From Olivibacter sitiensis DSM 17696 (lineage in GTDB: Bacteria > Bacteroidota > Bacteroidia > Sphingobacteriales > Sphingobacteriaceae): a stretch of DNA of 64,000 nt. The notes below the pieces were generated by a model. The model ran no database searches. It had not been told where the DNA came from and worked only from the letters and a program-made list of their open reading frames with translations. Location of the stretch: assembly GCF_000427965.1 (NCBI RefSeq), contig NZ_ATZA01000003.1:1-64000 (forward strand), written 5' to 3'. Position numbers and translations under genes: made by a program. Positions 1-64,000 of this stretch are shown in pieces (the stretch's first letter is position 1; every line of letters begins with the position of its first letter).

Positions 1-190
1 TATCTTTCTTGGGAAATGCTTTGTAATAAATGTTCGACAAACTATCCCAGGGAAGCAGATGAGCTAACTTAACCCAACGGTTTTCTGGGTTAAGATGACG
101 ATCAAAAGGAGACTCAAATCCCTCAATAATGAGCTGATTCGGACTGCTATAAATAGGGCTAGGTGCACGCCTTTTTGATGCTTTTTTCAT
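1..190 (-). CDS. Transposase, N-terminal part (IS1182/IS5-like), cut by window edge
   Basis: Reading the minus strand from the ATG at 190 gives an open frame of 63 codons that leaves the window at position 1. The visible residues include SPNQLIIEGFESPF and NPENRWVKLAHLLPWD, the pattern at the start of the DDE transposases of IS1182/IS5-type elements common in Bacteroidota (established from family memory, not from a search). The start is preceded by a noncoding stretch that would be the end of the element. No frameshift is visible in the available part, so it may be intact outside the window. The catalytic DDE residues lie beyond the edge, so activity cannot be judged. Confidence 0.75.
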   Translation of the reverse strand, partial: MKKASKRRAPSPIYSSPNQLIIEGFESPFDRHLNPENRWVKLAHLLPWDSLSNIYYKAFPKKD

Positions 191-270
191 AAATCCTTGC
201 ACTTGACAACCTAAAAATAACTATAATTCATTGGTTAACAAAACGAATAGAGTTTTTCAGCAGACCCTAA
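1..270 (-). mobile_element. End of an insertion sequence at the left edge
   Basis: The transposase start at 190 is followed outward by about 80 noncoding bases. The string AGTTTTTCAGCAGACCCTAA at 251-270 looks like the terminal region of such an element, but the matching end is outside the window, so the boundary is inferred. Further out, 324-331 and 340-347 form a perfect 8-bp hairpin (GTTTCATC/GATGAAAC); its relation to the element is unknown. Confidence 0.45.
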
Positions 271-376
271 ATACTGGTTTTCAAGGATTGCCAACTGTGG
301 TTTTTTGTCGGAATTTTACTGCTGTTTCATCATAGCAGCGATGAAACGTTATTATGGTAAAATAATACATTGAACT

Positions 377-1333
377 ATGCAGAATCTGAGGTACATTTTT
401 ATGCTTGCGGTGGCATTTTCAAGTCCTTCTATAACATCTTGCTCAAAAGATGACAATAGCACAAACACCGGCGGTGATACCATACAAGGTAAAATTCTAT
501 ATGAATTTGGCACCAACACTTTTCAATTTGATCTGGAAAGTGGAACCAAGCAGAACTTTTTTGAGTACAATAGTTATTCCATGAATGGTTGGGACGTTAG
601 CCGAGACGGCAAGCTGTTGCTTAGCAGCCAGATTATAGCCGGCAGTTTTGATGTCACCAAATATACCTTGAGTAATTTGGAAGATGGTTCCCTCATCGGT
701 GAATTCGAATACCGCCCACTGGGTATGGAAAGGGATAACCGCGGATTGCTGTCACCGGATAATTCCCTTATCGCCATTAAGCCAACGGCAGATCAGGGAA
801 TTATTATCGTCAACACATCAGGAGAAGTATTGCACGAACTGAACAGCGTTAACGGAGAGCCCATAAAGCAGCGTGAAAATGTAGTTTGGTTACCTGGTAA
901 CGCCTTGGTTTTCACCTTCAATGATTTTGTTCTGAGAACGGACCCACCCTACACAACCATTACACCCATAAGGCAGATGGATTTTACCGAATGGGGCGAT
1001 CTCCATGCCAACCCAGATGGCACTAAACTGTCGATGCGCATCGACAAACATATTTACCTTATGGATATTGATGGGCAAAATCTGACGCAGGTAACCGAGA
1101 GCAGTACCGTGCATTACGAACGGGAAGCGGTATTTTCTCCGGATGGGAAGTATCTTTTAGTTGGAACAGATTGGACGCCGAGGTCAAACAGCAAGGGAGT
1201 ATGGTCGCTCAAAATCATTCCAGCGGATGGTAGAAAATACCGTGTTGATGAAGAAGATCCAAATGTCATCCCTATTATTCCAAAAGGGTCGGAAGTTATC
1301 GAAAAGTGTAGTGATATCATGCTTTGGCGCTGA
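377..1333 (+). CDS. Lipoprotein with TolB/WD40-like beta-propeller repeats
   Basis: The 318-residue product begins with a hydrophobic signal and a lipobox (SITSC, Cys at 22), so it is probably a lipoprotein of the outer or inner membrane. The rest is rich in short beta repeats typical of PD40/TolB-like propellers: SRDGKLLL near residue 75, SPDNSLIAIK near 125, NPDGTKLSMR near 210 and SPDGKYLLVG near 255. Such repeats usually mediate protein binding; no catalytic residues are recognisable. The start is fixed by a stop a few codons upstream in frame. It stands alone: the next gene, dps, is convergent, with a strong terminator between. The specific role is unknown. Confidence 0.7.
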   Translation: MQNLRYIFMLAVAFSSPSITSCSKDDNSTNTGGDTIQGKILYEFGTNTFQFDLESGTKQNFFEYNSYSMNGWDVSRDGKLLLSSQIIAGSFDVTKYTLSNLEDGSLIGEFEYRPLGMERDNRGLLSPDNSLIAIKPTADQGIIIVNTSGEVLHELNSVNGEPIKQRENVVWLPGNALVFTFNDFVLRTDPPYTTITPIRQMDFTEWGDLHANPDGTKLSMRIDKHIYLMDIDGQNLTQVTESSTVHYEREAVFSPDGKYLLVGTDWTPRSNSKGVWSLKIIPADGRKYRVDEEDPNVIPIIPKGSEVIEKCSDIMLWR

Positions 1334-1486
1334 CGGCGGGCTAACTTGCATCCATCACCTATGAAGTATTATTTCCCTACAGTTTCGATTCCCCTTTCTT
1401 ATCTAAATCGGCATCAACCCCCTACCCTGTTTCAACGCTAATTTTGATAAATCTTAAAAAAACTATTTGATATCTGTATCGTCGGA

Positions 1487-1532
1487 CAAACAAAAAACCT
1501 TAGAAAGACGCATTTCTAAGGTTTTTTGTTTG
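1487..1532. terminator. Bidirectional terminator between lipoprotein gene and dps
   Basis: A perfect 20-bp inverted repeat (1487-1506 with 1513-1532) closes a 6-base loop. It carries A-runs on the left and T-runs on the right, so it has a U-tail in both directions. It lies 21 bases beyond the dps stop codon. Confidence 0.88.
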
Positions 1533-1553
1533 GTATTGGCTCCTTTCAGAAAG

Positions 1554-2033
1554 CTATTTTTTATTTAGAAAGGCACGCAACATCCAATTTTGCTTTTCGT
1601 TAAACTGCATAAAGGCGTTGATCATATCGTTAGATCCCTCATCGTTAGCGTCATCCGTTATTTCCAACAAATCGCGCTCTAAACCTATCAAAATTCCCAG
1701 ATCATCCACTATCGCTTTGACCAGCTCTACATCGGACAAACCGATGGTGTTTATTTCTTTTATTTCCGAGGTTTCCAAATAATCTTTATATGTACTCAAG
1801 GGTGATTTGCCCAAGGTAAGTACCCTTTCTGCCAGTTCATCAATCGTGGTGATGGCGTTATTGTATAGCTCTTCAAATTTGGCGTGAAGGGTAAAGAAAT
1901 GCGAACCGCGCACATTCCAGTGTGCACCTCTCAACTTTTGATAATGCACATGATAGTTGGCCAACAAATCGTTCAAATGATCGACAACAGGCCTCAGTTT
2001 TTTGCCTTCTAGGCTTATAGCTTCTGGATTCAT
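1554..2033 (-). CDS. dps: Dps-family DNA-protecting ferritin-like protein
   Basis: At 159 residues this is a normal-length Dps. Members form dodecameric cages that oxidise and store iron using peroxide and protect DNA during starvation and oxidative stress. The intersubunit ferroxidase ligands can be lined up by spacing with known Dps proteins: H38 (GAHWNVRG), H50 and E54 (LHAKFEE), D65 and E69 (IDELAE). The N-terminus is short and has only a few basic residues, so DNA binding through a lysine-rich tail is not assured. It is a single-gene unit. A near-consensus minus-10-like ATATTTG lies about 60 bases upstream of the start. A strong terminator follows the gene. Confidence 0.92.
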   Translation of the reverse strand: MNPEAISLEGKKLRPVVDHLNDLLANYHVHYQKLRGAHWNVRGSHFFTLHAKFEELYNNAITTIDELAERVLTLGKSPLSTYKDYLETSEIKEINTIGLSDVELVKAIVDDLGILIGLERDLLEITDDANDEGSNDMINAFMQFNEKQNWMLRAFLNKK

Positions 2034-2101
2034 AAATTTATTGTTTTTTTAGTATAAAAGAAACGGGATATCTACCTTACCTCAACAACAAATATCTGCC
2101 A

Positions 2102-3460
2102 TTACTGTTTTTTTCTTACCACTAAATTGTAATTTTCCTGTTTCTCCACAACGACAGTCTCCCCGCGCTCAACAAAGCCTTCACGCGCCACGGCATCATA
2201 CCATTTTCCATCTATCTCTATTTTGCCAGATGGCCGCAGTGTAGTCTTCACCTCGCCCTCCCTGCCTATCAACTCTGCATTGCGCAAGGCAGACACGTAG
2301 CCCATGCTAGACTGCTGCTCATCGGTCAATACCAAGCGTTGAAAAGCTTTGGAATGAAGTATGCCCTTACCAAAAACCACGCAAAGAACAATGGACCCTA
2401 CCATGGAAATCAACACGATAATCAAGGAATTAAACAGGTTATTGGGCGTGCTCGGCACAAAATCGAACCAATCGTTTGGCACCATGCTGAATGTCAGCCC
2501 GCAGATTACAAAGACAATACCCAAAATACCTGCTATGCCAAAACCGGGTATGACAAAAATCTCCAAGAGTAGCAAAACGACTCCCAGCACAAACAATACT
2601 ATTTCCCAATTGTCCGCCAATCCTTGCATATACAGGGGAGCAAAGAAAAGCAATGCCGCTATAATGGCAACTACCAAGGCAAAGCCGATGCCTGGAGTCT
2701 GCATCTCAAAATATATGCCTCCAATGATAAGCAAAATCAAAATGCTACTCACAGCGGGGTTGACCAAAAAATTGATGAGGGCATCTACCCAAGTGCTCTT
2801 GTAGAAAGCGACGTCGCTATCAGCAAGACCAGATTGCTGAATAACGTCATAGACATCCTTGGCGTACGCTTTCGCCAGCCCAGCCTCTATAGCCTCCTTA
2901 CTGGTAAGCGTTAGAACCTTGCCTTTTTCTTTCCATTTTGGCAAGTCCACGTCCGGGTCCACAAATGCTTCGGCGATCTTGGGATCCCTATTCTTGGCTT
3001 CTGCCGTGGCACGCATAAGTCCACGCATATACGATTGATACTTTTCCGGCAAAACCTCTCCTTCGCCATTTACCACACTGGCAGCGCCAATGCTCGACCC
3101 TCTAGACATGTAAATGTCGTCACAAGCCAATGCAATCAAAGCGCCCGCGGACGCGGCATTATGATTGATAAATATGGCTGTCTTGACAGGACTATTCAAT
3201 ATTTTGGTTCGTATGGAATCGGCAAAGTTGACCATGCCTCCATACGTGTTCATTTCTATGACAATAAGCTTGGCCCCATTGGCCTTGGCCTCGTCAAATG
3301 CAAGCTGAGTAGTGCGCCAAGTAGCGGGCCCTATATCCTCTGTCAATTTAAAACTGTACACGTCCTGTCCCATTGCTCCATGCCATCCGAAACATGAACA
3401 AAAAAACATTAAACAGCACGAAAGCCGTAAAAGGATGCGAATGTGTATTTTTGTATTCAT
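2102..3460 (-). CDS. NfeD-family membrane-bound ClpP-class serine protease
   Basis: This 452-residue protein has a signal/anchor (residues 5-24), a ClpP-like domain with the nucleophile Ser104 in HNAASAGALIA, four to six membrane segments (about 225-360) and a C-terminal OB-fold NfeD domain ending the chain. NfeD proteins act at membrane microdomains, usually with stomatin/flotillin-like partners. No such partner lies alongside here. In the archaeal homologue a lysine is the general base; the corresponding segment here reads YMRGLMRATAEAKNRDP, with Arg at the aligned place, so activity may depend on a nearby lysine. A TTG five codons upstream was rejected in favour of the ATG at 3460. Confidence 0.85.
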   Translation of the reverse strand: MNTKIHIRILLRLSCCLMFFCSCFGWHGAMGQDVYSFKLTEDIGPATWRTTQLAFDEAKANGAKLIVIEMNTYGGMVNFADSIRTKILNSPVKTAIFINHNAASAGALIALACDDIYMSRGSSIGAASVVNGEGEVLPEKYQSYMRGLMRATAEAKNRDPKIAEAFVDPDVDLPKWKEKGKVLTLTSKEAIEAGLAKAYAKDVYDVIQQSGLADSDVAFYKSTWVDALINFLVNPAVSSILILLIIGGIYFEMQTPGIGFALVVAIIAALLFFAPLYMQGLADNWEIVLFVLGVVLLLLEIFVIPGFGIAGILGIVFVICGLTFSMVPNDWFDFVPSTPNNLFNSLIIVLISMVGSIVLCVVFGKGILHSKAFQRLVLTDEQQSSMGYVSALRNAELIGREGEVKTTLRPSGKIEIDGKWYDAVAREGFVERGETVVVEKQENYNLVVRKKQ

Positions 3461-3518
3461 AAGTTTTAAAAGCAATACGAAACTATCGATTCAACTGCTA
3501 TAAAAATACATATAAATA

Positions 3519-4283
3519 ATGAATAACACGCTACCTATTGCGTATTCAATCGCTTTCCCTCACCCCATATGGCGCATGGATTTTCACCCGACGGCCCGCT
3601 ACATGGCCGTGGAGCTCAGGGACAATGACAATGGCATGCCCTATTTCACGGTGTTCGATTATCTAAATGGTCAAAAGGCACTGGAAGATATCCCGGCAGA
3701 AGATCGATGGTGGACATTGGGTGCGGTGGCTCCAGAACATCTTTTGCTTACCTATTACAGCAATCCGGAAACGCCAAACACATCTGCTTTATCCTCTATA
3801 TCTTTGAAAACAGGCAAGTCACTATGGGAAAAGTACAACCTTATTTTGGAAGGGCAAAGCAAGGATGGGCCGGTGGTACAATTAGCCCATATGCCAAATG
3901 GATTTCTCAGTCTTTTGGATCCCTCCTCTGGGCATACAATAGCACATTACAAACCAGGTCAACAGATTTCTTACTTAGAAAGACCTATTATATATTCGGC
4001 CCCTGTCACTACCTCTCCAAGCTTTGTTTACCAAAGCGAAAACCACATTGGTCCGTGGCATTATGCGCAATACGGAGACCTCGACCTATGGGCAATACAT
4101 ACAAAAAAGGACAATAGCATTTGCATCAGGTTGATTATTAGCCACGAGCAAGTAATTTTGCACGATGAGGTAATAATTAATAATTTAGCCAAGTTGTTAT
4201 TGGAAATATTTTTCATCTTGGATGACCATTTGTTTGTCATCTCAAATAATAAACAGCAAATAATTGCGTATAAGCTTAAGTAA
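3519..4283 (+). CDS. DUF4905-like protein of unknown function
   Basis: A 254-residue soluble protein without a signal peptide or membrane segment. The N-terminus (AFPHPIWRMDFHPTARYMAVE) and the WDY-like repeats throughout resemble proteins annotated as DUF4905 in Sphingobacteriaceae; this is from memory and not certain. The composition suggests a propeller-like all-beta fold: IWRMDFHP, WTLGAVAPEHLLLTYY and SLKTGKSLWEKY read like propeller blades. It is divergent from the NfeD gene (58 bases between starts) and 58 bases upstream of the LysM gene on the same strand. No function is assigned. Confidence 0.6.
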   Translation: MNNTLPIAYSIAFPHPIWRMDFHPTARYMAVELRDNDNGMPYFTVFDYLNGQKALEDIPAEDRWWTLGAVAPEHLLLTYYSNPETPNTSALSSISLKTGKSLWEKYNLILEGQSKDGPVVQLAHMPNGFLSLLDPSSGHTIAHYKPGQQISYLERPIIYSAPVTTSPSFVYQSENHIGPWHYAQYGDLDLWAIHTKKDNSICIRLIISHEQVILHDEVIINNLAKLLLEIFFILDDHLFVISNNKQQIIAYKLK

Positions 4284-4341
4284 AAAAGCAAACATCAACA
4301 AGAATAATTATACTGCAAATCAAAACAGTTCTTTTTAGAAA

Positions 4342-5286
4342 ATGATGAACAAAAAATTAAAGAAAACAGGTATTTCTGCCTGCCTGCTTTTTGCAAGTTC
4401 ACTTAGTCTGTCTCAAGCATCGGTACTAAGGGATTCGGTAGGCGTGGAAAACCTAAACGGCAAACGTGTCATCCTTCACCGTGTCGAATCTGGCGAAACC
4501 TATTACGGTATCTCTAGGCGTTACCAAGTAGATCCCAAATCACTTATTGCATTTAACAATAACACTTCCCTTAGACCCGGATTAGTGGTCAAGGTGGCTA
4601 CCGGAAAGCCATTCGTGGAAAACATATCGGTACGTCCGGAGAAGGAACAGGTGGTGAAAGCCTCCGCCAGCAGCGCCGCAAATACCGGTACGGATTTCAT
4701 TGAATATAAAGTTGGATCAGGTGAAACCCTATTTGCATTGTCAAGAAAATTCGGAGTCTCTGTAGATGCTATACAAAAAGCAAACAGCCTCTCCAGCAGT
4801 AGCCTAAAGGCTGGGCAAATCGTTAAAATCCCCAATCAGCAGACGGCAAGCAATGCGGTGGTAATTACCGATGAAGACTTAAGGGACGACCGTACTACAA
4901 ACAACGAGGCATCAACAGCCGTCTCAGTAATAGACGATCGAAACGATAACAATACCGTGGAAAGCGTAAGAAAGGAAGAGGAAAAAAGTTTTGAACCCAC
5001 GAATCAGTTTGGTTTAAAAGAGGTGTCGGCTAGCGGGGTTGGCGTTTGGATGGATGACGTAGGAAACGGAGATAGCGGAAAGAACCTCGCTTTGCATAAT
5101 GCAGCCCCCATAGGTACCGTAGTGAAAATAACCAACCCGATGAACAATAGGATGGCTTATGCCAAAGTGGTGGGTAGATTTAATGAAACTGCTCAAAGCA
5201 AGGATGCCGTTATCGTGATTTCCAAATCTGTAGCTAGTCTACTGGGAGTTATTGACAGGCGTTTTCAGGTAAAAATTTCCTATTAG
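4342..5286 (+). CDS. Secreted wall protein: two LysM domains plus RlpA-like C-terminal domain
   Basis: The 314-residue product has a signal peptide ending near SQA (residue 26). Two LysM peptidoglycan-binding domains follow: HRVESGETYYGISRRYQV at about 47-92 and YKVGSGETLFALSRKFGV at about 118-163. After an acidic, low-complexity linker, residues 225-314 resemble the RlpA-like double-psi beta-barrel (GVGVWMDD, NPMNNRMAYAKVVGRF). RlpA domains are lytic transglycosylases or glycan binders in some species; the catalytic Asp and His cannot be assigned here with certainty. It probably works in the periplasm on septal or peripheral peptidoglycan. Uridine kinase follows 11 bases after the stop, suggesting a shared transcript. 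Confidence 0.85.
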   Translation: MMNKKLKKTGISACLLFASSLSLSQASVLRDSVGVENLNGKRVILHRVESGETYYGISRRYQVDPKSLIAFNNNTSLRPGLVVKVATGKPFVENISVRPEKEQVVKASASSAANTGTDFIEYKVGSGETLFALSRKFGVSVDAIQKANSLSSSSLKAGQIVKIPNQQTASNAVVITDEDLRDDRTTNNEASTAVSVIDDRNDNNTVESVRKEEEKSFEPTNQFGLKEVSASGVGVWMDDVGNGDSGKNLALHNAAPIGTVVKITNPMNNRMAYAKVVGRFNETAQSKDAVIVISKSVASLLGVIDRRFQVKISY

Positions 5287-5297
5287 CAGACGGCCAC

Positions 5298-5942
5298 ATG
5301 CAAGACAGAAAAAGGCCTTTTGTTATCGGTATTGCAGGTAGCAGTGGTTCTGGGAAAACGCTTTTCCTGAAATGTTTTCTCAACCATTTTAAGGATCATG
5401 AGGTGACGCTCATCTCTCAGGACGACTACTACTTGCCTGCAAATACCAAGACGCAGGAAGAAAACCGATTGTATAATTTCGATCTACCTACTGCTATAAA
5501 CAGAAAGGAATTCCATCAGCACATCTTAAGTCTTTTTGAAGGCAACACGGTATATAAGGAAGAATATACGTTCAACAATCCCGCGCTCGAACCAAAAATG
5601 TTGGAAATTAAACCTGCGCCAATCCTCATTGTAGAGGGGCTTTTTATTTTCCATTATCTTGAGGTAAATGAGCTATTGGACGAGCGTATTTTTTTGCATG
5701 CCGATGACGACATTGCCTTACAAAGACGCATTAAACGGGATCTGGTAGAACGCGGTTACGATGAGGAAGATGTACGCTACAAATGGTTCAACCACGTATT
5801 GCCAGCCTTTCAGGAATATTTGTTGCCTTATAAACCCATGTGCAATCTAATCATTGAGAACAATGAAGACGATATGCAACATATGTTGAATGTAACCAAC
5901 ACTTATTCGGAAGAACTTAGAAAGAAAGTGTTTAAAGAATAA
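5298..5942 (+). CDS. udk: Uridine kinase
   Basis: A 214-residue P-loop kinase that phosphorylates uridine and cytidine to UMP and CMP in pyrimidine salvage. The Walker A motif GIAGSSGSGKT sits at residues 11-21. The ISQDDYY motif near residue 43 contains the catalytic Asp, and VEGLFIFH near 115 is the Walker B region. The length matches the family (about 210). It probably shares a transcript with the LysM protein upstream. A short cysteine-rich gene begins 26 bases after its stop. Confidence 0.92.
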   Translation: MQDRKRPFVIGIAGSSGSGKTLFLKCFLNHFKDHEVTLISQDDYYLPANTKTQEENRLYNFDLPTAINRKEFHQHILSLFEGNTVYKEEYTFNNPALEPKMLEIKPAPILIVEGLFIFHYLEVNELLDERIFLHADDDIALQRRIKRDLVERGYDEEDVRYKWFNHVLPAFQEYLLPYKPMCNLIIENNEDDMQHMLNVTNTYSEELRKKVFKE

Positions 5943-5968
5943 TTCTAAATAAACAGTATCTTTGCAGG

Positions 5969-6136
5969 ATGACAACTACGAGCGTATTTGTTCTAAGCGA
6001 ATATACCACCAATAATGCCACCCCTTTTGAAAAACAGCGAGGTGGAGACATTTTTTTTTGCTTAGGTTGCGAATTTAAAAAATGCTGTAAGAAATATAAA
6101 AAAGGTACAAGATGCAAAAAATGCCCAAAGAGATAA
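5969..6136 (+). CDS. Small cysteine-rich protein, 55 residues
   Basis: The frame from ATG 5969 to TAA 6134-6136 encodes 55 residues. The C-terminal half carries six cysteines, C31-x2-C34-x4-C39-C40-x8-C49-x2-C52, embedded in lysines (FKKCCKKYKKGTRCKKCPKR). The paired CxxC motifs suggest zinc or iron-sulfur binding, and the basic charge suggests nucleic-acid or membrane-surface contact. I have a vague memory of similar small proteins ending in CKKCPK in Sphingobacteriaceae, but no function is known to me. A perfect TATCTTTG element (5957-5964) ends four bases before the ATG, so the gene either is read through from udk or has an unusually short leader. A real gene is likely because the Cys pattern is so regular. 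Confidence 0.6.
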   Translation: MTTTSVFVLSEYTTNNATPFEKQRGGDIFFCLGCEFKKCCKKYKKGTRCKKCPKR

Positions 6137-6145
6137 CTATTCTCA

Positions 6146-8020
6146 TTAGGAGCACCTTAGCTGATAGTAAAATGAAGCCCCTGGGCCGTCATCATTGTTT
6201 TCAGCCCATAATATGCCATTCATTTTCTTTATCATGTCTTGGCAGATAATCATGGCTATGCCAGCCCCTTTTACTGTATTCGATGAAAAATTGGTAGTAT
6301 TGCTTTCATAGAAAAGTCCATTAAAAACCTCTTCGTCAATACCCCTTCCAGAATCTCTTACAATTACCTCCACCTTGTTACTAGCGCTGTCTAACAAACG
6401 TGAAGAAATGTTGATTTCGCCTCCTTTATCGGTATATTTCACCGCATTGCTTATGATATTCCTATTTAGGAAGAGCAACATTTCAAGCTGCCCATAAACG
6501 TCAATGTCATCCTCCACATCGATTACCAAACTTAAATCTTGATTGTCTATTTCGTATTTATTGAAAAGCACCGCTTTTTCTATTGAGTCTTTCAAATTGA
6601 TTTTTTTGGATATTAAACTCATTCCCAATCCATTATATTTTGTCCATTGCAATAAACCATCAAGCGTCTGTATACTCTGTTCTGAAATGATATGCATTTG
6701 CTCAAACAAGGACTTACATTCTTCCAAATCAAGATCGTTGCTTTTCACTAGTTCCTGCGCAAGTAAAATAGAAGCAAAGGGCTGACGCAAATCATGCGCC
6801 ATGATGGCAATCACCTTTTCATTGAACTGCCTTTTGTCTTCAAGCTGCTTATTGACTTTTATAAGCTGTTCGGATAAGGTCCTTTTGATGCGATAAAGAT
6901 TCCATATGTAGATAGCTATACAAACACTCAGCAAAGCTAGCAAAGCAATAGCCCAAAATACCACCTGTCGTACCTTATGTTTCTCCTCCTCTAGCCTTAA
7001 GTTATTCTCCTTCAATAATATTTCCAGGTAATTAATTCTATCTAAGGTATCCACAATGGGGTGCTCTCGCTGAAAACGGAGTATGGCATCGCTTTGTGCA
7101 TTTACCCTTTCGGAGTTCGGCTCCTTCTCCCTCAATATATCGAAGATCCTACTTCTACCATACATGGAAATCAGCTCCATTTTGTTCTCTAAGGAGAGCT
7201 CAACCCCTTTTTCATAATAGGCCACCGCCGAATCATGGTCTATTTTGGAAAATGCATCTCCTAGTCCATAATAGTTCTGAACATCGAAGGCGGGGCTATC
7301 ATCATAATTTTTATAGGATGCCAAACTGCTCCTAAAAAGTTGGATGGCTTTTTGTGGATTATTGGCTTTCTGCAGGTATATCTGACCTCGATAATTATCT
7401 ATCTGGGCCAAGATAGGATTGTTGTCATATTTTTTAGCTACCCTTTCAGCCGTATCGGCATAGCTCATCAATTTATCGAAACCGTATAAATCGCGGTGCA
7501 AAAAGCCATAGTTCAACAAAATGGATGACTGCAAGGAATCCTTCTCCATATACCTGCTCAACTCCAAGGCCTGATTTACATAATTCCTCGCTTGAGGCAA
7601 TAAATTGCGGGTGGCGGACAAAACCGCAATTTCTGCCAATGATACACATTGCAGTGTCGTATCTTTCATGGTTTTGGAAATTTCAAGCGCATCGTTAAGT
7701 TGCTTGAAGGCCATAAAATCATTTGCCTTGACACGATAATAAAAGCCCAAAGAGTGGAGCGCCGCAACCTCGCCTTTTTGATAACCGAGCTTTGTAGCCA
7801 TCTGCTTGGCCATGTCAGCATATCGGTATAAACTATCAGCATGTGCATCCCGGTATTTTTTCGACAATTCGTTCAACAAATCGACTTTTTGAGGATTATC
7901 TTGACGAATTTGAGAAACTTTTGATTTTAAAGATGCAATGCCATTCTTTTCAGTTTTTTGTGCGAAAGCTGTATTAAAAAGAAAAAAGAAAACCGGTAGG
8001 ATAAGAAAATATCTGGCCAT
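6146..8020 (-). CDS. Sensor histidine kinase with periplasmic TPR-like region
   Basis: This 624-residue protein has a signal peptide (1-20, ending FAQ), an N-terminal alpha-helical repeat region of TPR type (about 30-330), one membrane helix (about 353-373), a HisKA domain with the phospho-acceptor His in MAHDLRQPF near residue 408, and a HATPase_c domain (N box NRNIISNAVKYTDKGGE, G1 DSGRGID, G2 GAGIAM). The architecture matches the TPR histidine kinases abundant in Bacteroidota. The H-box is slightly off the usual HDLRNPL form. No response regulator is adjacent, so it is an orphan kinase here. The nine bases between it and the convergent Cys-rich gene hold no terminator. Confidence 0.87.
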   Translation of the reverse strand: MARYFLILPVFFFLFNTAFAQKTEKNGIASLKSKVSQIRQDNPQKVDLLNELSKKYRDAHADSLYRYADMAKQMATKLGYQKGEVAALHSLGFYYRVKANDFMAFKQLNDALEISKTMKDTTLQCVSLAEIAVLSATRNLLPQARNYVNQALELSRYMEKDSLQSSILLNYGFLHRDLYGFDKLMSYADTAERVAKKYDNNPILAQIDNYRGQIYLQKANNPQKAIQLFRSSLASYKNYDDSPAFDVQNYYGLGDAFSKIDHDSAVAYYEKGVELSLENKMELISMYGRSRIFDILREKEPNSERVNAQSDAILRFQREHPIVDTLDRINYLEILLKENNLRLEEEKHKVRQVVFWAIALLALLSVCIAIYIWNLYRIKRTLSEQLIKVNKQLEDKRQFNEKVIAIMAHDLRQPFASILLAQELVKSNDLDLEECKSLFEQMHIISEQSIQTLDGLLQWTKYNGLGMSLISKKINLKDSIEKAVLFNKYEIDNQDLSLVIDVEDDIDVYGQLEMLLFLNRNIISNAVKYTDKGGEINISSRLLDSASNKVEVIVRDSGRGIDEEVFNGLFYESNTTNFSSNTVKGAGIAMIICQDMIKKMNGILWAENNDDGPGASFYYQLRCS

Positions 8021-8188
8021 ATACGAATTCGTAAAGCTAACAATACCTATTTATAGGGCAAGACAAAATTGACAAGCCCTAGATTGCTATCGTATTCCCT
8101 ATTATTATACAGACAATTATATCAAAATAAGTTGATATAACGAAACAACCGCTCGATATATGATAGGTCTTGGACAGGATATCCCTCC

Positions 8189-10564
8189 TTATTTCAAATA
8201 AACGTGCGTAATTCCATCTCCCCCGCGGTCGGCATGTTCGTCTTCCATACGACTTACCTCTGCATACTTCCTGAGGTAATCCCTAATCATTTTTCTCAGA
8301 ATACCATCTCCCTTGCCATGTATGATCTTCAGGCTAGGAAAACCCATCATCACCGCACGGTCCAGCACCTTCTCTACTTCCTGCAAGGCATTCTCTGTAC
8401 GCATGCCCCGTACATCCACCTCCGGATAGAAACTGGCTATATCATCCACACCATGCGTTGTGCTAGATCGCCGGACAGACTTAGGTACTACGTTCTTTTC
8501 CACTTTCTCCACCTTACTGCGCTTCACCACCATGCGTAGCTCGCCCATGGCCAATATGAGATTGTCCTTGGCTACCTCGAGGACCTGGGCGCTATTGCCA
8601 GAGTCGAGCAATTTCACCCAATCACCCGTCTTGTATTCCACCTGGCTCTTGGAGCCATGCGCTTTTGTAGGAACCTTAGCTGGTTCTACGTGAAGTTTAT
8701 CCCGCTCTGCTTGCAGATTTTGCCTTAGTTTCTTCGTGTTCTCCTTATCGGCCTTGCTATCTTTAATTTCGGCAATCGTGTTTTCTATCAGCTTATTGGC
8801 ATTTTTGAGAATCATCTGCGCCTCTTCCTTAGCCTGCTTCAAGAGGGCGTGCTTATTCTCGCGTAGTTCTCGCTGCAAACGCTCGTTCTCTTGCTGTAGG
8901 CGTACGGCTTCATGCTCTCGCTTTTCTACGGCTATACGAGCCTCGTAGATAGCCTTTTTCTCCCGCTCCAAATTGACCAAGAGCGCATCCACGTTTTTCT
9001 GCTGTGTACCTATCTTTTGCTTAGCTGCTTCCAGTACCGCCTGGGGCAGTCCTATTTTTTGCGCTATTTCAAAGGCATAGCTACTACCTGGTTTCCCTAC
9101 CTCCAAGATGTACAGTGGCCTCATGGCTTCATTGTCGAACAGCATGGAAGCATTGACAAGTCCCGGTGTATTGCTGGCAAAATGCTTCAGGTTGGAATAA
9201 TGCGTGGTAACCACACCCCTCACCTGCTTTTGATTGAGCACCTCCAAGACTGCTTCTGCAATGGGACCACCAAACTGCGGGTCTGTACCCGTGCCAAATT
9301 CATCTATCAGCACCAATGTCTTTCCGTTGGCTCTTTCGGAAAAATATTTCATCTTGGAAAGATGCGCACTGTAGGTACTCAAATCACTCTCTATAGACTG
9401 GTCATCACCGATATCGGCAAATATTTGCTTGAATATACCCATCTTGGATGCCTCATCGGCAGGGATCAATAGACCTGCCTGCACCATCAGCTGCAAGAGT
9501 CCAATGGTTTTCATGCATACCGACTTACCCCCGGCATTGGGTCCCGAAACAACCACTATGCGCTCCACTGCATCTATCTTTACGTTAAGTGGCACCACTG
9601 ACAGCTGCTCTTTACGAAGGCTCAAAACCAGTAAGGGATGCCTGGCATTGATCAAAGAGAGAGCTGGCTGAGCATCGATTTGTGGCAGTGTTGCATCTAT
9701 TTCCAAAGCAAACAAAGCCTTTGCACGTACAAAATCCAATTTGCCCAATAGGCCATGATAAGCATGTAGCAAAGGAATATGCGGTCTCAGTTCATCAGTA
9801 AGGGCGGTCAATATTCGGATAATCTCCCTTCGCTTGTCAAATTCCAGGTCGCGTACGCGGTTGTTGAGGTGAAAGACTTCTTCGGGCTCGATATATACCG
9901 TTTGACCACTGGCCGATTCATCATGTATGAAGCCTTTCATCTTGCGTTTATTCTCCGCAAGGATGGGGATACAGAGCCGTCCATCCCGCACGGTGAGGCT
10001 GCCGTCGGCTGTCCAGCCCGCATGTTGCACTTCCCTGTAGATCGTATCTATTTTTTTCCGCGCCTCACGTTCTGCTTTGGCTATCTCAGTGCTTATTTCC
10101 AATAAAAGGGAGCTGGCGTTGTCCCGTATTTTGCCTTTGCTGTCGAGCACATTTTCTATACTGCGTATAATGCTTTTTTCTATTGGAAGATGCTCGAACA
10201 GCGCTTCAAGATTGGGATACAATCCCTCCCTGTCGTTAAAATAGCTAATGACGGCAAACACCGTGACTAGAGAGAGATAGATCTGGTGAAATTCTTCATC
10301 AGACAAGAAAGTACCCTCCACCCTGGCCCGATCGGCCAAATGGCGTATGGGATAAAGGTGATCTATGGGCAAGGGACTGTCATTGACCAATATCTCTTTA
10401 AACTCATATGTCTGCCGCAAAAATTTATGTATCTGGTCCATCTGATGCAGAGGTTGTATCTTTTCTACCATCTGCTTGCCCATGTCACTAATACAGAAAC
10501 CAGCTATTAATTGCTTTATCTCGGAAAACCCAAGTTTATCAAGCGCATTATTAGGATAAATCAT
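8189..10564 (-). CDS. mutS2: Endonuclease MutS2
   Basis: The 791-residue product has the MutS2 layout: clamp and lever helices, an ABC-type ATPase with Walker A SGPNAGGKS near residue 345 and the Walker B region TLVLIDEFGTGTDP, a coiled coil (about 510-630) and a C-terminal Smr nuclease domain with DVRGMRTENAL and IHGKGDGILR. The mismatch-recognition domain of MutS is absent, as expected. MutS2 suppresses recombination in some bacteria and splits collided ribosomes in others, the latter through the Smr domain. It overlaps the upstream DUF4296 gene by four bases, so the two are probably translationally coupled. Confidence 0.93.
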   Translation of the reverse strand: MIYPNNALDKLGFSEIKQLIAGFCISDMGKQMVEKIQPLHQMDQIHKFLRQTYEFKEILVNDSPLPIDHLYPIRHLADRARVEGTFLSDEEFHQIYLSLVTVFAVISYFNDREGLYPNLEALFEHLPIEKSIIRSIENVLDSKGKIRDNASSLLLEISTEIAKAEREARKKIDTIYREVQHAGWTADGSLTVRDGRLCIPILAENKRKMKGFIHDESASGQTVYIEPEEVFHLNNRVRDLEFDKRREIIRILTALTDELRPHIPLLHAYHGLLGKLDFVRAKALFALEIDATLPQIDAQPALSLINARHPLLVLSLRKEQLSVVPLNVKIDAVERIVVVSGPNAGGKSVCMKTIGLLQLMVQAGLLIPADEASKMGIFKQIFADIGDDQSIESDLSTYSAHLSKMKYFSERANGKTLVLIDEFGTGTDPQFGGPIAEAVLEVLNQKQVRGVVTTHYSNLKHFASNTPGLVNASMLFDNEAMRPLYILEVGKPGSSYAFEIAQKIGLPQAVLEAAKQKIGTQQKNVDALLVNLEREKKAIYEARIAVEKREHEAVRLQQENERLQRELRENKHALLKQAKEEAQMILKNANKLIENTIAEIKDSKADKENTKKLRQNLQAERDKLHVEPAKVPTKAHGSKSQVEYKTGDWVKLLDSGNSAQVLEVAKDNLILAMGELRMVVKRSKVEKVEKNVVPKSVRRSSTTHGVDDIASFYPEVDVRGMRTENALQEVEKVLDRAVMMGFPSLKIIHGKGDGILRKMIRDYLRKYAEVSRMEDEHADRGGDGITHVYLK

Positions 10565-11343
10565 TCTTGTTCTTTCATTTGTTCCCGTTTGGCAACAGGT
10601 TTATTTGGTCCCAAACTGGAAGCCGCAGGCTTGCCATCTAACATTACGGGTGTAGGCACGTCCTTAGGCAATACTTTTTTATCACTTCCGTTATTTATGG
10701 ATACGGACGGGTTGCTAGGAACAACACCGCCTTTGGCCGAATCATAACTAACAGGCATTATCAACTTCCCAACACCTAAATAGTGCAACATCCTATCCTG
10801 CTGATGCAGCCATCGCTCTCTTGCAGCAATTGGCGGCAAACTGTCAGATCTGCCAGTCAATGTGTCGGCAACCGCCAGATCGGTACTATCTATGAACACC
10901 AATTTGTTCGACCATTTTAGTCTAACGGAATCGAGGGCCACGCGACGTACACTATCGGCTATGTACGCACTGCGAATCGAGTCGGCAACAAACTGCTTCC
11001 GTATCTTCGCGTCCATTTTGCTCTGCTCTTGTTGTTCCATGTCCGTCAGCCGACTCTGTACTTTTTCATATATCTTATCCAACTCCGTGGGATCATTGGA
11101 ATAATAGGCAATACTATTGTACAGACCAGCTGAATCGGTGCCGTACTTATCATAGATAGCCTGATAGTATTGCTTCGCCACAAGTTGCATGCTATCCTGC
11201 GGCATGCTCATCAAGTAGCCCTCTATCAAATGCAAGTCGGTAAGTACATTGACCATTTTCCTTTTTGCAATCACATCTTTTGGAGCATCCCGACACGCCG
11301 TTATCAAAAGTAAAGCCAATAATCCTCCTAAAAACCGTCGCAT
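10561..11343 (-). CDS. DUF4296 lipoprotein
   Basis: A 260-residue protein with a short signal and lipobox (LLITAC, Cys at 17). It is followed by the DUF4296 region (about 25-110: MVNVLTDLHLIEGYL, YDKYGTDSAGLYNSIAYY), a family restricted to Bacteroidota and of unknown function. Beyond it comes a charged helical stretch (120-170, many DSxR repeats) and a low-complexity tail. The stop overlaps the mutS2 start by four bases, a coupling that links a membrane-anchored protein to a cytoplasmic nuclease. Whether this is functional or only positional is not shown by the sequence. Confidence 0.8.
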   Translation of the reverse strand: MRRFLGGLLALLLITACRDAPKDVIAKRKMVNVLTDLHLIEGYLMSMPQDSMQLVAKQYYQAIYDKYGTDSAGLYNSIAYYSNDPTELDKIYEKVQSRLTDMEQQEQSKMDAKIRKQFVADSIRSAYIADSVRRVALDSVRLKWSNKLVFIDSTDLAVADTLTGRSDSLPPIAARERWLHQQDRMLHYLGVGKLIMPVSYDSAKGGVVPSNPSVSINNGSDKKVLPKDVPTPVMLDGKPAASSLGPNKPVAKREQMKEQE

Positions 11344-11491
11344 TTCTTTAATTTAGCCGCAAACTTAGATAAACTTGTTTTTTCATGCAAATTAACGAAA
11401 ATTGCAGGGAAAACATGCTTATCCATTTCTCATCTGCCATTGAGAAACGAATATTGCAGGTAAAAAATAAAAACGATTGTTACGTAATAGG

Positions 11492-12169
11492 ATGAGTATA
11501 GAGACCAATTTATTGGAAATCAAAAATGAGATAGAGCAGGTACAGGTTACTCTTGTCGCCGTGTCCAAAACAAAAAGTGTAGAGGAAATAAAAGAGGCCT
11601 ATGACGCCGGACAGCGTATATTTGGCGAAAACCAAGTGCAGGAACTCGTAGAAAAACATCCTGCCTTGCCTCAAGATATCTTTTGGCATATGATAGGCCA
11701 TCTTCAGACAAACAAAGTGAAGTACATTGCTCCCTTTGTCCATCTCATACAGTCTGTAGACAGCCTAAAACTGCTGAAAGAAATAGACAAAAATGCCAAG
11801 AAGCACAACAGAGTCATAGATTGCCTGTTGCAGATACATATCGCTGAAGAGGAAAGCAAATTTGGCCTAAGCCACGAGGAGGTCATAGAACTTCTCCGCT
11901 CGGGAGACTACCAACAAATGCAAAACATCCGCATAGTAGGCTTAATGGGCATAGCTACCAATACAGAAAATGGGAAAGTGATAAAGGAAGAATTTTACGA
12001 ATTAAAAACCTTTTTTGACGGGCTCAAAATCAGCTTTTTCAAAGAAAAGGATTATTTTAATATCCTTAGCATGGGCATGAGTTCCGATTACAGGCTTGCC
12101 ATCACACAGGGAAGCAATATGATTCGCCTGGGATCCGGCATTTTTGGATCAAGAGCAAACAAACAGTAG
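11492..12169 (+). CDS. YggS/PLPBP-family pyridoxal-phosphate homeostasis protein
   Basis: A single-domain PLP-binding TIM-barrel protein of 225 residues. PLP lysine lies in VAVSKTKS near residue 27, followed by FGENQVQEL and WHMIGHLQTNK, both family hallmarks, and SMGMSSDY near the end. Members keep free PLP low and influence amino-acid pools; no catalysis is known. A TTG five codons upstream also opens the frame, but the ATG at 11492 fits the family N-terminus. The acetyltransferase gene follows after seven bases and the DUF3298 gene overlaps that one, so all three are likely one transcript. Confidence 0.9.
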   Translation: MSIETNLLEIKNEIEQVQVTLVAVSKTKSVEEIKEAYDAGQRIFGENQVQELVEKHPALPQDIFWHMIGHLQTNKVKYIAPFVHLIQSVDSLKLLKEIDKNAKKHNRVIDCLLQIHIAEEESKFGLSHEEVIELLRSGDYQQMQNIRIVGLMGIATNTENGKVIKEEFYELKTFFDGLKISFFKEKDYFNILSMGMSSDYRLAITQGSNMIRLGSGIFGSRANKQ

Positions 12170-12176
12170 TACAGCA

Positions 12177-12644
12177 ATGCAAGAACAACAATATACCATC
12201 CGCAAAGCGGTACCTGCCGATTGTGCACAAATGATGGAACTGATACGGGAACTCGCCTTGTACGAAAAAGCCCCTGAACAAGTGACGGTAAGCATGTCAG
12301 AATTTGAAGATGCCGGTTTCGGTACAAATCCCTGCTGGGAGGCATTCGTAACCGAAAAAGATGGCAGGATTATTGGGTTAGCTCTTTATTATGTGCGTTA
12401 CTCCACATGGAAAGGGAGGCGAATTTACCTAGAGGATCTGATAGTAAACGAAGCCTACCGCGGACAAGGCATAGGCAAGCTGCTATTTGATGAGGTACTA
12501 AAGGAAACTAAACGCAAAAAATACAGTGGTATGGTGTGGCAAGTATTGGATTGGAACGAGCCTGCCATCAATTTTTACAAAAAATACAATTCAGAATTTG
12601 ACGGAGGGTGGATCAATGTGTCGATTGCTACAACGGAATCATAG
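12177..12644 (+). CDS. GNAT N-acetyltransferase, SSAT-like
   Basis: A 155-residue GNAT protein. The acetyl-CoA pyrophosphate-binding motif is NEAYRGQGIGKLLFDEV at about 97-113. The flanking EDLIV and DWNEPAINFYKKY segments match the spermidine/spermine and thialysine acetyltransferase group, so a polyamine- or amine-acetylating role is plausible but not proven. The frame can be extended upstream from a TTG overlapping the YggS gene; the ATG at 12177 is preferred because the GNAT fold begins at once after it. The next gene starts inside its last ten codons. Confidence 0.83.
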   Translation: MQEQQYTIRKAVPADCAQMMELIRELALYEKAPEQVTVSMSEFEDAGFGTNPCWEAFVTEKDGRIIGLALYYVRYSTWKGRRIYLEDLIVNEAYRGQGIGKLLFDEVLKETKRKKYSGMVWQVLDWNEPAINFYKKYNSEFDGGWINVSIATTES

Positions 12645-13458
12645 TTTATTGTTTGTTTGCTTATGTACTGTCGCCTGCTTGTTGTCCTGCAAAGGAGAAC
12701 AAGCGAACAAGACATCCAACATAGATGAGCAAGAGCCAAAAACAGATACGCTCACTTATAAGCTTTCCCACGTCCGCCTTGAAAGTGAAAAAACGGTCGA
12801 TATGGGTAGTGGCGGTACTGATACAACTTATTTCGATGTCGTATATCCCGTATTCGAAAACAAGGAGCTAGACAATTTGGTCATGTCCACGCTACTTAGC
12901 ACCGATGATCAAGGAAAGACACATCGCAGTGTGGAGGAAGAAGGCAAGGCATTTATCAGTGATTTTGACAGCAACATACAGGGTGATCCCTTCCCACGCC
13001 CTTGGTTTCATCAAATGAACCTAAAGGTAATACAAAACACAAAACACTACCTCGCTTTTGAATTCTCGTTTAGTCAATATACCGGTGGGGCACATGGCAA
13101 CTATGGCACCATTTACAAGAACTATGCTCCACAAAAAAAAGACACACTAGCACTAGAAGACGTCATACATCAACAAAAAATGTCCATCCTCCTAAAAAAT
13201 GCCGAACGCATCTTTCGCCATCAGGAGAACATCGGCAAAAATCAATCATTGGATGACGAATTTTTTTTTGACGATGGAAAATTCGCACTTAACAATAACT
13301 TTGTGCTCGACAAAAAGGGCATCCTGTTTCTCTACAACGTATATGAGATCAAACCCTATTCGTCAGGAATCACGAAATTACACATCCCATACAAGGCCAT
13401 TGATACTATAATGACTGATTTGGGACAACAAATAAAAAAAGAAATACAAAAAGACTAA
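12616..13458 (+). CDS. DUF3298/RsiV-like lipoprotein
   Basis: The 280-residue product starts inside the acetyltransferase gene. The ATG at 12616 is preceded by GGAGG at 12603-12607, an unusually good ribosome site for this genome and the basis for the start choice. The signal ends in a lipobox (LLSC, Cys about 24). The C-terminal half carries the DUF3298 signature (FSFSQYTGGAHGNY, then ALEDVI), the fold of the lysozyme-sensing domain of anti-sigma factor RsiV and of PdaC. As a lipoprotein without a cytoplasmic part it is not itself an anti-sigma factor; it may bind a muramidase or wall fragment. Regulation is not visible. Confidence 0.78.
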   Translation: MCRLLQRNHSLLFVCLCTVACLLSCKGEQANKTSNIDEQEPKTDTLTYKLSHVRLESEKTVDMGSGGTDTTYFDVVYPVFENKELDNLVMSTLLSTDDQGKTHRSVEEEGKAFISDFDSNIQGDPFPRPWFHQMNLKVIQNTKHYLAFEFSFSQYTGGAHGNYGTIYKNYAPQKKDTLALEDVIHQQKMSILLKNAERIFRHQENIGKNQSLDDEFFFDDGKFALNNNFVLDKKGILFLYNVYEIKPYSSGITKLHIPYKAIDTIMTDLGQQIKKEIQKD

Positions 13459-13595
13459 AGCTGAAAGGCGAAGAGGTCTAAGGTAATAAAGCATAATCGG
13501 AATGAATATGTCCTTCTGCCTGATACCTTCTTAAAGCCTGATACTTGATACTAACGTCTTAATACTTTTAAGTTTTTCAATTTTTACTTTACATA
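13459..13595. other. Gene-free spacer with low-complexity TGATACT/AAGG tracts
   Basis: Between the DUF3298 gene and aspartate kinase the sequence is a string of degenerate words (AGGTCTAAGGTAATAA, then CCTGATACTTGATACTAACG). A similar purine-rich piece (AGAGGTAGAAGGTAATAAGG) fills the 14862-14903 gap after aspartate kinase. I see no gene or hairpin. Confidence 0.5.
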
Positions 13596-14861
13596 ATGCA
13601 AGTATTCAAATTTGGTGGTGCATCTGTTTGCAATGCCGAAGGAGTGAAAAATCTCACCAAAATAGTAGATAACTACAAAAACGAGGAGCTGCTTATCGTC
13701 GTATCTGCCATGGGCAAGACCACTAATGCCCTAGAAGCACTTACGAAGGCCTATTTTAATGGAAAGACGGAAGAAATGAGGTCGCAATACCAGCAGGTAA
13801 AGGCTTTTCACGAACAGCTACTTAATCAGCTTTTTGAGGATAGATCGCATCCAATCTATGACGATGTAAATAACTTTTTTGTAGAAATAGACTGGATCAT
13901 AGAAGAAGATGCTCAGGATGCTTACGACTACCTATATGACCAAATTGTATCTATCGGTGAGCTACTTTCCTCACGTATTGTAGAGGCCTACCTGCGGAGC
14001 CAAAAAATAAGCAGTATGTGGATAGACGCCCGCAATTATATCCATACGGATAACAACTACCAAGAAGCAAAGGTAGATTGGGATAAAACCACGGAACGTA
14101 TACAGGAACGATTGCCAACGCTATTGAAAGACTACATCTTAGTGACCCAGGGCTTCATTGGCAGCACTTCAGAAAACTTTACTACTACCTTAGGGCGAGA
14201 TGGCTCGGACTACTCTGCTGCCATATTTGCTTCCAGTCTACAGGCAGAGCACGTTACGATATGGAAAGACGTACCAGGTGTGCTCAATGCAGATCCAAAG
14301 TGGTTTGACCATACCGAGCTTATTCCCGAGCTATCCTACCTGGATGCCATAGAACTGACTTATTATGGTGCCAATGTAATCCATCCCAAGACCATAAAAC
14401 CCTTGCAAAACAAGGGCATCCCACTTCACGTCCGCTCCTTCATAGACCTTCAAAGTCCCGGCACCTGTATTCGCGTCAACAAGCACACGCTTCCAGTACC
14501 TTCCTTTATCTTCAAGGTCAATCAAGTGCTTATATCCATATTGCCCAAGGATTTTTCTTTTATCGTGGAAGACAATTTCAGCCATATCTTCAACTTGTTT
14601 TCCAAGTATAAACTAAAGATCAACATGATGCACAACAGTGCGTTGAGCTTTTCCGTCAGTGTAGATTATCATGAAAACAACATAGCGGAACTCATTAAGG
14701 AACTGAAAAGACAGTACGATGTGGAATTTCAGCGCAACTTGGAACTAGTGACCATACGCTATTACAACCCCGAGACGATAGCACGCGTGTTGGTCAACAA
14801 AAAGATCATCATGCAACTGCAGGACAGCTACACCTGCCAGATGCTTATTAAAGACAATTAG
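13596..14861 (+). CDS. Aspartate kinase, monofunctional
   Basis: A 421-residue amino-acid kinase that phosphorylates L-aspartate at the entry to lysine, threonine and methionine synthesis. Diagnostic motifs: KFGGASV at residues 5-11, SAMGKTTNAL near 40, TTLGRDGSDYSAA near 200 and WKDVPGVLNADP near 225. The C-terminal 120 residues (from about 300) have the length of a pair of ACT-like modules (ISILPKDFSFIVEDN, SALSFSVSVDYHEN) and may carry feedback control. It is not fused to homoserine dehydrogenase. The methyltransferase gene follows 42 bases later in the same direction. Confidence 0.92.
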   Translation: MQVFKFGGASVCNAEGVKNLTKIVDNYKNEELLIVVSAMGKTTNALEALTKAYFNGKTEEMRSQYQQVKAFHEQLLNQLFEDRSHPIYDDVNNFFVEIDWIIEEDAQDAYDYLYDQIVSIGELLSSRIVEAYLRSQKISSMWIDARNYIHTDNNYQEAKVDWDKTTERIQERLPTLLKDYILVTQGFIGSTSENFTTTLGRDGSDYSAAIFASSLQAEHVTIWKDVPGVLNADPKWFDHTELIPELSYLDAIELTYYGANVIHPKTIKPLQNKGIPLHVRSFIDLQSPGTCIRVNKHTLPVPSFIFKVNQVLISILPKDFSFIVEDNFSHIFNLFSKYKLKINMMHNSALSFSVSVDYHENNIAELIKELKRQYDVEFQRNLELVTIRYYNPETIARVLVNKKIIMQLQDSYTCQMLIKDN

Positions 14862-14903
14862 GTTTAGAGGTAGAAGGTAATAAGGTGTAAGGCAGGGAAG
14901 TGT

Positions 14904-16148
14904 ATGAACAAGATTTTACTACATGAGAACGTACAAGACTACCTTAGGAGTCACCTCTATAGTTCATCTGCCGAAATGGCTCTTACAAAAAGTCCTTTTG
15001 AAGGGATAACCGCATCTGAACTGGCCTCCCAATTGGACGGTATGCAGCGGGCGAGGAAAAAACTCCCTTTGTGGTACAGAAACAAATGCATTTACTACGC
15101 TCCGCAACTTGCCAGCGAGCAAGCGTCTTCTGCCCTGACAGCCAAGTTCAAGTCTTCCTTAATTGGTCAGGGCGATCGGCTGATAGATCTTACGGGAGGT
15201 TTTGGCGTAGATAGCTATTATTTTAGTCTCAAGGCCAAAGAGGTTTTTCACTGTGAAATTCAGGAAGAACTATCTGCTATTGCCGCACATAATTTCCAGT
15301 GCTTGGGAGCTTCAAACATCCAAGTTATTGCCCAAGATGGCATCAGTTTTCTATCAGCCCAAAAGGATGATGATTTCACTGTTGCCTACATCGATCCATC
15401 CAGAAGGGTAAAGTCGCAAAAAGTATTCTTGTTAACGGATTGCGAGCCCAATATCGTAGCGAATCAATCGCTCTTGTTTCAAAAATGCGAACGTATATTG
15501 CTAAAGGCGGCCCCATTGCTGGATATTACGTTGGCCATGAAAGAACTCTCGTATGTACGCGATATCTATATAGTAAGTACGGGAAATGAGACCAAGGAGC
15601 TTCTGTTTCTCATGGAAAGGGATTTTGAGCAATCACCACATTATCATGCCGTTGCGCTCCACGAAGAAAATGCACCCCAGATATTTACCTTTTTACATGA
15701 AGAAGAGCAAAATGCCCTGCCAGAATATAGCTCTCCCCTCGCCTATTTGTACGAACCGGACAGTGCGCTGCTCAAGGCTGGCTGCTTCAATTTAATTGCC
15801 ACTAAGTATGAACTTCACAAACTTCATCCGCATACGCATCTCTATACCTCGCCTGTGCCGATAGCCCAATTTATAGGCAGACAATTCCGCATTAGTGATG
15901 TCATGCCATACGGTTTGTTCAAAAGAAAATACAAAAACATCCAAGCGAATGTCAGCTGCCGCAATTTCCCTCTCAAAGCGGAAATATTGCGACAGAAACA
16001 TAAGATAAAGGACGGTGGTGATCTATACCTGTTTTTCTGTACCGGTCCTGATAAACAGCTGTTGACCCTCTTCTGCGAAAAAACACATGCCAATCGGTCT
16101 ACACCTCCAAATCTCCCTGAATCCCATCATGGTGATTTTCTCCAGTAA
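14904..16148 (+). CDS. SAM-dependent methyltransferase with THUMP-like domain (PG_1098 type)
   Basis: A 414-residue protein with a helical N-terminal region, a Rossmann methyltransferase core with the SAM site DLTGGFGVDSYYF near residue 95 and the IDPSRR catalytic-loop motif near residue 165, and a THUMP-like C-terminal domain (about 310-395, ISDVMPYGLFKRKYKN, GGDLYLFFC). Members are thought to modify RNA; the substrate is unknown. The last 20 residues after LTLFCEK run past the normal domain end and overlap the convergent flavin-oxidase gene by 50 bases, which suggests that an older stop was lost or that the tail is not conserved. Confidence 0.82.
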   Translation: MNKILLHENVQDYLRSHLYSSSAEMALTKSPFEGITASELASQLDGMQRARKKLPLWYRNKCIYYAPQLASEQASSALTAKFKSSLIGQGDRLIDLTGGFGVDSYYFSLKAKEVFHCEIQEELSAIAAHNFQCLGASNIQVIAQDGISFLSAQKDDDFTVAYIDPSRRVKSQKVFLLTDCEPNIVANQSLLFQKCERILLKAAPLLDITLAMKELSYVRDIYIVSTGNETKELLFLMERDFEQSPHYHAVALHEENAPQIFTFLHEEEQNALPEYSSPLAYLYEPDSALLKAGCFNLIATKYELHKLHPHTHLYTSPVPIAQFIGRQFRISDVMPYGLFKRKYKNIQANVSCRNFPLKAEILRQKHKIKDGGDLYLFFCTGPDKQLLTLFCEKTHANRSTPPNLPESHHGDFLQ

Positions 16149-16611
16149 GTATGGAAGTGAGCATTTTAAAAGTGGCTACTGGAGCTGCATGCTCGTTATC
16201 CCAATAATGTCCTTCATAAGGAACTACTTTCAACAAAGAAATGCTGGGATCATCTGGTCCATCAAACCAGATTTCAAGCGGTTTTGACCACAATTCGTCC
16301 ACTTTTTCCTTGTCATCCACCTGTTCGGCTATACCATATACATTTAAAAAGCCGGCCCGTTTACCGCCTTGCATCAACAAATGAACAAAGGGGTCTTCGG
16401 ACACTTCTTCTTCTTTAAGGCTGTCTTTGCGATTCATAAACCAAAAATTCCCTGCGTCATCTACTTCCAAAATAGTCATAGGCCGTACAGATAAGGGCAC
16501 ACCTGTCTTTATATCCGTACAGAAAAAACAGGTCTTTGCTTCCGTTGCCAGTTCTTTCATCTTGTCAATCGCCTCTGCGCCTTGCAAGTCTTTTGTTTTC
16601 TTGTCTGTCAT
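16099..16611 (-). CDS. Pyridoxamine 5-phosphate oxidase-fold protein (general stress protein 26 type)
   Basis: A 170-residue split-barrel flavin-binding protein. The segments TCFFCTDIKTGVPLSVRPMTI (27-46), FWFMNRKDSLKEEE and KPLEIWFDGPDDPSISLLKV match the stress protein 26 group rather than true PdxH, so FMN or F420-like cofactor binding is expected and PLP synthesis is not. It lies one base downstream of the alpha/beta hydrolase gene on the same strand, so the two form an operon. Its 3' end overlaps the convergent methyltransferase gene by 50 bases. Confidence 0.85.
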   Translation of the reverse strand: MTDKKTKDLQGAEAIDKMKELATEAKTCFFCTDIKTGVPLSVRPMTILEVDDAGNFWFMNRKDSLKEEEVSEDPFVHLLMQGGKRAGFLNVYGIAEQVDDKEKVDELWSKPLEIWFDGPDDPSISLLKVVPYEGHYWDNEHAAPVATFKMLTSILTGENHHDGIQGDLEV

Positions 16612-16612
16612 C

Positions 16613-17476
16613 TTATTCCTCTCCTTCTATTTCTACTGACGAATCCATGAAAAATGCCAATAGGTGTTTGTTCAACTTGTCTTTGTGCGTAAGAAAAAAA
16701 CCATGTGGCGCATCCGGATACAGGATATATTGGCTATTGGCTACCAATTCCGAGGTGCGATTGCCACTGGCTTCCACGGGCACTATTTTATCGGCATCGC
16801 CATGGATGATCAGCGTAGGGACATCTATGTTGCTTAAATCACCTCGGAAATCAGTTTCGGCAAATGCTTTCACGCATTGCACGGTAGCATGGGGTGCCGC
16901 CATACAAGCAATGACACGCTGGTATTCCAGCATAGGCTTGCTCACAGCCTTATGCAGCATCGTGAGTCCAAAAAAATCATTGAAGAAGTTCTCCAGAAAA
17001 GCGGGCCTATCCTTCTTGATTTCTTCGATCATATCCGTAAACACCGCCCTGTCCACGCCTTCGGGATTGTCGTCTGTTGCCAGCAAGTAAGGGGTCACTG
17101 CGCCCAACAATACGGCTTTGCTGATTCGGCTGCTCCCATGGCGGGTAAAGTAACGGGCCACCTCTCCCCCTCCCATGCTAAAACCTACTAAAATGACGGA
17201 TTCCAAGGCGAGCTGCGTGATAATTTCGTGCAAATCGTCTGCAAAATTATCATAGCTATAGCCATGCAGAGGCCTGGAAGAATCTCCGAAACCTCTTCTA
17301 TCATAGGCTATGCAACGGTACCCTTGCTCCAGAAAGTAGCCGATCTGTGGCTCCCACATGCGGTGGCTAGATGGCCATCCATGGATAAAGACAATAGGTT
17401 GCCCTTGCCCTAGATCTTCGTAGTGCAGACGGATACGTTCCCCATCTGCTGTGTTCTTCTTTTCGATAAATTTCAT
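16613..17476 (-). CDS. Alpha/beta hydrolase, non-heme chloroperoxidase-like
   Basis: At 287 residues, this is a typical single-domain alpha/beta hydrolase. Catalytic triad candidates are Ser in GFSMGGGEVARYF near residue 103, Asp in HGDADKIVP near 234 and His in PDAPHGFF near 262; the oxyanion region is FIHGWPSSHRMW near 30-41. The family includes esterases with perhydrolase (haloperoxidase-like) activity. The natural substrate cannot be predicted. The start ATG at 17476 and the one-base gap to the following stress-protein gene indicate a two-gene operon, perhaps oxidative-stress related by association. Confidence 0.87.
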   Translation of the reverse strand: MKFIEKKNTADGERIRLHYEDLGQGQPIVFIHGWPSSHRMWEPQIGYFLEQGYRCIAYDRRGFGDSSRPLHGYSYDNFADDLHEIITQLALESVILVGFSMGGGEVARYFTRHGSSRISKAVLLGAVTPYLLATDDNPEGVDRAVFTDMIEEIKKDRPAFLENFFNDFFGLTMLHKAVSKPMLEYQRVIACMAAPHATVQCVKAFAETDFRGDLSNIDVPTLIIHGDADKIVPVEASGNRTSELVANSQYILYPDAPHGFFLTHKDKLNKHLLAFFMDSSVEIEGEE

Positions 17477-17612
17477 ATTTTCATAAGTAGTGTTAGGTCA
17501 TTACATGCAAATTGCAGTCCAAAAACTAATTGGTTATAAATTGATCCAATGACACCAATGGCCAAGAATAAACAACCAGCAACTAATAAGTGGTAAAATG
17601 TCATAAAAGTTG

Positions 17613-17620
17613 TAAGTTTG
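17613..17620 (+). promoter_or_regulatory. Minus-7 element TAAGTTTG upstream of M42 peptidase
   Basis: A perfect match to the Bacteroidota TAnnTTTG element lies 51 bases before the peptidase start. No TTTG stands at the expected minus-33 distance, so support is partial. Confidence 0.45.
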
Positions 17621-17671
17621 TTCGGCTATGAAGACAAGAAAGGGCTTTATATCACTATAAAACAAAAGAAC

Positions 17672-18790
17672 ATGTCTAAATCAAAGAAAGAACAAAAGGA
17701 CCATCAAGCAGTAGTAACGGATAAATCCATCAAATTTTTCGAGAAATACATTAACAACCCCTCTCCCACAGGCTTTGAATGGCAAGGACAACGCCTTTGG
17801 CTCGACTATATTAAACCCTATGTAGACGATACATATACGGACAATTACGGTACGGCAGTGGGCGTCATCAATCCCAAGGCCGACTATAAGGTAGTCATCG
17901 AGGCGCATGCCGATGAGATCTCCTGGTTTGTCAACTATATTACCAATGATGGGCTCATCTACGTCATACGCAATGGGGGCTCCGATCATCAGATAGCGCC
18001 TTCAAAAAGGGTAAACATACACGGAGAAAAGGGCATCGTGAAAGCGGTCTTTGGCTGGCCTGCCATCCATACGCGCGGTGCCGGCGAAAAAGAAGAAAGC
18101 CCTTCGTTGAAAAACATCTTCCTCGACTGCGGTGCCATATCCAAGGAAGAAGTGGAACAGCTGGGCATCCATGTCGGTTCCGTCATTACCTATGAAGACG
18201 AGTTTATGGTATTGAACGACCGCTACTATGTAGGTCGCGCACTGGACAACCGTGCCGGAGGTTTTATGATAGCCGAGGTAGCACGCTTATTAAAGGAAAA
18301 CAAGAAAAAACTGCCTTTCGGGTTGTATATCGTCAATTCCGTGCAGGAAGAAATAGGATTGAAAGGGGCTGAGATGATCGCCGATAGCATAAAGCCCAAT
18401 GTGGCTATCGTCACCGACGTATCGCACGACACCTCTACGCCCATGATCAACAAGATCACACAAGGCGATACGGCCTGTGGCAAGGGGCCAATCATTACTG
18501 CTGCGCCAGCCGTGCAAATCAACCTGAACAAAGTGTTGATCGAAACGGCCAAGGAAAAGAGTATACCTTTCCAAAGGGCGGCTTCCTCCAGAACTACAGG
18601 CACGGATACGGACTCCTTTGCCTATTCCAATGGAGGCGTACCCTCGGCGCTGATCTCGCTCCCTTTACGCTATATGCACACCACGGTAGAGATGGTGCAC
18701 AAGGAAGATGTAGACAATGTCATCAAGCTCATCTACGAGGTTTTGCAGAAAATAGAGGCAGGCCAAGATTTCAGGACCTTCAAGAAATAA
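17672..18790 (+). CDS. M42-family aminopeptidase
   Basis: The 372-residue product belongs to the M42 metallopeptidases (glutamyl aminopeptidase/TET type), which form large cytoplasmic assemblies trimming peptides. Metal ligands visible: His in IEAHADEISW, Asp in ALDNRAGGF, the catalytic Glu pair in NSVQEEIGLKG, Asp in VTDVSHD and His in RYMHTTVEM. An in-frame TTG 18 codons upstream overlaps the promoter and was rejected. A compact hairpin follows the stop before the MFS gene. Confidence 0.9.
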   Translation: MSKSKKEQKDHQAVVTDKSIKFFEKYINNPSPTGFEWQGQRLWLDYIKPYVDDTYTDNYGTAVGVINPKADYKVVIEAHADEISWFVNYITNDGLIYVIRNGGSDHQIAPSKRVNIHGEKGIVKAVFGWPAIHTRGAGEKEESPSLKNIFLDCGAISKEEVEQLGIHVGSVITYEDEFMVLNDRYYVGRALDNRAGGFMIAEVARLLKENKKKLPFGLYIVNSVQEEIGLKGAEMIADSIKPNVAIVTDVSHDTSTPMINKITQGDTACGKGPIITAAPAVQINLNKVLIETAKEKSIPFQRAASSRTTGTDTDSFAYSNGGVPSALISLPLRYMHTTVEMVHKEDVDNVIKLIYEVLQKIEAGQDFRTFKK

Positions 18791-18797
18791 ATTCAAT

Positions 18798-18820
18798 AAG
18801 GCTGTCTTTGAGACAGCCTT
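18798..18820 (+). terminator. Terminator after M42 peptidase
   Basis: AAGGCTGTC and GACAGCCTT form a perfect 9-bp stem over a 5-base loop, eight bases after the stop codon; the tail CTCTTTC is only moderately U-rich. The next start codon is 15 bases away, so partial readthrough into the MFS gene is possible. Confidence 0.7.
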
Positions 18821-18834
18821 CTCTTTCATCTCCC

Positions 18835-19986
18835 ATGAAGCACCTCACGCTGTTTATGGCCGTCTGCTGCGGTCTCATTGTGGCCAATTTGTACTATTGC
18901 CAGCCACTACTGCACCTTATTGCAGCAGATTTCAGTGTTTCGGAAACCGAGGCAGGAAGTATCACCTATATTACGCAGTTGGGCTATGCAGCGGGCCTAT
19001 TGCTCTTTGTACCTCTCGGCGATCTGCTGGAAAAGAAGACCCAGATACTGTACACTTCCTGCATGGTCGTTGTAGTACTCCTTTTTGCATCCTTTACGCG
19101 ATCTTTCTTTCTCCTGCAAGTATTGTCCTTTCTTATCGGTCTATTCTCCATTATCCCCCAGTTGCTCATCCCTTTTGCGGCCAGCCTGGCCAAAAACGAG
19201 GAACGGAGCAAGGTCATTGGCTTGGTAATGGGCGGTTTGCTGATAGGTATTGTTTCTTCGCGCTCACTGAGCGGGCTTGTAGGTCAATACCTGGGATGGC
19301 GGTATATGTATTTCATTGCGGCCAGCATCTGCTTCCTGCTCATCTTGCTGATGCAGCGATGGCTGCCCCATGGCGAACCTACTTTCAAAGGCACCTACAG
19401 AGAGTTGATGCGCTCTATAGTCACTTATATCAAGCAGGACAGCAATTTACGCTTGGCATCTCTGAGCGTGGGCATATCCTTTGGTGCCATGTGTGCTTTT
19501 TGGGTAGCGATGGTACTCTTTCTGGCCTCCCCTCCCTTTAGCTATAGCACCGTGCAAATTGGCCTATTTGGTCTCGTTGGTGCCAGTGGAGCTTTGGCCG
19601 CCCCAATGATAGGCAATCGGCTTTCTAGCAAGCCACAGCTGCTCCACGTCTTTGTGTTGCTAGCGCTGTTGCTGGAATTACTAGCATACCTATCCTTTTA
19701 CATATCTACGCACCATATCCTGCTGCTGGTACTTGGTATCGTTCTGCTCGACGTCGGGCATCAAATGATCGGCATTACCAATCAGAGCCTCATCTATTCG
19801 CTCAATGCTACGGCCCGCAACCGGTACAATACGGTCTTCATGACTTCCAATTTCATTGGCGGTGCTCTTGGCTCTGCATTGGGATTGGCACTTTACCATT
19901 GGCAAGGATGGCATGCCGTATGTATAGGTATCAGCCTTACCGTTATGGGAAATGCATGTCTTAACATCTTATGGAAGAAAAGGTGA
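18835..19986 (+). CDS. MFS transporter, drug/sugar efflux type
   Basis: A 383-residue membrane protein with about 12 predicted helices and no signal peptide. The loop between helices 2 and 3 carries GDLLEKKTQ, the position of MFS motif A (the usual GxLaDrxGrk is degenerate). The overall pattern (ETEAGSITYITQLGYAAGLLLFVPLGD) matches the YnfM/arabinose-efflux-like exporters. The substrate is not predictable. The start is the ATG at 18835; an upstream in-frame TTG lies within the preceding terminator hairpin. It is convergent with the GH3-like gene, three bases away, with no terminator between. Confidence 0.85.
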   Translation: MKHLTLFMAVCCGLIVANLYYCQPLLHLIAADFSVSETEAGSITYITQLGYAAGLLLFVPLGDLLEKKTQILYTSCMVVVVLLFASFTRSFFLLQVLSFLIGLFSIIPQLLIPFAASLAKNEERSKVIGLVMGGLLIGIVSSRSLSGLVGQYLGWRYMYFIAASICFLLILLMQRWLPHGEPTFKGTYRELMRSIVTYIKQDSNLRLASLSVGISFGAMCAFWVAMVLFLASPPFSYSTVQIGLFGLVGASGALAAPMIGNRLSSKPQLLHVFVLLALLLELLAYLSFYISTHHILLLVLGIVLLDVGHQMIGITNQSLIYSLNATARNRYNTVFMTSNFIGGALGSALGLALYHWQGWHAVCIGISLTVMGNACLNILWKKR

Positions 19987-19989
19987 TGG

Positions 19990-21519
19990 TTATTGCGCAT
20001 GCGCTTCTATGAATTTTTCCAGTTCCAAAAAATCTGCCTCTTTCATGACACGGGGTATTTTGATTTGGCCACCTAGCTTTCTCGTCTCCTTGTTCCATTG
20101 ATAGAACACATCGGGAGAGACCAACTCTACTTCCACCCCTTTCAGGGCCTTGGCCCGGGCCACGCCATAGTTTTTGTTCAGCTCGGTCAAATGCCGATTG
20201 AGCGCTTCGGCAAATTGCTCCTTATCCAGATATTTATCTCCATCAACAGCAACATACCACTTGTTGATATAGTCTTCCCCCCGATGGATGGCAGACACGA
20301 CAAATTCCTTTATGCTAATATCAAATTGCTTTTCGAGTCGCTGCATGGCATCGTTCATCTGGTGCACGGCAAGCTGTTCCCCCACCACATTCAGGAAATG
20401 TTTGGTCCTTCCCGTAATGCGTATCTCGGCCAGTTCCTTACTCGTCACCTCCACCGTGTCGCCTATCATATAGCGCCAGGCACCGGCACAGGTGGAGATC
20501 AGCAAGATGTACGTTTCTCCTTCTTCCACATCAGCCAGGGTCAGAACCGGTGCATCGGCCGTTACGGCACCGTCTTGGTCCATGTATTCTTCCTTAAAAG
20601 GTACGAACTCGAAAAATATACCATTGTCCACAATGAGGGCCATCGCATGGGTATCGGGTCGCTTTTGCGTGGCCAAATAACCTTCGGAGGCCAGGTAAGT
20701 TTCGATGACGGTCACTGGCCGCCCCAGAAGCTTGTCGAAACTCTTGCTATAGGGCTCAAAGGCTACACCCCCTGTAGAGTAAACTTCCAAGTGGGGCCAT
20801 ATATCATGAATATGGTTCACTTTATGACGGGCTATGATTCGTTTTAGCATGATCTCTGTCCACGATGGGATCCCCGTGATACTACCGACGTCCCAGTCCC
20901 TAGCCTCCTCTGCAATGCGGTCTATCTTGGTCTCCCAATCGGCTACAGCGGCAATCTCGGGTCCCGGCTTATAGAAACGCCTGAACCAAAAAGGGATATT
21001 GCGTGCACTGATACCGCTTATTTCGCCTTCCATGTGGTCGTCCTTCTCTATCAATCGGGTGCAGCTGCCCAGCATCAAGATCTGCTTGGTGAAAAACTCG
21101 GACGGCAACTCGAAATTCTTTAGACTAAGGATCTGCTGAATGCCAGAGCGTTGGATGGATTCCAGCATATCGTCCGTGATGGGAATGTATTTACTATGGC
21201 TGGTGGTGCCGCTACTCAATGCAAAATAGTCCTGTCCTCCAGGCCAAGTGACATTTTGGTGCCCTTCCAGCAGATAGTGCCACCACTCGGCATATAGCTT
21301 GTCATAGTCGTGAAGCGGTACCTTATCCTGAAATGCGGTGATCATATCATCTGCCTGCAATATCTCGGCAAATTTATATTTCTTTCCAAAAGCCGTCAGC
21401 TTAGCCTTTTCCAAAAGATGTTGGAGCGTCTTCGCCTGCGCTGCTACGGCATCACTATGTCCACCGAGCAAGCCAGCGGCGTCAATGGCTTTTTTAATAA
21501 TTTCACCTATCAGATCCAT
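19990..21519 (-). CDS. GH3-family adenylate-forming protein
   Basis: A 509-residue member of the ANL superfamily related to plant GH3 acyl-acid-amido synthetases. The three nucleotide motifs are present: SSGTTSHSKYIPIT near residue 100, YLASEGYLA near 275 and WRYMIGDTVEV near 350. Plant GH3 enzymes join amino acids to jasmonate or auxin; the bacterial substrate is unknown. Length agrees with bacterial homologues (about 500). It lies 10 bases downstream of surE on the same strand and was probably transcribed with it, an arrangement I believe is common in Sphingobacteriaceae. Confidence 0.87.
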   Translation of the reverse strand: MDLIGEIIKKAIDAAGLLGGHSDAVAAQAKTLQHLLEKAKLTAFGKKYKFAEILQADDMITAFQDKVPLHDYDKLYAEWWHYLLEGHQNVTWPGGQDYFALSSGTTSHSKYIPITDDMLESIQRSGIQQILSLKNFELPSEFFTKQILMLGSCTRLIEKDDHMEGEISGISARNIPFWFRRFYKPGPEIAAVADWETKIDRIAEEARDWDVGSITGIPSWTEIMLKRIIARHKVNHIHDIWPHLEVYSTGGVAFEPYSKSFDKLLGRPVTVIETYLASEGYLATQKRPDTHAMALIVDNGIFFEFVPFKEEYMDQDGAVTADAPVLTLADVEEGETYILLISTCAGAWRYMIGDTVEVTSKELAEIRITGRTKHFLNVVGEQLAVHQMNDAMQRLEKQFDISIKEFVVSAIHRGEDYINKWYVAVDGDKYLDKEQFAEALNRHLTELNKNYGVARAKALKGVEVELVSPDVFYQWNKETRKLGGQIKIPRVMKEADFLELEKFIEAHAQ

Positions 21520-21529
21520 AAGATATCTT

Positions 21530-22276
21530 TCATGATTGAAATATAATATTATCCCATTTTTTCATTTTTTGCAAGGCCTCTTCATCTGTTAAATCTAACC
21601 GCAAGGGAGTGATGGATATATTACCCTGTTGCACTTCGTACCGGTCCGTGCCTACCTCCACCTCCTCTATTGGCCGCACACTGATCCAATAATTCTTGCG
21701 TCCCAACGGATCCTCGCCTGTTACCACCCTACCATCGTAATGCCGCACGGACTGCCTGGTAAATGCAATGGCCTTGGGCTTACGTGGAAAATTGACATTA
21801 TATAAGGCCGGTTCTGTATCATGCATTAGCAGTTCCAAGCACTGCAACACGTAAGGAGCCAAATAATCAAAATCTGGTTCCTCGTCGCCCACGGGCGTAC
21901 TGAGAGCAATGCCCCTGAAACCCAGCATGACGGCTTGTCGCGCTGCCGAGAGCGTGCCCGAATGCCACATGGCATTGCCCAGATTGGTTCCCATGTTTAT
22001 CCCCGATAGCACTATGTCCGTATCGGGCCACAGCTCCGTACCCAACGCCACGCAGTCTGCGGGTGTGCCATTGACGCGCAGGGCTTCTATATCGTTAAAA
22101 GAAATAACCGACTTTTTCACATATAGCGGCCTAGAATGCGTGATGGCATGTCCCATGGAGGATTGCTCCACATCCGGGGCCATGATGCGCACGGTACCGA
22201 ACTCCTTCGCTATGCGCGCCAATGCGGCAATGCCCGGCGCATAGATGCCATCATCGTTGGTGATTAATATGTTCAT
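21530..22276 (-). CDS. surE: 5'/3'-nucleotidase SurE
   Basis: A 248-residue SurE phosphatase, which dephosphorylates nucleoside monophosphates and short polyphosphate, classically under stationary-phase stress. Metal ligands: Asp8 and Asp9 in LITNDDGIYAPG, Ser in EQSSMGHA and Asn in SGINMGTNLGNAM. The NGTPADCVALG segment is also diagnostic. It heads an apparent operon with the GH3-like gene. Confidence 0.94.
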   Translation of the reverse strand: MNILITNDDGIYAPGIAALARIAKEFGTVRIMAPDVEQSSMGHAITHSRPLYVKKSVISFNDIEALRVNGTPADCVALGTELWPDTDIVLSGINMGTNLGNAMWHSGTLSAARQAVMLGFRGIALSTPVGDEEPDFDYLAPYVLQCLELLMHDTEPALYNVNFPRKPKAIAFTRQSVRHYDGRVVTGEDPLGRKNYWISVRPIEEVEVGTDRYEVQQGNISITPLRLDLTDEEALQKMKKWDNIIFQS

Positions 22277-22344
22277 AGGTATGCTGTATTTATTTATGTA
22301 CTATGTAATTGTACATGACAAAATTTATGAACATCAAAAAAACG

Positions 22345-22420
22345 CGTCATTGCCAGGCCTATGGGGCGAAGCAATCTGCGTTTTGTTGTTTGCCAGATTG
22401 CTTCGTTTCTCGCAATGACG
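22345..22420. repeat. REP/MITE-like imperfect inverted repeat
   Basis: Between surE and the lipid-kinase gene a 76-bp element folds back on itself: outer arms CGTCATTGC (22345-22353) with GCAATGACG (22412-22420), inner arms GAAGCAATCTG (22368-22378) with CAGATTGCTTC (22394-22404). The GTCATTGC...GAAGCAATCT wording is typical of dispersed repeats known in many bacterial genomes. No second copy is in this window. Confidence 0.75.
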
Positions 22421-22491
22421 GCAAACAAGAAAAAATGTCACATACTTAGATACTAAGTATAAAACCTAGCGAGGTAAAAATTGTTCATATC

Positions 22492-23433
22492 ATGTCTTGG
22501 AAAAATAAATATATGATAGATCATGGCCCTCACCCGCTCATTCAGCTTTTGCATAACGATGCCGCTGGGGCATCAACACAGGAACTCGAACTGGTGAAAC
22601 TCATCCATAAAGAAGGTTTTAAGTGCAAACTATTTGGCCATTCAGAACGCATTGCCCATCAGATACTGCCGCAGACCGACGTACTTGCGGTAGCGGCAGG
22701 AGACGGCACCATCCGCAAGCTGGCATTGGACATGCTCAATGGACATCTCAAACACCGGAGGCCCATAGCCCTATTGCCACACGGCACGGCCAATAATATT
22801 TCGAGGGCTCTCGGTATCTCGGGCACCAATAGGCAAATCATACGCTCCTGGCATCAACAGTACTTACATCCCTTTGATATTGGCCAGTACAGCATAGGTA
22901 GAAAATATAGTTTTTTCTTGGAATCCTTTGGTTTTGGAGTCTTCCCAAGATTGATCAGCATCTTCAACGATAGGAAAAAAGAAGTAGCGCATAATGTGGA
23001 TGAGGAAATACATCTAGCATTGCAGTATCTGCTCGATATCGTAAAATACTATAAGGCCAGAATGTGCCATATACAAATCGGAAAGCAGCGGATAGATGAA
23101 AAGCTATTGCTATTGGAAGTCATGAACATTCCTTCCATAGGCCCTAGACTCACGCTTTCCCCTCACTCCGACCCCAGTGATGGTATCTTGGAGTTGGTTT
23201 ATGTTACCGAAGCACAAAGAGAGGCCTTTATAGCCTGGATCGAGCAAATGATTGCCGGCAAAAGCACTAAGCTGGAGGCCAAGCGTATACTGCTCAATAA
23301 AGCTAGTATTACACTACCTCCAGTTGACTGGCATACCGATGACCGTCTGATTAAGAGAAAAAGCAAAGGTACCGTACATATCTCCCTATTGGGACATATG
23401 TTTGATTTTCTGGGAACCGTAGAAAAAAAATAA
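22492..23433 (+). CDS. Diacylglycerol/lipid kinase family protein
   Basis: A 313-residue DAGK_cat protein. The catalytic loop signature AAGDGTIRK is near residue 66 and the LPHGTANNISRALGI segment, which binds the ATP phosphates, is near residue 96. Members phosphorylate diacylglycerol, ceramide or similar lipids, or act in lipid A-type recycling. The C-terminal beta-sandwich is present and the length is normal. A second ATG eight codons in is possible as a start. It stands alone between a REP-like repeat and a promoter-terminator unit. Confidence 0.84.
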   Translation: MSWKNKYMIDHGPHPLIQLLHNDAAGASTQELELVKLIHKEGFKCKLFGHSERIAHQILPQTDVLAVAAGDGTIRKLALDMLNGHLKHRRPIALLPHGTANNISRALGISGTNRQIIRSWHQQYLHPFDIGQYSIGRKYSFFLESFGFGVFPRLISIFNDRKKEVAHNVDEEIHLALQYLLDIVKYYKARMCHIQIGKQRIDEKLLLLEVMNIPSIGPRLTLSPHSDPSDGILELVYVTEAQREAFIAWIEQMIAGKSTKLEAKRILLNKASITLPPVDWHTDDRLIKRKSKGTVHISLLGHMFDFLGTVEKK

Positions 23434-23441
23434 AAAAAAAT

Positions 23442-23472
23442 TTTGCAAAGTGTACAAGACACACTATATTTG
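23442..23472 (+). promoter_or_regulatory. Consensus promoter TTTG-N19-TATATTTG
   Basis: TTTG at 23442-23445 and TATATTTG at 23465-23472, 19 bases apart, match the Bacteroidota housekeeping promoter exactly. It starts eight bases after the lipid-kinase stop and faces a terminator only 34 bases on, with no gene between. Confidence 0.75.
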
Positions 23473-23478
23473 CATCAT

Positions 23479-23547
23479 CATAATTTAGGTTTATAATTGG
23501 TTAGTAAAGGTCTCTAGTCTCCCCGGCTAGGGACCTTTCGTTTTTCA
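23479..23547 (+). ncRNA. Candidate small RNA of about 65-70 nt
   Basis: A perfect promoter (start expected near 23478-23480) is followed by a short AU-rich leader and a strong intrinsic terminator ending near 23545. No open frame of useful length lies inside. The next gene has its own promoter further on. The unit therefore looks like an independent noncoding transcript or a prematurely terminated leader. It does not resemble an RNA family I know; the call rests on signals, not homology. Confidence 0.5.
23506..23545 (+). terminator. Intrinsic terminator of the candidate small RNA
   Basis: AAAGGTCTCTAG (23506-23517) pairs with CTAGGGACCTTT (23527-23538) over 12 positions with one G-U wobble, loop TCTCCCCGG, then TTTTT at 23541-23545. 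Confidence 0.8.
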
Positions 23548-23581
23548 TCCCATGGCAATCTATCGACCGAATCGGCATTAA

Positions 23582-23613
23582 TTTGGACACCATTGCATTT
23601 CTAGCTATCTTTG
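23582..23613 (+). promoter_or_regulatory. Promoter TTTG-N20-TATCTTTG for the Crp/Fnr gene
   Basis: TTTG at 23582-23585 and TATCTTTG at 23606-23613 are spaced by 20 bases. Transcription should begin near 23620, about 60 bases before the regulator start. Confidence 0.7.
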
Positions 23614-23680
23614 ATATATACGGCCATAAATAAGGCTGAAACTACTACAAAGGGTTATATCCGCAGACCGATTCGTAACC

Positions 23681-24259
23681 ATGTTTGATGCTCTCAAAAA
23701 ATCACTGGATCATATTATTCAACTCAACGAAGAGGAATGGACAAGTATAAAAGATGCTTTTGAACTAGTCAGTGTACCTTCAAAACACCTGTTAACGGAC
23801 TTTGGCGAAAGAGAATCTAAGATCTATTTTGTAGGCGAAGGCCTAGTACGTCTATATTGCATGAACAGCAAGGGCGAAGAAACAACGGTATTCATTTTTA
23901 AGGAACATCATTTTGCCAGTTGTTATCATAGTTTTCTTACCCAAACACCCAGTGACCAAGCCATGGAGACATTGGAAAGCTGTACGCTGCTTTCTATCAG
24001 CAAAGAAAACTACAGCAGGCTCCATCGGGAAGTCCCGAAGATGAACATGATTACCCGTGTAGTAGCAGAGCAGCGATTCATCAATGCCCAACGTATATTT
24101 TCTTCCCACATTATGCGTACAGCCGAGGAGCGCTACCTCGAATTTGAACGATTACATGGAGACCTATTATTACGGATTCCTCACCATATCATTGCTTCTT
24201 ACCTCGGCATCACTCCCGTCTCGCTCAGTCGCATCAGAAATCGGCTAAGCAAAAAATGA
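23681..24259 (+). CDS. Crp/Fnr-family transcriptional regulator
   Basis: A 192-residue protein with an N-terminal cyclic-nucleotide-binding-like beta roll (about 20-125) and a C-terminal winged helix whose recognition helix reads ASYLGITPVSLSRIRNRL (about 170-188). The beta roll lacks the RxA cAMP-contact motif, and there are no clustered N-terminal cysteines, so neither cAMP nor an iron-sulfur cluster is predicted; the ligand is unknown. Single-gene unit with its own promoter; the neighbouring outer-membrane-type protein may or may not be a target. Confidence 0.88.
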   Translation: MFDALKKSLDHIIQLNEEEWTSIKDAFELVSVPSKHLLTDFGERESKIYFVGEGLVRLYCMNSKGEETTVFIFKEHHFASCYHSFLTQTPSDQAMETLESCTLLSISKENYSRLHREVPKMNMITRVVAEQRFINAQRIFSSHIMRTAEERYLEFERLHGDLLLRIPHHIIASYLGITPVSLSRIRNRLSKK

Positions 24260-24303
24260 TTTTTTCTTATCTTATGTTAACGGCGTAAAATCTTGGTCGG
24301 TTT

Positions 24304-24311
24304 TACCTTTG
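24304..24311 (+). promoter_or_regulatory. Minus-7 element TACCTTTG
   Basis: Perfect TAnnTTTG match 23 bases before the start at 24335. No clear minus-33 box is present, which could mean an activator-dependent promoter. Confidence 0.4.
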
Positions 24312-24334
24312 CTGCCATTACATATTTACGGATT

Positions 24335-24925
24335 ATGATCACGAACAAACAAAATTCCCTTTACATTTACACCTGTACTTTCCTTTTGTGCCTCTTTATT
24401 TCAGCTCTTTTTCATGCGCATGCGCAAGAAGCAAAGCTGGGCCCTCGCGTAGAGGTAGAGGCCGACCCCTTAGCTTATGTTTTCAAAGGATATTCCATTC
24501 ACACGGCCGTCACTTACTCGGGGTTTAGATCCAGTGTAGGTGTTTTTGGGATAGAACCACCCAAATTTTTCCTCGAAAATAAAGCGTTCTCGGTATTTAC
24601 CTCGGGTTTTGATGTGAAAACAGACTATTTGTTTGGCAGTATAAAGGGCTTCTATGCCGGACTTCAGCTGACGTATAGTAAGGAAAGAGTAGGGCTTAAG
24701 GATGCGGAATACAGAGAAAGTATCTGGGGTTTGAACATTGGTGTAAGGACAGGCTATCGTTTCCTATTTGGAAAAGCAGAAAACAACTACAAAGGGTTTT
24801 ACCTTACTCCATGGATAGCACTTATGTACGCTCCCGATGCCAAGACAATTCAACACGGCACTCAGGAATACCAACAATCTTCGTGGGCTCCCTTTCCTAC
24901 CGTGCACGTGGGATGGCGTTTTTAG
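24335..24925 (+). CDS. Secreted protein, probably a small outer-membrane beta-barrel
   Basis: The 196-residue product starts with a signal peptide (cleavage near AHAQ, residue 32). The mature part alternates polar and aromatic residues in strands (EVEADPLAYVFKGYSIH, FYAGLQLTYSKE, FYLTPWIALMYAP) and ends in Phe (HVGWRF), the usual signal for outer-membrane barrel insertion. I do not recognise the family. An in-frame TTG 14 codons upstream falls in the promoter region and was rejected. It directly follows the Crp/Fnr regulator gene. Confidence 0.6.
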   Translation: MITNKQNSLYIYTCTFLLCLFISALFHAHAQEAKLGPRVEVEADPLAYVFKGYSIHTAVTYSGFRSSVGVFGIEPPKFFLENKAFSVFTSGFDVKTDYLFGSIKGFYAGLQLTYSKERVGLKDAEYRESIWGLNIGVRTGYRFLFGKAENNYKGFYLTPWIALMYAPDAKTIQHGTQEYQQSSWAPFPTVHVGWRF

Positions 24926-24983
24926 ATCAGGCTCTTTCCGTCTTTTTGCCAAGCGCTAAGCTATAAGAATGTGTTTTTTTTCG

Positions 24984-24991
24984 TACGTTTG
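24984..24991 (+). promoter_or_regulatory. Minus-7 element TACGTTTG
   Basis: Perfect TAnnTTTG match 27 bases before the epimerase start at 25019. No TTTG at the standard upstream distance. Confidence 0.4.
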
Positions 24992-25018
24992 AAGAACATA
25001 CGGCTACATATCCAATTC

Positions 25019-25897
25019 ATGATCGAACTACAAAACGATTCTCTACATATCAAGATTGCCAAAAAAGGGGCAGAAATCATTTCCTTGTACGATAAGCGCG
25101 ATGGTATTGAGCATATATGGCAGGCCGACCCCACTGTATGGCCTTGGCACGCACCAAATTTATTTCCCATAGTCGGCGGCTGCAAGGATAATAGAATCTT
25201 GATAGACGGGCAATATTTTCCGCTTACCAGGCACGGCTTTGCTAGGCATAGCACGTTCAACATTTTGGAAGCTTCTCCCCTACATGCGGTATTTTCGTTC
25301 TTGTATAACGACGAAAGTCTACAAGTTTTTCCTTATAAATTTGAATATCAGATCATATACGATTTGGAGGAAAGTCAGTTACGCATTACCTACAAAGTAA
25401 TCAATCTTGACGACAATGCTATCTATTTTTCCATTGGCGCGCATCCCGCATTTGCTATTCCGTTCTTCCAACATGAACAATACAGCGATTACTATCTCAC
25501 ATTTGAATACGAAGAGGTTTTGTCTTCGCAACTGCTGGACAGCGATGGTCTTGTCACTGGCCAGACAAGGGATATCCTTATCGAGCAGGGAAATTTACAT
25601 CTATCGCCCACATTATTTGAAAATGACGCCTTGGTATTCATGAACCTACGCTCCAAACGAATAGACATCAAGAGTGAGAAGCACCAAAAGAGTATTTCGA
25701 TATATTTTCCATCATTCAAAGAGCTGGGGATATGGGCCAAGCCATATGCACACTTTATCTGTGTAGAACCTTGGCTGGGACATGCAGACCATGCCAGTGA
25801 AAATCCTACCGCCTTTCAGGAAAAACCAGGCATACAGTCACTTCGCCACGGGCATACCTTTGAAGCCGATTTCGTTATAGCCATCAATCTACAATAA
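25019..25897 (+). CDS. Aldose 1-epimerase family protein (LacX-like)
   Basis: A 292-residue galactose-mutarotase-fold protein. The catalytic-region His is in SIGAHPAF near residue 140. A further conserved His is in TRHGFARHSTF near residue 75, and HFICVEPWLG near 245 carries the Glu expected as catalytic base. Members interconvert alpha and beta anomers of hexoses or bind sugar phosphates. A GTG 16 codons upstream overlaps the promoter element and was rejected. The phosphodiester glycosidase gene follows 14 bases after the stop, suggesting a two-gene carbohydrate operon. Confidence 0.87.
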   Translation: MIELQNDSLHIKIAKKGAEIISLYDKRDGIEHIWQADPTVWPWHAPNLFPIVGGCKDNRILIDGQYFPLTRHGFARHSTFNILEASPLHAVFSFLYNDESLQVFPYKFEYQIIYDLEESQLRITYKVINLDDNAIYFSIGAHPAFAIPFFQHEQYSDYYLTFEYEEVLSSQLLDSDGLVTGQTRDILIEQGNLHLSPTLFENDALVFMNLRSKRIDIKSEKHQKSISIYFPSFKELGIWAKPYAHFICVEPWLGHADHASENPTAFQEKPGIQSLRHGHTFEADFVIAINLQ

Positions 25898-25911
25898 GAC
25901 ACGACATCCCT

Positions 25912-26799
25912 ATGCATACTTTCTACAAGTTGAAACACCGTCTGCTAACATTGGCTGTATCGATAGCCATTATTAACTGCGCAAACAACATAGCGCATGC
26001 CCAAAACGCCAATGACTCGCTGCTTATAGCCACTACCGCATGGAAAAGCAAACCGATAAAAGAAGGAGTAGTATGGAAACAGGCACATTATACCCAGTTG
26101 TTTGACAGCGAGCAAGAAATCAACTTGGTAGAAGTAGATCTTAAAGACAAAAAATTGGGCTTAGCGCTGGAGGGTTTTTCAGATTCCTTGGCATTGACAA
26201 GCGCCATAGCACAAGCTGCCGATGCCACAGTCGCTATCAATGGCGGCTTCTTCGACATGACTAATGGTGGCGGAACTACCTTACTGAAAAAAGACGGCCA
26301 GCTTGTAAACAGCACTACCCTACTTTCCAAAAACGGAGAACGAACAGCGCGCTCGAATGGAGCACTCATGCTGAAAGGAAGGAAAACTTCCATCATCTGG
26401 CAAAATGATCTGGATAACCTTACATGGGATCTCAAATTAAAGGGAAAGAACATTATGGTCTGTGGCCCCATGTTGTTGAGTCAAACGCAAATAAACCCCC
26501 TTACCCAAGATGCTTTCAACGACAATAGACATCCCCGATCGGCGGTTGCCATTACCAAGGATCAGAAACTTTTACTCATAACGATAGATGGCAGAAATGC
26601 CAAGGCCCAGGGAATGAACCTCCATGAATTAGCTTATTTCCTGTATATATACGGTGCAAAAGAGGCACTCAATCTGGATGGGGGTGGTTCTACGGCCTTA
26701 TATATAAAAGGTGAAGGTGTGGTCAATTATCCTTCGGATAATAAATTGTTTGACCATCTTGGCGAACGAAAAGTCGCCAATTGCATCTTAGTCTATTAA
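25912..26799 (+). CDS. Phosphodiester glycosidase family protein (NAGPA domain)
   Basis: The 295-residue product has a signal peptide (ending near AHA, residue 30) and a DUF2233/NAGPA domain with the typical AINGGFFDM (about 104), SAVAITKDQKLLLITIDGR and NLDGGGSTALYIKG motifs. The family contains the human uncovering enzyme that cleaves GlcNAc-1-phosphodiesters, and bacterial exopolysaccharide-modifying proteins. It is predicted to act in the periplasm. Likely co-transcribed with the epimerase. Its stop overlaps the stop of the convergent cold-shock-domain gene by four bases. Confidence 0.88.
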   Translation: MHTFYKLKHRLLTLAVSIAIINCANNIAHAQNANDSLLIATTAWKSKPIKEGVVWKQAHYTQLFDSEQEINLVEVDLKDKKLGLALEGFSDSLALTSAIAQAADATVAINGGFFDMTNGGGTTLLKKDGQLVNSTTLLSKNGERTARSNGALMLKGRKTSIIWQNDLDNLTWDLKLKGKNIMVCGPMLLSQTQINPLTQDAFNDNRHPRSAVAITKDQKLLLITIDGRNAKAQGMNLHELAYFLYIYGAKEALNLDGGGSTALYIKGEGVVNYPSDNKLFDHLGERKVANCILVY

Positions 26800-27641
26800 G
26801 TCAGGGACAAGCGTTCTTTCCACAATTGCTGTTCCTGTTCTTCCAAGAACGCGATATATGGCAACAAAAGATGTTTATCTGCCGCCTGCTTCTCGTCTAT
26901 GTTTTCCAGATACGCGGGAATGAAACCAGCGCAGAAAGATGGCCCGCAAGAATAATGCTTGATACGCTCCAACTCATTCAAGCCTATCTCGGTAGCATGG
27001 CTATTCAGCACATCCTCAGGTATCTCATAATCGGCCCCTTTTTCAAAGCCGAGAAAATGAAACAACTTTCTTTTCCATACCACAAACAGCTTGTCTGAAT
27101 CCACATTTTGACCAAAATGACCAAAAATGTCGTTCAATACTACCTTGCCCTTTTCCATTCCCAACAATGTGGGAATAAACATTTCAAGATGCCTCGCATA
27201 CGCAAGGAAGCTCTCAGCGGACAACTCTTTCTCATAAAACCGTACAAGCACCTGAAAGAAATCATCAAAGGATAAAGAAGCATGAAGCTGCCCCAAACTC
27301 AAAAAAAACAGGCTATGCCTATTGGGAGGCCTGGAAAAAGACGGATAAATACCATGTTCACCAGGAGGAAAGGAAAAGTAGACTGAATCTTCTTGTTCCG
27401 TCAGTGCCTTATTTACCGCAACCCAAGAAGTGAAATCATGTACCAGACTACAATTGGCCGCTAGGTCCCTGTCCTTATTCCCATCTTTCTTTTTGGTTCC
27501 CACAACGACATCGCCCGTTTTAAGCATACCAACCGGACGGGAAAAACCACGTATATGCAAAAATAACGTTTGCTTGTTCGGCAAAACCAAAAGACCAAAT
27601 CCTTTTGCATTATCGAACCATTTAATTGCACCTACAAACAT
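26796..27641 (-). CDS. Cold-shock-domain protein with a long unknown C-terminal region
   Basis: A 281-residue protein. Residues 3-65 look like a cold-shock OB fold: GAIKWFDNAKGFGLL contains the RNP1-like KGFG and LFLHIRGF occupies the RNP2 position, although the aromatic VFVHFS pattern is altered. The remaining 210 residues are helical, with no signal peptide or membrane segment, and include ERIKHYSCGPSFCAGF, a short Cys pair; I do not recognise this part. Ordinary cold-shock proteins are about 65-75 residues, so this is a fusion. It is monocistronic and convergent with the glycosidase gene. RNA binding is inferred from the domain only. Confidence 0.6.
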   Translation of the reverse strand: MFVGAIKWFDNAKGFGLLVLPNKQTLFLHIRGFSRPVGMLKTGDVVVGTKKKDGNKDRDLAANCSLVHDFTSWVAVNKALTEQEDSVYFSFPPGEHGIYPSFSRPPNRHSLFFLSLGQLHASLSFDDFFQVLVRFYEKELSAESFLAYARHLEMFIPTLLGMEKGKVVLNDIFGHFGQNVDSDKLFVVWKRKLFHFLGFEKGADYEIPEDVLNSHATEIGLNELERIKHYSCGPSFCAGFIPAYLENIDEKQAADKHLLLPYIAFLEEQEQQLWKERLSLT

Positions 27642-27935
27642 GGAGAGTATTGTAATTTATTGAATATTGTAGTAAAATTTAATACCATAAATCGAAGAGA
27701 AGCTATACCTGTAAAACCTATAAACTATATTTCGCTCTAAATTAATACTTTATTATTTATTCCTAAAATGTTTTTGTTTTTTTATGTAAACCAAGCGCCT
27801 GAAAAAGGCCTTTTACAACGAATGTCTATTGATAAGTAAAAACAGAACTGACATAGAAGTGACCACACAAATGCCTAAAGTGAGGGATGTTTTTTACTTT
27901 CGTGTTAGTTTTGTGTTATACAATTTAAATTACAT
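27642..27935. other. AT-rich divergent intergenic region
   Basis: About 294 bases between divergent genes. The only clear signal is the minus-7 element at 27906-27913 facing right. The region is strongly AT-rich, and no tRNA, hairpin or reading frame was seen. Confidence 0.5.
27906..27913 (+). promoter_or_regulatory. Minus-7 element TAGTTTTG
   Basis: Perfect TAnnTTTG match 22 bases before the DUF3943 gene start; the minus-33 box is not recognisable. Confidence 0.4.
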
Positions 27936-29375
27936 ATGGCTAGAAAAGACTTCATGCAAGATCTCTTGGTACCATGCCTCTTCTTATTTTTTTTCAGTTT
28001 ACTTGCAGGTGAAACGCTAGCTCAAGGCACAATATATTTTAGGACACAAGACTCTGTCATCACGAAGAATAAGGTATGGACTACGCCCGACACTTTATGG
28101 AAAGTAAAAAAAAACTTCCCGAGAGCTGCTACCGAATGGTTTTTAATACAGGCAGCACCCGCTTCCTTTAATTATTTTGTGAGAAAAGATCCCTACTCCC
28201 ATATTACCGTTAAAAACTTCATTCAACACCTGAACCCAACTTATTGGGACTGGGATGACAATGAGTTTATGACCAACCAAATTGCGCACCCCTATCACGG
28301 GCATCTATATTTTAACGCCTTTCGTAGCAACGGCTACTCATATACGCAATCATCCCTTGCCACTTTGGCGGGAAGTTTTATTTGGGAAACTGCTGGCGAA
28401 ACACAGTCACCTTCCATCAATGACCTGGTCAACACGAGCTTCGGTGGCGTTGTATTGGGAGAAATGACGCACCGCGTGGCTAACAATATTTTGAGCAGAC
28501 CTAGCTACGGTATTGGCAGGCAAGTCAATGAGGCACTAGCATTCCTAGTCAATCCCATGAACGGACTGAACCGCCTACTCGATGGTAAATGGGGAAAATA
28601 TAGAGGTGGTGGTATTCGCGATTCCTCATTTATAAGTGGCGAATTTGATTTTGGCTTAAGGCGCTTTGATTCTAGATCGGACGATGTATTGTCAAAGGGT
28701 AAAAATGGCGGCTATGGCCGCCTGCGCTTTATCTATACAGCTGGAGACAACGACATCAAAAAGCCTTTTGATGAATTTTACGTCAACATTGAACTGGGGA
28801 GAGACGACAGTTCCCTTATCAACACGTTAAACGTATACGGTTTGTTATATGGGCGCGAGATATGGAAAAAAAAACCAGGTAGACACATAGGAACTTTATC
28901 TGCCAACTATGATTTCTACCGAAATGAGGCATTTTTTTATGGTGCGCAAAGCATTAATTTCAACATGGCATCTACTTTTTCCCTAGGGAGAAAGAGTAGC
29001 GTGTCTACATTGATTGGCGGTGGCCCTGTATTGTTAGCGGCGGTACCAGATCCTTACCTGCTCTTTGGGGCCAGCAGAAATTACAATTATGGATCTGGAA
29101 TCAATTTACGTTACGGGGGTGAGTTAAATCTGTTTGATCGGCTTAAGATAAGCTCTCAATACAACGGCGGCTTTTTCTTCACACTTAGCGGCAACCATTC
29201 GAATTATTTCATACATGCCGTATCTTCTGAGGCAAGTTTTAAATTCTACAAAAACCTTTCCCTAAACCTCAACTCGGGGTACTTCACCCTTCAGGGCAAT
29301 TTCAGAGATTATGAAGACATTGACAAAACCTATCCTTTCATACGCATGTCCTTAGGCTACGCAGTCACTTTCTGA
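27936..29375 (+). CDS. DUF3943 outer-membrane protein
   Basis: A 479-residue protein with a signal peptide (cleavage near LAQG, residue 30). The DUF3943 region (about 85-200) shows HPYHGHLYFNAFRSNGYSY, WETAGETQSPSINDL and GGVVLGEMTHR, all typical of the family in Bacteroidota. The rest is a run of alternating beta strands ending in aromatic VTF, so it should insert into the outer membrane. The conserved His and Glu residues hint at an enzyme or lipid-handling role, but none is established. The SMP-30-like gene follows 83 bases later on the same strand. Confidence 0.8.
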   Translation: MARKDFMQDLLVPCLFLFFFSLLAGETLAQGTIYFRTQDSVITKNKVWTTPDTLWKVKKNFPRAATEWFLIQAAPASFNYFVRKDPYSHITVKNFIQHLNPTYWDWDDNEFMTNQIAHPYHGHLYFNAFRSNGYSYTQSSLATLAGSFIWETAGETQSPSINDLVNTSFGGVVLGEMTHRVANNILSRPSYGIGRQVNEALAFLVNPMNGLNRLLDGKWGKYRGGGIRDSSFISGEFDFGLRRFDSRSDDVLSKGKNGGYGRLRFIYTAGDNDIKKPFDEFYVNIELGRDDSSLINTLNVYGLLYGREIWKKKPGRHIGTLSANYDFYRNEAFFYGAQSINFNMASTFSLGRKSSVSTLIGGGPVLLAAVPDPYLLFGASRNYNYGSGINLRYGGELNLFDRLKISSQYNGGFFFTLSGNHSNYFIHAVSSEASFKFYKNLSLNLNSGYFTLQGNFRDYEDIDKTYPFIRMSLGYAVTF

Positions 29376-29458
29376 CACAAAAACAAATTCCCTGCCCACG
29401 TGTTTAAAATAGTACCTAAAGACGCTAACATTTTGATAACCATATATAGAACAAAATT

Positions 29459-30322
29459 ATGTCTCCATTTTTCCGAATTGTACACATCACTTCGCTCCTG
29501 CTTATTGGCAGTACACTTTTTGCCCAAGAGCAGGGAAAAGAATATCTTTCACTTATCTGGAAGACGGACAGTATATTGCCAATTCCAGAGAGCATATTGC
29601 TGGATAAGCCGAGCAGTGTGCTATATGTATCACTTATAGGCAAAGGTGATCGCTCTGCCCTCGACGGTAATGGCAGCATTGGCAAATTGAAAACAGACGG
29701 AACCGTACTAGATCTCCATTGGGCAACGGGGTTGAATTCTCCTAAGGGCATAGACACTCATGCGGACAAACTTTTTGTCGCCGACTTAAAGGAACTTGTT
29801 GTCATAGACTTAAAAAATGGAAAAACGATAAACAAATTTTCCGTACCAGAAGCTGGTATGCTAAATGATGTGACCTCCGCGTCCAACGGTTCCATATATG
29901 TTTCGGATTCCAATGGAGGCAGCATTTACAAGTTCCAAGACAGCTCCTATGTCAAGCTTTTAGACAACTTGAAAAATCCCAACGGCTTGTTGGTTGACAA
30001 TGACACGCTCTATTACCTCGATAGTGGCAGCCTATACGCCTACGATTTGGAAGGAAAAAGTGCAAGGCTTATAGCCGAAGGCATGCTAACAAGTACAGAC
30101 GGATTGCAAAAAACCAAGGAAGGTGATTTTCTGATTAGTTGCTGGATTGGTTCACTGTACTTTGTGAAAAAAGACGGAAAGGTTATCCAGCTACAAGATA
30201 GCAGAGACGAAAAGAAGAACACCGCAGACATTACCTTTGACAGTACTGAAAACATATTGTACGTACCCACTTTCCTTAAGAAGAGCATAGAAGCATACCG
30301 TTTTGACAACGGTTCGAAATGA
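29459..30322 (+). CDS. SMP-30/NHL-like six-bladed propeller protein, exported
   Basis: The 287-residue product has a signal peptide (ending near LFAQ, residue 23) and repeated blades of the SMP-30/gluconolactonase type: GLNSPKGIDTHADKLFVAD, NDVTSASNGSIYVSDSNGG, NPNGLLVDNDTLYYLDSG and TDGLQKTKEGDFLISC. In SMP-30 enzymes the calcium is held by a Glu, two Asn and an Asp from such blades. The equivalent Asn and Asp are visible, but lactonase activity is not assured. It is probably periplasmic, with no obvious partner. Confidence 0.72.
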   Translation: MSPFFRIVHITSLLLIGSTLFAQEQGKEYLSLIWKTDSILPIPESILLDKPSSVLYVSLIGKGDRSALDGNGSIGKLKTDGTVLDLHWATGLNSPKGIDTHADKLFVADLKELVVIDLKNGKTINKFSVPEAGMLNDVTSASNGSIYVSDSNGGSIYKFQDSSYVKLLDNLKNPNGLLVDNDTLYYLDSGSLYAYDLEGKSARLIAEGMLTSTDGLQKTKEGDFLISCWIGSLYFVKKDGKVIQLQDSRDEKKNTADITFDSTENILYVPTFLKKSIEAYRFDNGSK

Positions 30323-30375
30323 GATCTTGACTAATAACAGACAATATAGAAGAACATCTACCGTTAGTATCTTTG

Positions 30376-30900
30376 ATGATCAGGAAAATAGTCTTTGTCA
30401 AACACCCCGCTAAAATTCTAAAAGCTGCTGTATTTTCGCTTTTTTTTACCGTCATAGTCACCTTTACTTTTGCCACAAACAGAGAATCAGCGCATGTTTC
30501 TTATTCTCCCTATCCAGAGATCATAAAATATGCCAAGCAATGGTTAGGTGTAAAATATAAATATGGCGCGGCTCATCCAAATCAAGGTTTCGACTGTTCG
30601 GGATTTGTACACTACGTATATAAGCAATTCAACATTTCAATACCCAGAAGTTCAGCAGCAATAGGAAAAGTGGGAAAAACCATCCGATTGGAAGATGCAG
30701 AGGCTGGAGACATTATACTTTTTACAGGCACCAACCCTCGTAATAGACAAATTGGACATGTCGGAATCGTCGTCTCCAATGATGGAATCCATACCAAATT
30801 TATACACGCCAGCTCGGGCAAAGCCATGGCAGTAACGGAAACCCCACTTGAAGGTAGCTACAAAAAACGCTTCATCAAGGTTATCAGAGTTGCCTCCTGA
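30376..30900 (+). CDS. NlpC/P60-family C40 cell-wall hydrolase
   Basis: A 174-residue exported cysteine peptidase of the NlpC/P60 family, which cuts peptide bonds in peptidoglycan stems. The catalytic Cys is in GFDCSGFVHYVYKQF near residue 74. The catalytic His is in QIGHVGIVVSNDG near residue 125, and the third polar residue is His in TKFIHASS near 140. The signal anchor is at residues 13-35. No alternative start exists downstream. TATCTTTG at 30368-30375 abuts the ATG, which would leave no leader, so either that match is fortuitous or translation is leaderless. Confidence 0.87.
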   Translation: MIRKIVFVKHPAKILKAAVFSLFFTVIVTFTFATNRESAHVSYSPYPEIIKYAKQWLGVKYKYGAAHPNQGFDCSGFVHYVYKQFNISIPRSSAAIGKVGKTIRLEDAEAGDIILFTGTNPRNRQIGHVGIVVSNDGIHTKFIHASSGKAMAVTETPLEGSYKKRFIKVIRVAS

Positions 30901-31083
30901 TTGTATTTTTTCAGAAAAAATTTTCCTCTAATCCCTTAGGATATTCCCACTGTCTGTGAAACGCCCATCTCCGGGTGAATTGTTCATTTCACAAAAACAC
31001 CGCAAAACAACAATAACGACAAAAACGGAAGTCTGTTTGGTCGGAAATGCTTAAATTGCAAGCCACATTATTACAATTCACAT

Positions 31084-32865
31084 ATGAACGGATATTTAAA
31101 GCGATTGACGGCCTTAAGGGAGATTATGCGGGATCAAAAAATTGATGCCTATATCATTCCCGCTGCCGATCCCCATATCAGCGAATACCTACCAGCCCAT
31201 TATCAATGCATTGCTTACGTATCTGGATTTACAGGTTCCGCCGGAACGCTGGTTGTTACCCAGGCATTTGCGGGGCTATGGACTGACTCCCGGTATTTCG
31301 TACAGGCAAAGGAACAATTAAAAGAATCTGGATTCGAACTAGTTAAACTGAAAGTACAAAAGGCTCCCGAATACATAGGGTGGCTTTCCGAAACACTGGA
31401 TCAGGGAAGCACGGTCGCTTTTGATGGCAAATTGATTGCAGTAACTACTGCTAAGGAAATAATCAATTTCTTGCAGCCGCGCAAGATGATCATAAATGCC
31501 CGCGTAGACCTCCTAAAACAGATTTGGTCGGACCGCCCTTCCCTTCCACGGGCAGAAGCTTACCTTATACCTCCTTCCATTACTGGAGAAAACACAAAAA
31601 GTAAGCTCGACCGTGTACGACAATACATAGTTCGGCACGATGCCACCGCTCACCTTATCTCTTCTCTTGACGATATTGCGTGGCTATACAACATTCGTGG
31701 TGCTGATGTGAAATGCAATCCCGTAGTATTGAGTTTTTCGTATATCACCGTTGAAAAGGCCTATCTGTTTATCGACAAAAACAAGTTGCATCTAGAAGCC
31801 ATAGAATCATTGGAAACAGATGGCGTTGAATTAAAGCCCTATGAAGATATCTTTGACTTTATCAGGTTACTCAATTCCGACGAAACGATTTTCGTTGATC
31901 CTGTAAAAACATGCTATACATTATATACGATGATCCCCCAATATGATCGTATCATTAAAGGCACTAACCCCACTACGCAGTTCAAGGCCATAAAGAACGA
32001 GGTAGAAACTGCCCATACGCGCCAGACCATGGTTAAAGACGGCGTAGCTCTTACAAAGTTTTTCATGTGGTTTGAAGAGCAGCTCAACGGAGGCTTACTT
32101 GACGAGCTTTCGATCGTGGATCAGCTGTTCGACTTCCGGAGCCAGCAGGAAAGTTTCGTGAATGACAGTTTTGACACTATTGCCGCATATGGCCCGCATG
32201 CGGCGCTGCCACATTACAAGCCCACAGCAGACAGTAATTCCAACATTGGCACTTCAGGGCTTTTCCTGTTGGACTCAGGCGGGCAATACAAAACGGGCAC
32301 CACGGACATCACTCGTGTAGTACCTTGTGGGCCTACAAATGCCGAAGAAACGAAAGACTATACGTTGGTACTAAAGAGCTTGATAGAGGGCAGTACGATC
32401 CTATTTCCCGAAAGCAGCAGGGGCTATCAAATAGACGCCATTACCCGCAAGGCCCTTTGGGACCATTTGTATAATTACGGTCATGGAACAGGACACGGTG
32501 TGGGTTTCTTTCTCAATGTACACGAAGGCCCACAAGTATTTAACCCTTCCAACAATGATACCATCATCGAAGAAAATATGATTACCTCTATCGAACCTGG
32601 TCTATACAGAGAAGGACGGCACGGAATTCGAATCGAAAACCTGGTGTTGAGCAAAGATGCAGGTACCAGTGAATTTGGAAATTTTATGGGCTTTGAAACT
32701 TTGAGTCTATGTTATATCGACACTAGTTTGATTGAAAAAGAGCTTCTTGAGCAAAAACATCTATCGTGGCTTAATGAGTACCATCAGCAGGTGTACGATG
32801 CACTTTCACCGTACCTCAATGAAAAAGAAAGGCAATGGCTCAAGGAGAAGACCAAAAACATTTAA
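31084..32865 (+). CDS. Xaa-Pro aminopeptidase (M24B, three-domain type)
   Basis: A 593-residue cytosolic aminopeptidase P removing N-terminal residues before proline. It has two creatinase-like N-terminal domains and a C-terminal pita-bread catalytic domain. Metal ligands: Asp in LLDSGGQYKTGTTDITR (two Asp), His in GHGTGHGVGFFLNVHEGP, and Glu in SIEPGLYREG and GIRIENL. The length matches the long eukaryote-like form typical of Bacteroidota rather than the 440-residue PepP. mazG begins 24 bases after the stop, so the two are probably co-transcribed. Confidence 0.92.
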   Translation: MNGYLKRLTALREIMRDQKIDAYIIPAADPHISEYLPAHYQCIAYVSGFTGSAGTLVVTQAFAGLWTDSRYFVQAKEQLKESGFELVKLKVQKAPEYIGWLSETLDQGSTVAFDGKLIAVTTAKEIINFLQPRKMIINARVDLLKQIWSDRPSLPRAEAYLIPPSITGENTKSKLDRVRQYIVRHDATAHLISSLDDIAWLYNIRGADVKCNPVVLSFSYITVEKAYLFIDKNKLHLEAIESLETDGVELKPYEDIFDFIRLLNSDETIFVDPVKTCYTLYTMIPQYDRIIKGTNPTTQFKAIKNEVETAHTRQTMVKDGVALTKFFMWFEEQLNGGLLDELSIVDQLFDFRSQQESFVNDSFDTIAAYGPHAALPHYKPTADSNSNIGTSGLFLLDSGGQYKTGTTDITRVVPCGPTNAEETKDYTLVLKSLIEGSTILFPESSRGYQIDAITRKALWDHLYNYGHGTGHGVGFFLNVHEGPQVFNPSNNDTIIEENMITSIEPGLYREGRHGIRIENLVLSKDAGTSEFGNFMGFETLSLCYIDTSLIEKELLEQKHLSWLNEYHQQVYDALSPYLNEKERQWLKEKTKNI

Positions 32866-32888
32866 AGAACAACAGAAAACAAAACCAA

Positions 32889-33692
32889 ATGCCACATCCT
32901 ATTCCACCAGCAAAAAACACCCCAGCAAGTGCTTTCGACCGCCTATTGGAAGTGCTAAACACTCTCAGGGAGGAATGTCCGTGGGACAAGAAACAAACCA
33001 TGTTGTCCTTGAGGCACCTTACAATTGAAGAGACCTATGAACTTGCCGACGCAATATTGGAAAATGACCTCAACGAAGTAAAAAAAGAGTTGGGCGATAT
33101 CATGATGCACCTTGTATTTTATGCGCGTATCGCATCGGAAACCAACGCTTTCACCATTACAGACGTATTAAATGGCGTTTGCGACAAACTCATTAGCAGA
33201 CATCCCCATATTTATGGCGATGTTTCGGTAGCAAATGAGGAAGACGTAAAACGCAATTGGGAACAACTGAAACTGAAGGAGGGCAACAAGTCTGTGTTAG
33301 CGGGCGTACCGGAATCCTTACCTGCATTGGTAAAAGCATATCGTATCCAAGACAAGGTAAGGGGTGTTGGTTTTGACTGGCAGGAGGCTGCCGAAGTGTG
33401 GGGCAAAGTAGAAGAAGAGATGCAAGAGTTCAAACAGGAGTTTGACGTATCGCAAGAAAAAGCCATAGACAGCGAAAAGGCAGAGGCCGAATTTGGCGAC
33501 CTGCTCTTCTCCTTGGTAAACTATGCCCGCAAAATAGGAATCAATCCCGAGACAGCATTGGAGCGAACGAACAAAAAGTTCCGAAAACGCTTCACGTACC
33601 TGGAAGAACAGGCCAAAGCAGATGGAAAGGAACTAAAGGATATGACCTTATCCGAGATGGATAGCTATTGGAATCAGGCCAAGAACCTATAA
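32889..33692 (+). CDS. mazG: Nucleoside triphosphate pyrophosphohydrolase MazG
   Basis: The 267-residue product contains two MazG domains. The first has REECPWDKKQTMLSLRHLTIEETYELADAI with the EExxE and ExxD metal-binding pattern (about 22-58), the second FGDLLFSLVNYARKIG near 215. MazG hydrolyses non-canonical and stress nucleotides to monophosphate plus pyrophosphate. The frame is open 18 codons further upstream (ATG at 32835, overlapping the peptidase gene); 32889 is chosen because it gives the usual family length of about 263 residues. Confidence 0.9.
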   Translation: MPHPIPPAKNTPASAFDRLLEVLNTLREECPWDKKQTMLSLRHLTIEETYELADAILENDLNEVKKELGDIMMHLVFYARIASETNAFTITDVLNGVCDKLISRHPHIYGDVSVANEEDVKRNWEQLKLKEGNKSVLAGVPESLPALVKAYRIQDKVRGVGFDWQEAAEVWGKVEEEMQEFKQEFDVSQEKAIDSEKAEAEFGDLLFSLVNYARKIGINPETALERTNKKFRKRFTYLEEQAKADGKELKDMTLSEMDSYWNQAKNL

Positions 33693-33727
33693 GGTGATCT
33701 ATAAATGGATTAACAAATATTTATGCT

Positions 33728-34309
33728 ATGAGCCACCAATTGTTGCATGAAGTATACCGATACCCAAGCCTTTCGCAGTCGGACTTGGAAAAGATCATGG
33801 CCCAGCATAAACGAATATCTTTTCCAAAACATAAACACCTGCTCAAAGCAGGCCAAATGGCAAATGCCTATTATATCATTGAATCTGGATTGGTGCGCTC
33901 TTATTTATATGATTTTAACGACAATGAAATCACCACCGATTTCATCCTGGAAGGCGAAATAGCAAACGAGGTTGCCTCCCTATTTCAACGCATCCCTACG
34001 AAGATATATATGCAGGCTCTGACGGATGTAACGGCTTGGAAAATCGATTTCGACATCTTTCAGGAACTTTTCCTCTCCATACCCGCTCTCACAGAGTGGG
34101 GCCGCGCCTGGATGACCACCCAGCTAGTGCTATGCAAGAAAAGAGCCACAGAGATGATCACGGATTCGGCAGCACAGCGCTATGCCCAGTTGATGAAGGA
34201 AAAACCACAAATAATACAGCTTGCCCCTCTCAAACATGTTGCTTCCTATCTGGGAGTGACCGACACCTCCCTAAGCCGGATCCGAAAAGAATTTGCCCTC
34301 TCCAGATAA
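33728..34309 (+). CDS. Crp/Fnr-family transcriptional regulator
   Basis: The second Crp/Fnr protein of the window, 193 residues. A cNMP-binding-like beta roll (about 20-115, containing AGQMANAYYIIESGLVRSY) is followed by a dimer helix and a winged helix with ASYLGVTDTSLSRIRKEF (about 170-188). No cAMP-binding RxA motif and no Cys cluster are visible. It lies 35 bases after mazG on the same strand and is followed by a terminator, so it could be the last gene of that transcript. Targets are unknown. Confidence 0.87.
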   Translation: MSHQLLHEVYRYPSLSQSDLEKIMAQHKRISFPKHKHLLKAGQMANAYYIIESGLVRSYLYDFNDNEITTDFILEGEIANEVASLFQRIPTKIYMQALTDVTAWKIDFDIFQELFLSIPALTEWGRAWMTTQLVLCKKRATEMITDSAAQRYAQLMKEKPQIIQLAPLKHVASYLGVTDTSLSRIRKEFALSR

Positions 34310-34331
34310 AACTTATCTTAAGGCAAGTTTT
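34308..34331 (+). terminator. Probable terminator after Crp/Fnr gene
   Basis: AAAACTT (34308-34314) pairs with AAGTTTT (34325-34331) directly at the stop codon, followed by TTCTTTC. The stem is short and A/T-rich, so strength is uncertain. Confidence 0.5.
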
Positions 34332-34467
34332 TCTTTCATTGGTACTCCTATTTTTGGCTTCTAGACTACATGATTAAAAAAACCTTGATCGGTATATTTC
34401 TATCAGGGCGAATCGTTAGGCGATAAAAAAAATTAATATATAAATAAACCTATAAATTGTAATTTCA

Positions 34468-34890
34468 ATGGCAACATTAAATCCCTATTTGAACTTCGAC
34501 GGCAAGGCCGAAGAGGCATTCACTTTTTATCAATCTATATTCGGCGGTGAGCTATTCATCCAGAAAATGGGCGATGCACCTGGTATGGAACAATTGCCCG
34601 AAGAAGAAAAGAATTATGTGATGCACGTTTCATTGCCTGTAGGAGATAATTTACTTATGGCATCAGATTGCCTAAAATCGCAAGGGCATGAACTTCGTAT
34701 AGGCAATAACTGCTACATTTCACTCGCGCCAGATAGCCGCCAGGAGGCCGACAGAATATTTGCTGCCCTAACGGAAGGAGGCACCGTAGAGATGCCTTTG
34801 GCCGATATGTTCTGGGGCGACTATTTTGGCTCGTTAAAAGACAAATTTGGCATACAGTGGATGATCAATTACAATGACAAAACTCCATAA
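34468..34890 (+). CDS. VOC-superfamily protein, PhnB-like
   Basis: A 140-residue glyoxalase/dioxygenase-fold protein of the PhnB/3-demethylubiquinone methyltransferase-like group: NPYLNFDGKAEEAFTFYQSIFGG at the N-terminus (split into strand and helix), VMHVSLPVG, LLMASD near residue 70, and DMFWGDYFGSLKDKFGIQW near 113. The usual metal ligands of the fold (His, Glu) are only partly visible. The function is unknown; relatives often lie beside antibiotic- or stress-related genes. Single-gene unit. Confidence 0.85.
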   Translation: MATLNPYLNFDGKAEEAFTFYQSIFGGELFIQKMGDAPGMEQLPEEEKNYVMHVSLPVGDNLLMASDCLKSQGHELRIGNNCYISLAPDSRQEADRIFAALTEGGTVEMPLADMFWGDYFGSLKDKFGIQWMINYNDKTP

Positions 34891-34970
34891 GAACAGCAAA
34901 TCATATTGCCCGTCGACAGAGCACACCCAAAAAAAGGAAGAACTCTGAGAGACAGGACAAACCACTTGGA

Positions 34971-34992
34971 GCATGGCAGATTTCTGCCGTGC
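34971..34992. terminator. Hairpin after VOC gene
   Basis: GCATGGCAG and CTGCCGTGC pair over nine positions around ATTT (one wobble), 80 bases past the stop. The U-tail is weak (CTCTCTTC), so it may be a terminator or an RNA-stabilising hairpin. Confidence 0.45.
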
Positions 34993-35027
34993 CTCTCTTC
35001 TCCTCACACCTAGGTTTTCAAATATTT

Positions 35028-35058
35028 TTTGCCATTATGTATTTAAATACTATTTTTG
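35028..35058 (+). promoter_or_regulatory. Consensus promoter of tRNA-Arg
   Basis: TTTG (35028-35031), 19 bases, TATTTTTG (35051-35058). The start of transcription should fall near 35065, about 12 bases before the mature tRNA. Confidence 0.78.
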
Positions 35059-35076
35059 CTTCGCTTTATAAAAGCC

Positions 35077-35150
35077 GCCTCGGTAGCTCAGCTGGATAGA
35101 GCAACGGTTTTCTAAACCGTGGGTCACAGGTTCGAATCCTGTCCGGGGTA
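35077..35150 (+). tRNA. tRNA-Arg (anticodon TCT)
   Basis: A cloverleaf folds from 35077 to 35150: acceptor GCCTCGG with CCGGGGT (two wobble pairs), D arm GCTCAGCTGGATAGAGC, anticodon stem ACGGT/ACCGT with loop TTTCTAA (anticodon TCT, reading AGA), and T arm ACAGG-TTCGAAT-CCTGT. CCA is not encoded. It has its own promoter and terminator. Confidence 0.93.
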
Positions 35151-35161
35151 CAAAACTATTT

Positions 35162-35198
35162 ACCGTAAGTTGAACGTATGTTCGTCTTGCGGTTTTTT
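35162..35198 (+). terminator. Terminator of tRNA-Arg
   Basis: Nested stems ACCGTAAG/CTTGCGGT (35162-35169 with 35186-35193) and GAAC/GTTC, followed by six T residues, 11 bases beyond the tRNA. Confidence 0.82.
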
Positions 35199-35575
35199 AT
35201 TTTAAGAAAACTTCACCAGCACTCGTATTAGGCAAAGAACAGAAAATGAGGACATAGTTTGGGGCATACCATTGCATACTTTGCGATGCAGTCAATTCGG
35301 CATACGTATATTCAAAATGTCTGCTGAACCAGCCGAAACGAAGCCTATTTATATATTTAATAGTCCTCATAATAATTGTTCAGGATGGCCATGAGTTTGT
35401 TCAAATTCAAGCTTTCATGGCCGATCCGTCACCGTATTTCACTATGTGAAAGAAAAGCTTAAAATAGATAGCATAATAAGCTAAAGTACCTGAGTAGCCT
35501 CGCCATACGCAAACCTTCACGTTGTTTTCATTGGTTGTTTCCATAATTTTGATCTATTAATTGATAAAATTAAAT
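35199..35575. other. Gene-poor stretch between tRNA-Arg and small lipoprotein
   Basis: About 377 bases with no gene I can support. Two short minus-strand frames exist (57 residues, 35370 to 35197; 45 residues, about 35544 to 35407) without recognisable content. An imperfect inverted repeat, GGAT-GGCCATGA (35383-35394) with TCATGGCC-GATCC (35415-35427), stands out. The stretch may be residue of a lost mobile element, given the integrase fragment on its right. Confidence 0.45.
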
Positions 35576-35986
35576 TCAATCAACTTTCTTGAACCTGCGC
35601 CAGTAGCTGGATTCATCACCTATCCCATATGCCAATACAAGATAATGCCCATCAAAGCTAAACACAGCTGGCATGGCATTATCATATCCAATTGGGCGGC
35701 AATCAAAATCTGTGGTCAAACTACCATTGGCACGTTGCTCATATGTACCCGTGCATGGCGGGTCTGCCTCATAAGATATAATGGCTCCGTCTGACGTCAA
35801 TTCCAAGATAAAGGCTTCATCTTTGGAAACCTGTTTCCAGTCGTTGTTCATTTCCTCGGTGTAATACAAATCCGTGGTAACTGTTTGGTGAAGTACCCAT
35901 TTTCCATGTAACGTTGTTTTTTGGTCGTCATTCTTGTCACAAGCACTAAATGCAAGGGAAAGGAGCATCAGGGACATAACTCTCAT
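35576..35986 (-). CDS. Small lipoprotein, lipocalin-like
   Basis: From ATG 35986 the product has 136 residues: a short signal with lipobox LAFSAC (Cys about 15), then KTTLHGKWVLHQTV, a pattern seen at the start of lipocalin-like and META-like small lipoproteins, with two later Cys (PPCTGTYEQ, DFDCRPIG) that could form a disulfide. The reading frame is open further upstream, but that part is an integrase remnant, so the longer product is not accepted. Function unknown. Confidence 0.6.
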   Translation of the reverse strand: MRVMSLMLLSLAFSACDKNDDQKTTLHGKWVLHQTVTTDLYYTEEMNNDWKQVSKDEAFILELTSDGAIISYEADPPCTGTYEQRANGSLTTDFDCRPIGYDNAMPAVFSFDGHYLVLAYGIGDESSYWRRFKKVD

Positions 35987-36094
35987 ATTCAAAAAATTGG
36001 TTATAATGGCAAACGTGTATATATCTGAAAATGTTACATTAATCCAAAAATCACACCCGACATAATGAGAATCGGATCTGCTTTTTCGACAATA

Positions 36095-36244
36095 AATAAA
36101 CGGATCTTTGGTCAGTTGCTTTTTGACAACATAATGGTTGTCAATAAACTTTCTCTCGATTTTGTGATGGACACAAATTTTCACATTGTAGGTGCTATCC
36201 GCTTTCTTGTGATGTTCAAATACCTTAGCGCTAACGGTTGCCAT
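36095..36244 (-). pseudogene. Truncated N-terminus of a tyrosine-type integrase
   Basis: From ATG 36244 the first 50 residues match the N-terminal arm domain of Bacteroidota phage/ICE tyrosine recombinases: MATVSAKVFEHHKKADSTYN, then VKICVHHKIERKFIDN and VVKKQLTKD. After PFI the similarity stops, and the frame runs on by chance into the small lipoprotein gene. The catalytic domain is missing. It sits with its start about 185 bases from the 3' end of tRNA-Lys(CTT), the classical place of an integrase in a tRNA-targeted element, so it is probably the scar of one. Confidence 0.7.
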
Positions 36245-36388
36245 AATTTTCAATCACCACACAAAAATTTCCGTTACCTATTTGTTACGGTTTTGCGTGA
36301 AGTTCAACAAAAAACTATGTAAATCACACCGATTCAGGGTATCCAATTTGGCAAGCGCAGATGTTCCCAATCTGTCCTTAGAAACGAA

Positions 36389-36424
36389 AAAAAGCCGTTT
36401 TTCCGTGCGAAAAAACGACTTTTT
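36389..36424 (-). terminator. Terminator of tRNA-Lys(CTT)
   Basis: AAAAAGCCGTTTTT (36389-36402) and AAAAACGACTTTTT (36411-36424) form a 14-bp stem with one wobble. On the minus strand it is followed by a T-run and lies five bases beyond the tRNA CCA end. Confidence 0.82.
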
Positions 36425-36428
36425 GATG

Positions 36429-36504
36429 TGGTGACCCCGGAGAGGCTCGAACTCTCGACCCACTGATTAAGAGTCAGTTGCTCTACCAACTGAGCTACGG
36501 AGTC
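36429..36504 (-). tRNA. tRNA-Lys (anticodon CTT)
   Basis: On the minus strand: acceptor GACTCCG with CGGGGTC, D arm GCTCAGTTGGTAGAGC, anticodon stem ACTGA/TCAGT with loop CTCTTAA (anticodon CTT, reading AAG), T arm GAGAG-TTCGAGC-CTCTC. Discriminator A is followed by an encoded CCA (36431-36429). Total 76 bases. Confidence 0.94.
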
Positions 36505-36528
36505 AATTGCTTTTTTAATTAAGCGAGG

Positions 36529-36536
36529 CAAAGATA
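36529..36536 (-). promoter_or_regulatory. Minus-7 element TATCTTTG of tRNA-Lys(CTT)
   Basis: CAAAGATA on the plus strand is a perfect minus-7 element on the minus strand, 24 bases before the tRNA. The minus-33 box is not clear. Confidence 0.6.
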
Positions 36537-36720
36537 GGTTTTTCTTGATTTAAAATGAAAGTATTTTTCCAGTTTGACTCCTAGATCACCCCATATACCT
36601 GAATGACAGAATCATTAAATCACAAAAAAGCTTATCAACACGTTTAATCCATGACCGTTCTTATGATTTTTTAACAACTAAATTGAGCAAAATAACGATT
36701 CAATAACGCATATTTGTCCC

Positions 36721-39054
36721 ATGTTTAAAAGGATAAAAAACCAGTTTATACGCTATACCGTCATCATTATTTATTTCGTCATCATCTTTATATGTGCTAT
36801 AGAACTCAATTTCCTTTGGCTTTTCGGATATACTCCAAGTAATAAAGATATCGAAATGCCCACACTTCATGTCGCTTCCGAACTCTACACGGCAGACGGA
36901 AAGCTTATTGGGCGATATTTTAAAGAAAACCGCTCACCTGTTGCTTATGACAGCATATCACCTAATATCATCAACGCCTTGGTTGCAACCGAAGATATCC
37001 GTTTTTTTTCACATAAGGGTGTCGATTTCAGGGCCATCGTATCGGGCCTGGTTTCCTCTGCCCAAGGAGACAAGCGCGGCGGCAGCACCATAACTCAACA
37101 GCTGGCAAAAAATCTATACAAAACACGCTATACGCAATCCGGCGGTCCGCTTAACAAAGTACCGGGGTTAAGAATGATCGTTATTAAGATAAAAGAGTGG
37201 ATTACGGCCTTCAAGCTGGAAAGAAAATACAGCAAACAGGAAATCTTGACTATGTACCTCAATACAGTCACCTTTGGCAACAACACATACGGTATAAAAA
37301 CAGCCGCAAGACGGTATTTCGACAGCTCCACATTGGATATCAATGCACCGCAGGCCGCATTGCTTATAGGCATGCTGAAAGGTACAACGCTATACAATCC
37401 CGTTAGAAATCCAGAACGGGCCCTCGAGAGAAGAAACGTGGTGCTATATCAAATGGAACGAGCAAAATTTATAACAGATGAACAATACAAGCAATACAAA
37501 AGTCAAGAGCTCAATCTGAGCATTGGTTTAGTGAGCGAATCTGGCAAAGAAGATTCCTACCTACGAGGCGCGGTAGAAAGGCTCATTGAGAAATGGTGTG
37601 AAGACAATGGGTATGATCTATATGAAGACGGGCTGAAAATCTATACCACCATAGACTCCAGAATGCAGGCACATGCGGAAAAAACGGCCTATGAACAAAT
37701 GGAAGTACTGCAAAAAAGGCTCAACAATGCCTGGGGTAGCGAGCTGCCTTGGCGCGACTCGCAGGGCAACGTTATCCCAAATTTCTTGGAAAACCTGGCT
37801 AAGAAAACTTCCATCTATACCTTTCTGAAAACTAAATATGGCGAGCGTGAGGACAGTATAAAACATTACCTAGAGCAACCTAAGCCCATGCAGGTTTTCA
37901 CCTGGGATGGCATGAAGGATGTAGAATACAGCACCATGGACTCACTAGCCCATTACGCCAAGTTTCTAAATGTAGGAATGATGGCCATGGATCCTTACTC
38001 TGCGGAGATCAAGGTATGGGTAGGCGGCATTAATCACAACTACTACAAATATGATCATGTCAATCAAGCCAAACGACAAGCAGGCTCCACATTTAAACCC
38101 TTCGCTTATCTCACGGCACTGCAGCAAGGAATGTCTCCCTGTGACAAGTTTGTAGACAGAGCCGTAACCATAAAATATACGGAAAAGGGAGAAGAAAAAA
38201 TTTGGGAACCAAAAAATGCCGATTGGAATTTCAGCGGCATGGACATGTCATTACGTTGGGCCATGGGAAGATCCATTAACTCGGTCACTGCCCAAATAAC
38301 GGAAAAAGTGGGTTGGGACAACGTGGTAAAGACAGCCCATGAATGTGGCATCACAAGTCATTTAGAATCCGTTCCCTCCGTCAGTTTGGGTTCTAATGAT
38401 GTCACTGTGTACGAAATGGTAAATGCATATAGCACCTTTCTGAACAAGGGCAGGCACAGCGAACCTATCTTGGTAAAAGAAATCACGGACCACGATGGCA
38501 AGTCCCTCGCGACATTTGACGCAAAATCCAAGCAAGTAATGAGTGAAGAAGTCGCATGGCTGATGACCTATATGCTTCGTGGCACCATGGAAGAACCGGG
38601 AGGAACATCGCAAGCCTTATGGGAATGGGATTTATGGAAAAATGGAAATCAAATAGGTGGTAAGACTGGCACGTCTTCCGATTACGTGGATGGCTGGTAT
38701 ATTGGTATAACCAAAGACTTAGTAACTGGCGTTTGGGTGGGCAACGATGAACGGAGTATCCATTTCAGAAGTTCTGCAACCGGCGAAGGAGCCCACACCG
38801 CGCTCCCCATTTTTGGGAAATTCATGGAAACATTGTACCATGACCCGACAAGTGGCTATCAATATGGCCCACTCCCGGCCCCTACTGTCCCCATCACCCG
38901 CAAATACGATTGCCCAAGTCCAAGAATCATCGTGAGAGACACGGTAGAAACAGATACCATAATACCTCTCCGTCCCACCGTTGCCCCTATACATGATGAT
39001 GATGAATTGGACAGGATAATGAATGAACTTCAAAAGAAACAACAAAGCCAATGA
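36721..39054 (+). CDS. Penicillin-binding protein 1A, bifunctional transglycosylase/transpeptidase
   Basis: A 777-residue class A PBP anchored by one N-terminal helix (about 11-32). The GT51 glycosyltransferase domain shows the catalytic Glu in ATEDIRFFSHKGVD (about 87-100) and GGSTITQQLAKNLY. The transpeptidase domain has the SxxK active site in RQAGSTFKPFAY (Ser near 450), SxN in GRSINSVT and KTG in GGKTGTSSDYVDGWY. It polymerises and cross-links peptidoglycan at the cell surface. The C-terminal tail is charged and Gln-rich. No operon partner; the surface protein gene downstream is 90 bases away. Confidence 0.93.
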   Translation: MFKRIKNQFIRYTVIIIYFVIIFICAIELNFLWLFGYTPSNKDIEMPTLHVASELYTADGKLIGRYFKENRSPVAYDSISPNIINALVATEDIRFFSHKGVDFRAIVSGLVSSAQGDKRGGSTITQQLAKNLYKTRYTQSGGPLNKVPGLRMIVIKIKEWITAFKLERKYSKQEILTMYLNTVTFGNNTYGIKTAARRYFDSSTLDINAPQAALLIGMLKGTTLYNPVRNPERALERRNVVLYQMERAKFITDEQYKQYKSQELNLSIGLVSESGKEDSYLRGAVERLIEKWCEDNGYDLYEDGLKIYTTIDSRMQAHAEKTAYEQMEVLQKRLNNAWGSELPWRDSQGNVIPNFLENLAKKTSIYTFLKTKYGEREDSIKHYLEQPKPMQVFTWDGMKDVEYSTMDSLAHYAKFLNVGMMAMDPYSAEIKVWVGGINHNYYKYDHVNQAKRQAGSTFKPFAYLTALQQGMSPCDKFVDRAVTIKYTEKGEEKIWEPKNADWNFSGMDMSLRWAMGRSINSVTAQITEKVGWDNVVKTAHECGITSHLESVPSVSLGSNDVTVYEMVNAYSTFLNKGRHSEPILVKEITDHDGKSLATFDAKSKQVMSEEVAWLMTYMLRGTMEEPGGTSQALWEWDLWKNGNQIGGKTGTSSDYVDGWYIGITKDLVTGVWVGNDERSIHFRSSATGEGAHTALPIFGKFMETLYHDPTSGYQYGPLPAPTVPITRKYDCPSPRIIVRDTVETDTIIPLRPTVAPIHDDDELDRIMNELQKKQQSQ

Positions 39055-39144
39055 TGTGCAATCTCTCGACTCATATGTTAAATTAGTTTTTTAAATGCAG
39101 TATATTTTCTAGATTAGCATCAAATCCATTCATATACGAACCAT

Positions 39145-42100
39145 ATGAAAAATATAGACGTAAAGACCATAATCAAACGCCATTGCCCAATACTTTTATC
39201 CATAGGTTTATCGATCTTTTTATGTTATCCAAGCTCGTTATACGCTCAGTATTTTGGACAGAATAAAATGCGCTATAAGACACTGGATTTTAAGGTAAAA
39301 TCTACGCCGCATTTCGATTTCTACACCTATCTGAACAACGACAGCCTGCTCAGGAGATTTGCACAGGAAAGTGAGTTGTGGTACGAACTTCACCAGCAAG
39401 TTTTCAGGGACACCTTTGAAAGGAAAAACCCGCTCATCCTATATAACAACCATCCAGATTTCCAGCAAACAACTGCTACCTCTGGAGAAATCAGTGTAGG
39501 GACGGGTGGTTTCACGGAAGGCATGAAAAACAGGGTGGTGATGCCCCTGATGCAAATAAACAACCAGACACGGCACGTGCTAGGTCATGAGCTGGTGCAT
39601 GCTTTCCAGTACCATTCCCTCATGGAGGGAGACTCCACTCGATTGGAAAATATTGGTAACCTTCCATTATGGATGATAGAAGGCATGGCGGAATACCTTT
39701 CCATAGGCAAAAAAGATGCCTTCACTGCCATGTGGATGCGCGATGCCTATTTAAACAAAGACATACCTACGCTAAGGGATTTGACCGAAAGTGGGCGGTA
39801 TTTCCCCTATAGGTATGGGCAGGCATTCTGGTCTTATGTAGGTGCCACATATGGCGATACGGTCATTGTCCCACTTTTCAAAGCTACCGCAAAATATGGC
39901 TATCAAAACGCCATTCAATATATATTTGGATATGATGAACCCACGCTTTCTGGATTGTGGCGCAGTAGCGTAGAGAATGCTTATGCTCCGCTATTGAAGG
40001 ATACAGCACAAACTCCTTTGGGAAACATGGTCATCAACAACAAGAATGGCGGCAATATGAACGTCTCTCCAGCCATTTCTCCTGACGGAAAGTTGATAGC
40101 TTTCCTGTCCGAAAAAGAACTTTTCAGTATAGACCTATTTTTAGCTGATGCAAAAACTGGAAGGATCATCCGAAACCTGAGTAGTAGGCAAAGCAACTCC
40201 CATATTGATGAATTCAGCTATATCGAATCTGCGGGCTCATTTTCTCCCGACAGCAGAAAATTTGCGTTCAGTATCTTTAGTGGAGGAAGAAACAAATTAT
40301 TGATAGTCAATGTCGAGAACGGCAAAACCATCATGACGGAGGGCATGGGCGATGTAGGTGAATTTTCTAATATCACTTGGTCGCCCGATGGAGTACACGT
40401 TGCCTTTTCGGGTCTCAAAGAGGGACAAAGCGACATTTTTATGTACAACATAGAAAACAAGACGCTTACGCAGCTTACGAATGATCCTTATTCGGATTAT
40501 CAACCCAGCTTTTCTCGAGATGGAAAAAAGATCGTTTTCAGCACCGATAGACTTTCATATCGTGGAGAAGATGGGGAGGTAGCGATACCGATGACAATAG
40601 CTGTTTTGGATATCCAATCAAAAGCAGTTTCAGTAATTGATGTGTTTCCCAGAGCAAACAATCTCAATCCGCAATTCGGCAGTAACGATGAGCATATTTA
40701 TTTCCTTTCCAACCGCGACGGTTTCAGAAATCTATATAAATATACCTTGGCTGATGAAAAAGTGGAACAGCTCACCGACTATTTTACGGGTATAAGCGGT
40801 ATTACCGAATATTCGCCGGCGCTGAGCGTTTCCAATGAAGACGATATCATTTACTCCTATTACCGGTCTCAGCGCTACACCATTTACAATGCCAAACCCG
40901 AGGACTTCAAGGCCACCGAGGTCTCCCCTACCGAGGTCGATTTTACGGCAGCTATGCTTCCCCCTCCCCAGAGCTATGGGGTAGATGTCGTAAATACCAA
41001 TCTGGGCAATTTCAATCTCTTTCGAAGAATAAATAGTTCTTTGATAAAACCCATACCCTACAAACCAAAATTCCAACTGGATTACCTACAGGGAAGTGGC
41101 GTGGGAGTAGCGGTGGGCAGTCGTTACGGAGCCGGGCTTGCCAGTGGTGTGCAAGGCATATTCTCTGACATATTGGGCCGCAACCAGCTGTTTGCCGGAC
41201 TGGCCATCAATGGGGAAATATATGATTTTGGTGGACAATTTGCCTATATCAACCAAAAAAGCCGTATTGGCTGGGGCGGCTCCGTTTCGCATATACCCTA
41301 TATGTCGGGACTAATGAGCTATGGGCAGGAAACCATCAATGACATCACGTACCTAACGGAAAACACCGATATTATCCGGACATTCCAAACACAAGTCGAT
41401 GGTTTCGCCATGTATCCCTTCTCTAGAACTACCCGTTTTGAGTTGGGCGCTGCTTTCGCCCGATATGGTTACCGCATTGACCGCTTTACCAATTATTACC
41501 AAAATGGTTATTACTTTGTTGGCAGCGACAGAAGACGAATATCCAACGAGGAGGCCTCCGCCACCTATGGAGGAAATTTTGAAAGTTTCACCTTACCGCA
41601 AGTGAACGCTGCATTTGTGGGTGACAATTCATTCTTTGGAGTGGCCGCACCGCTGAACGGTTATAGGTATAGGCTAGCAGCAGAGAAGTACTTTGGGCGG
41701 TTCAATTTTACGGCATACACGGCAGATCTAAGGAAATACAACCGTTATAAGCCCGTCACCTTAGCTGCCCGTGCTTATACATACATGCGTGTAGGGGACG
41801 GAGAAGACCGGTTGTTCCCGTTGTTTATTGGCTATCCGTTCTTGGTACGCGGTTACGAATCTGGATCATATTATAATAACAGCAATAGCTACTCAAACTC
41901 CAATGGATTAAATCAACTGATGGGTAGTCGAATGGCAGTCTTCAACCTGGAGGCGAGATTGCCATTCACTGGCCCGGAAAGACTGGCACAGATAAAGTCG
42001 GGTATGTTTTTCTCCGATCTGAATGTGTTTTTTGATGCAGGTATCGCATGGAGTGCCGGTGACAAGCTCACCTTCTCAAACCCTCAAAAGGTAGGAGAAC

Positions 42101-42297
42101 AGCAATATATTGATAGTTCCAACGGCGAAATAGTTACGGTAGATATATACGAAAGAGCACCAGTGATGAGTGCCGGCATATCCCTTAGGGTCAATGTATT
42201 TGGTTATTTTGTGCTAGAGCCATACTATGCTTTTCCATTCAATAGATCCGATATAAAAGCCGGAACCTTCGGGCTGAACTTTGCCCCTGGATGGTAG
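39145..42297 (+). CDS. Surface protein: HEXXH peptidase-like domain, TolB-like propeller, C-terminal beta-barrel
   Basis: This 1050-residue exported protein has a signal peptide (cleavage near LYAQ, residue 35). Residues 50-280 resemble a gluzincin-type metallopeptidase: HELVH (148-152) and downstream Glu in MIEGMAEYLS (about 179). PD40/TolB-like propeller repeats follow (about 300-590: SPDGKLIAFLSEKE, SPDSRKFAFSIFSGG, SPDGVHVAFSG, SRDGKKIVFSTDR). The last 400 residues form beta strands of a surface-antigen-type barrel (YPFLVRGYESGSYYNN) ending in aromatic GW. Similar proteins are often annotated as Tol biopolymer transporters in Bacteroidota. The combination suggests an outer-membrane-anchored protease or glycan-associated sensor; activity is untested. 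Confidence 0.78.
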   Translation: MKNIDVKTIIKRHCPILLSIGLSIFLCYPSSLYAQYFGQNKMRYKTLDFKVKSTPHFDFYTYLNNDSLLRRFAQESELWYELHQQVFRDTFERKNPLILYNNHPDFQQTTATSGEISVGTGGFTEGMKNRVVMPLMQINNQTRHVLGHELVHAFQYHSLMEGDSTRLENIGNLPLWMIEGMAEYLSIGKKDAFTAMWMRDAYLNKDIPTLRDLTESGRYFPYRYGQAFWSYVGATYGDTVIVPLFKATAKYGYQNAIQYIFGYDEPTLSGLWRSSVENAYAPLLKDTAQTPLGNMVINNKNGGNMNVSPAISPDGKLIAFLSEKELFSIDLFLADAKTGRIIRNLSSRQSNSHIDEFSYIESAGSFSPDSRKFAFSIFSGGRNKLLIVNVENGKTIMTEGMGDVGEFSNITWSPDGVHVAFSGLKEGQSDIFMYNIENKTLTQLTNDPYSDYQPSFSRDGKKIVFSTDRLSYRGEDGEVAIPMTIAVLDIQSKAVSVIDVFPRANNLNPQFGSNDEHIYFLSNRDGFRNLYKYTLADEKVEQLTDYFTGISGITEYSPALSVSNEDDIIYSYYRSQRYTIYNAKPEDFKATEVSPTEVDFTAAMLPPPQSYGVDVVNTNLGNFNLFRRINSSLIKPIPYKPKFQLDYLQGSGVGVAVGSRYGAGLASGVQGIFSDILGRNQLFAGLAINGEIYDFGGQFAYINQKSRIGWGGSVSHIPYMSGLMSYGQETINDITYLTENTDIIRTFQTQVDGFAMYPFSRTTRFELGAAFARYGYRIDRFTNYYQNGYYFVGSDRRRISNEEASATYGGNFESFTLPQVNAAFVGDNSFFGVAAPLNGYRYRLAAEKYFGRFNFTAYTADLRKYNRYKPVTLAARAYTYMRVGDGEDRLFPLFIGYPFLVRGYESGSYYNNSNSYSNSNGLNQLMGSRMAVFNLEARLPFTGPERLAQIKSGMFFSDLNVFFDAGIAWSAGDKLTFSNPQKVGEQQYIDSSNGEIVTVDIYERAPVMSAGISLRVNVFGYFVLEPYYAFPFNRSDIKAGTFGLNFAPGW

Positions 42298-42313
42298 TTT
42301 ACTCAACAAAATC

Positions 42314-42354
42314 TTCCTAGAAAGACTATCGTATTTGGATAGTCTTTCTAGGAA
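42314..42354. terminator. Shared hairpin between convergent genes
   Basis: A perfect 17-bp inverted repeat (42314-42330 with 42338-42354), loop GTATTTG, covers the stop codon of the GIY-YIG gene. U-tracts are short on both sides, but its strength and convergent position favour a bidirectional terminator. Confidence 0.72.
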
Positions 42355-42692
42355 TGAAAAACGCGCGGCATACTGCTCAATTGCACCCCTGCTGTTAGCA
42401 TTCTCTCCATATCCAAACCAATACTGAGATCTATCCAGTCTGTATTGATCGCCCTTATTATGCGCTCCTTTTGAGGACGAGTATATATCTTAAGAGTATT
42501 AAATCGCTTCAAAGCTATATCTTCTCGGTCATATTCTTCAAAATAGACCAAACGAGAAACCTGATTCGGAGAGTCAAAAAAAAGTTGCTTATTACGCTTA
42601 TAGAATTGTACAGTGCTCAATAAATCACCCGTAAGGCCAACATGTAAGCTTCTTCTATTGCTGTCGGTAAGAATATAAACGAATTGCTTCAT
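42348..42692 (-). CDS. GIY-YIG-like protein, active-site motif altered
   Basis: A 114-residue protein with the GIY-YIG fold of the UPF0213/YhbQ-like group: FVYILTDSNRRSLHVGLTGDL at 4-24, a long helix and KRFNTLKIYTRPQKERII near 65. In active members the second half reads YVG or YIG; here it is HVG, and the first tyrosine sits in VYI. The catalytic Arg and Glu candidates are uncertain, so nuclease activity is doubtful. It is divergent from an XRE-S24 regulator, with candidate operators in between. Confidence 0.78.
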   Translation of the reverse strand: MKQFVYILTDSNRRSLHVGLTGDLLSTVQFYKRNKQLFFDSPNQVSRLVYFEEYDREDIALKRFNTLKIYTRPQKERIIRAINTDWIDLSIGLDMERMLTAGVQLSSMPRVFHS

Positions 42693-42702
42693 GATAAAAA
42701 TC

Positions 42703-42773
42703 TAACTAAAATTTCCTAAAACCAAAATAAGTTACTAACTTTATTGGCACAATATTACTAACAATTTTAGTTA
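42703..42773. promoter_or_regulatory. Candidate operator region between GIY-YIG and XRE-S24 genes
   Basis: TAACTAAAAT (42703-42712) and ATTTTAGTTA (42764-42773) are perfect inverted copies. In between, TTACTAAC occurs twice in direct orientation (42732-42739, 42755-42762), the second within the dyad ACTAA-N5-TTAGT. Clustered half-sites in a divergent promoter next to a repressor gene suggest autoregulation. Confidence 0.5.
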
Positions 42774-42795
42774 AAACAAATTTATTTAGAAAAAA

Positions 42796-43566
42796 ATGTC
42801 CAATATAGCATCCAATCTGAAGTATCTGCGCAAGAAAAAGAAAAAGCTTACGCAACAGGAATTCGCAGAAGCTATGAATATAAAACGCTCTTTGGTAGGA
42901 GCTTATGAAGAAGACCGTGCTGAACCTAAATATGAATTATTGAAGAAATTTGCCGATTTCTTTGAGTTGACAATGGATGAGTTAGTCAATGAATCCATTG
43001 ATGATAAATGGAAGCGAACGCCAAAAAGTGACAGTTCCAATCTACGAATACTAAGTATTACGGTAAACGAAGATGAACAAGAAAACATTGAATTAGTCCC
43101 TGTAAAAGCAAGTGCTGGGTATTTAAATGGTTACGCAGATCCAGAATACATTAGCGAGTTACCCCGTTTCAATCTCCCTATTTTCAAACAAGGAACATAC
43201 CGAGCATTTGAGATAAAAGGTGACTCCATGCTTCCCTTGCAACCTGGCACCATCATCGTTTGTGAATATGTAGAACAATGGAACGACATCAAACCGGGTC
43301 AAACGTACGTAATTATCTCCCAAAGCGAGGGGATTGTATACAAAAGAATTGCTTACAAATTTAAGGAAGACAAGGGACTTAAATTGCTATCGGACAATAA
43401 GGTCTACGACCCGTACTGGATCGCTCCCGACGATATCCTTGAAATATGGAAGGCCAAAGCTTTCATCAGCACCAATTTCCCAGAGGTTGCTGCAGAACCA
43501 ACTCTTGAGTCGCTTACCAACATGATGTCTGATATACAGAAAACGATAAAAAACATGAAGAATTAA
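42796..43566 (+). CDS. XRE-family repressor with S24/LexA-like peptidase domain
   Basis: A 256-residue phage-type repressor. The helix-turn-helix is at residues 5-65 (LTQQEFAEAMNIKRSLVGAY). The S24 domain is at 115-225 with Ser in FEIKGDSMLPLQPG (about 143) and Lys in GIVYKRIAY (about 183), the catalytic dyad for RecA-stimulated self-cleavage. No linker cleavage site (AG or CG) is certain; KASAGYLNGY near 105 contains AG and GY. It could be a prophage remnant regulator or a chromosomal stress regulator. The repeats upstream are probably its operators. Confidence 0.86.
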   Translation: MSNIASNLKYLRKKKKKLTQQEFAEAMNIKRSLVGAYEEDRAEPKYELLKKFADFFELTMDELVNESIDDKWKRTPKSDSSNLRILSITVNEDEQENIELVPVKASAGYLNGYADPEYISELPRFNLPIFKQGTYRAFEIKGDSMLPLQPGTIIVCEYVEQWNDIKPGQTYVIISQSEGIVYKRIAYKFKEDKGLKLLSDNKVYDPYWIAPDDILEIWKAKAFISTNFPEVAAEPTLESLTNMMSDIQKTIKNMKN

Positions 43567-43577
43567 CTTCCAAATAA

Positions 43578-43603
43578 AGGTGCCACTGAAGTCGGTGGCA
43601 CCT
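43578..43603. terminator. Hairpin between XRE-S24 and convergent methyltransferase
   Basis: AGGTGCCAC and GTGGCACCT form a perfect 9-bp stem with an 8-base loop. No long U-run follows in either direction, so termination is likely but not certain. Confidence 0.6.
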
Positions 43604-43619
43604 CTTCAAAAACCAGTAG

Positions 43620-44369
43620 TCAAAACCTTCCGAGAAACAATAAAGTTTTGTATGACAACCTTACCCTTCCATTTTCTTCATGGTTATCAAAAAGTTTCTT
43701 CAGTTCCTTCTTCAAACCGCCGTTATCTTTCTCTTCATTTGGCATGTAAGAATAGGAATAGGTCCTACCCAGTAGTTGGGTGTAATCAATAAAGGTTTCA
43801 TAATTATAGATTTTCTTAACAATTTGATCATTCCCGAAAAAAGAAGCGAGGTTTTCACCTCTCTGATTCCTTTCGTTAAATGCCGTTAAATCTGTCGAGA
43901 AAGCTTCTAAAACTTTCTCATATTCCCTTTCAAAAGCGGACATATTACTTCTCATATTCCAGATAATGGCTACCGCCCCGCCTTGTCTTATTATTCGCTC
44001 AAACTCTATCCTGGTTTTATCAAAATCAAACCAATGAAAGGCTTGGGCACAAACAATCAAGTCTATTGCATGATCGGGCAATCCAGTTCGTTCAGCTTCG
44101 CCATTCATCAAATGGCAATTAGCCAGGGCTTCAAGGTGAGCACCGGCCTTATGCCGCATTTCTACATTTGGCTCCACAGCATATATGGTACAGCCCCATT
44201 GGGCCAATTGCTCCGTAAAAATGCCCGTGCCAGCCCCAATTTCGGCGACCGTCATGTTGGGAGTCACACCAAGCTCCTGTCGCAGAAAATCCATCATTTC
44301 AACAGGATAAGCCGGTCTAAACTTATCATATTTATCTGCTCGCAAGCTAAATCTCTCCGTGTTCTTCAT
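43620..44369 (-). CDS. Class I SAM-dependent methyltransferase
   Basis: A 249-residue methyltransferase of the YcgJ/UbiE-like group. Motif I EIGAGTGIFTEQLA is at about residues 42-55, the acidic end of strand 2 is EPNVEMRHKA, and ICAQAFHWFD near 108 is typical of the small-molecule methyltransferases related to yeast Tmt1 and plant homologues. The substrate is not predictable. Another ATG nine codons upstream is possible; 44369 is chosen because RFSLRADKYDKFRPAYP is the usual beginning of the fold. Confidence 0.83.
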   Translation of the reverse strand: MKNTERFSLRADKYDKFRPAYPVEMMDFLRQELGVTPNMTVAEIGAGTGIFTEQLAQWGCTIYAVEPNVEMRHKAGAHLEALANCHLMNGEAERTGLPDHAIDLIVCAQAFHWFDFDKTRIEFERIIRQGGAVAIIWNMRSNMSAFEREYEKVLEAFSTDLTAFNERNQRGENLASFFGNDQIVKKIYNYETFIDYTQLLGRTYSYSYMPNEEKDNGGLKKELKKLFDNHEENGRVRLSYKTLLFLGRF

Positions 44370-44429
44370 AAATGCTAATTGCCATAAAGATGCCACAACA
44401 TAACGTATTATCCAAATATTTTACAAAGC

Positions 44430-44460
44430 ATAAAGCCCCTGCTTTTGGCAAGGGCTTTAT
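44430..44460 (-). terminator. Terminator after the HtrA-like gene
   Basis: ATAAAGCCC (44430-44438) pairs with GGGCTTTAT (44452-44460), and an inner TGC/GCA pair extends it. Lies 33 bases past the stop of the minus-strand protease gene. Confidence 0.7.
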
Positions 44461-44492
44461 CAATTGGCGTTTACTCTATCGGCAATATACCG

Positions 44493-45602
44493 TCAATAAA
44501 CTTTTACCATAAATACAAAGTCCTGAATTTTCTTTATCTGCTCCGCCCTATTCAGCTTACCCAAATTATTTCTTTTATTGAGCACGATTTGCTCGCCTTC
44601 CACGTCTGCCAGTTCCTCCAAACTCTTCAGAAGAAATTTGGTCTTTATCGCAAAAGCAGCTCCATCCGCCTGCGTCTGCTTTCCCTTAACGATACCTATT
44701 ATATTACCATGGTTATCCACCAATGGTCCGCCGCTGTTACCTGGATTCACGGGAATAGAAACCTGATAGGCAATGGTGTCTCCAGCGTAATCTGATTGAC
44801 TACTTAGATACCCTCTACCATATACCGCCTCATCCCTTGGGAAACCAATTGTAAACACATCCTCTCCTATATCCGAACTCCCCTTTTTGAAAGTGTAAGG
44901 TATTGCTGCAAGGCCCTCAAAGTTTGGATCATCTATCTGAAGAATGGCTATATCGTAGCTTTTATCCATATGAACCACTTTGGTTTTATACGATTGCCCA
45001 TCATTGCCCTGCACATAAATAGAATCTGCCCTATCCACCACATGGTAATTCGTCACCAGATAGCCATCAGAAGAAAGTGCAAAGCCAGTAGCACCATAAT
45101 GACTGGGATTTATCCCCTTGTCCTTCTCCGTACCGTCACTATTCTTCTTGTTGAATTCTTTCACCAAGGCGTTCTGGCGCCTAGCTATACTATTCATATC
45201 CCTTCTCAAGGCAGAATACTGGGACGAATTGTCCTTTACATTGGTAAAATAGCCTGTCAGCCACAAGGTCGAAAAAACGGCCAAAAGAGCTACAGAAGCC
45301 GCCACCAAGGAGTTGATCTTATATTTGTTCCAGATACGGACTACTACCGGTTTGTGCGGTTTGGCACTTAGCCTAATTTCGTTCATATCCAATTCGGCAT
45401 GGATGGCATCCATTTTCTGCTGCAAATTGACCCTATCTCCGTACAAGCCGAGATATTTGAGAAAACTTCTATGTTCTTCCAACTGAGTTTGCGCATAAGG
45501 AGTATCATTGCAATAGCGCTCAAATTCTATTTGCTCCCTTTGACTTAGCTCCCCTTTAAGGTAAGCATCGGCCCATTCCAAAAATTCCTGATCGCTTCTC
45601 AT
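44493..45602 (-). CDS. Membrane-anchored HtrA-type serine protease with anti-sigma-like cytoplasmic domain
   Basis: A 369-residue single-span protein. The N-terminal 90 residues are cytoplasmic and helical (DQEFLEWADAYLKGELSQRE, FERYCNDTPYAQTQLEEH), resembling anti-sigma factors though without the zinc HxxxCxxC motif. A membrane helix (98-118) and a coiled linker follow, then a trypsin-like domain with His187 (TNYHVV), Asp217 (YDIAIL) and Ser290 (NPGNSGGPL). No PDZ domain is present. The upstream neighbour on the same strand encodes a sigma factor (62 bases away), so the two probably form a sigma/regulator unit in which a protease is part of the regulator. The role is inferred from architecture. 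Confidence 0.8.
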   Translation of the reverse strand: MRSDQEFLEWADAYLKGELSQREQIEFERYCNDTPYAQTQLEEHRSFLKYLGLYGDRVNLQQKMDAIHAELDMNEIRLSAKPHKPVVVRIWNKYKINSLVAASVALLAVFSTLWLTGYFTNVKDNSSQYSALRRDMNSIARRQNALVKEFNKKNSDGTEKDKGINPSHYGATGFALSSDGYLVTNYHVVDRADSIYVQGNDGQSYKTKVVHMDKSYDIAILQIDDPNFEGLAAIPYTFKKGSSDIGEDVFTIGFPRDEAVYGRGYLSSQSDYAGDTIAYQVSIPVNPGNSGGPLVDNHGNIIGIVKGKQTQADGAAFAIKTKFLLKSLEELADVEGEQIVLNKRNNLGKLNRAEQIKKIQDFVFMVKVY

Positions 45603-45664
45603 CCCTGCTTATTTTCTATTTATATGGCACTGATCTGATAAGATACGACGCCCAAAAATGCAAA

Positions 45665-46231
45665 TTAATTAAAAAACAACTTCTTAAGCCGCTGCAGGCA
45701 TTTATATTTCTGCGTTTTGGCATTATCAGTGCTAGTATAACCAAACTTATCGCTGATATCCTGCATAGACATATTGTAGATATAGAAATCTTTCAATATG
45801 CTTTGGCAGGGTTCACCTAAACGCTTCATAGCAGCTTCCATCATAAAAAATTGCTTGTCACGTTCTTCCATCCATTCTATCTCATTCACCAAGGGGATAG
45901 AATCTTCAAAATCCTCTATATTGAGACTATATCTATCTTTTTTCCCCAGTCGCTTAAGCCATAAATTGCGGCAGATAGAATAAATAAATGTTTTTAGCTG
46001 GCATTTCAGATCCAGCTTCTGCTGTCCTATCCTGTCGTAAAGCGCAATAACAGCCTCCTGAAATATATCTTTGGCATCATCTTCCGATCCACTATTATGA
46101 GTCACGAAACGCAGTGCCATAGGATAAAATTGCTTATATAAAATCTTTAACGTGTCTGAATTTCCTCGTTTAATACCTTCCAACAACGATACGTCATCAG
46201 CTACGGTCTGCTGCTTTTGCTCTTTGCTCAC
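45665..46231 (-). CDS. ECF-like RNA polymerase sigma factor
   Basis: A 188-residue sigma-70-family factor of extracytoplasmic-function size. Region 2 runs about 29-95 (LYKQFYPMALRFV, DAKDIFQEAVIALYDRI) and region 4 about 130-185, with the helix-turn-helix SMQDISDKFGYTSTDNAKTQKYKCL. The start is GTG at 46231: a stop lies directly before it in frame and no earlier ATG is available. The HtrA-type protein with an anti-sigma-like N-terminus lies just downstream on the same strand. The divergent lipoprotein genes across a 276-base region could be targets. Confidence 0.87.
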   Translation of the reverse strand: MSKEQKQQTVADDVSLLEGIKRGNSDTLKILYKQFYPMALRFVTHNSGSEDDAKDIFQEAVIALYDRIGQQKLDLKCQLKTFIYSICRNLWLKRLGKKDRYSLNIEDFEDSIPLVNEIEWMEERDKQFFMMEAAMKRLGEPCQSILKDFYIYNMSMQDISDKFGYTSTDNAKTQKYKCLQRLKKLFFN

Positions 46232-46507
46232 TTATTAATACACTTAATTGATAAATGGTAACCCAAATTTATTCATTTTATCGCTATTTATAACTATGAT
46301 CCCCTCTTTACTTCATTGAGTTTGATATCGGCCATTCACCATCTAAACAAAATATATTACTGACAAGCAGCTATTTAAACTAAACAAATCCAGCAAAAGG
46401 CAAGCCCGAAAAGAAAAAAATAAAATTGTTGGGTTACCTTTATAGCTTTAGAGGTATAAAAGGTAAATGTAAAACAAGTTATTGTTTAATTAAAACTGGA
46501 GATTATA
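46232..46507. other. Divergent control region between sigma factor and lipoprotein genes
   Basis: No reading frame or RNA seen. The main feature is an imperfect dyad near 46434-46466 (separate entry). The rest is AT-rich. Confidence 0.5.
46434..46466. promoter_or_regulatory. Imperfect dyad TTACCTTTATA / TATAAAAGGTAA
   Basis: TTACCTTTATA (46434-46444) and TATAAAAGGTAA (46455-46466) are near-mirror copies about 42-74 bases before the first lipoprotein start. It could be an operator, or overlapping promoters for the divergent sigma factor. No consensus TAnnTTTG lies at this place, which leaves room for an alternative sigma factor. Confidence 0.35.
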
Positions 46508-46690
46508 ATGAAAAACGCATTCAAATTTGGATTTTTTGGCTTAGCATTGGCCATTGCAGTAGCATCTTGTGGTGGTTCTGAAAGTAAAACTGAAGAAACT
46601 GCAGACACAACTATCGAAGTAGTTCCTACACCAGATGATACTTTGGAAGTTGTTACTGACACAGTCGTTACTACCGATACAATCCAATAA
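46508..46690 (+). CDS. Small acidic lipoprotein A (tandem pair)
   Basis: 60 residues: signal peptide with lipobox VASC (Cys about 21), then a Gly-Gly-Ser spacer and a highly acidic, Thr/Val-rich tail (ADTTIEVVPTPDD, EVVTDTVVTTDT). The tail has no folded-domain look and may be a disordered linker on the membrane surface. GGAG at 46498-46501 is a good ribosome site, which is rare here. It is about 80 percent identical to the next gene by eye, so the pair arose by tandem duplication. Abundant structural lipoproteins are one possible role; none is proven. Confidence 0.75.
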   Translation: MKNAFKFGFFGLALAIAVASCGGSESKTEETADTTIEVVPTPDDTLEVVTDTVVTTDTIQ

Positions 46691-46730
46691 GAAAAAGAAC
46701 AATTTAATAAAAAAAAACAATTAATTAACA

Positions 46731-46928
46731 ATGAAAAATCTATTCAAATTTGGCTTTTTGGGCCTTGCTTTAGCACTAGCTGTAGCAGCTTGCGGTGGTT
46801 CTGAAACCAAAACCGAAGAAACTGCAGACACGACTGTAGAAGTAGTTCCTACACCAGATGACACTATTGAAGTTGTTACTGATACTGTTGTTACTACTGA
46901 TACTTTAGCTGAAGACACTGATCACTAA
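46731..46928 (+). CDS. Small acidic lipoprotein B (tandem pair)
   Basis: 65 residues with the same design as its upstream neighbour: signal, lipobox VAAC (Cys about 21), GGSETKTEE and the acidic Thr/Val repeat TDTVVTTDT, ending in a short extra LAEDTDH. The 40-base gap between the two contains no terminator, so both should be on one mRNA; a terminator follows this copy. Nearly all differences between the copies are conservative or synonymous, which suggests selection to keep both. Confidence 0.77.
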   Translation: MKNLFKFGFLGLALALAVAACGGSETKTEETADTTVEVVPTPDDTIEVVTDTVVTTDTLAEDTDH

Positions 46929-46949
46929 GCTGAAAAGTATTTTTTCAAG

Positions 46950-46985
46950 AAAAGCCATTTGCTAATAGCAAATGGCTTTTCTTTT
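46950..46985 (+). terminator. Terminator after the tandem lipoprotein genes
   Basis: AAAAGCCATTTGC (46950-46962) and GCAAATGGCTTTT (46968-46980) form a perfect 13-bp stem with loop TAATA, then CTTTTTATT. Also suitable for the convergent pyrD. Confidence 0.88.
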
Positions 46986-47007
46986 TATTACCCGCTTTCC
47001 AAAAGCG

Positions 47008-48051
47008 CTATTTATCCAGTCTTTTGTCTTTTAACAAAGCCTTACAGATTCTCTTGACCAATACTGGTCCCTCATATATAAACCCGGTATATAACTGGAT
47101 TAAGGATGCACCTGCTGCAAGCTTCTCCTTGGCATCTTCTGCATTGTGAATACCTCCTACTCCAATTATCGGAAAAGATCGATTGGATTTCTCGGAAAGA
47201 TATTTGATCACTTCGGTAGAACGCCTGGTCAAGGGGCGACCGCTCAGCCCTCCTATTTCCTTTGTCAGTTCGGGAGACGATCTCAATCTTTCCCTCGTTA
47301 TTGTTGTATTGGTTGCTATCACCCCCGCAATCTTGGTTTCCTGTACGATACTGACAATGTCATCTAACTGACTGTCGGTCAAATCGGGAGCAATTTTCAA
47401 CAAAATCGGCCTTACTAGCCCATTCTTGCCATTGCGCGATTGCAACGTATTCAAGATATGCATCAAGGGCTCTTTTTCCTGCAAATCCCTCAACCCCGGA
47501 GTATTGGGAGAGCTTACATTCACCACAAAGTAATCGACCACATCAAAGAGAACATCGAAACAGGTCACGTAGTCATCAACGGCTTTCTCATTAGGCGTAC
47601 TTTTATTCTTGCCTATATTGCCCCCAATAATCAGCTTGTCTCTATGCTTCAACTGCTTCAAACGTTGTGCGGCAACCTCCACTCCCTGATTATTAAAGCC
47701 CATGCGGTTGATGATAGCTTCATCATCCACCAAGCGAAACATACGTGGTTTATCATTACCAGGCTGCGGCCTAGGTGTTACCGTACCGATTTCAACAAAG
47801 CCAAAACCCAAGTCTGCGATCTCTTCAACAAACTCGGCATTCTTGTCGAAACCAGCTGCCAACCCAACGGGATTCTTGAATGTAAGGCCAAAAACATGTC
47901 TCTCGAGACGAGGATCATCATAACAAAATGAAGAGCGAATTAATTTTGAGACACCGGGAACAAGACGCGTATTACGCAGCCCTGAAGTAACCGCGCGATG
48001 GGCATCCTCGGGTTGTAAAAGAAAAAAAAGGGGCTTCACCAATTGATACAT
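47008..48051 (-). CDS. pyrD: Dihydroorotate dehydrogenase (quinone), class 2
   Basis: A 347-residue membrane-associated flavoenzyme that oxidises dihydroorotate to orotate with quinone as acceptor. FMN and substrate motifs are [22 protein letters not shown] and NRMGFNNQG. The catalytic Ser is in [14 protein letters not shown] (about 175), with ATNTTITRE and [11 protein letters not shown] in the C-terminal half. The N-terminal helix pair typical of class 2 is present ([15 protein letters not shown]). Single-gene unit, convergent with the lipoprotein pair. Confidence 0.94.
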
Positions 48052-48225
48052 GAGGCAAAGGTAAATAAATTTTCCACTTGTTATTAAAAGGATTTATTGA
48101 CTCAAATAAAGCTTACGAAGTGTTGGCTGACCCTTAGTGACTAGGCTTACTTTAATTACGGATGGATTTGTGAGATAAAATCAGATGAATTTATTAAACC
48201 CGCGGTCTTAACATATTGCATGACT

Positions 48226-48627
48226 TCATTGTGTTATTATCCTTTTACTTTCGCTTTCCTCACTTTCCCGTTTTTGCCTTACTTTTGCGTTGCCGCCAAA
48301 AGACATCGAATACGTAAGCCTAATTATGGGAAATTTCCGAGATTCAGGATAGAATATACTAGTGCTTTTTCCGTTAAAAGCTTCTGGTGTAAGTATTCCG
48401 TAATCGTTTCTGTATTTAATTGTGCTTAGCATGTCATATACCGATAGCTGAAGGATAGCTTGTTTTTTTAGTTCCTTTTTTATACCGGCATTTAACGAGC
48501 CGAACCGACCAGTTTTTACAGTACCGTTATAGGTTGATGAATTGTAAAAACCCGACAATTCAAGAGATAAGTTGTCTGTCATTTTAAACAAGTGACTACC
48601 GTTAATGGAATAAAGTATTGTTTGCAT
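48226..48627 (-). pseudogene. C-terminal fragment of an outer-membrane beta-barrel (TonB-receptor-like) protein
   Basis: 133 residues that read like the last strands of a large barrel of the TonB-receptor/OMP_b-brl type (LSLELSGFYNSSTYNGTVKT, LNAGIKKELKKQ, ILQLSVYDMLSTIKYRND, IIRLTYSMSFGG). The plug and most of the barrel are missing, and no signal peptide precedes it. Its first 12 bases (ATGCAAACAATA on the minus strand) are the same as the first 12 of the next gene upstream, so the start may have been created by recombination. Probably non-functional. Confidence 0.65.
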
Positions 48628-48662
48628 ATAAAAATTGTTAATTAACGGAAAGTATAAGACGA

Positions 48663-49016
48663 TTAGGAAACAAAAAATTGTTGGCTGATAATTTTTCCCT
48701 GACTGACTTTATACACACATAACTCATCAATATTTCTTTTCTTGCCATCAATGAGAAAGGCAATGAAAAACCTAATTGTAAAATAGTTTTCTGCGTGAAT
48801 AGCTTCTGAGATCTCTATGTTGTAGATTTCTACTTTAGAAAGAAACAATTTTTCAACCTCAATTAATCTCGACAACCCTTTTAACGGTTCAGGACGAGGA
48901 TTGATTGGGTCGATACTTTCTGCGTCTTCACTAAAAAGATCCTCATACGCTTTTACAAACTGCTGATTTCTTAATAATTGAATAAGATGCCGCGAAATGG
49001 ATGTTATTGTTTGCAT
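48663..49016 (-). CDS. SnoaL/NTF2-fold protein
   Basis: A 117-residue protein with the cone-shaped NTF2 fold expected from YEDLFSEDAESIDP near residue 24, EIYNIEISEAIHAENYFTIRF and the closing KVSQGKIISQQFF. SnoaL-like proteins include polyketide cyclases and many proteins of unknown role; catalytic Asp or His residues cannot be fixed. It is one of a series of short minus-strand genes in an AT-rich accessory stretch. Confidence 0.78.
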   Translation of the reverse strand: MQTITSISRHLIQLLRNQQFVKAYEDLFSEDAESIDPINPRPEPLKGLSRLIEVEKLFLSKVEIYNIEISEAIHAENYFTIRFFIAFLIDGKKRNIDELCVYKVSQGKIISQQFFVS

Positions 49017-49095
49017 TGTTTTTACTAAGTTAATTGTAGATTTATCGTGAATTCGTTTACGTCATTTATTACATTCATATGGTCCTTAAGGACAA

Positions 49096-49668
49096 TTACT
49101 GTTCGCCTATTATTCCTTGTTGTTCCTGTACAAAATTATTAAGTACATAAGTAAGCATCCTTTCTACATTTTCGTGGGTATGCTGAAATGTCTTGGGAAT
49201 CAATCTGAAATTTAGTTTTTCTAATATTTTAACGGACGCTGGGTTATGAGCAGATGGAAAAGCAGTGATCATGTCAGCCTCCATTTTTTCAAATCCAAAA
49301 TTAATAACTGCTGCTAAGCCTTCTGCCATGATGCCTTTCTTTTGAAATTCAGGTAGCAATTCGTAACCGATTTCTAAAGAGCTATTATCTACATCATAAT
49401 TCCAAAAGCATATCGCACCGATTAAAGCAGATTCACCTTTATAAGAAATCGCCCAAAACACACACGCATGCTCTTTAAATAGCCTTTCAATTTTTTGGAT
49501 ATAGGCTATCGCGTCATTTATACTCGTGAAAGGTTCTTTCCCTGTCAATCTTGCTACTTTAGGATCTGATCGTAGTTGGTAAATTGCCTGAGCATCTGAA
49601 AAGGATAATCTTCGTAGATTTAAACGTACGGTTTCTAATACAGGAAATATTGAAAAGTTAGTATTCAT
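49096..49668 (-). CDS. GNAT acetyltransferase, RimJ/RimL-like
   Basis: A 190-residue GNAT protein: LETVRLNLRRLSFSDAQAIY near residue 10, the acetyl-CoA loop in LPEFQKKGIMAEGLAAVINF (QxxGx-like) and NPASVKILEKLNFRL, the usual C-terminal hallmark of the RimJ/RimL group. Substrates are N-terminal or small-molecule amines; not resolved here. The start at 49668 is one base after the stop of the upstream membrane-protein gene, so the two are coupled; a longer start overlapping that gene was rejected. Confidence 0.85.
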   Translation of the reverse strand: MNTNFSIFPVLETVRLNLRRLSFSDAQAIYQLRSDPKVARLTGKEPFTSINDAIAYIQKIERLFKEHACVFWAISYKGESALIGAICFWNYDVDNSSLEIGYELLPEFQKKGIMAEGLAAVINFGFEKMEADMITAFPSAHNPASVKILEKLNFRLIPKTFQHTHENVERMLTYVLNNFVQEQQGIIGEQ

Positions 49669-49669
49669 C

Positions 49670-50275
49670 TTAAAAAGGAGATAAGTTTTTGGCAATACCA
49701 TTTTTATCAAATACTTGAATTAAAGGATTGCCAATGCTATCCACGATAATGCTTATCCTGGGCTTTTCATCCGGGCCATTAATAAACAATCCCGCATTGC
49801 CATTTTCTGTTATTAGTTTCAAACGTGAAATATTGCTACCTGGTGTACCAGATAAATCTTTATCCATAATCAGAATTCCTGCTCTAAAGTTATTTCCATT
49901 TAGATCCTCTTGAGATAATAACCCTATTGCATCTGCATTTGCATAATCAAAGGAAAGAGCGCGTAAGCCAGAATTATTCATTGTAGAAAGAGCAAGCCCA
50001 CCTATTTCGTCCCCTTTTTCATCATAAAATATGATGCCAGCTGGAGCAATTTTTCTTTTATATTCCTTCCCTGCAATAATCGGGTTTGGCATCAGTTCTT
50101 GATTGGATATAACCATCCTGTTATTTCCTGCTTCATCAACAACATTAATACGCTTGACTGATATTTCCTCGAAAGAAGCCGTAGACCTGTTGTTGGAATT
50201 GAATGAGTAGATGAGCAACAGCGTAGTGACAGCCATGTAAATCATCATGAATAATTGTAAAAAGTTCTTTTTCAT
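49670..50275 (-). CDS. Membrane-anchored protein of unknown function
   Basis: 201 residues: an N-terminal membrane helix (about 7-26), then a domain with regular repeats beginning ISVKRINVVDEAGNNRMVIS. Further blocks such as IAPAGIIFYDEKGDEIGGLA, AGILIMDKD and ISIIVDSIGNPLIQVFDKNG look like a beta-helix or repeated-hairpin fold exposed outside the membrane. I do not recognise a named domain. It is followed immediately by the GNAT gene. Confidence 0.6.
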   Translation of the reverse strand: MKKNFLQLFMMIYMAVTTLLLIYSFNSNNRSTASFEEISVKRINVVDEAGNNRMVISNQELMPNPIIAGKEYKRKIAPAGIIFYDEKGDEIGGLALSTMNNSGLRALSFDYANADAIGLLSQEDLNGNNFRAGILIMDKDLSGTPGSNISRLKLITENGNAGLFINGPDEKPRISIIVDSIGNPLIQVFDKNGIAKNLSPF

Positions 50276-50322
50276 GTTAGTATAAATAAATAATCCGAAT
50301 AAAATCCCACGGTTTATGGCTA

Positions 50323-50403
50323 TTAATCTTTGGTCAAAAAATCAATAATCAAATTTTCAAATTTATCCTTACTCTGGATATTCGTAAGGTGAACTACAGG
50401 AAG
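50323..50403 (-). pseudogene. Possible tail remnant of an alpha/beta hydrolase
   Basis: After the cupin stop, minus-strand codons 50403-50323 read LPVVHLTNIQSKDKFENL then IIDFLTKD and a stop, resembling the end of alpha/beta hydrolases (GH..P.....P..F..L..DFL). It has no start and is too short to be functional, so this is a tentative call. Confidence 0.3.
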
Positions 50404-50405
50404 TA

Positions 50406-50759
50406 TTACAACTTTTCTACTTCTTCGGGAATTACGAGAAGCAAGGTGCAACCCGATTCGGACTTAACGGCATGTTTAGAATTAGGTGGCGTAAACAAGT
50501 AGTCTCCTTCCTCCAATAAAGAACCTTCAATTTCACAACTTCCCTGTAAAACAAAAATTTCTTCTCCAGCCGGGTGATTGTGGTACGGATATGATGAACC
50601 AGGTTCAAACTTTAATAAGATGGTAGTAGATCGTTGTTTTTCCTTATCAAACCGAAGTGATTTCACAAATACACCTTTGTAATGAATGCCCTCTTCTACT
50701 AAAGCTGTCCATACCTTTTGTTCCGATCTTACGATGTAAGCATCAATGTTCTTTTTCAT
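50406..50759 (-). CDS. Cupin-domain protein, ChrR-like
   Basis: A 117-residue single-cupin protein. The metal motif 1 is YPYHNHPAGEEIFVLQG (about 61-77, three His and a Glu) and motif 2 contains the His in PPNSKHAV near 97. The ChrR-type cupins bind zinc and in some bacteria act as anti-sigma factors or as small-molecule dioxygenase-like enzymes; without a sigma-binding domain the enzyme or sensor role is more likely. It lies 12 bases after the truncated VOC gene on the same strand. Confidence 0.85.
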   Translation of the reverse strand: MKKNIDAYIVRSEQKVWTALVEEGIHYKGVFVKSLRFDKEKQRSTTILLKFEPGSSYPYHNHPAGEEIFVLQGSCEIEGSLLEEGDYLFTPPNSKHAVKSESGCTLLLVIPEEVEKL

Positions 50760-50771
50760 TTTTTTGTTTTT

Positions 50772-51152
50772 TTATTTTTCAGCATGAAGGCCAATATGAT
50801 TTCCTTCCGTGTCTTCTACTATGGCTATAAATGCAGCCGGAATTTCTGTTTTTGTTGTAATAACTTTTCCTCCCGATTTTTCAACCCTATCGAGAACTTT
50901 CTGAAGTTCTGGATAGGCATTTAGATAAACAAGTGTTCCTTTATTTGAAGGAAATCTGCTGTCAGATTTGATCAGTACTCCGGTTATTCTTCCTGACTTT
51001 TTGCCTATTACACTCACTTGTTCGCTGAAAGTGCCAATTGAAGAAATGCCTTGTTTCATTACTAGTCTTTTTTGATTGTTGTCTTGCGCAATAGCATGAA
51101 ACCCCAGAATTAGGAGTGAGATTATTGAGTAAGTTTTAAATACCTGTTTCAT
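50772..51152 (-). CDS. Exported truncated VOC-family protein
   Basis: 126 residues with a signal peptide (ending HAIAQ near residue 22). The second half matches the C-terminal module of glyoxalase-type VOC proteins: RITGVLIKSDSRF, GTLVYLNAYPELQKVLDRV, KSGGKVITTKTEI and VEDTEGNHIGLHA. The first module is missing and replaced by a short stretch and the signal. Normal proteins of this kind are cytoplasmic with two modules, so this is a gene fusion or degraded copy that is still in frame. Promoter not resolved; cupin downstream. Confidence 0.65.
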   Translation of the reverse strand: MKQVFKTYSIISLLILGFHAIAQDNNQKRLVMKQGISSIGTFSEQVSVIGKKSGRITGVLIKSDSRFPSNKGTLVYLNAYPELQKVLDRVEKSGGKVITTKTEIPAAFIAIVEDTEGNHIGLHAEK

Positions 51153-51238
51153 CTTTTTAGATTTATAATTGTTCTCTCAATATTCATTTTAAGAACTAAA
51201 TTCACGGAACAATATTAATACTTTTTTTTATAAAACGT

Positions 51239-51252
51239 ACAGACTTGTCTGT
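51239..51252. promoter_or_regulatory. TetR-type operator ACAGACTTGTCTGT
   Basis: A perfect 14-bp palindrome (ACAGAC-TT-GTCTGT), bordered by TAAAAC and GTTTTA which also mirror each other (51231-51236, 51251-51256). It sits in the divergent region, just upstream of the minus-7 element at 51262, where it would block the polymerase of the TetR gene. Confidence 0.6.
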
Positions 51253-51261
51253 TTTATTTTT

Positions 51262-51269
51262 TATTTTTG
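51262..51269 (+). promoter_or_regulatory. Minus-7 element TATTTTTG of the TetR gene
   Basis: Perfect TAnnTTTG, 18 bases before the ATG at 51288; the palindrome at 51239-51252 occupies the minus-33 region. Confidence 0.55.
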
Positions 51270-51287
51270 CAAAAACAATATTAGAAA

Positions 51288-51839
51288 ATGTCAAAAGCAA
51301 GGGAACGGATTTTATGTGCCACAAAAACCCTGTTTTATAAGCAGGGATATAATGCCACAGGAATTAATCAGGTAATAGAAGAGGCTGATATAGCAAAATC
51401 AACGTTGTTTCAGCATTTTGCTACTAAAGAAGATTTATGCAAACATTATTTGCAGCAAACAAGTGATGACACCATTTCCTATCTGGAACAGCTGCTTTCG
51501 GGTAAAGGAAGTGAGAAAACCAAAATAAACAAGCTCTACGAGAATCTTCGGAATGATGTTATCAATAAGGAATTTCGAGGATGTCACTTTCACAATATTA
51601 TCTCCGAAATCTCCGATAAGAATGAAGTACTATTCCCTATTGTACAAACACACAAAGAAAAATTGCGGATGATTTTTCATAAAATATTTGAAGCGGATAC
51701 CGACAAATCTTTTGCTGATTTCGCATTTATACTTTTTGAAGGCACCCTGATCCAATGTCAAATACAGCAACAGCAATGGCCAATTGATAGTGCCAAGCAA
51801 ACTATGAACAAATTATTGGAAGAAAGACAAAAAGCATGA
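51288..51839 (+). CDS. TetR/AcrR-family transcriptional regulator
   Basis: A 183-residue repressor. The N-terminal helix-turn-helix is YNATGINQVIEEADIAKSTL FQHF (residues 21-42), with the standard KEDLCKHY continuation; the C-terminal ligand domain is helical. It overlaps the following alpha/beta hydrolase gene by four bases (ATGA), so they form one operon and the hydrolase substrate or a related compound may be the inducer. The palindrome upstream is the likely autoregulatory operator. Confidence 0.87.
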   Translation: MSKARERILCATKTLFYKQGYNATGINQVIEEADIAKSTLFQHFATKEDLCKHYLQQTSDDTISYLEQLLSGKGSEKTKINKLYENLRNDVINKEFRGCHFHNIISEISDKNEVLFPIVQTHKEKLRMIFHKIFEADTDKSFADFAFILFEGTLIQCQIQQQQWPIDSAKQTMNKLLEERQKA

Positions 51840-52795
51840 AGCAGGGAATAATTCATATTGTTATGATTTTCATTCTATTGACAATAATCCACATGGAAAG
51901 CCATGCCCAAACAGTAAATAATAATAGGATGAATACTGTCTATTACAAAACAGTCGAGGTAAACGGACTCGAAATTTTCTATATCGAAGCAGGCGATAAG
52001 GCAAATCCCACTCTCTTGCTCTTGCATGGATTTCCTTCCTCGTCTTTTATGTTCCGTCATTTGATCCGTGATTTGAAAGATAAGTATCACTTAATAGCTC
52101 CCACTTATCCTGGGTTTGGTCTTAGTTCGATGCCCTTAATTGAAAAATTCGATTATAATTTTGACAACCTTTCTGTCATCATCGAAAGATTTATCGACAC
52201 ATTGGATATAAAAAAAGCGACCTTTTTGATGCACGATTATGGCGGCCCCATTGGTTTTCGGATTTTAATGCGTCGCCCTGAGTTATTGGAATGTTTAATT
52301 ATCCAAAATGCCAATGCTTACAAGGAAGGACTTACCGAAAGTTCCCAGCCCTTATTTGATTTATGGGAGAATCCTAGCGTTGAAAACAGAAAGAAGGCAG
52401 CTCAGTTACTGACTATTGACGGAACAAAATTTCAATATTATGAAGGTGCATCCGACAGCTTGAAGATTGAGCCATCTGCAATTTATACAGATCAGTATTT
52501 TCTTGATAGACCAGAAAACAAAGAGATACAGCTGACTTTACTTTATGATTACAGGCACAATGTGGAAGTCTACGATTTATGGCAAAAACAATTGGCAACA
52601 ATACAACCCGCCACATTGATCATCTGGGGAGAAAACGATCAATTCTTCTCAAAAAACGGAGCTCTGAAATATGGAGAGGATATAGAAGACATTGAATTTC
52701 ATTTCTATCCTACCGGGCATTTTCCATTGGAAGAATTTCATACCGATATTGCACAGAAAATTGACAATTTCCTATCTAGGAAATTGGTGCGATAA
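51836..52795 (+). CDS. Exported alpha/beta hydrolase, epoxide hydrolase/haloalkane dehalogenase-like
   Basis: A 319-residue hydrolase with a signal peptide (cleavage after SHA, residue 24). The oxyanion segment is LHGFPSSSFMF (about 63-73). The nucleophile elbow is MHDYGGPIG with Asp instead of Ser (about 135), characteristic of epoxide hydrolases and haloalkane dehalogenases. The acid is Asp in WGENDQFF (about 264) and the base is His in PTGHFPLEEF (about 291). Tyr or Trp lid residues cannot be fixed. It shares an operon with the TetR regulator. Halide versus epoxide substrate is open. Confidence 0.85.
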   Translation: MKQGIIHIVMIFILLTIIHMESHAQTVNNNRMNTVYYKTVEVNGLEIFYIEAGDKANPTLLLLHGFPSSSFMFRHLIRDLKDKYHLIAPTYPGFGLSSMPLIEKFDYNFDNLSVIIERFIDTLDIKKATFLMHDYGGPIGFRILMRRPELLECLIIQNANAYKEGLTESSQPLFDLWENPSVENRKKAAQLLTIDGTKFQYYEGASDSLKIEPSAIYTDQYFLDRPENKEIQLTLLYDYRHNVEVYDLWQKQLATIQPATLIIWGENDQFFSKNGALKYGEDIEDIEFHFYPTGHFPLEEFHTDIAQKIDNFLSRKLVR

Positions 52796-52808
52796 AACCA
52801 GTTCTCTA

Positions 52809-53339
52809 TTAAAGATTTTCCAGAAAACCCATATACCGGGGAACGCTTCTTTCTATCCATTCTTTTTTGCTATTCAATTCAACTCCATAATAGGCAAAAA
52901 ACGACCTGTAATCGGCTCGCACATATTCAAAGGTCAGTTCAAAAGGGCGGGTTAATTCAGCCAATGTATACTTATATTTTGCCATTGCATTATATTCATT
53001 TTCATCTATTCCAACGGATATTGCCAATGCGATTTTCTTTCCCGAAAGCTTGTATCCGCTTTTGCCGCCATAGGCCCAACCGTAGGTGAGAACCTCGTCC
53101 AGCCACTTTTTAAAGAGCGGAGGACAGTTAAACCAATAAAATGGAAACTGAAACACTATTTTGTCGTATTGCTCTATGAGTTGTTGTTCCGCACTTACAT
53201 CAATTTTCTCATCAGGATAAACCTCGTACAACTGGCGAACGTCATATTTATCAGGATATTTGCTTAGTTCTTCATTCCATCTATGATTGATTAACGAACG
53301 CTTTATATTAGGGTGGATAATTACTATTAATGCTTTCAT
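52809..53339 (-). CDS. NAD(P)H-dependent oxidoreductase, flavodoxin-like
   Basis: A 176-residue flavoprotein of the NQO/MdaB/KefF-like family: VIIHPNIKRSLINHR near the N-terminus, FQFPFYWFNCPPLFKKWLDEV (about 64-84, the FMN-isoalloxazine loop) and YGGKSGYKLSGKKIALAISVG (about 94-114). Members reduce quinones or are potassium-efflux regulators. It is divergent from an HxlR-type regulator (about 100 bases between starts), the usual arrangement for quinone- or aldehyde-responsive switches. Confidence 0.88.
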   Translation of the reverse strand: MKALIVIIHPNIKRSLINHRWNEELSKYPDKYDVRQLYEVYPDEKIDVSAEQQLIEQYDKIVFQFPFYWFNCPPLFKKWLDEVLTYGWAYGGKSGYKLSGKKIALAISVGIDENEYNAMAKYKYTLAELTRPFELTFEYVRADYRSFFAYYGVELNSKKEWIERSVPRYMGFLENL

Positions 53340-53366
53340 ATACAGTTTATATTACGTATTACCGCA

Positions 53367-53374
53367 CAAAAGTA
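53367..53374 (-). promoter_or_regulatory. Minus-7 element TACTTTTG of the oxidoreductase gene
   Basis: Perfect TAnnTTTG on the minus strand, 27 bases before the ATG. Further upstream the palindrome GTCTGTAGAC (53395-53404) may be an HxlR binding site. Confidence 0.5.
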
Positions 53375-53438
53375 ATCCAAAAAAAACTAAATTCGTCTGT
53401 AGACAACTAATTGTATGGTACTATAAAAAATGTAAGCA

Positions 53439-53792
53439 ATGGCAAAAATCAAGGAAACTTCCACAAACTTTTCAAATAAGCAGGCTTTAGCCAATGATTG
53501 CCTAGAGGTATATGCATCCAATATAATAGGTGGTCGGTGGACACTAGCAATATGTTGTTATCTGATAAACGGAAAACACAGATTTGGAGAACTGAAAAAA
53601 TGTTTACCAAATATAACCGAACGAATGCTGACATTGCAATTGCGCAAATTGGAAGAAAACAAAATTGTAAAACGAACGGTGTATGCTGAGGTTCCACCTC
53701 GCGTTGAATACGAGCTAACACAGATTGGATATGCCCTAAATCCAGTTATCAGAGAACTTGAAAAATGGGGCAGAAAACATAAATCACTTTAG
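53439..53792 (+). CDS. HxlR-family transcriptional regulator
   Basis: A 117-residue winged-helix protein. The domain is complete: IGGRWTLAICCYLINGKHRF (about 30-49), CLPNITERMLTLQLRKLEEN (about 56-75) and YAEVPPRVEYELTQIG. A Cys at 56 and another near 21 or 41 could sense thiol-reactive compounds, as in HypR/YodB. Divergent from the oxidoreductase gene, which is its probable target. Confidence 0.88.
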   Translation: MAKIKETSTNFSNKQALANDCLEVYASNIIGGRWTLAICCYLINGKHRFGELKKCLPNITERMLTLQLRKLEENKIVKRTVYAEVPPRVEYELTQIGYALNPVIRELEKWGRKHKSL

Positions 53793-53903
53793 CCCTTATA
53801 GTCACCAAAGGAGCATGTTCTCCCGCATTGTTTTCAATCTCAATTTTCTGGACTGACAGGCCATCTATCAAAACAACAATAAGTCACAGAAGAAGAAAAA
53901 AAA

Positions 53904-53934
53904 GGGACAAGTCTTTCTTTTTTAGACTTGTCCC
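53904..53934 (-). terminator. Terminator of tRNA-Lys(TTT) copy 1
   Basis: GGGACAAGTCT (53904-53914) pairs perfectly with AGACTTGTCCC (53924-53934). On the minus strand a T-run follows. Confidence 0.85.
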
Positions 53935-53940
53935 AAGAGG

Positions 53941-54013
53941 TGATCCCGCTGGGATTCGAACCCAGGACCCATACATTAAAAGTGTATTGCTCTACCAGCT
54001 GAGCTACGGAATC
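53941..54013 (-). tRNA. tRNA-Lys (anticodon TTT), copy 1
   Basis: Minus strand: acceptor GATTCCG with CGGGATC, D arm GCTCAGCTGGTAGAGC, anticodon stem ATACA/TGTAT with loop CTTTTAA (anticodon TTT, reading AAA and AAG), T arm CTGGG-TTCGAAT-CCCAG. Discriminator A; the CCA is not fully encoded. Identical base for base to the copy at 54943-55015. Confidence 0.95.
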
Positions 54014-54335
54014 TTCAAATGAAAAACATCTCCTTTTCGTTAGCACACGCACTTCTAGATGCGCTTAAGGCCTTTTCAAATGCCGGGGCAAAAGTAAGTA
54101 TTATTCCGAACAAATGAAAATTAACTTAAAAACCTCTTTTCTTCCATCACAAAGTCTATTATAAATCCGTCCCAAATGCCATTACATTACCTCCCCTAAC
54201 CCACACATCTGAATTGGGACAATAATGAAACCACCCGTAAACATTTATTTATAATCGAGATACTTGCAGCAATGAATCGCCATCAAAAACTTAACGTTGC
54301 TCATTTTGTTATCTTTATTTAAAACTATTGTCATA
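54014..54335. other. Gene-free spacer, tRNA-Lys copy 1 to DinB-like gene
   Basis: Contains the minus-7 element TACTTTTG of the tRNA on the minus strand (54089-54096), 75 bases from the tRNA, and TATCTTTA (54310-54317) facing the DinB-like gene. No reading frame of note. Confidence 0.5.
54089..54096 (-). promoter_or_regulatory. Minus-7 element of tRNA-Lys(TTT) copy 1
   Basis: TACTTTTG on the minus strand, perfect TAnnTTTG. The long distance to the tRNA implies a 5' precursor of about 70 bases. Confidence 0.45.
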
Positions 54336-54830
54336 ATGATTCAAGACCTGATACAAGAATTCGAACATGAAGTAAATAGCACGCGTAAACTCTTACAAGC
54401 GATCCCTGAAAAGGATCTTGGCTATAAACCGTCGGAAATTTCCTGGACGATGGGCGAATTGGCCCAGCATATTGCTACCATCTATTACTGGTATGTGGGC
54501 GCACTTACTCAAGACATTTATGACATGGCTGCGGATCACTTTAAACGGGGTGATGCCAATGATATCAAAGCTACCTTGGCGTTTTTCGAAAATAATGTTG
54601 AGAAGGCCAGAACCGCTTTAAATTCGCTTACCGAGGAGAAGTTGAAAGACGATTGGATTATGAAAGCAGGAGAACGGGTAGTTCTTGGTCCTATGCCAAG
54701 GGGTATTGTGGCCCGTGGATTTCTTTTTAATCATATTTATCACCATCGTGGCGAAATGATTGTTTATCTACGTGCTACGGGGAATAAGGTTCCCGGTATG
54801 TACGGGCCTACTTATGAAGAAAGTAAATAA
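54336..54830 (+). CDS. DinB-fold metal-dependent protein
   Basis: A 164-residue four-helix-bundle protein of the DinB/YfiT-like superfamily. Metal ligands expected as His in LAQHIATIYYWY (about 47) and two His in FNHIYHHRGEMIVYLRATG (about 133-137, HxxxH-type). The C-terminal GTYGPTYEE-like ending (GMYGPTYEE) is typical of the S-transferase-like or thiol-metabolism branch. The substrate may be a low-molecular-weight thiol adduct or DNA-damage product; none is shown here. The chosen ATG is 13 codons inside the longest frame, which otherwise begins with a TTG in a promoter-like AT tract. Confidence 0.83.
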   Translation: MIQDLIQEFEHEVNSTRKLLQAIPEKDLGYKPSEISWTMGELAQHIATIYYWYVGALTQDIYDMAADHFKRGDANDIKATLAFFENNVEKARTALNSLTEEKLKDDWIMKAGERVVLGPMPRGIVARGFLFNHIYHHRGEMIVYLRATGNKVPGMYGPTYEESK

Positions 54831-54913
54831 AAAAGGTTAAATAAGTAGAGCAGGTTTTCTGCTGAATTACCAGATTTCTTTTTTGAAAATCCCATTCGAA
54901 AAGATTTCAATAA

Positions 54914-54941
54914 AAAAGCCCCAACATCTGCTGAGGCTTTT
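54914..54941 (-). terminator. Terminator of tRNA-Lys(TTT) copy 2
   Basis: AAAAGCC (54914-54920) with GGCTTTT (54935-54941), G/C-containing stem and T-run on the minus strand. It can also serve the DinB-like gene from the other side. Confidence 0.72.
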
Positions 54942-54942
54942 G

Positions 54943-55015
54943 TGATCCCGCTGGGATTCGAACCCAGGACCCATACATTAAAAGTGTATTGCTCTACCAG
55001 CTGAGCTACGGAATC
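54943..55015 (-). tRNA. tRNA-Lys (anticodon TTT), copy 2
   Basis: Same 73 bases as copy 1 at 53941-54013, with the same cloverleaf and anticodon loop CTTTTAA. The flanks differ completely, and each copy has its own terminator and promoter. Transcription on the minus strand starts from the element at 55065-55096. Confidence 0.95.
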
Positions 55016-55064
55016 GTTATTTTAAAGCTCTTTCGAGGCCTTAACCCCCTTTTTGAAAGAGCTG

Positions 55065-55096
55065 CAAAGATAGAATCTTTAACATTATCTTCCAAA
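55065..55096 (-). promoter_or_regulatory. Consensus promoter of tRNA-Lys(TTT) copy 2
   Basis: On the minus strand TTTG (55096-55093), 20 bases, TATCTTTG (55072-55065). The leader between it and the tRNA holds the inverted repeat AGCTCTTTC (55026-55034) / GAAAGAGCT (55055-55063). Confidence 0.72.
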
Positions 55097-55283
55097 GATA
55101 AATCAACAATATTTGAACTTTTCTTTTAACTAATTAAATTTCAATCTAAAAATATTCACCCATATAGTTAACTATAAAATCCTTTCAATTTTGGCCTTGA
55201 TTTACGCCTTGCATACCTCGATTTAAATTGACAAAAAAAAGTCGCAGATAACGTTTATCTTTCAAACACCAAGGCAATCTCAT

Positions 55284-55291
55284 TATCTTTG
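55284..55291 (+). promoter_or_regulatory. Minus-7 element TATCTTTG of the GT-C gene
   Basis: Perfect TAnnTTTG 23 bases before ATG 55315, giving a leader of about 17 bases. The minus-33 box is not clear. Confidence 0.55.
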
Positions 55292-55314
55292 TCCGATAAT
55301 TGCACAATACCACC

Positions 55315-57519
55315 ATGATGTCAATTGCTCTACTCATACTTTTCCTTGCATGTTATATTTTTGTGATTTATGTCTATACCGACAAACTTCGCAACGAGGT
55401 AAAAAGCTACTTTGCGCCAACGTATCAACCACTATATTACCTTGGCATCGTTTTACCTGGACTATACCTCTGGTGGATCCTCCGAGAGGAACAGTTTATC
55501 TATTTCTACGATTATTCCAACTATTGGATTAAGTCGGCCATGTTCCGAAATTTCTTTTACGATTCTGCCGTAAATGGTTTGAGACAAGTGTATCATTCTA
55601 TTAACTTTGACGAGTACAATTATACGCCAGTGGTACTTTTGGCCTTGTGCCACAAGTATATCGGCTTGCAGTTCGGCGACTATATTATGTCGATGTATCT
55701 CATCTATGCCATTCCATTCAGCCTGATATTTACCAATTTCGTCCTCAAATGCCTACCCCAATCCGTAGCTCCCCCTTGGAAAATCGCTCTGCCGTATATC
55801 ATATTGCTCTTTGCTCCCGTATTAATACCCTTACGTCTGGGCTACATAGATCTTTGCGGCCTTATCCCCATAAGCATCTTACTAAACATTTTCGTAGACA
55901 GCTGCTACTTGAGAAAAGTAGACATAAAAAGTGCCGTAAGCATCGGTCTATTGCTACTTGTTGCAGTATTCCTGAGGCGATGGTACGCCTACTGGGTGGT
56001 CGGATTTTTCCTGGCTGTTTTCATCACCAATGCAGTGTATGCCATACGATCCAAGAAGCTCATTATCCTGAAAAATACGACTATCAATCTTTTCGTTGCC
56101 GGTATAGTTCCCTTAGCAATAGTCCTCCTGTTCTTTTATCCTTTCTTTGAGATGAGCGTATTGAAGGATTATTCCATTGCCTACGCGGCTTACAAGGGGA
56201 ATTATTCATGGGCCATTGTGGCAACAGCTTTTCCCTCATATTGTGGTAATTCATTATTTATTGCCATTGTAGTAGGCGCAATATGCCTGTACTTCCGACA
56301 AAAGTTCTTCCTTATCTTGTTTTTACTCATCACTTGCTTTGCGGTAATGTTGTTCTCACGGACAGCCGACCTGCTTTCTTTCCAGCATTATTATTTGCTT
56401 GTTCCCTTGGCCGTTTATTGTTTTATCTTCGCCATTTGCAACCCCAAATTATCCAAAATAATAAGATATCCACTTATAGCGCTGTTCCTCTTTAACTTTT
56501 TATTCGTATTCAATGGCAGCTACAAATGGCGAAGGAACAGTAAGTTTATTGATAATAGTCATTTAGAGAAAGAATACACGGGCAACAATGCCCTAGAGAT
56601 GATAAGACGCCATAGCCTTTTCCTATTTTCGTTTGTAGACGCGGGGCCCAAGTTCAGGCCAGACGTAAAAGAAATAAACAGGATGACCGATACACTCACA
56701 CACTTACAAAATCGGGGAAATAAAGTCTACATAGTAGCGAGTTCTTCTATTTTCAATGACGATATAGTACGAAACAGTCAGCTGCCAGATATCAATAGTC
56801 CCATTTTCCATATGTCACCGACCCAGATGATCGACTATAGGGATCATTTCCCCAACGAACTATTCATGGCAAACTATGTAGTGGTAACCGATCCCGTACA
56901 AACCCATATGGAAAGACAACGCTTCATCACCTATTTCAATGAGGAAATCCTCCGCGGAAACCTAAGCCATCATTATCAGCAGGTTGCAGAATATGCCTTG
57001 CAAGACGGCATCAAAGCCTATCTGATGAAGAAAAAATCGGGACTAAGTGAAAATGAAATTAATCAGCTATATCAATATTTCAGGCATAATTTTCCAGATC
57101 ACCCACAAATGTATGCCATCTATACGCCCGCGTTGTTCGCTACCTCTTTGGAAGACGGCGATTATTGGAATCCAATCCAATTTGTGAACGACAGCACCCT
57201 ATACTTTTCTCCCGGCAGGGAGCATCCTAGCAGCATGCACTTAACATTTGATCAACGTTCTACAAGTCTCCAGTTCAAAGCCGGCTTCGGCGATAGTCCA
57301 AATCTAAAGCAGCAAGACGGCCTGATGCAACAGAATAAGGTGTTCCTGCTTTTAAAACAAAATAATAAAATCATACAGAAAGTCCTTATAGACCATCAAG
57401 GAAACAAGGTGTTCAACATAGGCCCATTGGCGAGTTGCACACTTGACATTATAGTGGAAAAGGAACAAAATAACCTGGAAAAAGATGACTTTTACCTGTG
57501 GGATTTCAAAAAACATTGA
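55315..57519 (+). CDS. GT-C-type membrane glycosyltransferase, surface-glycan assembly
   Basis: A 734-residue integral membrane protein. About 11 membrane helices occupy residues 1-410; the first large loop after helix 2 (YDYSNYWIKSAMFRNFF) carries acidic residues at the usual GT-C catalytic position. The remaining 320 residues are soluble and external; the final 90 (SPGREHPSSMHLTFDQRST, NKVFLLLKQNNKIIQKVLID) look like a beta-sandwich similar to NPCBM carbohydrate-binding modules, which is an inference. It faces the GtrB-like gene 860 bases downstream, suggesting a lipid-linked sugar transferred to surface polymer. A TTG start nine bases downstream of the minus-7 element was rejected. Confidence 0.65.
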   Translation: MMSIALLILFLACYIFVIYVYTDKLRNEVKSYFAPTYQPLYYLGIVLPGLYLWWILREEQFIYFYDYSNYWIKSAMFRNFFYDSAVNGLRQVYHSINFDEYNYTPVVLLALCHKYIGLQFGDYIMSMYLIYAIPFSLIFTNFVLKCLPQSVAPPWKIALPYIILLFAPVLIPLRLGYIDLCGLIPISILLNIFVDSCYLRKVDIKSAVSIGLLLLVAVFLRRWYAYWVVGFFLAVFITNAVYAIRSKKLIILKNTTINLFVAGIVPLAIVLLFFYPFFEMSVLKDYSIAYAAYKGNYSWAIVATAFPSYCGNSLFIAIVVGAICLYFRQKFFLILFLLITCFAVMLFSRTADLLSFQHYYLLVPLAVYCFIFAICNPKLSKIIRYPLIALFLFNFLFVFNGSYKWRRNSKFIDNSHLEKEYTGNNALEMIRRHSLFLFSFVDAGPKFRPDVKEINRMTDTLTHLQNRGNKVYIVASSSIFNDDIVRNSQLPDINSPIFHMSPTQMIDYRDHFPNELFMANYVVVTDPVQTHMERQRFITYFNEEILRGNLSHHYQQVAEYALQDGIKAYLMKKKSGLSENEINQLYQYFRHNFPDHPQMYAIYTPALFATSLEDGDYWNPIQFVNDSTLYFSPGREHPSSMHLTFDQRSTSLQFKAGFGDSPNLKQQDGLMQQNKVFLLLKQNNKIIQKVLIDHQGNKVFNIGPLASCTLDIIVEKEQNNLEKDDFYLWDFKKH

Positions 57520-57540
57520 ACACCAAAATACCTTGTACTT

Positions 57541-58293
57541 TTATGCTTTTTTGCTGCTATCCTTTTTGACGATAGCAAATGTACTTACTCCAAAGGGATA
57601 GGTAATCCACCGCATGGCCTTGTTTTCAACTTTCATCCAAGAGACAATGACCCTATTGATCCACGATGGAGTAAAGAATAACTGATTTGCCTGTGCCTTA
57701 CCTCTAGTGAAAAACCTTGAACACAAGCGATATAGGACCGTGGGAAAGAAAAGGAGAAAATTCCAATATCCTGCTCTCAGGACCGCAAAACCAGCGGCAT
57801 GAAGCTTTTTCAACAGGGTAGTCTTATCGTATCTCTTGAAATGCTGGTTTATGACATCATGCTCGGACCATAAAAATCGATAAGCAGGCACGAATATAAT
57901 GGCCACCCCACCATCTTTCAGTAATTCGGACCAGTTGGACAGAGCCCGTTCATCGTGCTCCAAATGCTCCAGGCAGTCGGAAGCAATGAGCAAATCGAAA
58001 CTGCCGGCCGCGAAATCTGGTGCTTCCCCGTCCATTAAAAAGGCATTAACCATGCCTCTTGAATGACATTTATTTATGGCATGCGGGCTATTGTCCACCA
58101 GGTACAAATCAAGATACCCTTGCTCTTTCAAATGCCAGGCAAGAGCACCTCCCGAAGCCCCTATATCCAGTATCTTGGCCTCTTTAGAAACACCTAGTTG
58201 CTTGACAAGCTGCAAAACAACATGCCTTCTTGCCATGAACCACCAATGTTTTTCCTCCAGTTCGTGATACTTCTCTTCATACTGTTTGTCCAT
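57541..58293 (-). CDS. SAM-dependent methyltransferase of the glycan cluster
   Basis: A 250-residue class I methyltransferase: motif I ILDIGASGGALAWHLKEQGY near residue 41, motif II YLVDNSPHAINK, motif IV LIASDCLEHLEHDERALSNW and the SAM-region FVPAYRFLWSEHD. The EEKYHELEEKHWWFMARRHV opening is characteristic of the glycan- and lipid-modifying methyltransferases encoded beside glycosyltransferases. It is opposite to its neighbours and convergent with the GT-C gene. Start chosen as ATG 58293; TATATTTG (58307-58300 on the minus strand) ends only six bases before it, so the mRNA would have almost no leader. Confidence 0.83.
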   Translation of the reverse strand: MDKQYEEKYHELEEKHWWFMARRHVVLQLVKQLGVSKEAKILDIGASGGALAWHLKEQGYLDLYLVDNSPHAINKCHSRGMVNAFLMDGEAPDFAAGSFDLLIASDCLEHLEHDERALSNWSELLKDGGVAIIFVPAYRFLWSEHDVINQHFKRYDKTTLLKKLHAAGFAVLRAGYWNFLLFFPTVLYRLCSRFFTRGKAQANQLFFTPSWINRVIVSWMKVENKAMRWITYPFGVSTFAIVKKDSSKKA

Positions 58294-58299
58294 CAACAG

Positions 58300-58307
58300 C
58301 AAATATA
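58300..58307 (-). promoter_or_regulatory. Minus-7 element TATATTTG of the methyltransferase
   Basis: Perfect TAnnTTTG on the minus strand, six bases from the ATG. Indicates a leaderless or nearly leaderless mRNA. Confidence 0.5.
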
Positions 58308-58384
58308 ACCTTTAAGCATAGTATAGTTTTACCCATTAGTGAGTAAATATTTTTCGGGAACTAAATTTTATCTATTTTTAGCTT

Positions 58385-59341
58385 ATGAAAGAATCATTGC
58401 CATCCGTTGATTTATCCGTTATAATCCCCATATACAATGAAGGGAGAAATCTACTGGAACTTTACCAAAGACTCTTGGAAGTTGTACCAGGCATCAGTTC
58501 ACAACACGAATATATATTTGTCAATGATGGTAGTAATGACGACTCCCTACAGCACATTTTAGCACTGTGTCAGGAGAATGAACATGTATTTTACATTGAC
58601 CTAAGCAGAAACTTTGGCCAGCAGATCGCCATCAGCGCCGGGCTGGACATTGCAAGGGGGAAAGCTGTGGTGATCATGGACGGTGACCTGCAAGACCCAC
58701 CAGAACTGATACCCAAGCTGTATGCCAAATATCGCGAAGGCTATGAAGTGGTTTATGCCCGACGTGGACAGCGCAATGGCGAGAGTTGGTTCAAAAAATA
58801 TTCGGCCAAACTGTTTTATCGCGTGATGAATTGGGCAAGCTCCTTTGAATTTCCTTTAGATGTGGGCGATTTTCGTTTGGTAGACCATAAAGTAGTGCAA
58901 TACCTGAACCTAATGCCCGAACAAAACAAGTTCCTAAGAGGGCAAATCGCCTGGCTAGGCTTCAAGCAGACAGCGATAGATTTCGACCGCGATAAAAGAA
59001 AAGATGGGAAAACCGGTTATAGTATCACCAAAATGCTAGTGCTTGCGTTGGATGCCATTACCAGCTTTTCAGACAAACCCTTACTATTCGTCACCCGATC
59101 GGGATTCCTCCTCTCCGGCCTTTCTTTTTTACTTATCCTTTATGCCCTTTTTGCTTATTTTGTGTTGCAACGTACCATTTCCGGATGGACCTCTATCATG
59201 GTAAGCTCCATGTTTTTGGGAGGCATACAACTTATCTCCATAGGCATTATTGGAGAATATGTGAGAAGGATCAACAAAAACACGCAAAATAGACCTCTGT
59301 ATATCGTTAGAGACAGCAATATCATTTCCCAAAAGGAGTAA
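58385..59341 (+). CDS. GtrB-like glycosyltransferase family 2 (bactoprenol glucosyltransferase type)
   Basis: A 318-residue GT2 protein: SVIIPIYNEGRNLLELYQRL (about 10-29), VNDGSNDDS (about 47), the DxD-type metal site in MDGDLQDPPELIPKLY (about 100) and two C-terminal membrane helices (about 235-290). GtrB-type enzymes load a sugar on undecaprenyl phosphate; a GT-C partner then transfers it outside. The GT-C gene upstream fits that pairing, although a GtrA flippase is not adjacent. The shared intergenic region with the divergent methyltransferase is 91 bases. Confidence 0.87.
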   Translation: MKESLPSVDLSVIIPIYNEGRNLLELYQRLLEVVPGISSQHEYIFVNDGSNDDSLQHILALCQENEHVFYIDLSRNFGQQIAISAGLDIARGKAVVIMDGDLQDPPELIPKLYAKYREGYEVVYARRGQRNGESWFKKYSAKLFYRVMNWASSFEFPLDVGDFRLVDHKVVQYLNLMPEQNKFLRGQIAWLGFKQTAIDFDRDKRKDGKTGYSITKMLVLALDAITSFSDKPLLFVTRSGFLLSGLSFLLILYALFAYFVLQRTISGWTSIMVSSMFLGGIQLISIGIIGEYVRRINKNTQNRPLYIVRDSNIISQKE

Positions 59342-59378
59342 TTGTTGCTTTCTAAGCAATTATCGCACAAGGGGCTAG

Positions 59379-60602
59379 CTATCCGCGCAACTTCAAATTC
59401 AAATTGGCACCGATTGTTTTGGATGCGACAGACGAAGGACTAGGCAATATCGCAATCTTTTTCTTTAATCTCAAGAAAGGCTTTTCCACAAAAAAATAGA
59501 GCAATGCGCCTATAGATACACTTAAAAACAAATACAACAAAAAAGATAGTTTATTAGTATACTTACCTGCAAATGAGAAATAATTAACCATAATGTAAGG
59601 AACCAATATAGTCAAGACAAAACTACCATGAACCAAATAGATAGCGTAACTTAACTTATTGCTACCAAAAGTTATAATCTTCTCAATCCAATGAACCCCT
59701 GGCTTTATGTAAAATACAGCTGGCAATATCAGAAACACGATAAGGGGTGCCAAATTTAAATACAAAAAACCAAATTGATTGTGTGCCAACCTAACACTTC
59801 CAATTGCCCATTCCTGCTGTTCAAAAGATTTACCAAAGTCAAAGGCAAAGGAGAAAAGTATCAGAATAGTCAGAATAAGGGTAACGGAAATAGACAATAA
59901 CAAATAACGAGAACGCTTAAACAATTGTGGATGAAATTGATAAAAATAAGCAGCCAATAAACCTAATGCTGGCCTATCTAAATACAAAACCACCCTATTC
60001 ATAAAAAAAGTCATAAACTCGCCTAGATCTTGCTGGGTATGAAAGTTGTAGTAATAGTATTTTAATGAGTTGCTAAAAACGATGAGCGATAAGGCAAACA
60101 TCAGCATGAAACTTTTCAAGGAATTGCCGCACCACCTTAAACCGATAAACAACAGTATAACAATAGAAATATAAAACCATTCTTCTACGCTTAAACTCCA
60201 GGATTCCAAAAAAAACACAGGCATTTCTTTGTTGAAATTCTGAATAAAGAAAAAATATTCATATAAATTTATCGATCCCAAACCAACTTGTTGATATGAT
60301 TGTATGACGGCCAACACGACAATCATCACATAATAGCCTGGTAGGGTTTTTAGCCATCTTCGCCCCATGAATTTACACAAATCCGTCAAAAAAAGCCCTT
60401 TAGTACGAACTATCTGGATAAGTTGGTTTCCTATCAAAAAACCACTCATTACAAAAAATATGGTAACTCCATCTACCATGACCAAAGCCATCAAGAAACT
60501 CTTAAAATAGCCGTCCCCAAAAAGACTATGAGAGTGAAAAAGCAGTACACTCGCAATTGCATAGCACCGTAAGGCGTCTAAGCCGAAATTTCTTCCATTC
60601 AT
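59379..60602 (-). CDS. Acyltransferase 3-family membrane protein (OafA/YrhL-like)
   Basis: A 407-residue membrane protein with about 10-11 helices that transfers acyl groups to surface sugars. GLDALRCYAIASVLLFHSHS at residues 7-26 contains the catalytic-region His and the Arg of the family. VTIFFVMSGFLIGNQL and ESWSLSVEEWFYISIVILL are further hallmarks. The gene is noticeably AT-richer than its neighbours, hinting at lateral acquisition. It is convergent with the GtrB-like gene and probably decorates the same glycan. Confidence 0.86.
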   Translation of the reverse strand: MNGRNFGLDALRCYAIASVLLFHSHSLFGDGYFKSFLMALVMVDGVTIFFVMSGFLIGNQLIQIVRTKGLFLTDLCKFMGRRWLKTLPGYYVMIVVLAVIQSYQQVGLGSINLYEYFFFIQNFNKEMPVFFLESWSLSVEEWFYISIVILLFIGLRWCGNSLKSFMLMFALSLIVFSNSLKYYYYNFHTQQDLGEFMTFFMNRVVLYLDRPALGLLAAYFYQFHPQLFKRSRYLLLSISVTLILTILILFSFAFDFGKSFEQQEWAIGSVRLAHNQFGFLYLNLAPLIVFLILPAVFYIKPGVHWIEKIITFGSNKLSYAIYLVHGSFVLTILVPYIMVNYFSFAGKYTNKLSFLLYLFLSVSIGALLYFFVEKPFLRLKKKIAILPSPSSVASKTIGANLNLKLRG

Positions 60603-60921
60603 CGTTTCACGAAGATTAAAAATTGGAAATAGATCTTGGTTAATCGAAAATTATCATGTTATAAAAATGCGAATAACATATTTATAACATATTGATTATC
60701 TGCATATAACAGGCAAATCAACTCCAATTACAGGATGAAATAAAGACTATTTTTCCGGATTTACAATAGCAAATTCAATTAAAATATTGCCTTAGATTTA
60801 AGGGCTAAAAGGCAGTGAAATCGGGCTTAAAGGGACGCTAGATAGCTCCTTGGAGTAGTTCTCAGTGCCGATATACTCATGCGGTGCAAGACAGGCTTAC
60901 ATCGGACTCAACAAAAATGTA
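60603..60921. other. Gene-free stretch, acyltransferase to UvrA-like gene
   Basis: About 319 bases. The left half is AT-rich and should contain the acyltransferase promoter. The right half (60804-60920) is GC-richer and opens a 30-codon minus-strand frame without start (PHEYIGTENYSKELSSVPL), unlike any protein I know. It may be the tail of a lost gene. No RNA or hairpin recognised. Confidence 0.45.
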
Positions 60922-63159
60922 CTATAGGAATGGAGCAGTTATACTATTTGGTGAAGATTTCATTTCAAGTGGCGTTCCGCTGAATATTACCTTCCCCCCT
61001 CTTTCGCCTCCTTCAGGTCCTAGTTCTATTAGCCAATCAGCCTGCTTGATGACTGCTAGGTTATGCTCCAATACTAGAAGGCTATTTCCTGCGTCCACGA
61101 GCTCGTTAAACAACTTCAATAACTGTTTCACGTCATCCATATGCAGACCCGCCGTCGGTTCGTCCAATACATAAATACTTCCTTTACGCTCAAGGTTGCT
61201 TGCTAGTTTGAGCCGTTGCAACTCGCCACCAGAGAGCGTAGACAACGATTGGTTGAGATATAGGTAATCCAAGCCAACCTTGGCAAGATTGTCCAATTGG
61301 GAGACAAAGGACATTCCCTTGAAAAAGAGAAGACTCTCCTTCACCGATAAGCCCATTACTTCCGCTATATTCTTACCGTGGTAGGTGTAGTGCAACACTT
61401 TTTCATCGTAACGACTCCCACCGCAGGCTTCGCATACGGTTACTATGTCTTCCATAAAAGACATATCGGTAACGATTACGCCTTTTCCTTTGCATTTTGG
61501 ACATGCCCCCTTTGAATTGAAGCTAAAATAGGATGCAGATATGTTGTTTTCCTTTGCAAACAACTTGCGAATTTCATCACCTATATCGAAATAGGTGGCA
61601 GGGGTAGAACGTAGATTGACCCCGATGCTCTTTTGTGAAATGGAGATTACATCCCTTTCCATTTCCCCGATAGCAACCTCAGAAAGTGAGCTTTTGCCCG
61701 AGCCAGCAACTCCGCATAAGACACAAAAGATTCCCAAGGGGATATCGACAGACACATCCTTCAGGTTGTGATAAGTTGCGTGTTGTATACTCAACCAGCC
61801 CTTTGGCATCCTAGTATTTTCCTTTATAGCCACTTTCTCATTTAGGTCTTTGCTAGTCAGGGTAGCGGTTTTCCGCAACCCATCCAAACTGCCCATATAC
61901 ATTACTTCTCCCCCATTGGCACCAGCTCCTGGCCCCATATCAATGACGTATTCCGCCATATATATAAGATCAGGGTTATGCTCCACCATAATTAATGTAT
62001 TGCCCTGTTCCTTTAGACGAACAAGGGCATTCTTCAGGCGAATGATATCGTGCGGATGCAGGCCCGAGCTCGGCTCATCCAGCACATAGACAATGTCCGT
62101 AAGCGAACCATTGATATACTTTGCGATCTTAACGCGTTGCGCCTCTCCGCCAGAAAGTGTCCCCGATGCCCTACTAAGGGTAAGGTAGCCAAGACCAATA
62201 TCAAGCAATGCCTTCAACCTCTTGCTTAGCTCCCGCTTAATGTCAACGGCCAAGGGAGCGTCTATCTCATCCACAAAGCCCAAAACTTCGTCCAAAGGCA
62301 TTAAACATATATCCGAGATATTCTTGCCCATAATCTTGCATGAGCGGACGCGATCATTTACACGCGTTCCATTACAGGCAGGACATTCCTCCAGCGTCAT
62401 CAACTCGGCCAAGCGCTTAGCGTGCCGCTTCCCTTCATCTTTGTTAATTATACTGCGTTGCATACGTGGAATCAATCCCTCATAAAGCGCAGTATGCGGC
62501 CATTCGGATGGAGGATTCTTCAGCTTTTGTTGCGGAGCGTAGAGGAACAATTCCAGCTCTTGAGGTGAGTAGTCTTTTATCTTTTTATCAAGATCAAATA
62601 GCCCGCTGTTGGCATAGCGTTTCCACCTCCAAAAACCAGCATGAAAGGTGGGGAAATCGATAGCCCCTTCATTTAGGCTTTTGTCAAAATCCACCAGCTT
62701 CTTTACATGGATCTCGCTACGGAAACCCAGCCCATCACAAACGGGGCACTTACCATCTGGGTGATTAAAGGAAAATGTGTCCGAATAACCAATAAACGGC
62801 TTACCTATCCTAGAGAAAAGCAGGCGCACGAAGGTGTAGATATCGGTATAGGTACCTACTGTAGAACGTACGTTGTCCCCTAATTTCTTTTGGTCTATGA
62901 TAATGGTGACAGGTAGATTTTTGATGACGTCTACATGTGGACGACCATATTTGGGCAAGTAATGCTGTACAAAACTAGGGAAGGTCTCGTTTAGCTCGCG
63001 ACGGGACTCCGCAGCGATGGTATCAAATACCAGTGAAGATTTTCCAGAACCAGAAACCCCAGTTACTACCGTGAGTTTCGATTTGGGAATCGACACGCTA
63101 ACGTGTTTCAGGTTATTTTCTACCGCATTGATTACGATAATATCGTTATTTTCAGACAT
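60922..63159 (-). CDS. Short UvrA paralogue (UvrA2/DrrC-like)
   Basis: A 745-residue double ABC ATPase related to UvrA but about 200 residues shorter. Walker A sites GVSGSGKSSL (about 34-43) and GVAGSGKSSL (about 488-497); signatures LSGGEAQRVK and LSGGELQRLK; Walker B VLDEPSSGLHP and VLDEPTAGLH. Zinc-type CxxC groups occur: CPVCDGLGF, CPACNGTRV, CPKCKGKGV and CEACGGSRY. The UvrB-binding domain of true UvrA appears shortened. Such paralogues often protect antibiotic producers or act on drug-DNA adducts; the role here is open. No operon; starts at ATG 63159. Confidence 0.84.
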   Translation of the reverse strand: MSENNDIIVINAVENNLKHVSVSIPKSKLTVVTGVSGSGKSSLVFDTIAAESRRELNETFPSFVQHYLPKYGRPHVDVIKNLPVTIIIDQKKLGDNVRSTVGTYTDIYTFVRLLFSRIGKPFIGYSDTFSFNHPDGKCPVCDGLGFRSEIHVKKLVDFDKSLNEGAIDFPTFHAGFWRWKRYANSGLFDLDKKIKDYSPQELELFLYAPQQKLKNPPSEWPHTALYEGLIPRMQRSIINKDEGKRHAKRLAELMTLEECPACNGTRVNDRVRSCKIMGKNISDICLMPLDEVLGFVDEIDAPLAVDIKRELSKRLKALLDIGLGYLTLSRASGTLSGGEAQRVKIAKYINGSLTDIVYVLDEPSSGLHPHDIIRLKNALVRLKEQGNTLIMVEHNPDLIYMAEYVIDMGPGAGANGGEVMYMGSLDGLRKTATLTSKDLNEKVAIKENTRMPKGWLSIQHATYHNLKDVSVDIPLGIFCVLCGVAGSGKSSLSEVAIGEMERDVISISQKSIGVNLRSTPATYFDIGDEIRKLFAKENNISASYFSFNSKGACPKCKGKGVIVTDMSFMEDIVTVCEACGGSRYDEKVLHYTYHGKNIAEVMGLSVKESLLFFKGMSFVSQLDNLAKVGLDYLYLNQSLSTLSGGELQRLKLASNLERKGSIYVLDEPTAGLHMDDVKQLLKLFNELVDAGNSLLVLEHNLAVIKQADWLIELGPEGGERGGKVIFSGTPLEMKSSPNSITAPFL

Positions 63160-63273
63160 GAAAGTGAACTTGTTAATTTGCGCGCTTACTAAGGCAACAA
63201 ATGTACCAATTCGACACAGAAAGCATCACTACAGACATAAAAACACACCTTAGGTATAAGTTATAAACGAAAA

Positions 63274-63298
63274 ATGGATGCCATTTTGTGGCATCCAT
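63274..63298 (-). terminator. Terminator of the XRE gene
   Basis: ATGGATGCCA (63274-63283) and TGGCATCCAT (63289-63298), 10-bp perfect stem with loop TTTTG; TTTT follows on the minus strand. Confidence 0.82.
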
Positions 63299-63322
63299 TA
63301 CATTTTTAACGAAGATGCAAAA

Positions 63323-63667
63323 TTAACTGGGCTTTGAATAAGTCTTACGCAACTCTTCATAAAGCTCAATAACCTTTTTCTGCAACTCGATCACCTCTTC
63401 ATTGCGCTCGTTCAATTTCTTAATAGCATCCTCCAAAGCGGTATTATACTGCTTTTGCTCTTCAGAGTCATTAAATGTCAACAGCTGTACAACGCTCATG
63501 TCAAAAAGCTTGGAAATCTGCTGTAAACGAGACAGATTGACATCCGTAATACCTGTCTCAATCTTTGAGAACGCAGGAATAGAAATATCAAGCTTCTTTG
63601 CTACATCTTCCTGACTCCATCCATTCTGGTGTCTTAACAACCTTATTTTTTTTCCTAAAGATTTCAT
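63323..63667 (-). CDS. XRE-family regulator with C-terminal coiled coil
   Basis: A 114-residue protein. The helix-turn-helix (residues 5-62) is a standard XRE domain: RLLRHQNGWSQEDVAKKLDI, SIPAFSKIETGITDVNLSRL. Residues 70-110 are a charged heptad-like coiled coil (KKLNERNEEVIELQKKVIEL), suggesting dimerisation. Small regulators of this kind are common in Sphingobacteriaceae; targets are unknown. Its terminator lies 25 bases after the stop. Confidence 0.87.
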   Translation of the reverse strand: MKSLGKKIRLLRHQNGWSQEDVAKKLDISIPAFSKIETGITDVNLSRLQQISKLFDMSVVQLLTFNDSEEQKQYNTALEDAIKKLNERNEEVIELQKKVIELYEELRKTYSKPS

Positions 63668-63813
63668 TAGAACAATAATTTGATTTGTGGGAATCGGTTA
63701 AAAGCTGCATAAGTCATGTAGGCAGCAATCAAAGATCCTAAGCGAAATAGTTTCTTAAAAGCCTTTCCTCGAATCCCGTCATTCTATTTCTTGAATCAAA
63801 TATAGTAATTATA

Positions 63814-63999
63814 TTAATTTTCAAAAAAATTATCTATATACTTAACAAAATTGACGCCACCAAAGTTACCTGAACTCATAAATAAGAGATTTTTATTGTG
63901 ATAATCAAGATTTCTTAGATATATCAACAAATCTTCTGCTGAGTTGAAAAACAACAAATCTTCTCTGTTAAAAGATTGCTTTAATATTAACGGATCTAT
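63814..63999 (-). CDS. C-terminal end of a Mur ligase-like protein (runs off right edge)
   Basis: On the minus strand a frame enters from the right edge and stops at 63816-63814. The 61 visible residues end with KNLLFMSSGNFGGVNFVKYI, similar to the last residues of UDP-N-acetylmuramate:L-alanyl-gamma-D-glutamyl ligase (Mpl/MurC-like) as found in Bacteroidota. That comparison is from memory and the ATP and Mur motifs are outside the window. No start can be given. The XRE gene lies downstream on the same strand, 146 bases away. Confidence 0.5.
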   Translation of the reverse strand: MDPLILKQSFNREDLLFFNSAEDLLIYLRNLDYHNKNLLFMSSGNFGGVNFVKYIDNFFEN

Positions 64000-64000
64000 A

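Follow-up and report, generated by a model that had tools for sequence, protein, structure and literature searches.

Several proteins usually share the work of cutting anti-sigma factors in regulated proteolysis, and a locus in Olivibacter sitiensis DSM 17696 raises the question of whether anti-sigma factor and protease can be one chain. In the window, the 64,000-nucleotide stretch of DNA that was analysed (contig NZ_ATZA01000003.1), the gene of an ECF sigma factor is followed by one encoding an anti-sigma-like domain joined to a serine protease, and two small lipoprotein genes lie divergently across the control region (Table 1). On sequence and predicted structure, the locus is most likely an autoregulated sigma switch, in which the anti-sigma factor brings its own site-1-type protease and the sigma factor drives small lipoproteins.

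Table 1 Features of the sigma/fusion/lipoprotein locus (window coordinates, or residues of the fusion protein).
Feature	Position	Strand	Remarks
ECF sigma factor	45665..46231	-	188 aa, GTG start; ORF and profile matches
Anti-sigma-like/protease fusion	44493..45602	-	369 aa; ORF, profile matches, structure model
Fusion, helical N-terminal domain	residues 1-70		
Fusion, juxtamembrane	residues 71-97		
Fusion, single membrane span	residues ~98-118		by eye; model helix 86-115
Fusion, stalk helix	residues 126-152		predicted
Fusion, DegS/HtrA-like serine protease	residues ~164-335		His187/Asp217/Ser290
Fusion, conserved C-terminal tail	residues 351-369		
Promoter-like motif, sigma operon	46235..46264	-	GGGTTAC-N16-GTATTAA, end 3 nt before GTG
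Promoter-like motif, lipoprotein operon	46431..46460	+	GGGTTAC-N16-GTATAAA, end 47 nt before first lipoprotein ATG
Small lipoprotein 1	46508..46690	+	60 aa; O-glycosylation-sequon-rich; PG1828-like, below family cut-off
Small lipoprotein 2	46731..46928	+	65 aa; tandem duplicate
Terminator-like hairpin	46947..46983	+	17 pairs, then T run; after lipoprotein 2; pattern match only

Open reading frames for the sigma factor, the fusion and both lipoproteins were found where the sequence-only reading had placed them. Its call of an ECF-size sigma factor is borne out by two curated models whose cut-offs were exceeded, Pfam Sigma70_r2 (38.8 bits, cut-off 24) and NCBIfam sigma70-ECF TIGR02937 (73.0 bits, cut-off 42.9), the latter aligning residues 28-184 to profile positions 3-163 of 165. 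The Pfam scan did not report the region 4 model; the length of the protein and the TIGR02937 alignment describe a short ECF-type factor covering regions 2 and 4. Structural comparison of the sigma model (VIA) with single domains gave middling scores, for example Z 9.4 for SigW at an rmsd of 3.0 over 92 residues.

A single open reading frame and its domain layout confirm that the anti-sigma-like domain and the serine protease are one polypeptide, as had been proposed. The protease part matches Pfam Trypsin_2 (93.2 bits, residues 171-304), and its model resembles the structures of DegS-deltaPDZ, HtrA1 and DegP (Foldseek E 1e-12; VIA Z 18-20 over 153-174 residues, rmsd 2.1-3.5, against the same HtrA-type structures). 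Within this trypsin-like fold, the complete His-Asp-Ser triad described from the letters was located at His187, Asp217 and Ser290, and is unchanged in 95/95 distinct full-length homologues. The original 'HtrA' label stands for the DegS/HtrA-like fold and falls for the PDZ domain: the Pfam scan gave no PDZ match, and the chain runs on for only about 34 residues beyond the protease domain. The NCBIfam DegS equivalog scored 83 bits, below its cut-off of 422.95. A minus-strand scan for terminators after the protease gene gave none.

The pairing of sigma gene and fusion recurs among homologues. A sigma gene lies directly upstream of the fusion in 97/98 full-length homologue loci, or 94/95 without duplicates, the one locus lacking it (L143) being at a contig end. 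Homologues of the protease gene in contexts without a sigma gene had been named as a refutation of the sequence-only reading, and for full-length homologues this check favours that reading. Beside protease-only loci the count was 0/85, in a set that lists one gene twice, includes some short flanks and draws 68/85 from a list mostly outside Bacteroidota. Because the pairing is conserved across homologues, the arrangement is not chance. Synteny extends to the divergent lipoproteins, and the sigma/fusion/lipoprotein arrangement is common to many related bacteria.

What, then, does the attached protease do? We consider it about an even chance that it makes the site-1 cut on itself or on a sister copy. 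A precedent is HtrAw, an HtrA whose N-terminal domain is autoprocessed intermolecularly in a substrate-induced manner, as outlined in the abstract of PMC5359297. A less probable alternative that still deserves weight is that the fusion is an anti-sigma factor whose protease domain serves as quality control or as a sensor for other periplasmic proteins, while a different protease, such as a separate HtrA, makes the site-1 cut. The genome does hold a separate HtrA-like gene (G000:C3, a 514-aa frame), and in 12 loci (L173-L184) the protease module and C-terminal tail occur with neither an anti-sigma-like domain nor a sigma gene, meaning that the module also functions independently. The invariance of the triad in the full-length fusions is suggestive only in the other direction: it is expected if catalysis serves the switch, whereas a mere sensor could lose it.

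It is unlikely, in our judgement, that the uncut fusion regulates the sigma factor, its hold being loosened by a signal that the protease, on occupancy by substrate or on changing shape, relays through stalk and membrane. The stalk is predicted to be helical and varies widely in sequence (the commonest residue has a mean share of 0.32), leaving no obvious cleavage site; an intact triad would, however, serve no need in such a relay, and membrane class I anti-sigma factors are mostly released by proteolysis.

The control region carries a general motif, GGGTTAC-N15/16-GTATTAA, upstream of both the sigma gene and the divergent lipoproteins, and the sigma factor very probably uses it. The strict motif has exactly two copies in the 5.05 Mb genome, both at this locus; the same pattern read backwards occurs twice as well, and significance therefore attaches to where the copies stand, not to their number across the genome. 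Across homologues, the strict motif was found in 59/77 distinct sigma upstreams and 54/76 distinct lipoprotein upstreams, counting those that it was possible to place; shuffles averaged 0.2 (maximum 2 of 50). The relaxed motif occurs in 88/94 sigma upstreams against 0.2 in shuffles, and is absent from 6/94. Among 25 genomes of the family, the lipoprotein form has 27 places, 25 of which stand before a small lipoprotein, four of these being unlinked to sigma. Three relatives have no lipoprotein next to the locus, and in each the sole genomic match to this form lies elsewhere, before a like lipoprotein. The lipoprotein form had no match in G047 and G052, two genomes of other families with the system. 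In one relative (G013:C80), the motif precedes one larger lipoprotein-like gene of 281 aa.

It is improbable that the motif is the site of another regulator or of a different sigma factor, with the neighbouring sigma gene merely one target. A pair of elements at nearly constant spacing does not alone name the factor that binds them, but the two blocks lie 15-16 nt apart, at promoter distance and like an ECF promoter, and the lipoprotein form is present in 22/22 family genomes that have the sigma system and in 0/3 that lack it. A larger regulon was considered and set aside, strict and relaxed motif scans of the genome having returned the two local copies only; the apparent regulon is very small, comprising the sigma operon and a few lipoproteins. 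Literature passages among the matches listed do not describe the motif, which is no claim of its absence from print.

The two divergent tandem lipoproteins of the sequence-only reading are likewise upheld, and their divergent placement is conserved. They are 86% identical over 59 residues, and the second is probably co-transcribed, as it has no motif of its own; terminator-like hairpins such as the one that follows number 3 in the region against 2.0 expected in shuffles. By eye, signal peptide and lipobox suggest that both proteins would be exported. Each contains four D[S/T]x sequons, the form given for Bacteroidota O-glycosylation in passages of PMC12871550, and 42 proteins together hold 229 against 62.9 in shuffles; the window pair is probably O-glycosylated. 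The motif lies within 130 nt of 57/87 lipoproteins found at homologue loci, and of the 92 loci whose flank reaches 700 nt or more, 29 showed no sequon-rich lipoprotein nearby. Since they share the motif of the sigma gene, and since it is kept when they are unlinked, the best reading of the lipoproteins is as members of the regulon, where the sequence-only reading had proposed possible targets or ligands.

The closest curated family is PG1828_fam_lipo (NF050142), whose cut-off of 50 bits the window pair does not reach (39.9 and 42.7). Matches over that cut-off occur in 7/198 genomes. That genuine PG1828-family lipoproteins elsewhere stand beside a like sigma gene was rejected, 6/7 (L218-L222, L225) having neither this sigma gene nor the motif over about 1.5 kb; in the seventh genome, G017 (L224), the match sits at the sigma locus of the system described here and scores 54.2 bits, with its neighbours in the frame. 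In Porphyromonas gingivalis, the sigma factor PG1827 adjoins PG1828 by locus number only, and literature passages on this species contain no discussion of the pair.

On the cytoplasmic side, the N-terminal domain of the fusion is, with good confidence, an anti-sigma domain, and it resembles those of class I. Its predicted helices (4-15, 21-33 and 35-70; block pLDDT 76-93) precede a single membrane span, beside an ECF sigma gene (synteny 94/95). The domain stays under every curated cut-off of Pfam and NCBIfam (zf-HC2 13.6 bits, cut-off 22.2; NF052375 13.1 bits, cut-off 100). Taken alone, the N-terminal domains of 24 members most commonly match zf-HC2 (12/24, best E 0.0039), followed by the NCBIfam 'anti-sigma factor' (10/24, best E 1.1e-4). 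A profile from 24 of 45 diverse members found no credible relative among solved structures, the anti-sigma factor RslA (3hug_B) appearing at E 0.3; its top hits (protein A repeats, a fusion protein, eIF2B and nuclear receptors) were judged spurious. The VIA rows leave the domain uncovered in both models, which does not count against it. One other family has three genomes (L135, L136, L142) in which the domain is about 35 N-terminal residues shorter, and sigma factor, motif and lipoprotein are all kept despite this. In Bacteroidota, a class I anti-sigma domain is found near only 6% of ECF sigma factors, according to a passage of PMC7406223.

We infer that this domain would bind the sigma factor. 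Predicted as a read-through chain, the model reached pLDDT 83.4 and pTM 0.74. Covariation between sigma factor and N-terminal domain, scored as mutual information with average-product correction on 91 of 94 pairs (effective number 75), was null: the top score was 5.68, and 60 clade-wise shuffles averaged 5.52. The three shortened rows were left out of this comparison, and L143 has no sigma sequence. Doubt over the anti-sigma identity can draw on this null result, on the weak family scores and on the three shortened domains with sigma and motif retained, but we regard it as very improbable that the assignment is wrong, given that class I anti-sigma factors show the same pattern of helices, the same anchoring in the membrane and the same gene order and that zf-HC2 and 'anti-sigma factor' are the most recurrent models.

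Known systems share parts of this design. The FecR-like proteins FoxR/FpvR and the RsgI family are self-cleaving anti-sigma factors that act by a non-enzymatic peptide-bond rearrangement; as in these, cleavage in Olivibacter would be built into the anti-sigma factor's own chain, and unlike these, a complete serine protease is attached. In E. coli, DegS is the site-1 protease, RseA the membrane anti-sigma factor and sigmaE the ECF sigma factor. The Olivibacter locus resembles that system in its ECF sigma factor, its protein with one membrane span and an anti-sigma-like N-terminal domain, its DegS-type protease fold and the M50 site-2 protease in the genome (one match), whereas it differs in uniting anti-sigma-like domain and protease in one polypeptide and in its apparently very small regulon. 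Unlike DegS, summarised in part of PMC8103513, the fusion has no PDZ domain, and DegS-style sensing of OMP tails is therefore impossible by the known route.

HtrAw of Brevibacillus sp. WF146 likewise combines an N-terminal domain bearing a membrane segment with a trypsin-like protease, but it has a PDZ domain, and the abstract of PMC5359297 assigns no regulatory role to its N-terminal domain and mentions no sigma factor. A Phocaeicola vulgatus pair, described in passages of PMC9308784, also consists of a Bacteroidota sigma factor and an oversized anti-sigma factor and is thought to react to envelope stress, and its sigma gene is itself upregulated; the extra part there is a predicted outer-membrane beta-barrel rather than a protease. 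The PG1828 family of P. gingivalis offers small lipoproteins of similar length and layout, the window pair falling outside the family proper by score. Passages among the literature matches listed describe no serine protease joined to an anti-sigma domain; that scope does not take in the main ECF classification paper, and absence from print is not claimed.

Taken as a whole, we see roughly equal grounds for and against the locus being a self-contained envelope-responsive switch in which the fusion cuts a sister copy and the sigma factor drives its own operon and the lipoproteins. In the resting state, the fusion would use its N-terminal domain to tether the ECF sigma factor to the inner membrane. 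On a cue from the periplasm, the fusion would activate its own DegS-like protease domain, which would cleave the stalk of a neighbouring copy, and an RseP-type site-2 protease would then free the sigma factor. Once free, it would recognise GGGTTAC-N15/16-GTATTAA and transcribe two units, the sigma/anti-sigma operon itself and one to a few small, probably O-glycosylated lipoproteins. More tentatively, and with less than even confidence, the anti-sigma factor may be its own site-1 protease with PDZ-free gating, possibly through the conserved C-terminal tail, in a near-private circuit whose sole other output is tiny sequon-rich glycolipoproteins and which would serve homeostatic tuning of one envelope glycolipoprotein class.

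If true, this one-chain version would be simpler than any known to us and would offer a clean test of PDZ-free gating of a DegS-type protease. It would also give a conserved Bacteroidota sigma factor a proposed promoter code and a tiny regulon, and would tie gene regulation to sequon-rich lipoproteins, the expected targets of the phylum's O-glycosylation system.

All of the open reading frames claimed in the sequence-only reading were present at their claimed positions (see table), the sigma gene scoring over curated cut-offs as an ECF sigma factor and the minus-strand gene that follows it encoding a fusion of 369 residues. Structure prediction of this fusion (mean pLDDT 78, pTM 0.53) yielded helices, a stalk and a trypsin-fold domain, with DegS lacking its PDZ domain as the top Foldseek match (E 1e-12) and HtrA1, DegP and DegS as the best VIA rows (Z 18–20, no more than 1 to 2 Z units apart). 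A domain-model search of the protein found no PDZ domain, and the fusion differs from DegS itself both in this respect and in scoring far under the DegS cut-off. Searching its own genome with the fusion at an E cut-off of 0.001 gave only one further match, a separate HtrA-like gene (G000:C3:109132-109632, locus L031; 514-aa frame).

Features of the sigma–fusion–lipoprotein locus (fusion elements in residues)
Feature	Position	Sequence	Basis
ECF sigma factor gene	45665-46231 (-)		curated models
Fusion gene	44493-45602 (-)		
First lipoprotein gene	46508-46690 (+)		
Second lipoprotein gene	46731-46928 (+)		
Sigma motif	just before sigma gene, in sigma direction	GGGTTAC-N16-GTATTAA	reading of intergenic region
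Lipoprotein motif	before first lipoprotein, in lipoprotein direction	GGGTTAC-N16-GTATAAA	reading of intergenic region
N-terminal helices	4-15, 21-33, 35-70		predicted structure
Long helix across membrane span	86-115		predicted structure
Stalk helix	126-152		predicted structure
Trypsin-fold domain	about 170-335		predicted structure
C-terminal helix and strand	352-368		predicted structure

Synteny is conserved in relatives, with a sigma gene directly upstream of the fusion in 94/95 distinct full-length loci (97/98 before three duplicates were dropped); the lone exception, L143, ends at a contig end. Within the family (genomes G000–G036), full-length homologues occurred in 30/37 genomes, with sigma directly upstream at 30/30 loci, and the remaining seven genomes held related protease domains only. 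Other families, among them Chitinophaga, Hymenobacter and Chitinophagales, were brought in by searching 395 genomes across the class and by adding the 12 loci of full length that were present in a set of 80 retained from named contigs. In a phylum sample, full-length matches came from 13/148 genomes, every one of them in this class; for most genomes lacking a match, the class is not shown. A sigma gene of this kind was found at 0/85 loci with a related protease domain only, a control weaker than it appears, as 68 loci came from a mostly non-Bacteroidota list, some flanks were short and two rows were one gene. The His187/Asp217/Ser290 triad was invariant in all 95 distinct homologues, and, averaged over alignment columns, the commonest residue made up a share of 0.62 in the protease, 0.64 in the C-terminal tail, 0.42 in the N-terminal domain and 0.32 in the stalk.

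Position, membrane anchoring and helical pattern mark the N-terminal domain of the fusion as a probable anti-sigma domain, with which curated models agree weakly. Scans of this domain by itself in 24 diverse members gave zf-HC2 matches in 12 (best E 0.0039) and matches to the NCBIfam 'anti-sigma factor' model in 10 (best E 1.1e-4), with at most three for every other model; the fusion in the window falls under the cut-offs of both. A prediction of the L035 sigma and fusion as one chain, reading through the stop between the genes (pTM 0.74, pLDDT 83, without a contact map), is compatible with a packed arrangement, and a covariation test between sigma and the N-terminal domain was null. At three loci from three genomes of one other family (L135, L136, L142), the N-terminal domain is shorter by about 35 residues, with sigma, motif and lipoprotein retained.

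Promoter-like motifs precede both transcription units, with two such sites in the window versus 0.00 expected from window shuffles. After removal of five duplicates, the strict form (GGGTTAC-N15/16-GTATTAA) was found in 59/77 distinct sigma and 54/76 distinct lipoprotein upstreams of 220 nt, counting those that it was possible to place (shuffle mean 0.2). A relaxed form occurred in 88/94 sigma upstreams, versus 0.2 in shuffles, and on the opposite strand of 41/94 of the same segments, where divergent lipoprotein promoters overlap. The strict pattern occurs twice in the 5.05 Mb genome, both times at this locus, and a backward control pattern likewise occurs twice, so that position, not count, is telling. 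At 46231-46264, the sigma start codon lies 3 nt past the GTATTAA element, comparably close in many relatives; at this distance, the sigma transcript should have little or no leader, unless translation truly begins further in. At L028, L038, L124 and L129, the sigma gene has a second motif copy about 65–75 nt upstream of the first, suggesting tandem promoters. The CGT box reported for the ECF-type motif of Flavobacterium psychrophilum loosely fits the (C)GTATTAA element.

The small lipoproteins share a conserved signal peptide and lipobox, followed by a short, low-complexity mature part. Across 42 of them we counted 229 D[S/T][AILVMTSC] triplets, the Bacteroidota O-glycosylation sequon according to PMC12871550, versus an average of 62.9 and at most 81 in 500 shuffles, and Ser or Thr followed 241/261 aspartates, versus 95.6 in shuffles. 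Some, including those at L007 and L028, carry runs of a seven-residue repeat, VDSAAAK, in place of irregular sequon strings. Of the 92 loci whose flank reached 700 nt or more, 63 had a divergent sequon-rich small lipoprotein beside sigma, all within 0.9 kb, preceded by the relaxed motif at 52; as a control, such lipoproteins appeared in 3/486 window stretches of 920 nt and 1/154 in outer flanks.

We searched 41 genomes, 16 of them outside the family, for the motif in its lipoprotein form and for a control pattern, which had no matches. The lipoprotein form was matched in 22/22 family genomes with the system and 0/3 without it; the 16 from outside it matched in two places (G046, G049), with no small lipoprotein following either one among the frames listed, and G047 and G052, also of this set, have the system with no match to this form. 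The family gave 27 matches: 25 in front of a small lipoprotein, one in front of a sigma gene and one at a gene of another type, the only such case, which encodes a lipoprotein-like protein of 281 aa and has a sigma-type motif 33 nt upstream (L195, G013:C80). Three genomes (G022, G007, G019) have no such lipoprotein within the roughly 0.9 kb flank beside sigma, and the single match in each, on another contig in G022 and G007 and 1.9 Mb away in G019, directly precedes a lipoprotein of this kind; G010 carries two copies, one linked and the other unlinked. The motif thus tracks the lipoprotein, not its location, and on these genome comparisons the regulon appears unusually clean.

The most likely scheme is one in which the anti-sigma-like domain would keep sigma at the membrane and the attached protease, switched on from the periplasm, would cut the stalk. 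This cut would most simply occur between copies, in the way that HtrAw, given substrate, processes its own N-terminal domain (PMC5359297). An M50 protein, for which the genome holds a single match, would finish the release, and freed sigma would drive both motif promoters. DegS without its PDZ domain is active even without its activating peptide, and the fusion would therefore need another gate. The conserved C-terminal tail is a candidate; a like tail also occurs in proteases without sigma, so that it is a feature of the protease subfamily and not of the switch. At 12 loci (L173–L184), the same protease module and a like tail end other proteins of 347–754 aa, most beginning with a signal-like stretch and all without an anti-sigma-like domain or a sigma gene; this module is possibly a separate Bacteroidota protease subfamily.

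In the available portions of reviews and papers on the subject we found no description of an anti-sigma/protease fusion of this form; a different oversized anti-sigma factor is described for Phocaeicola in PMC9308784. The system is proposed to work like DegS-RseA-sigmaE, here collapsed into one chain, and the fusion would represent a variant of known anti-sigma regulation with a proposed central step.
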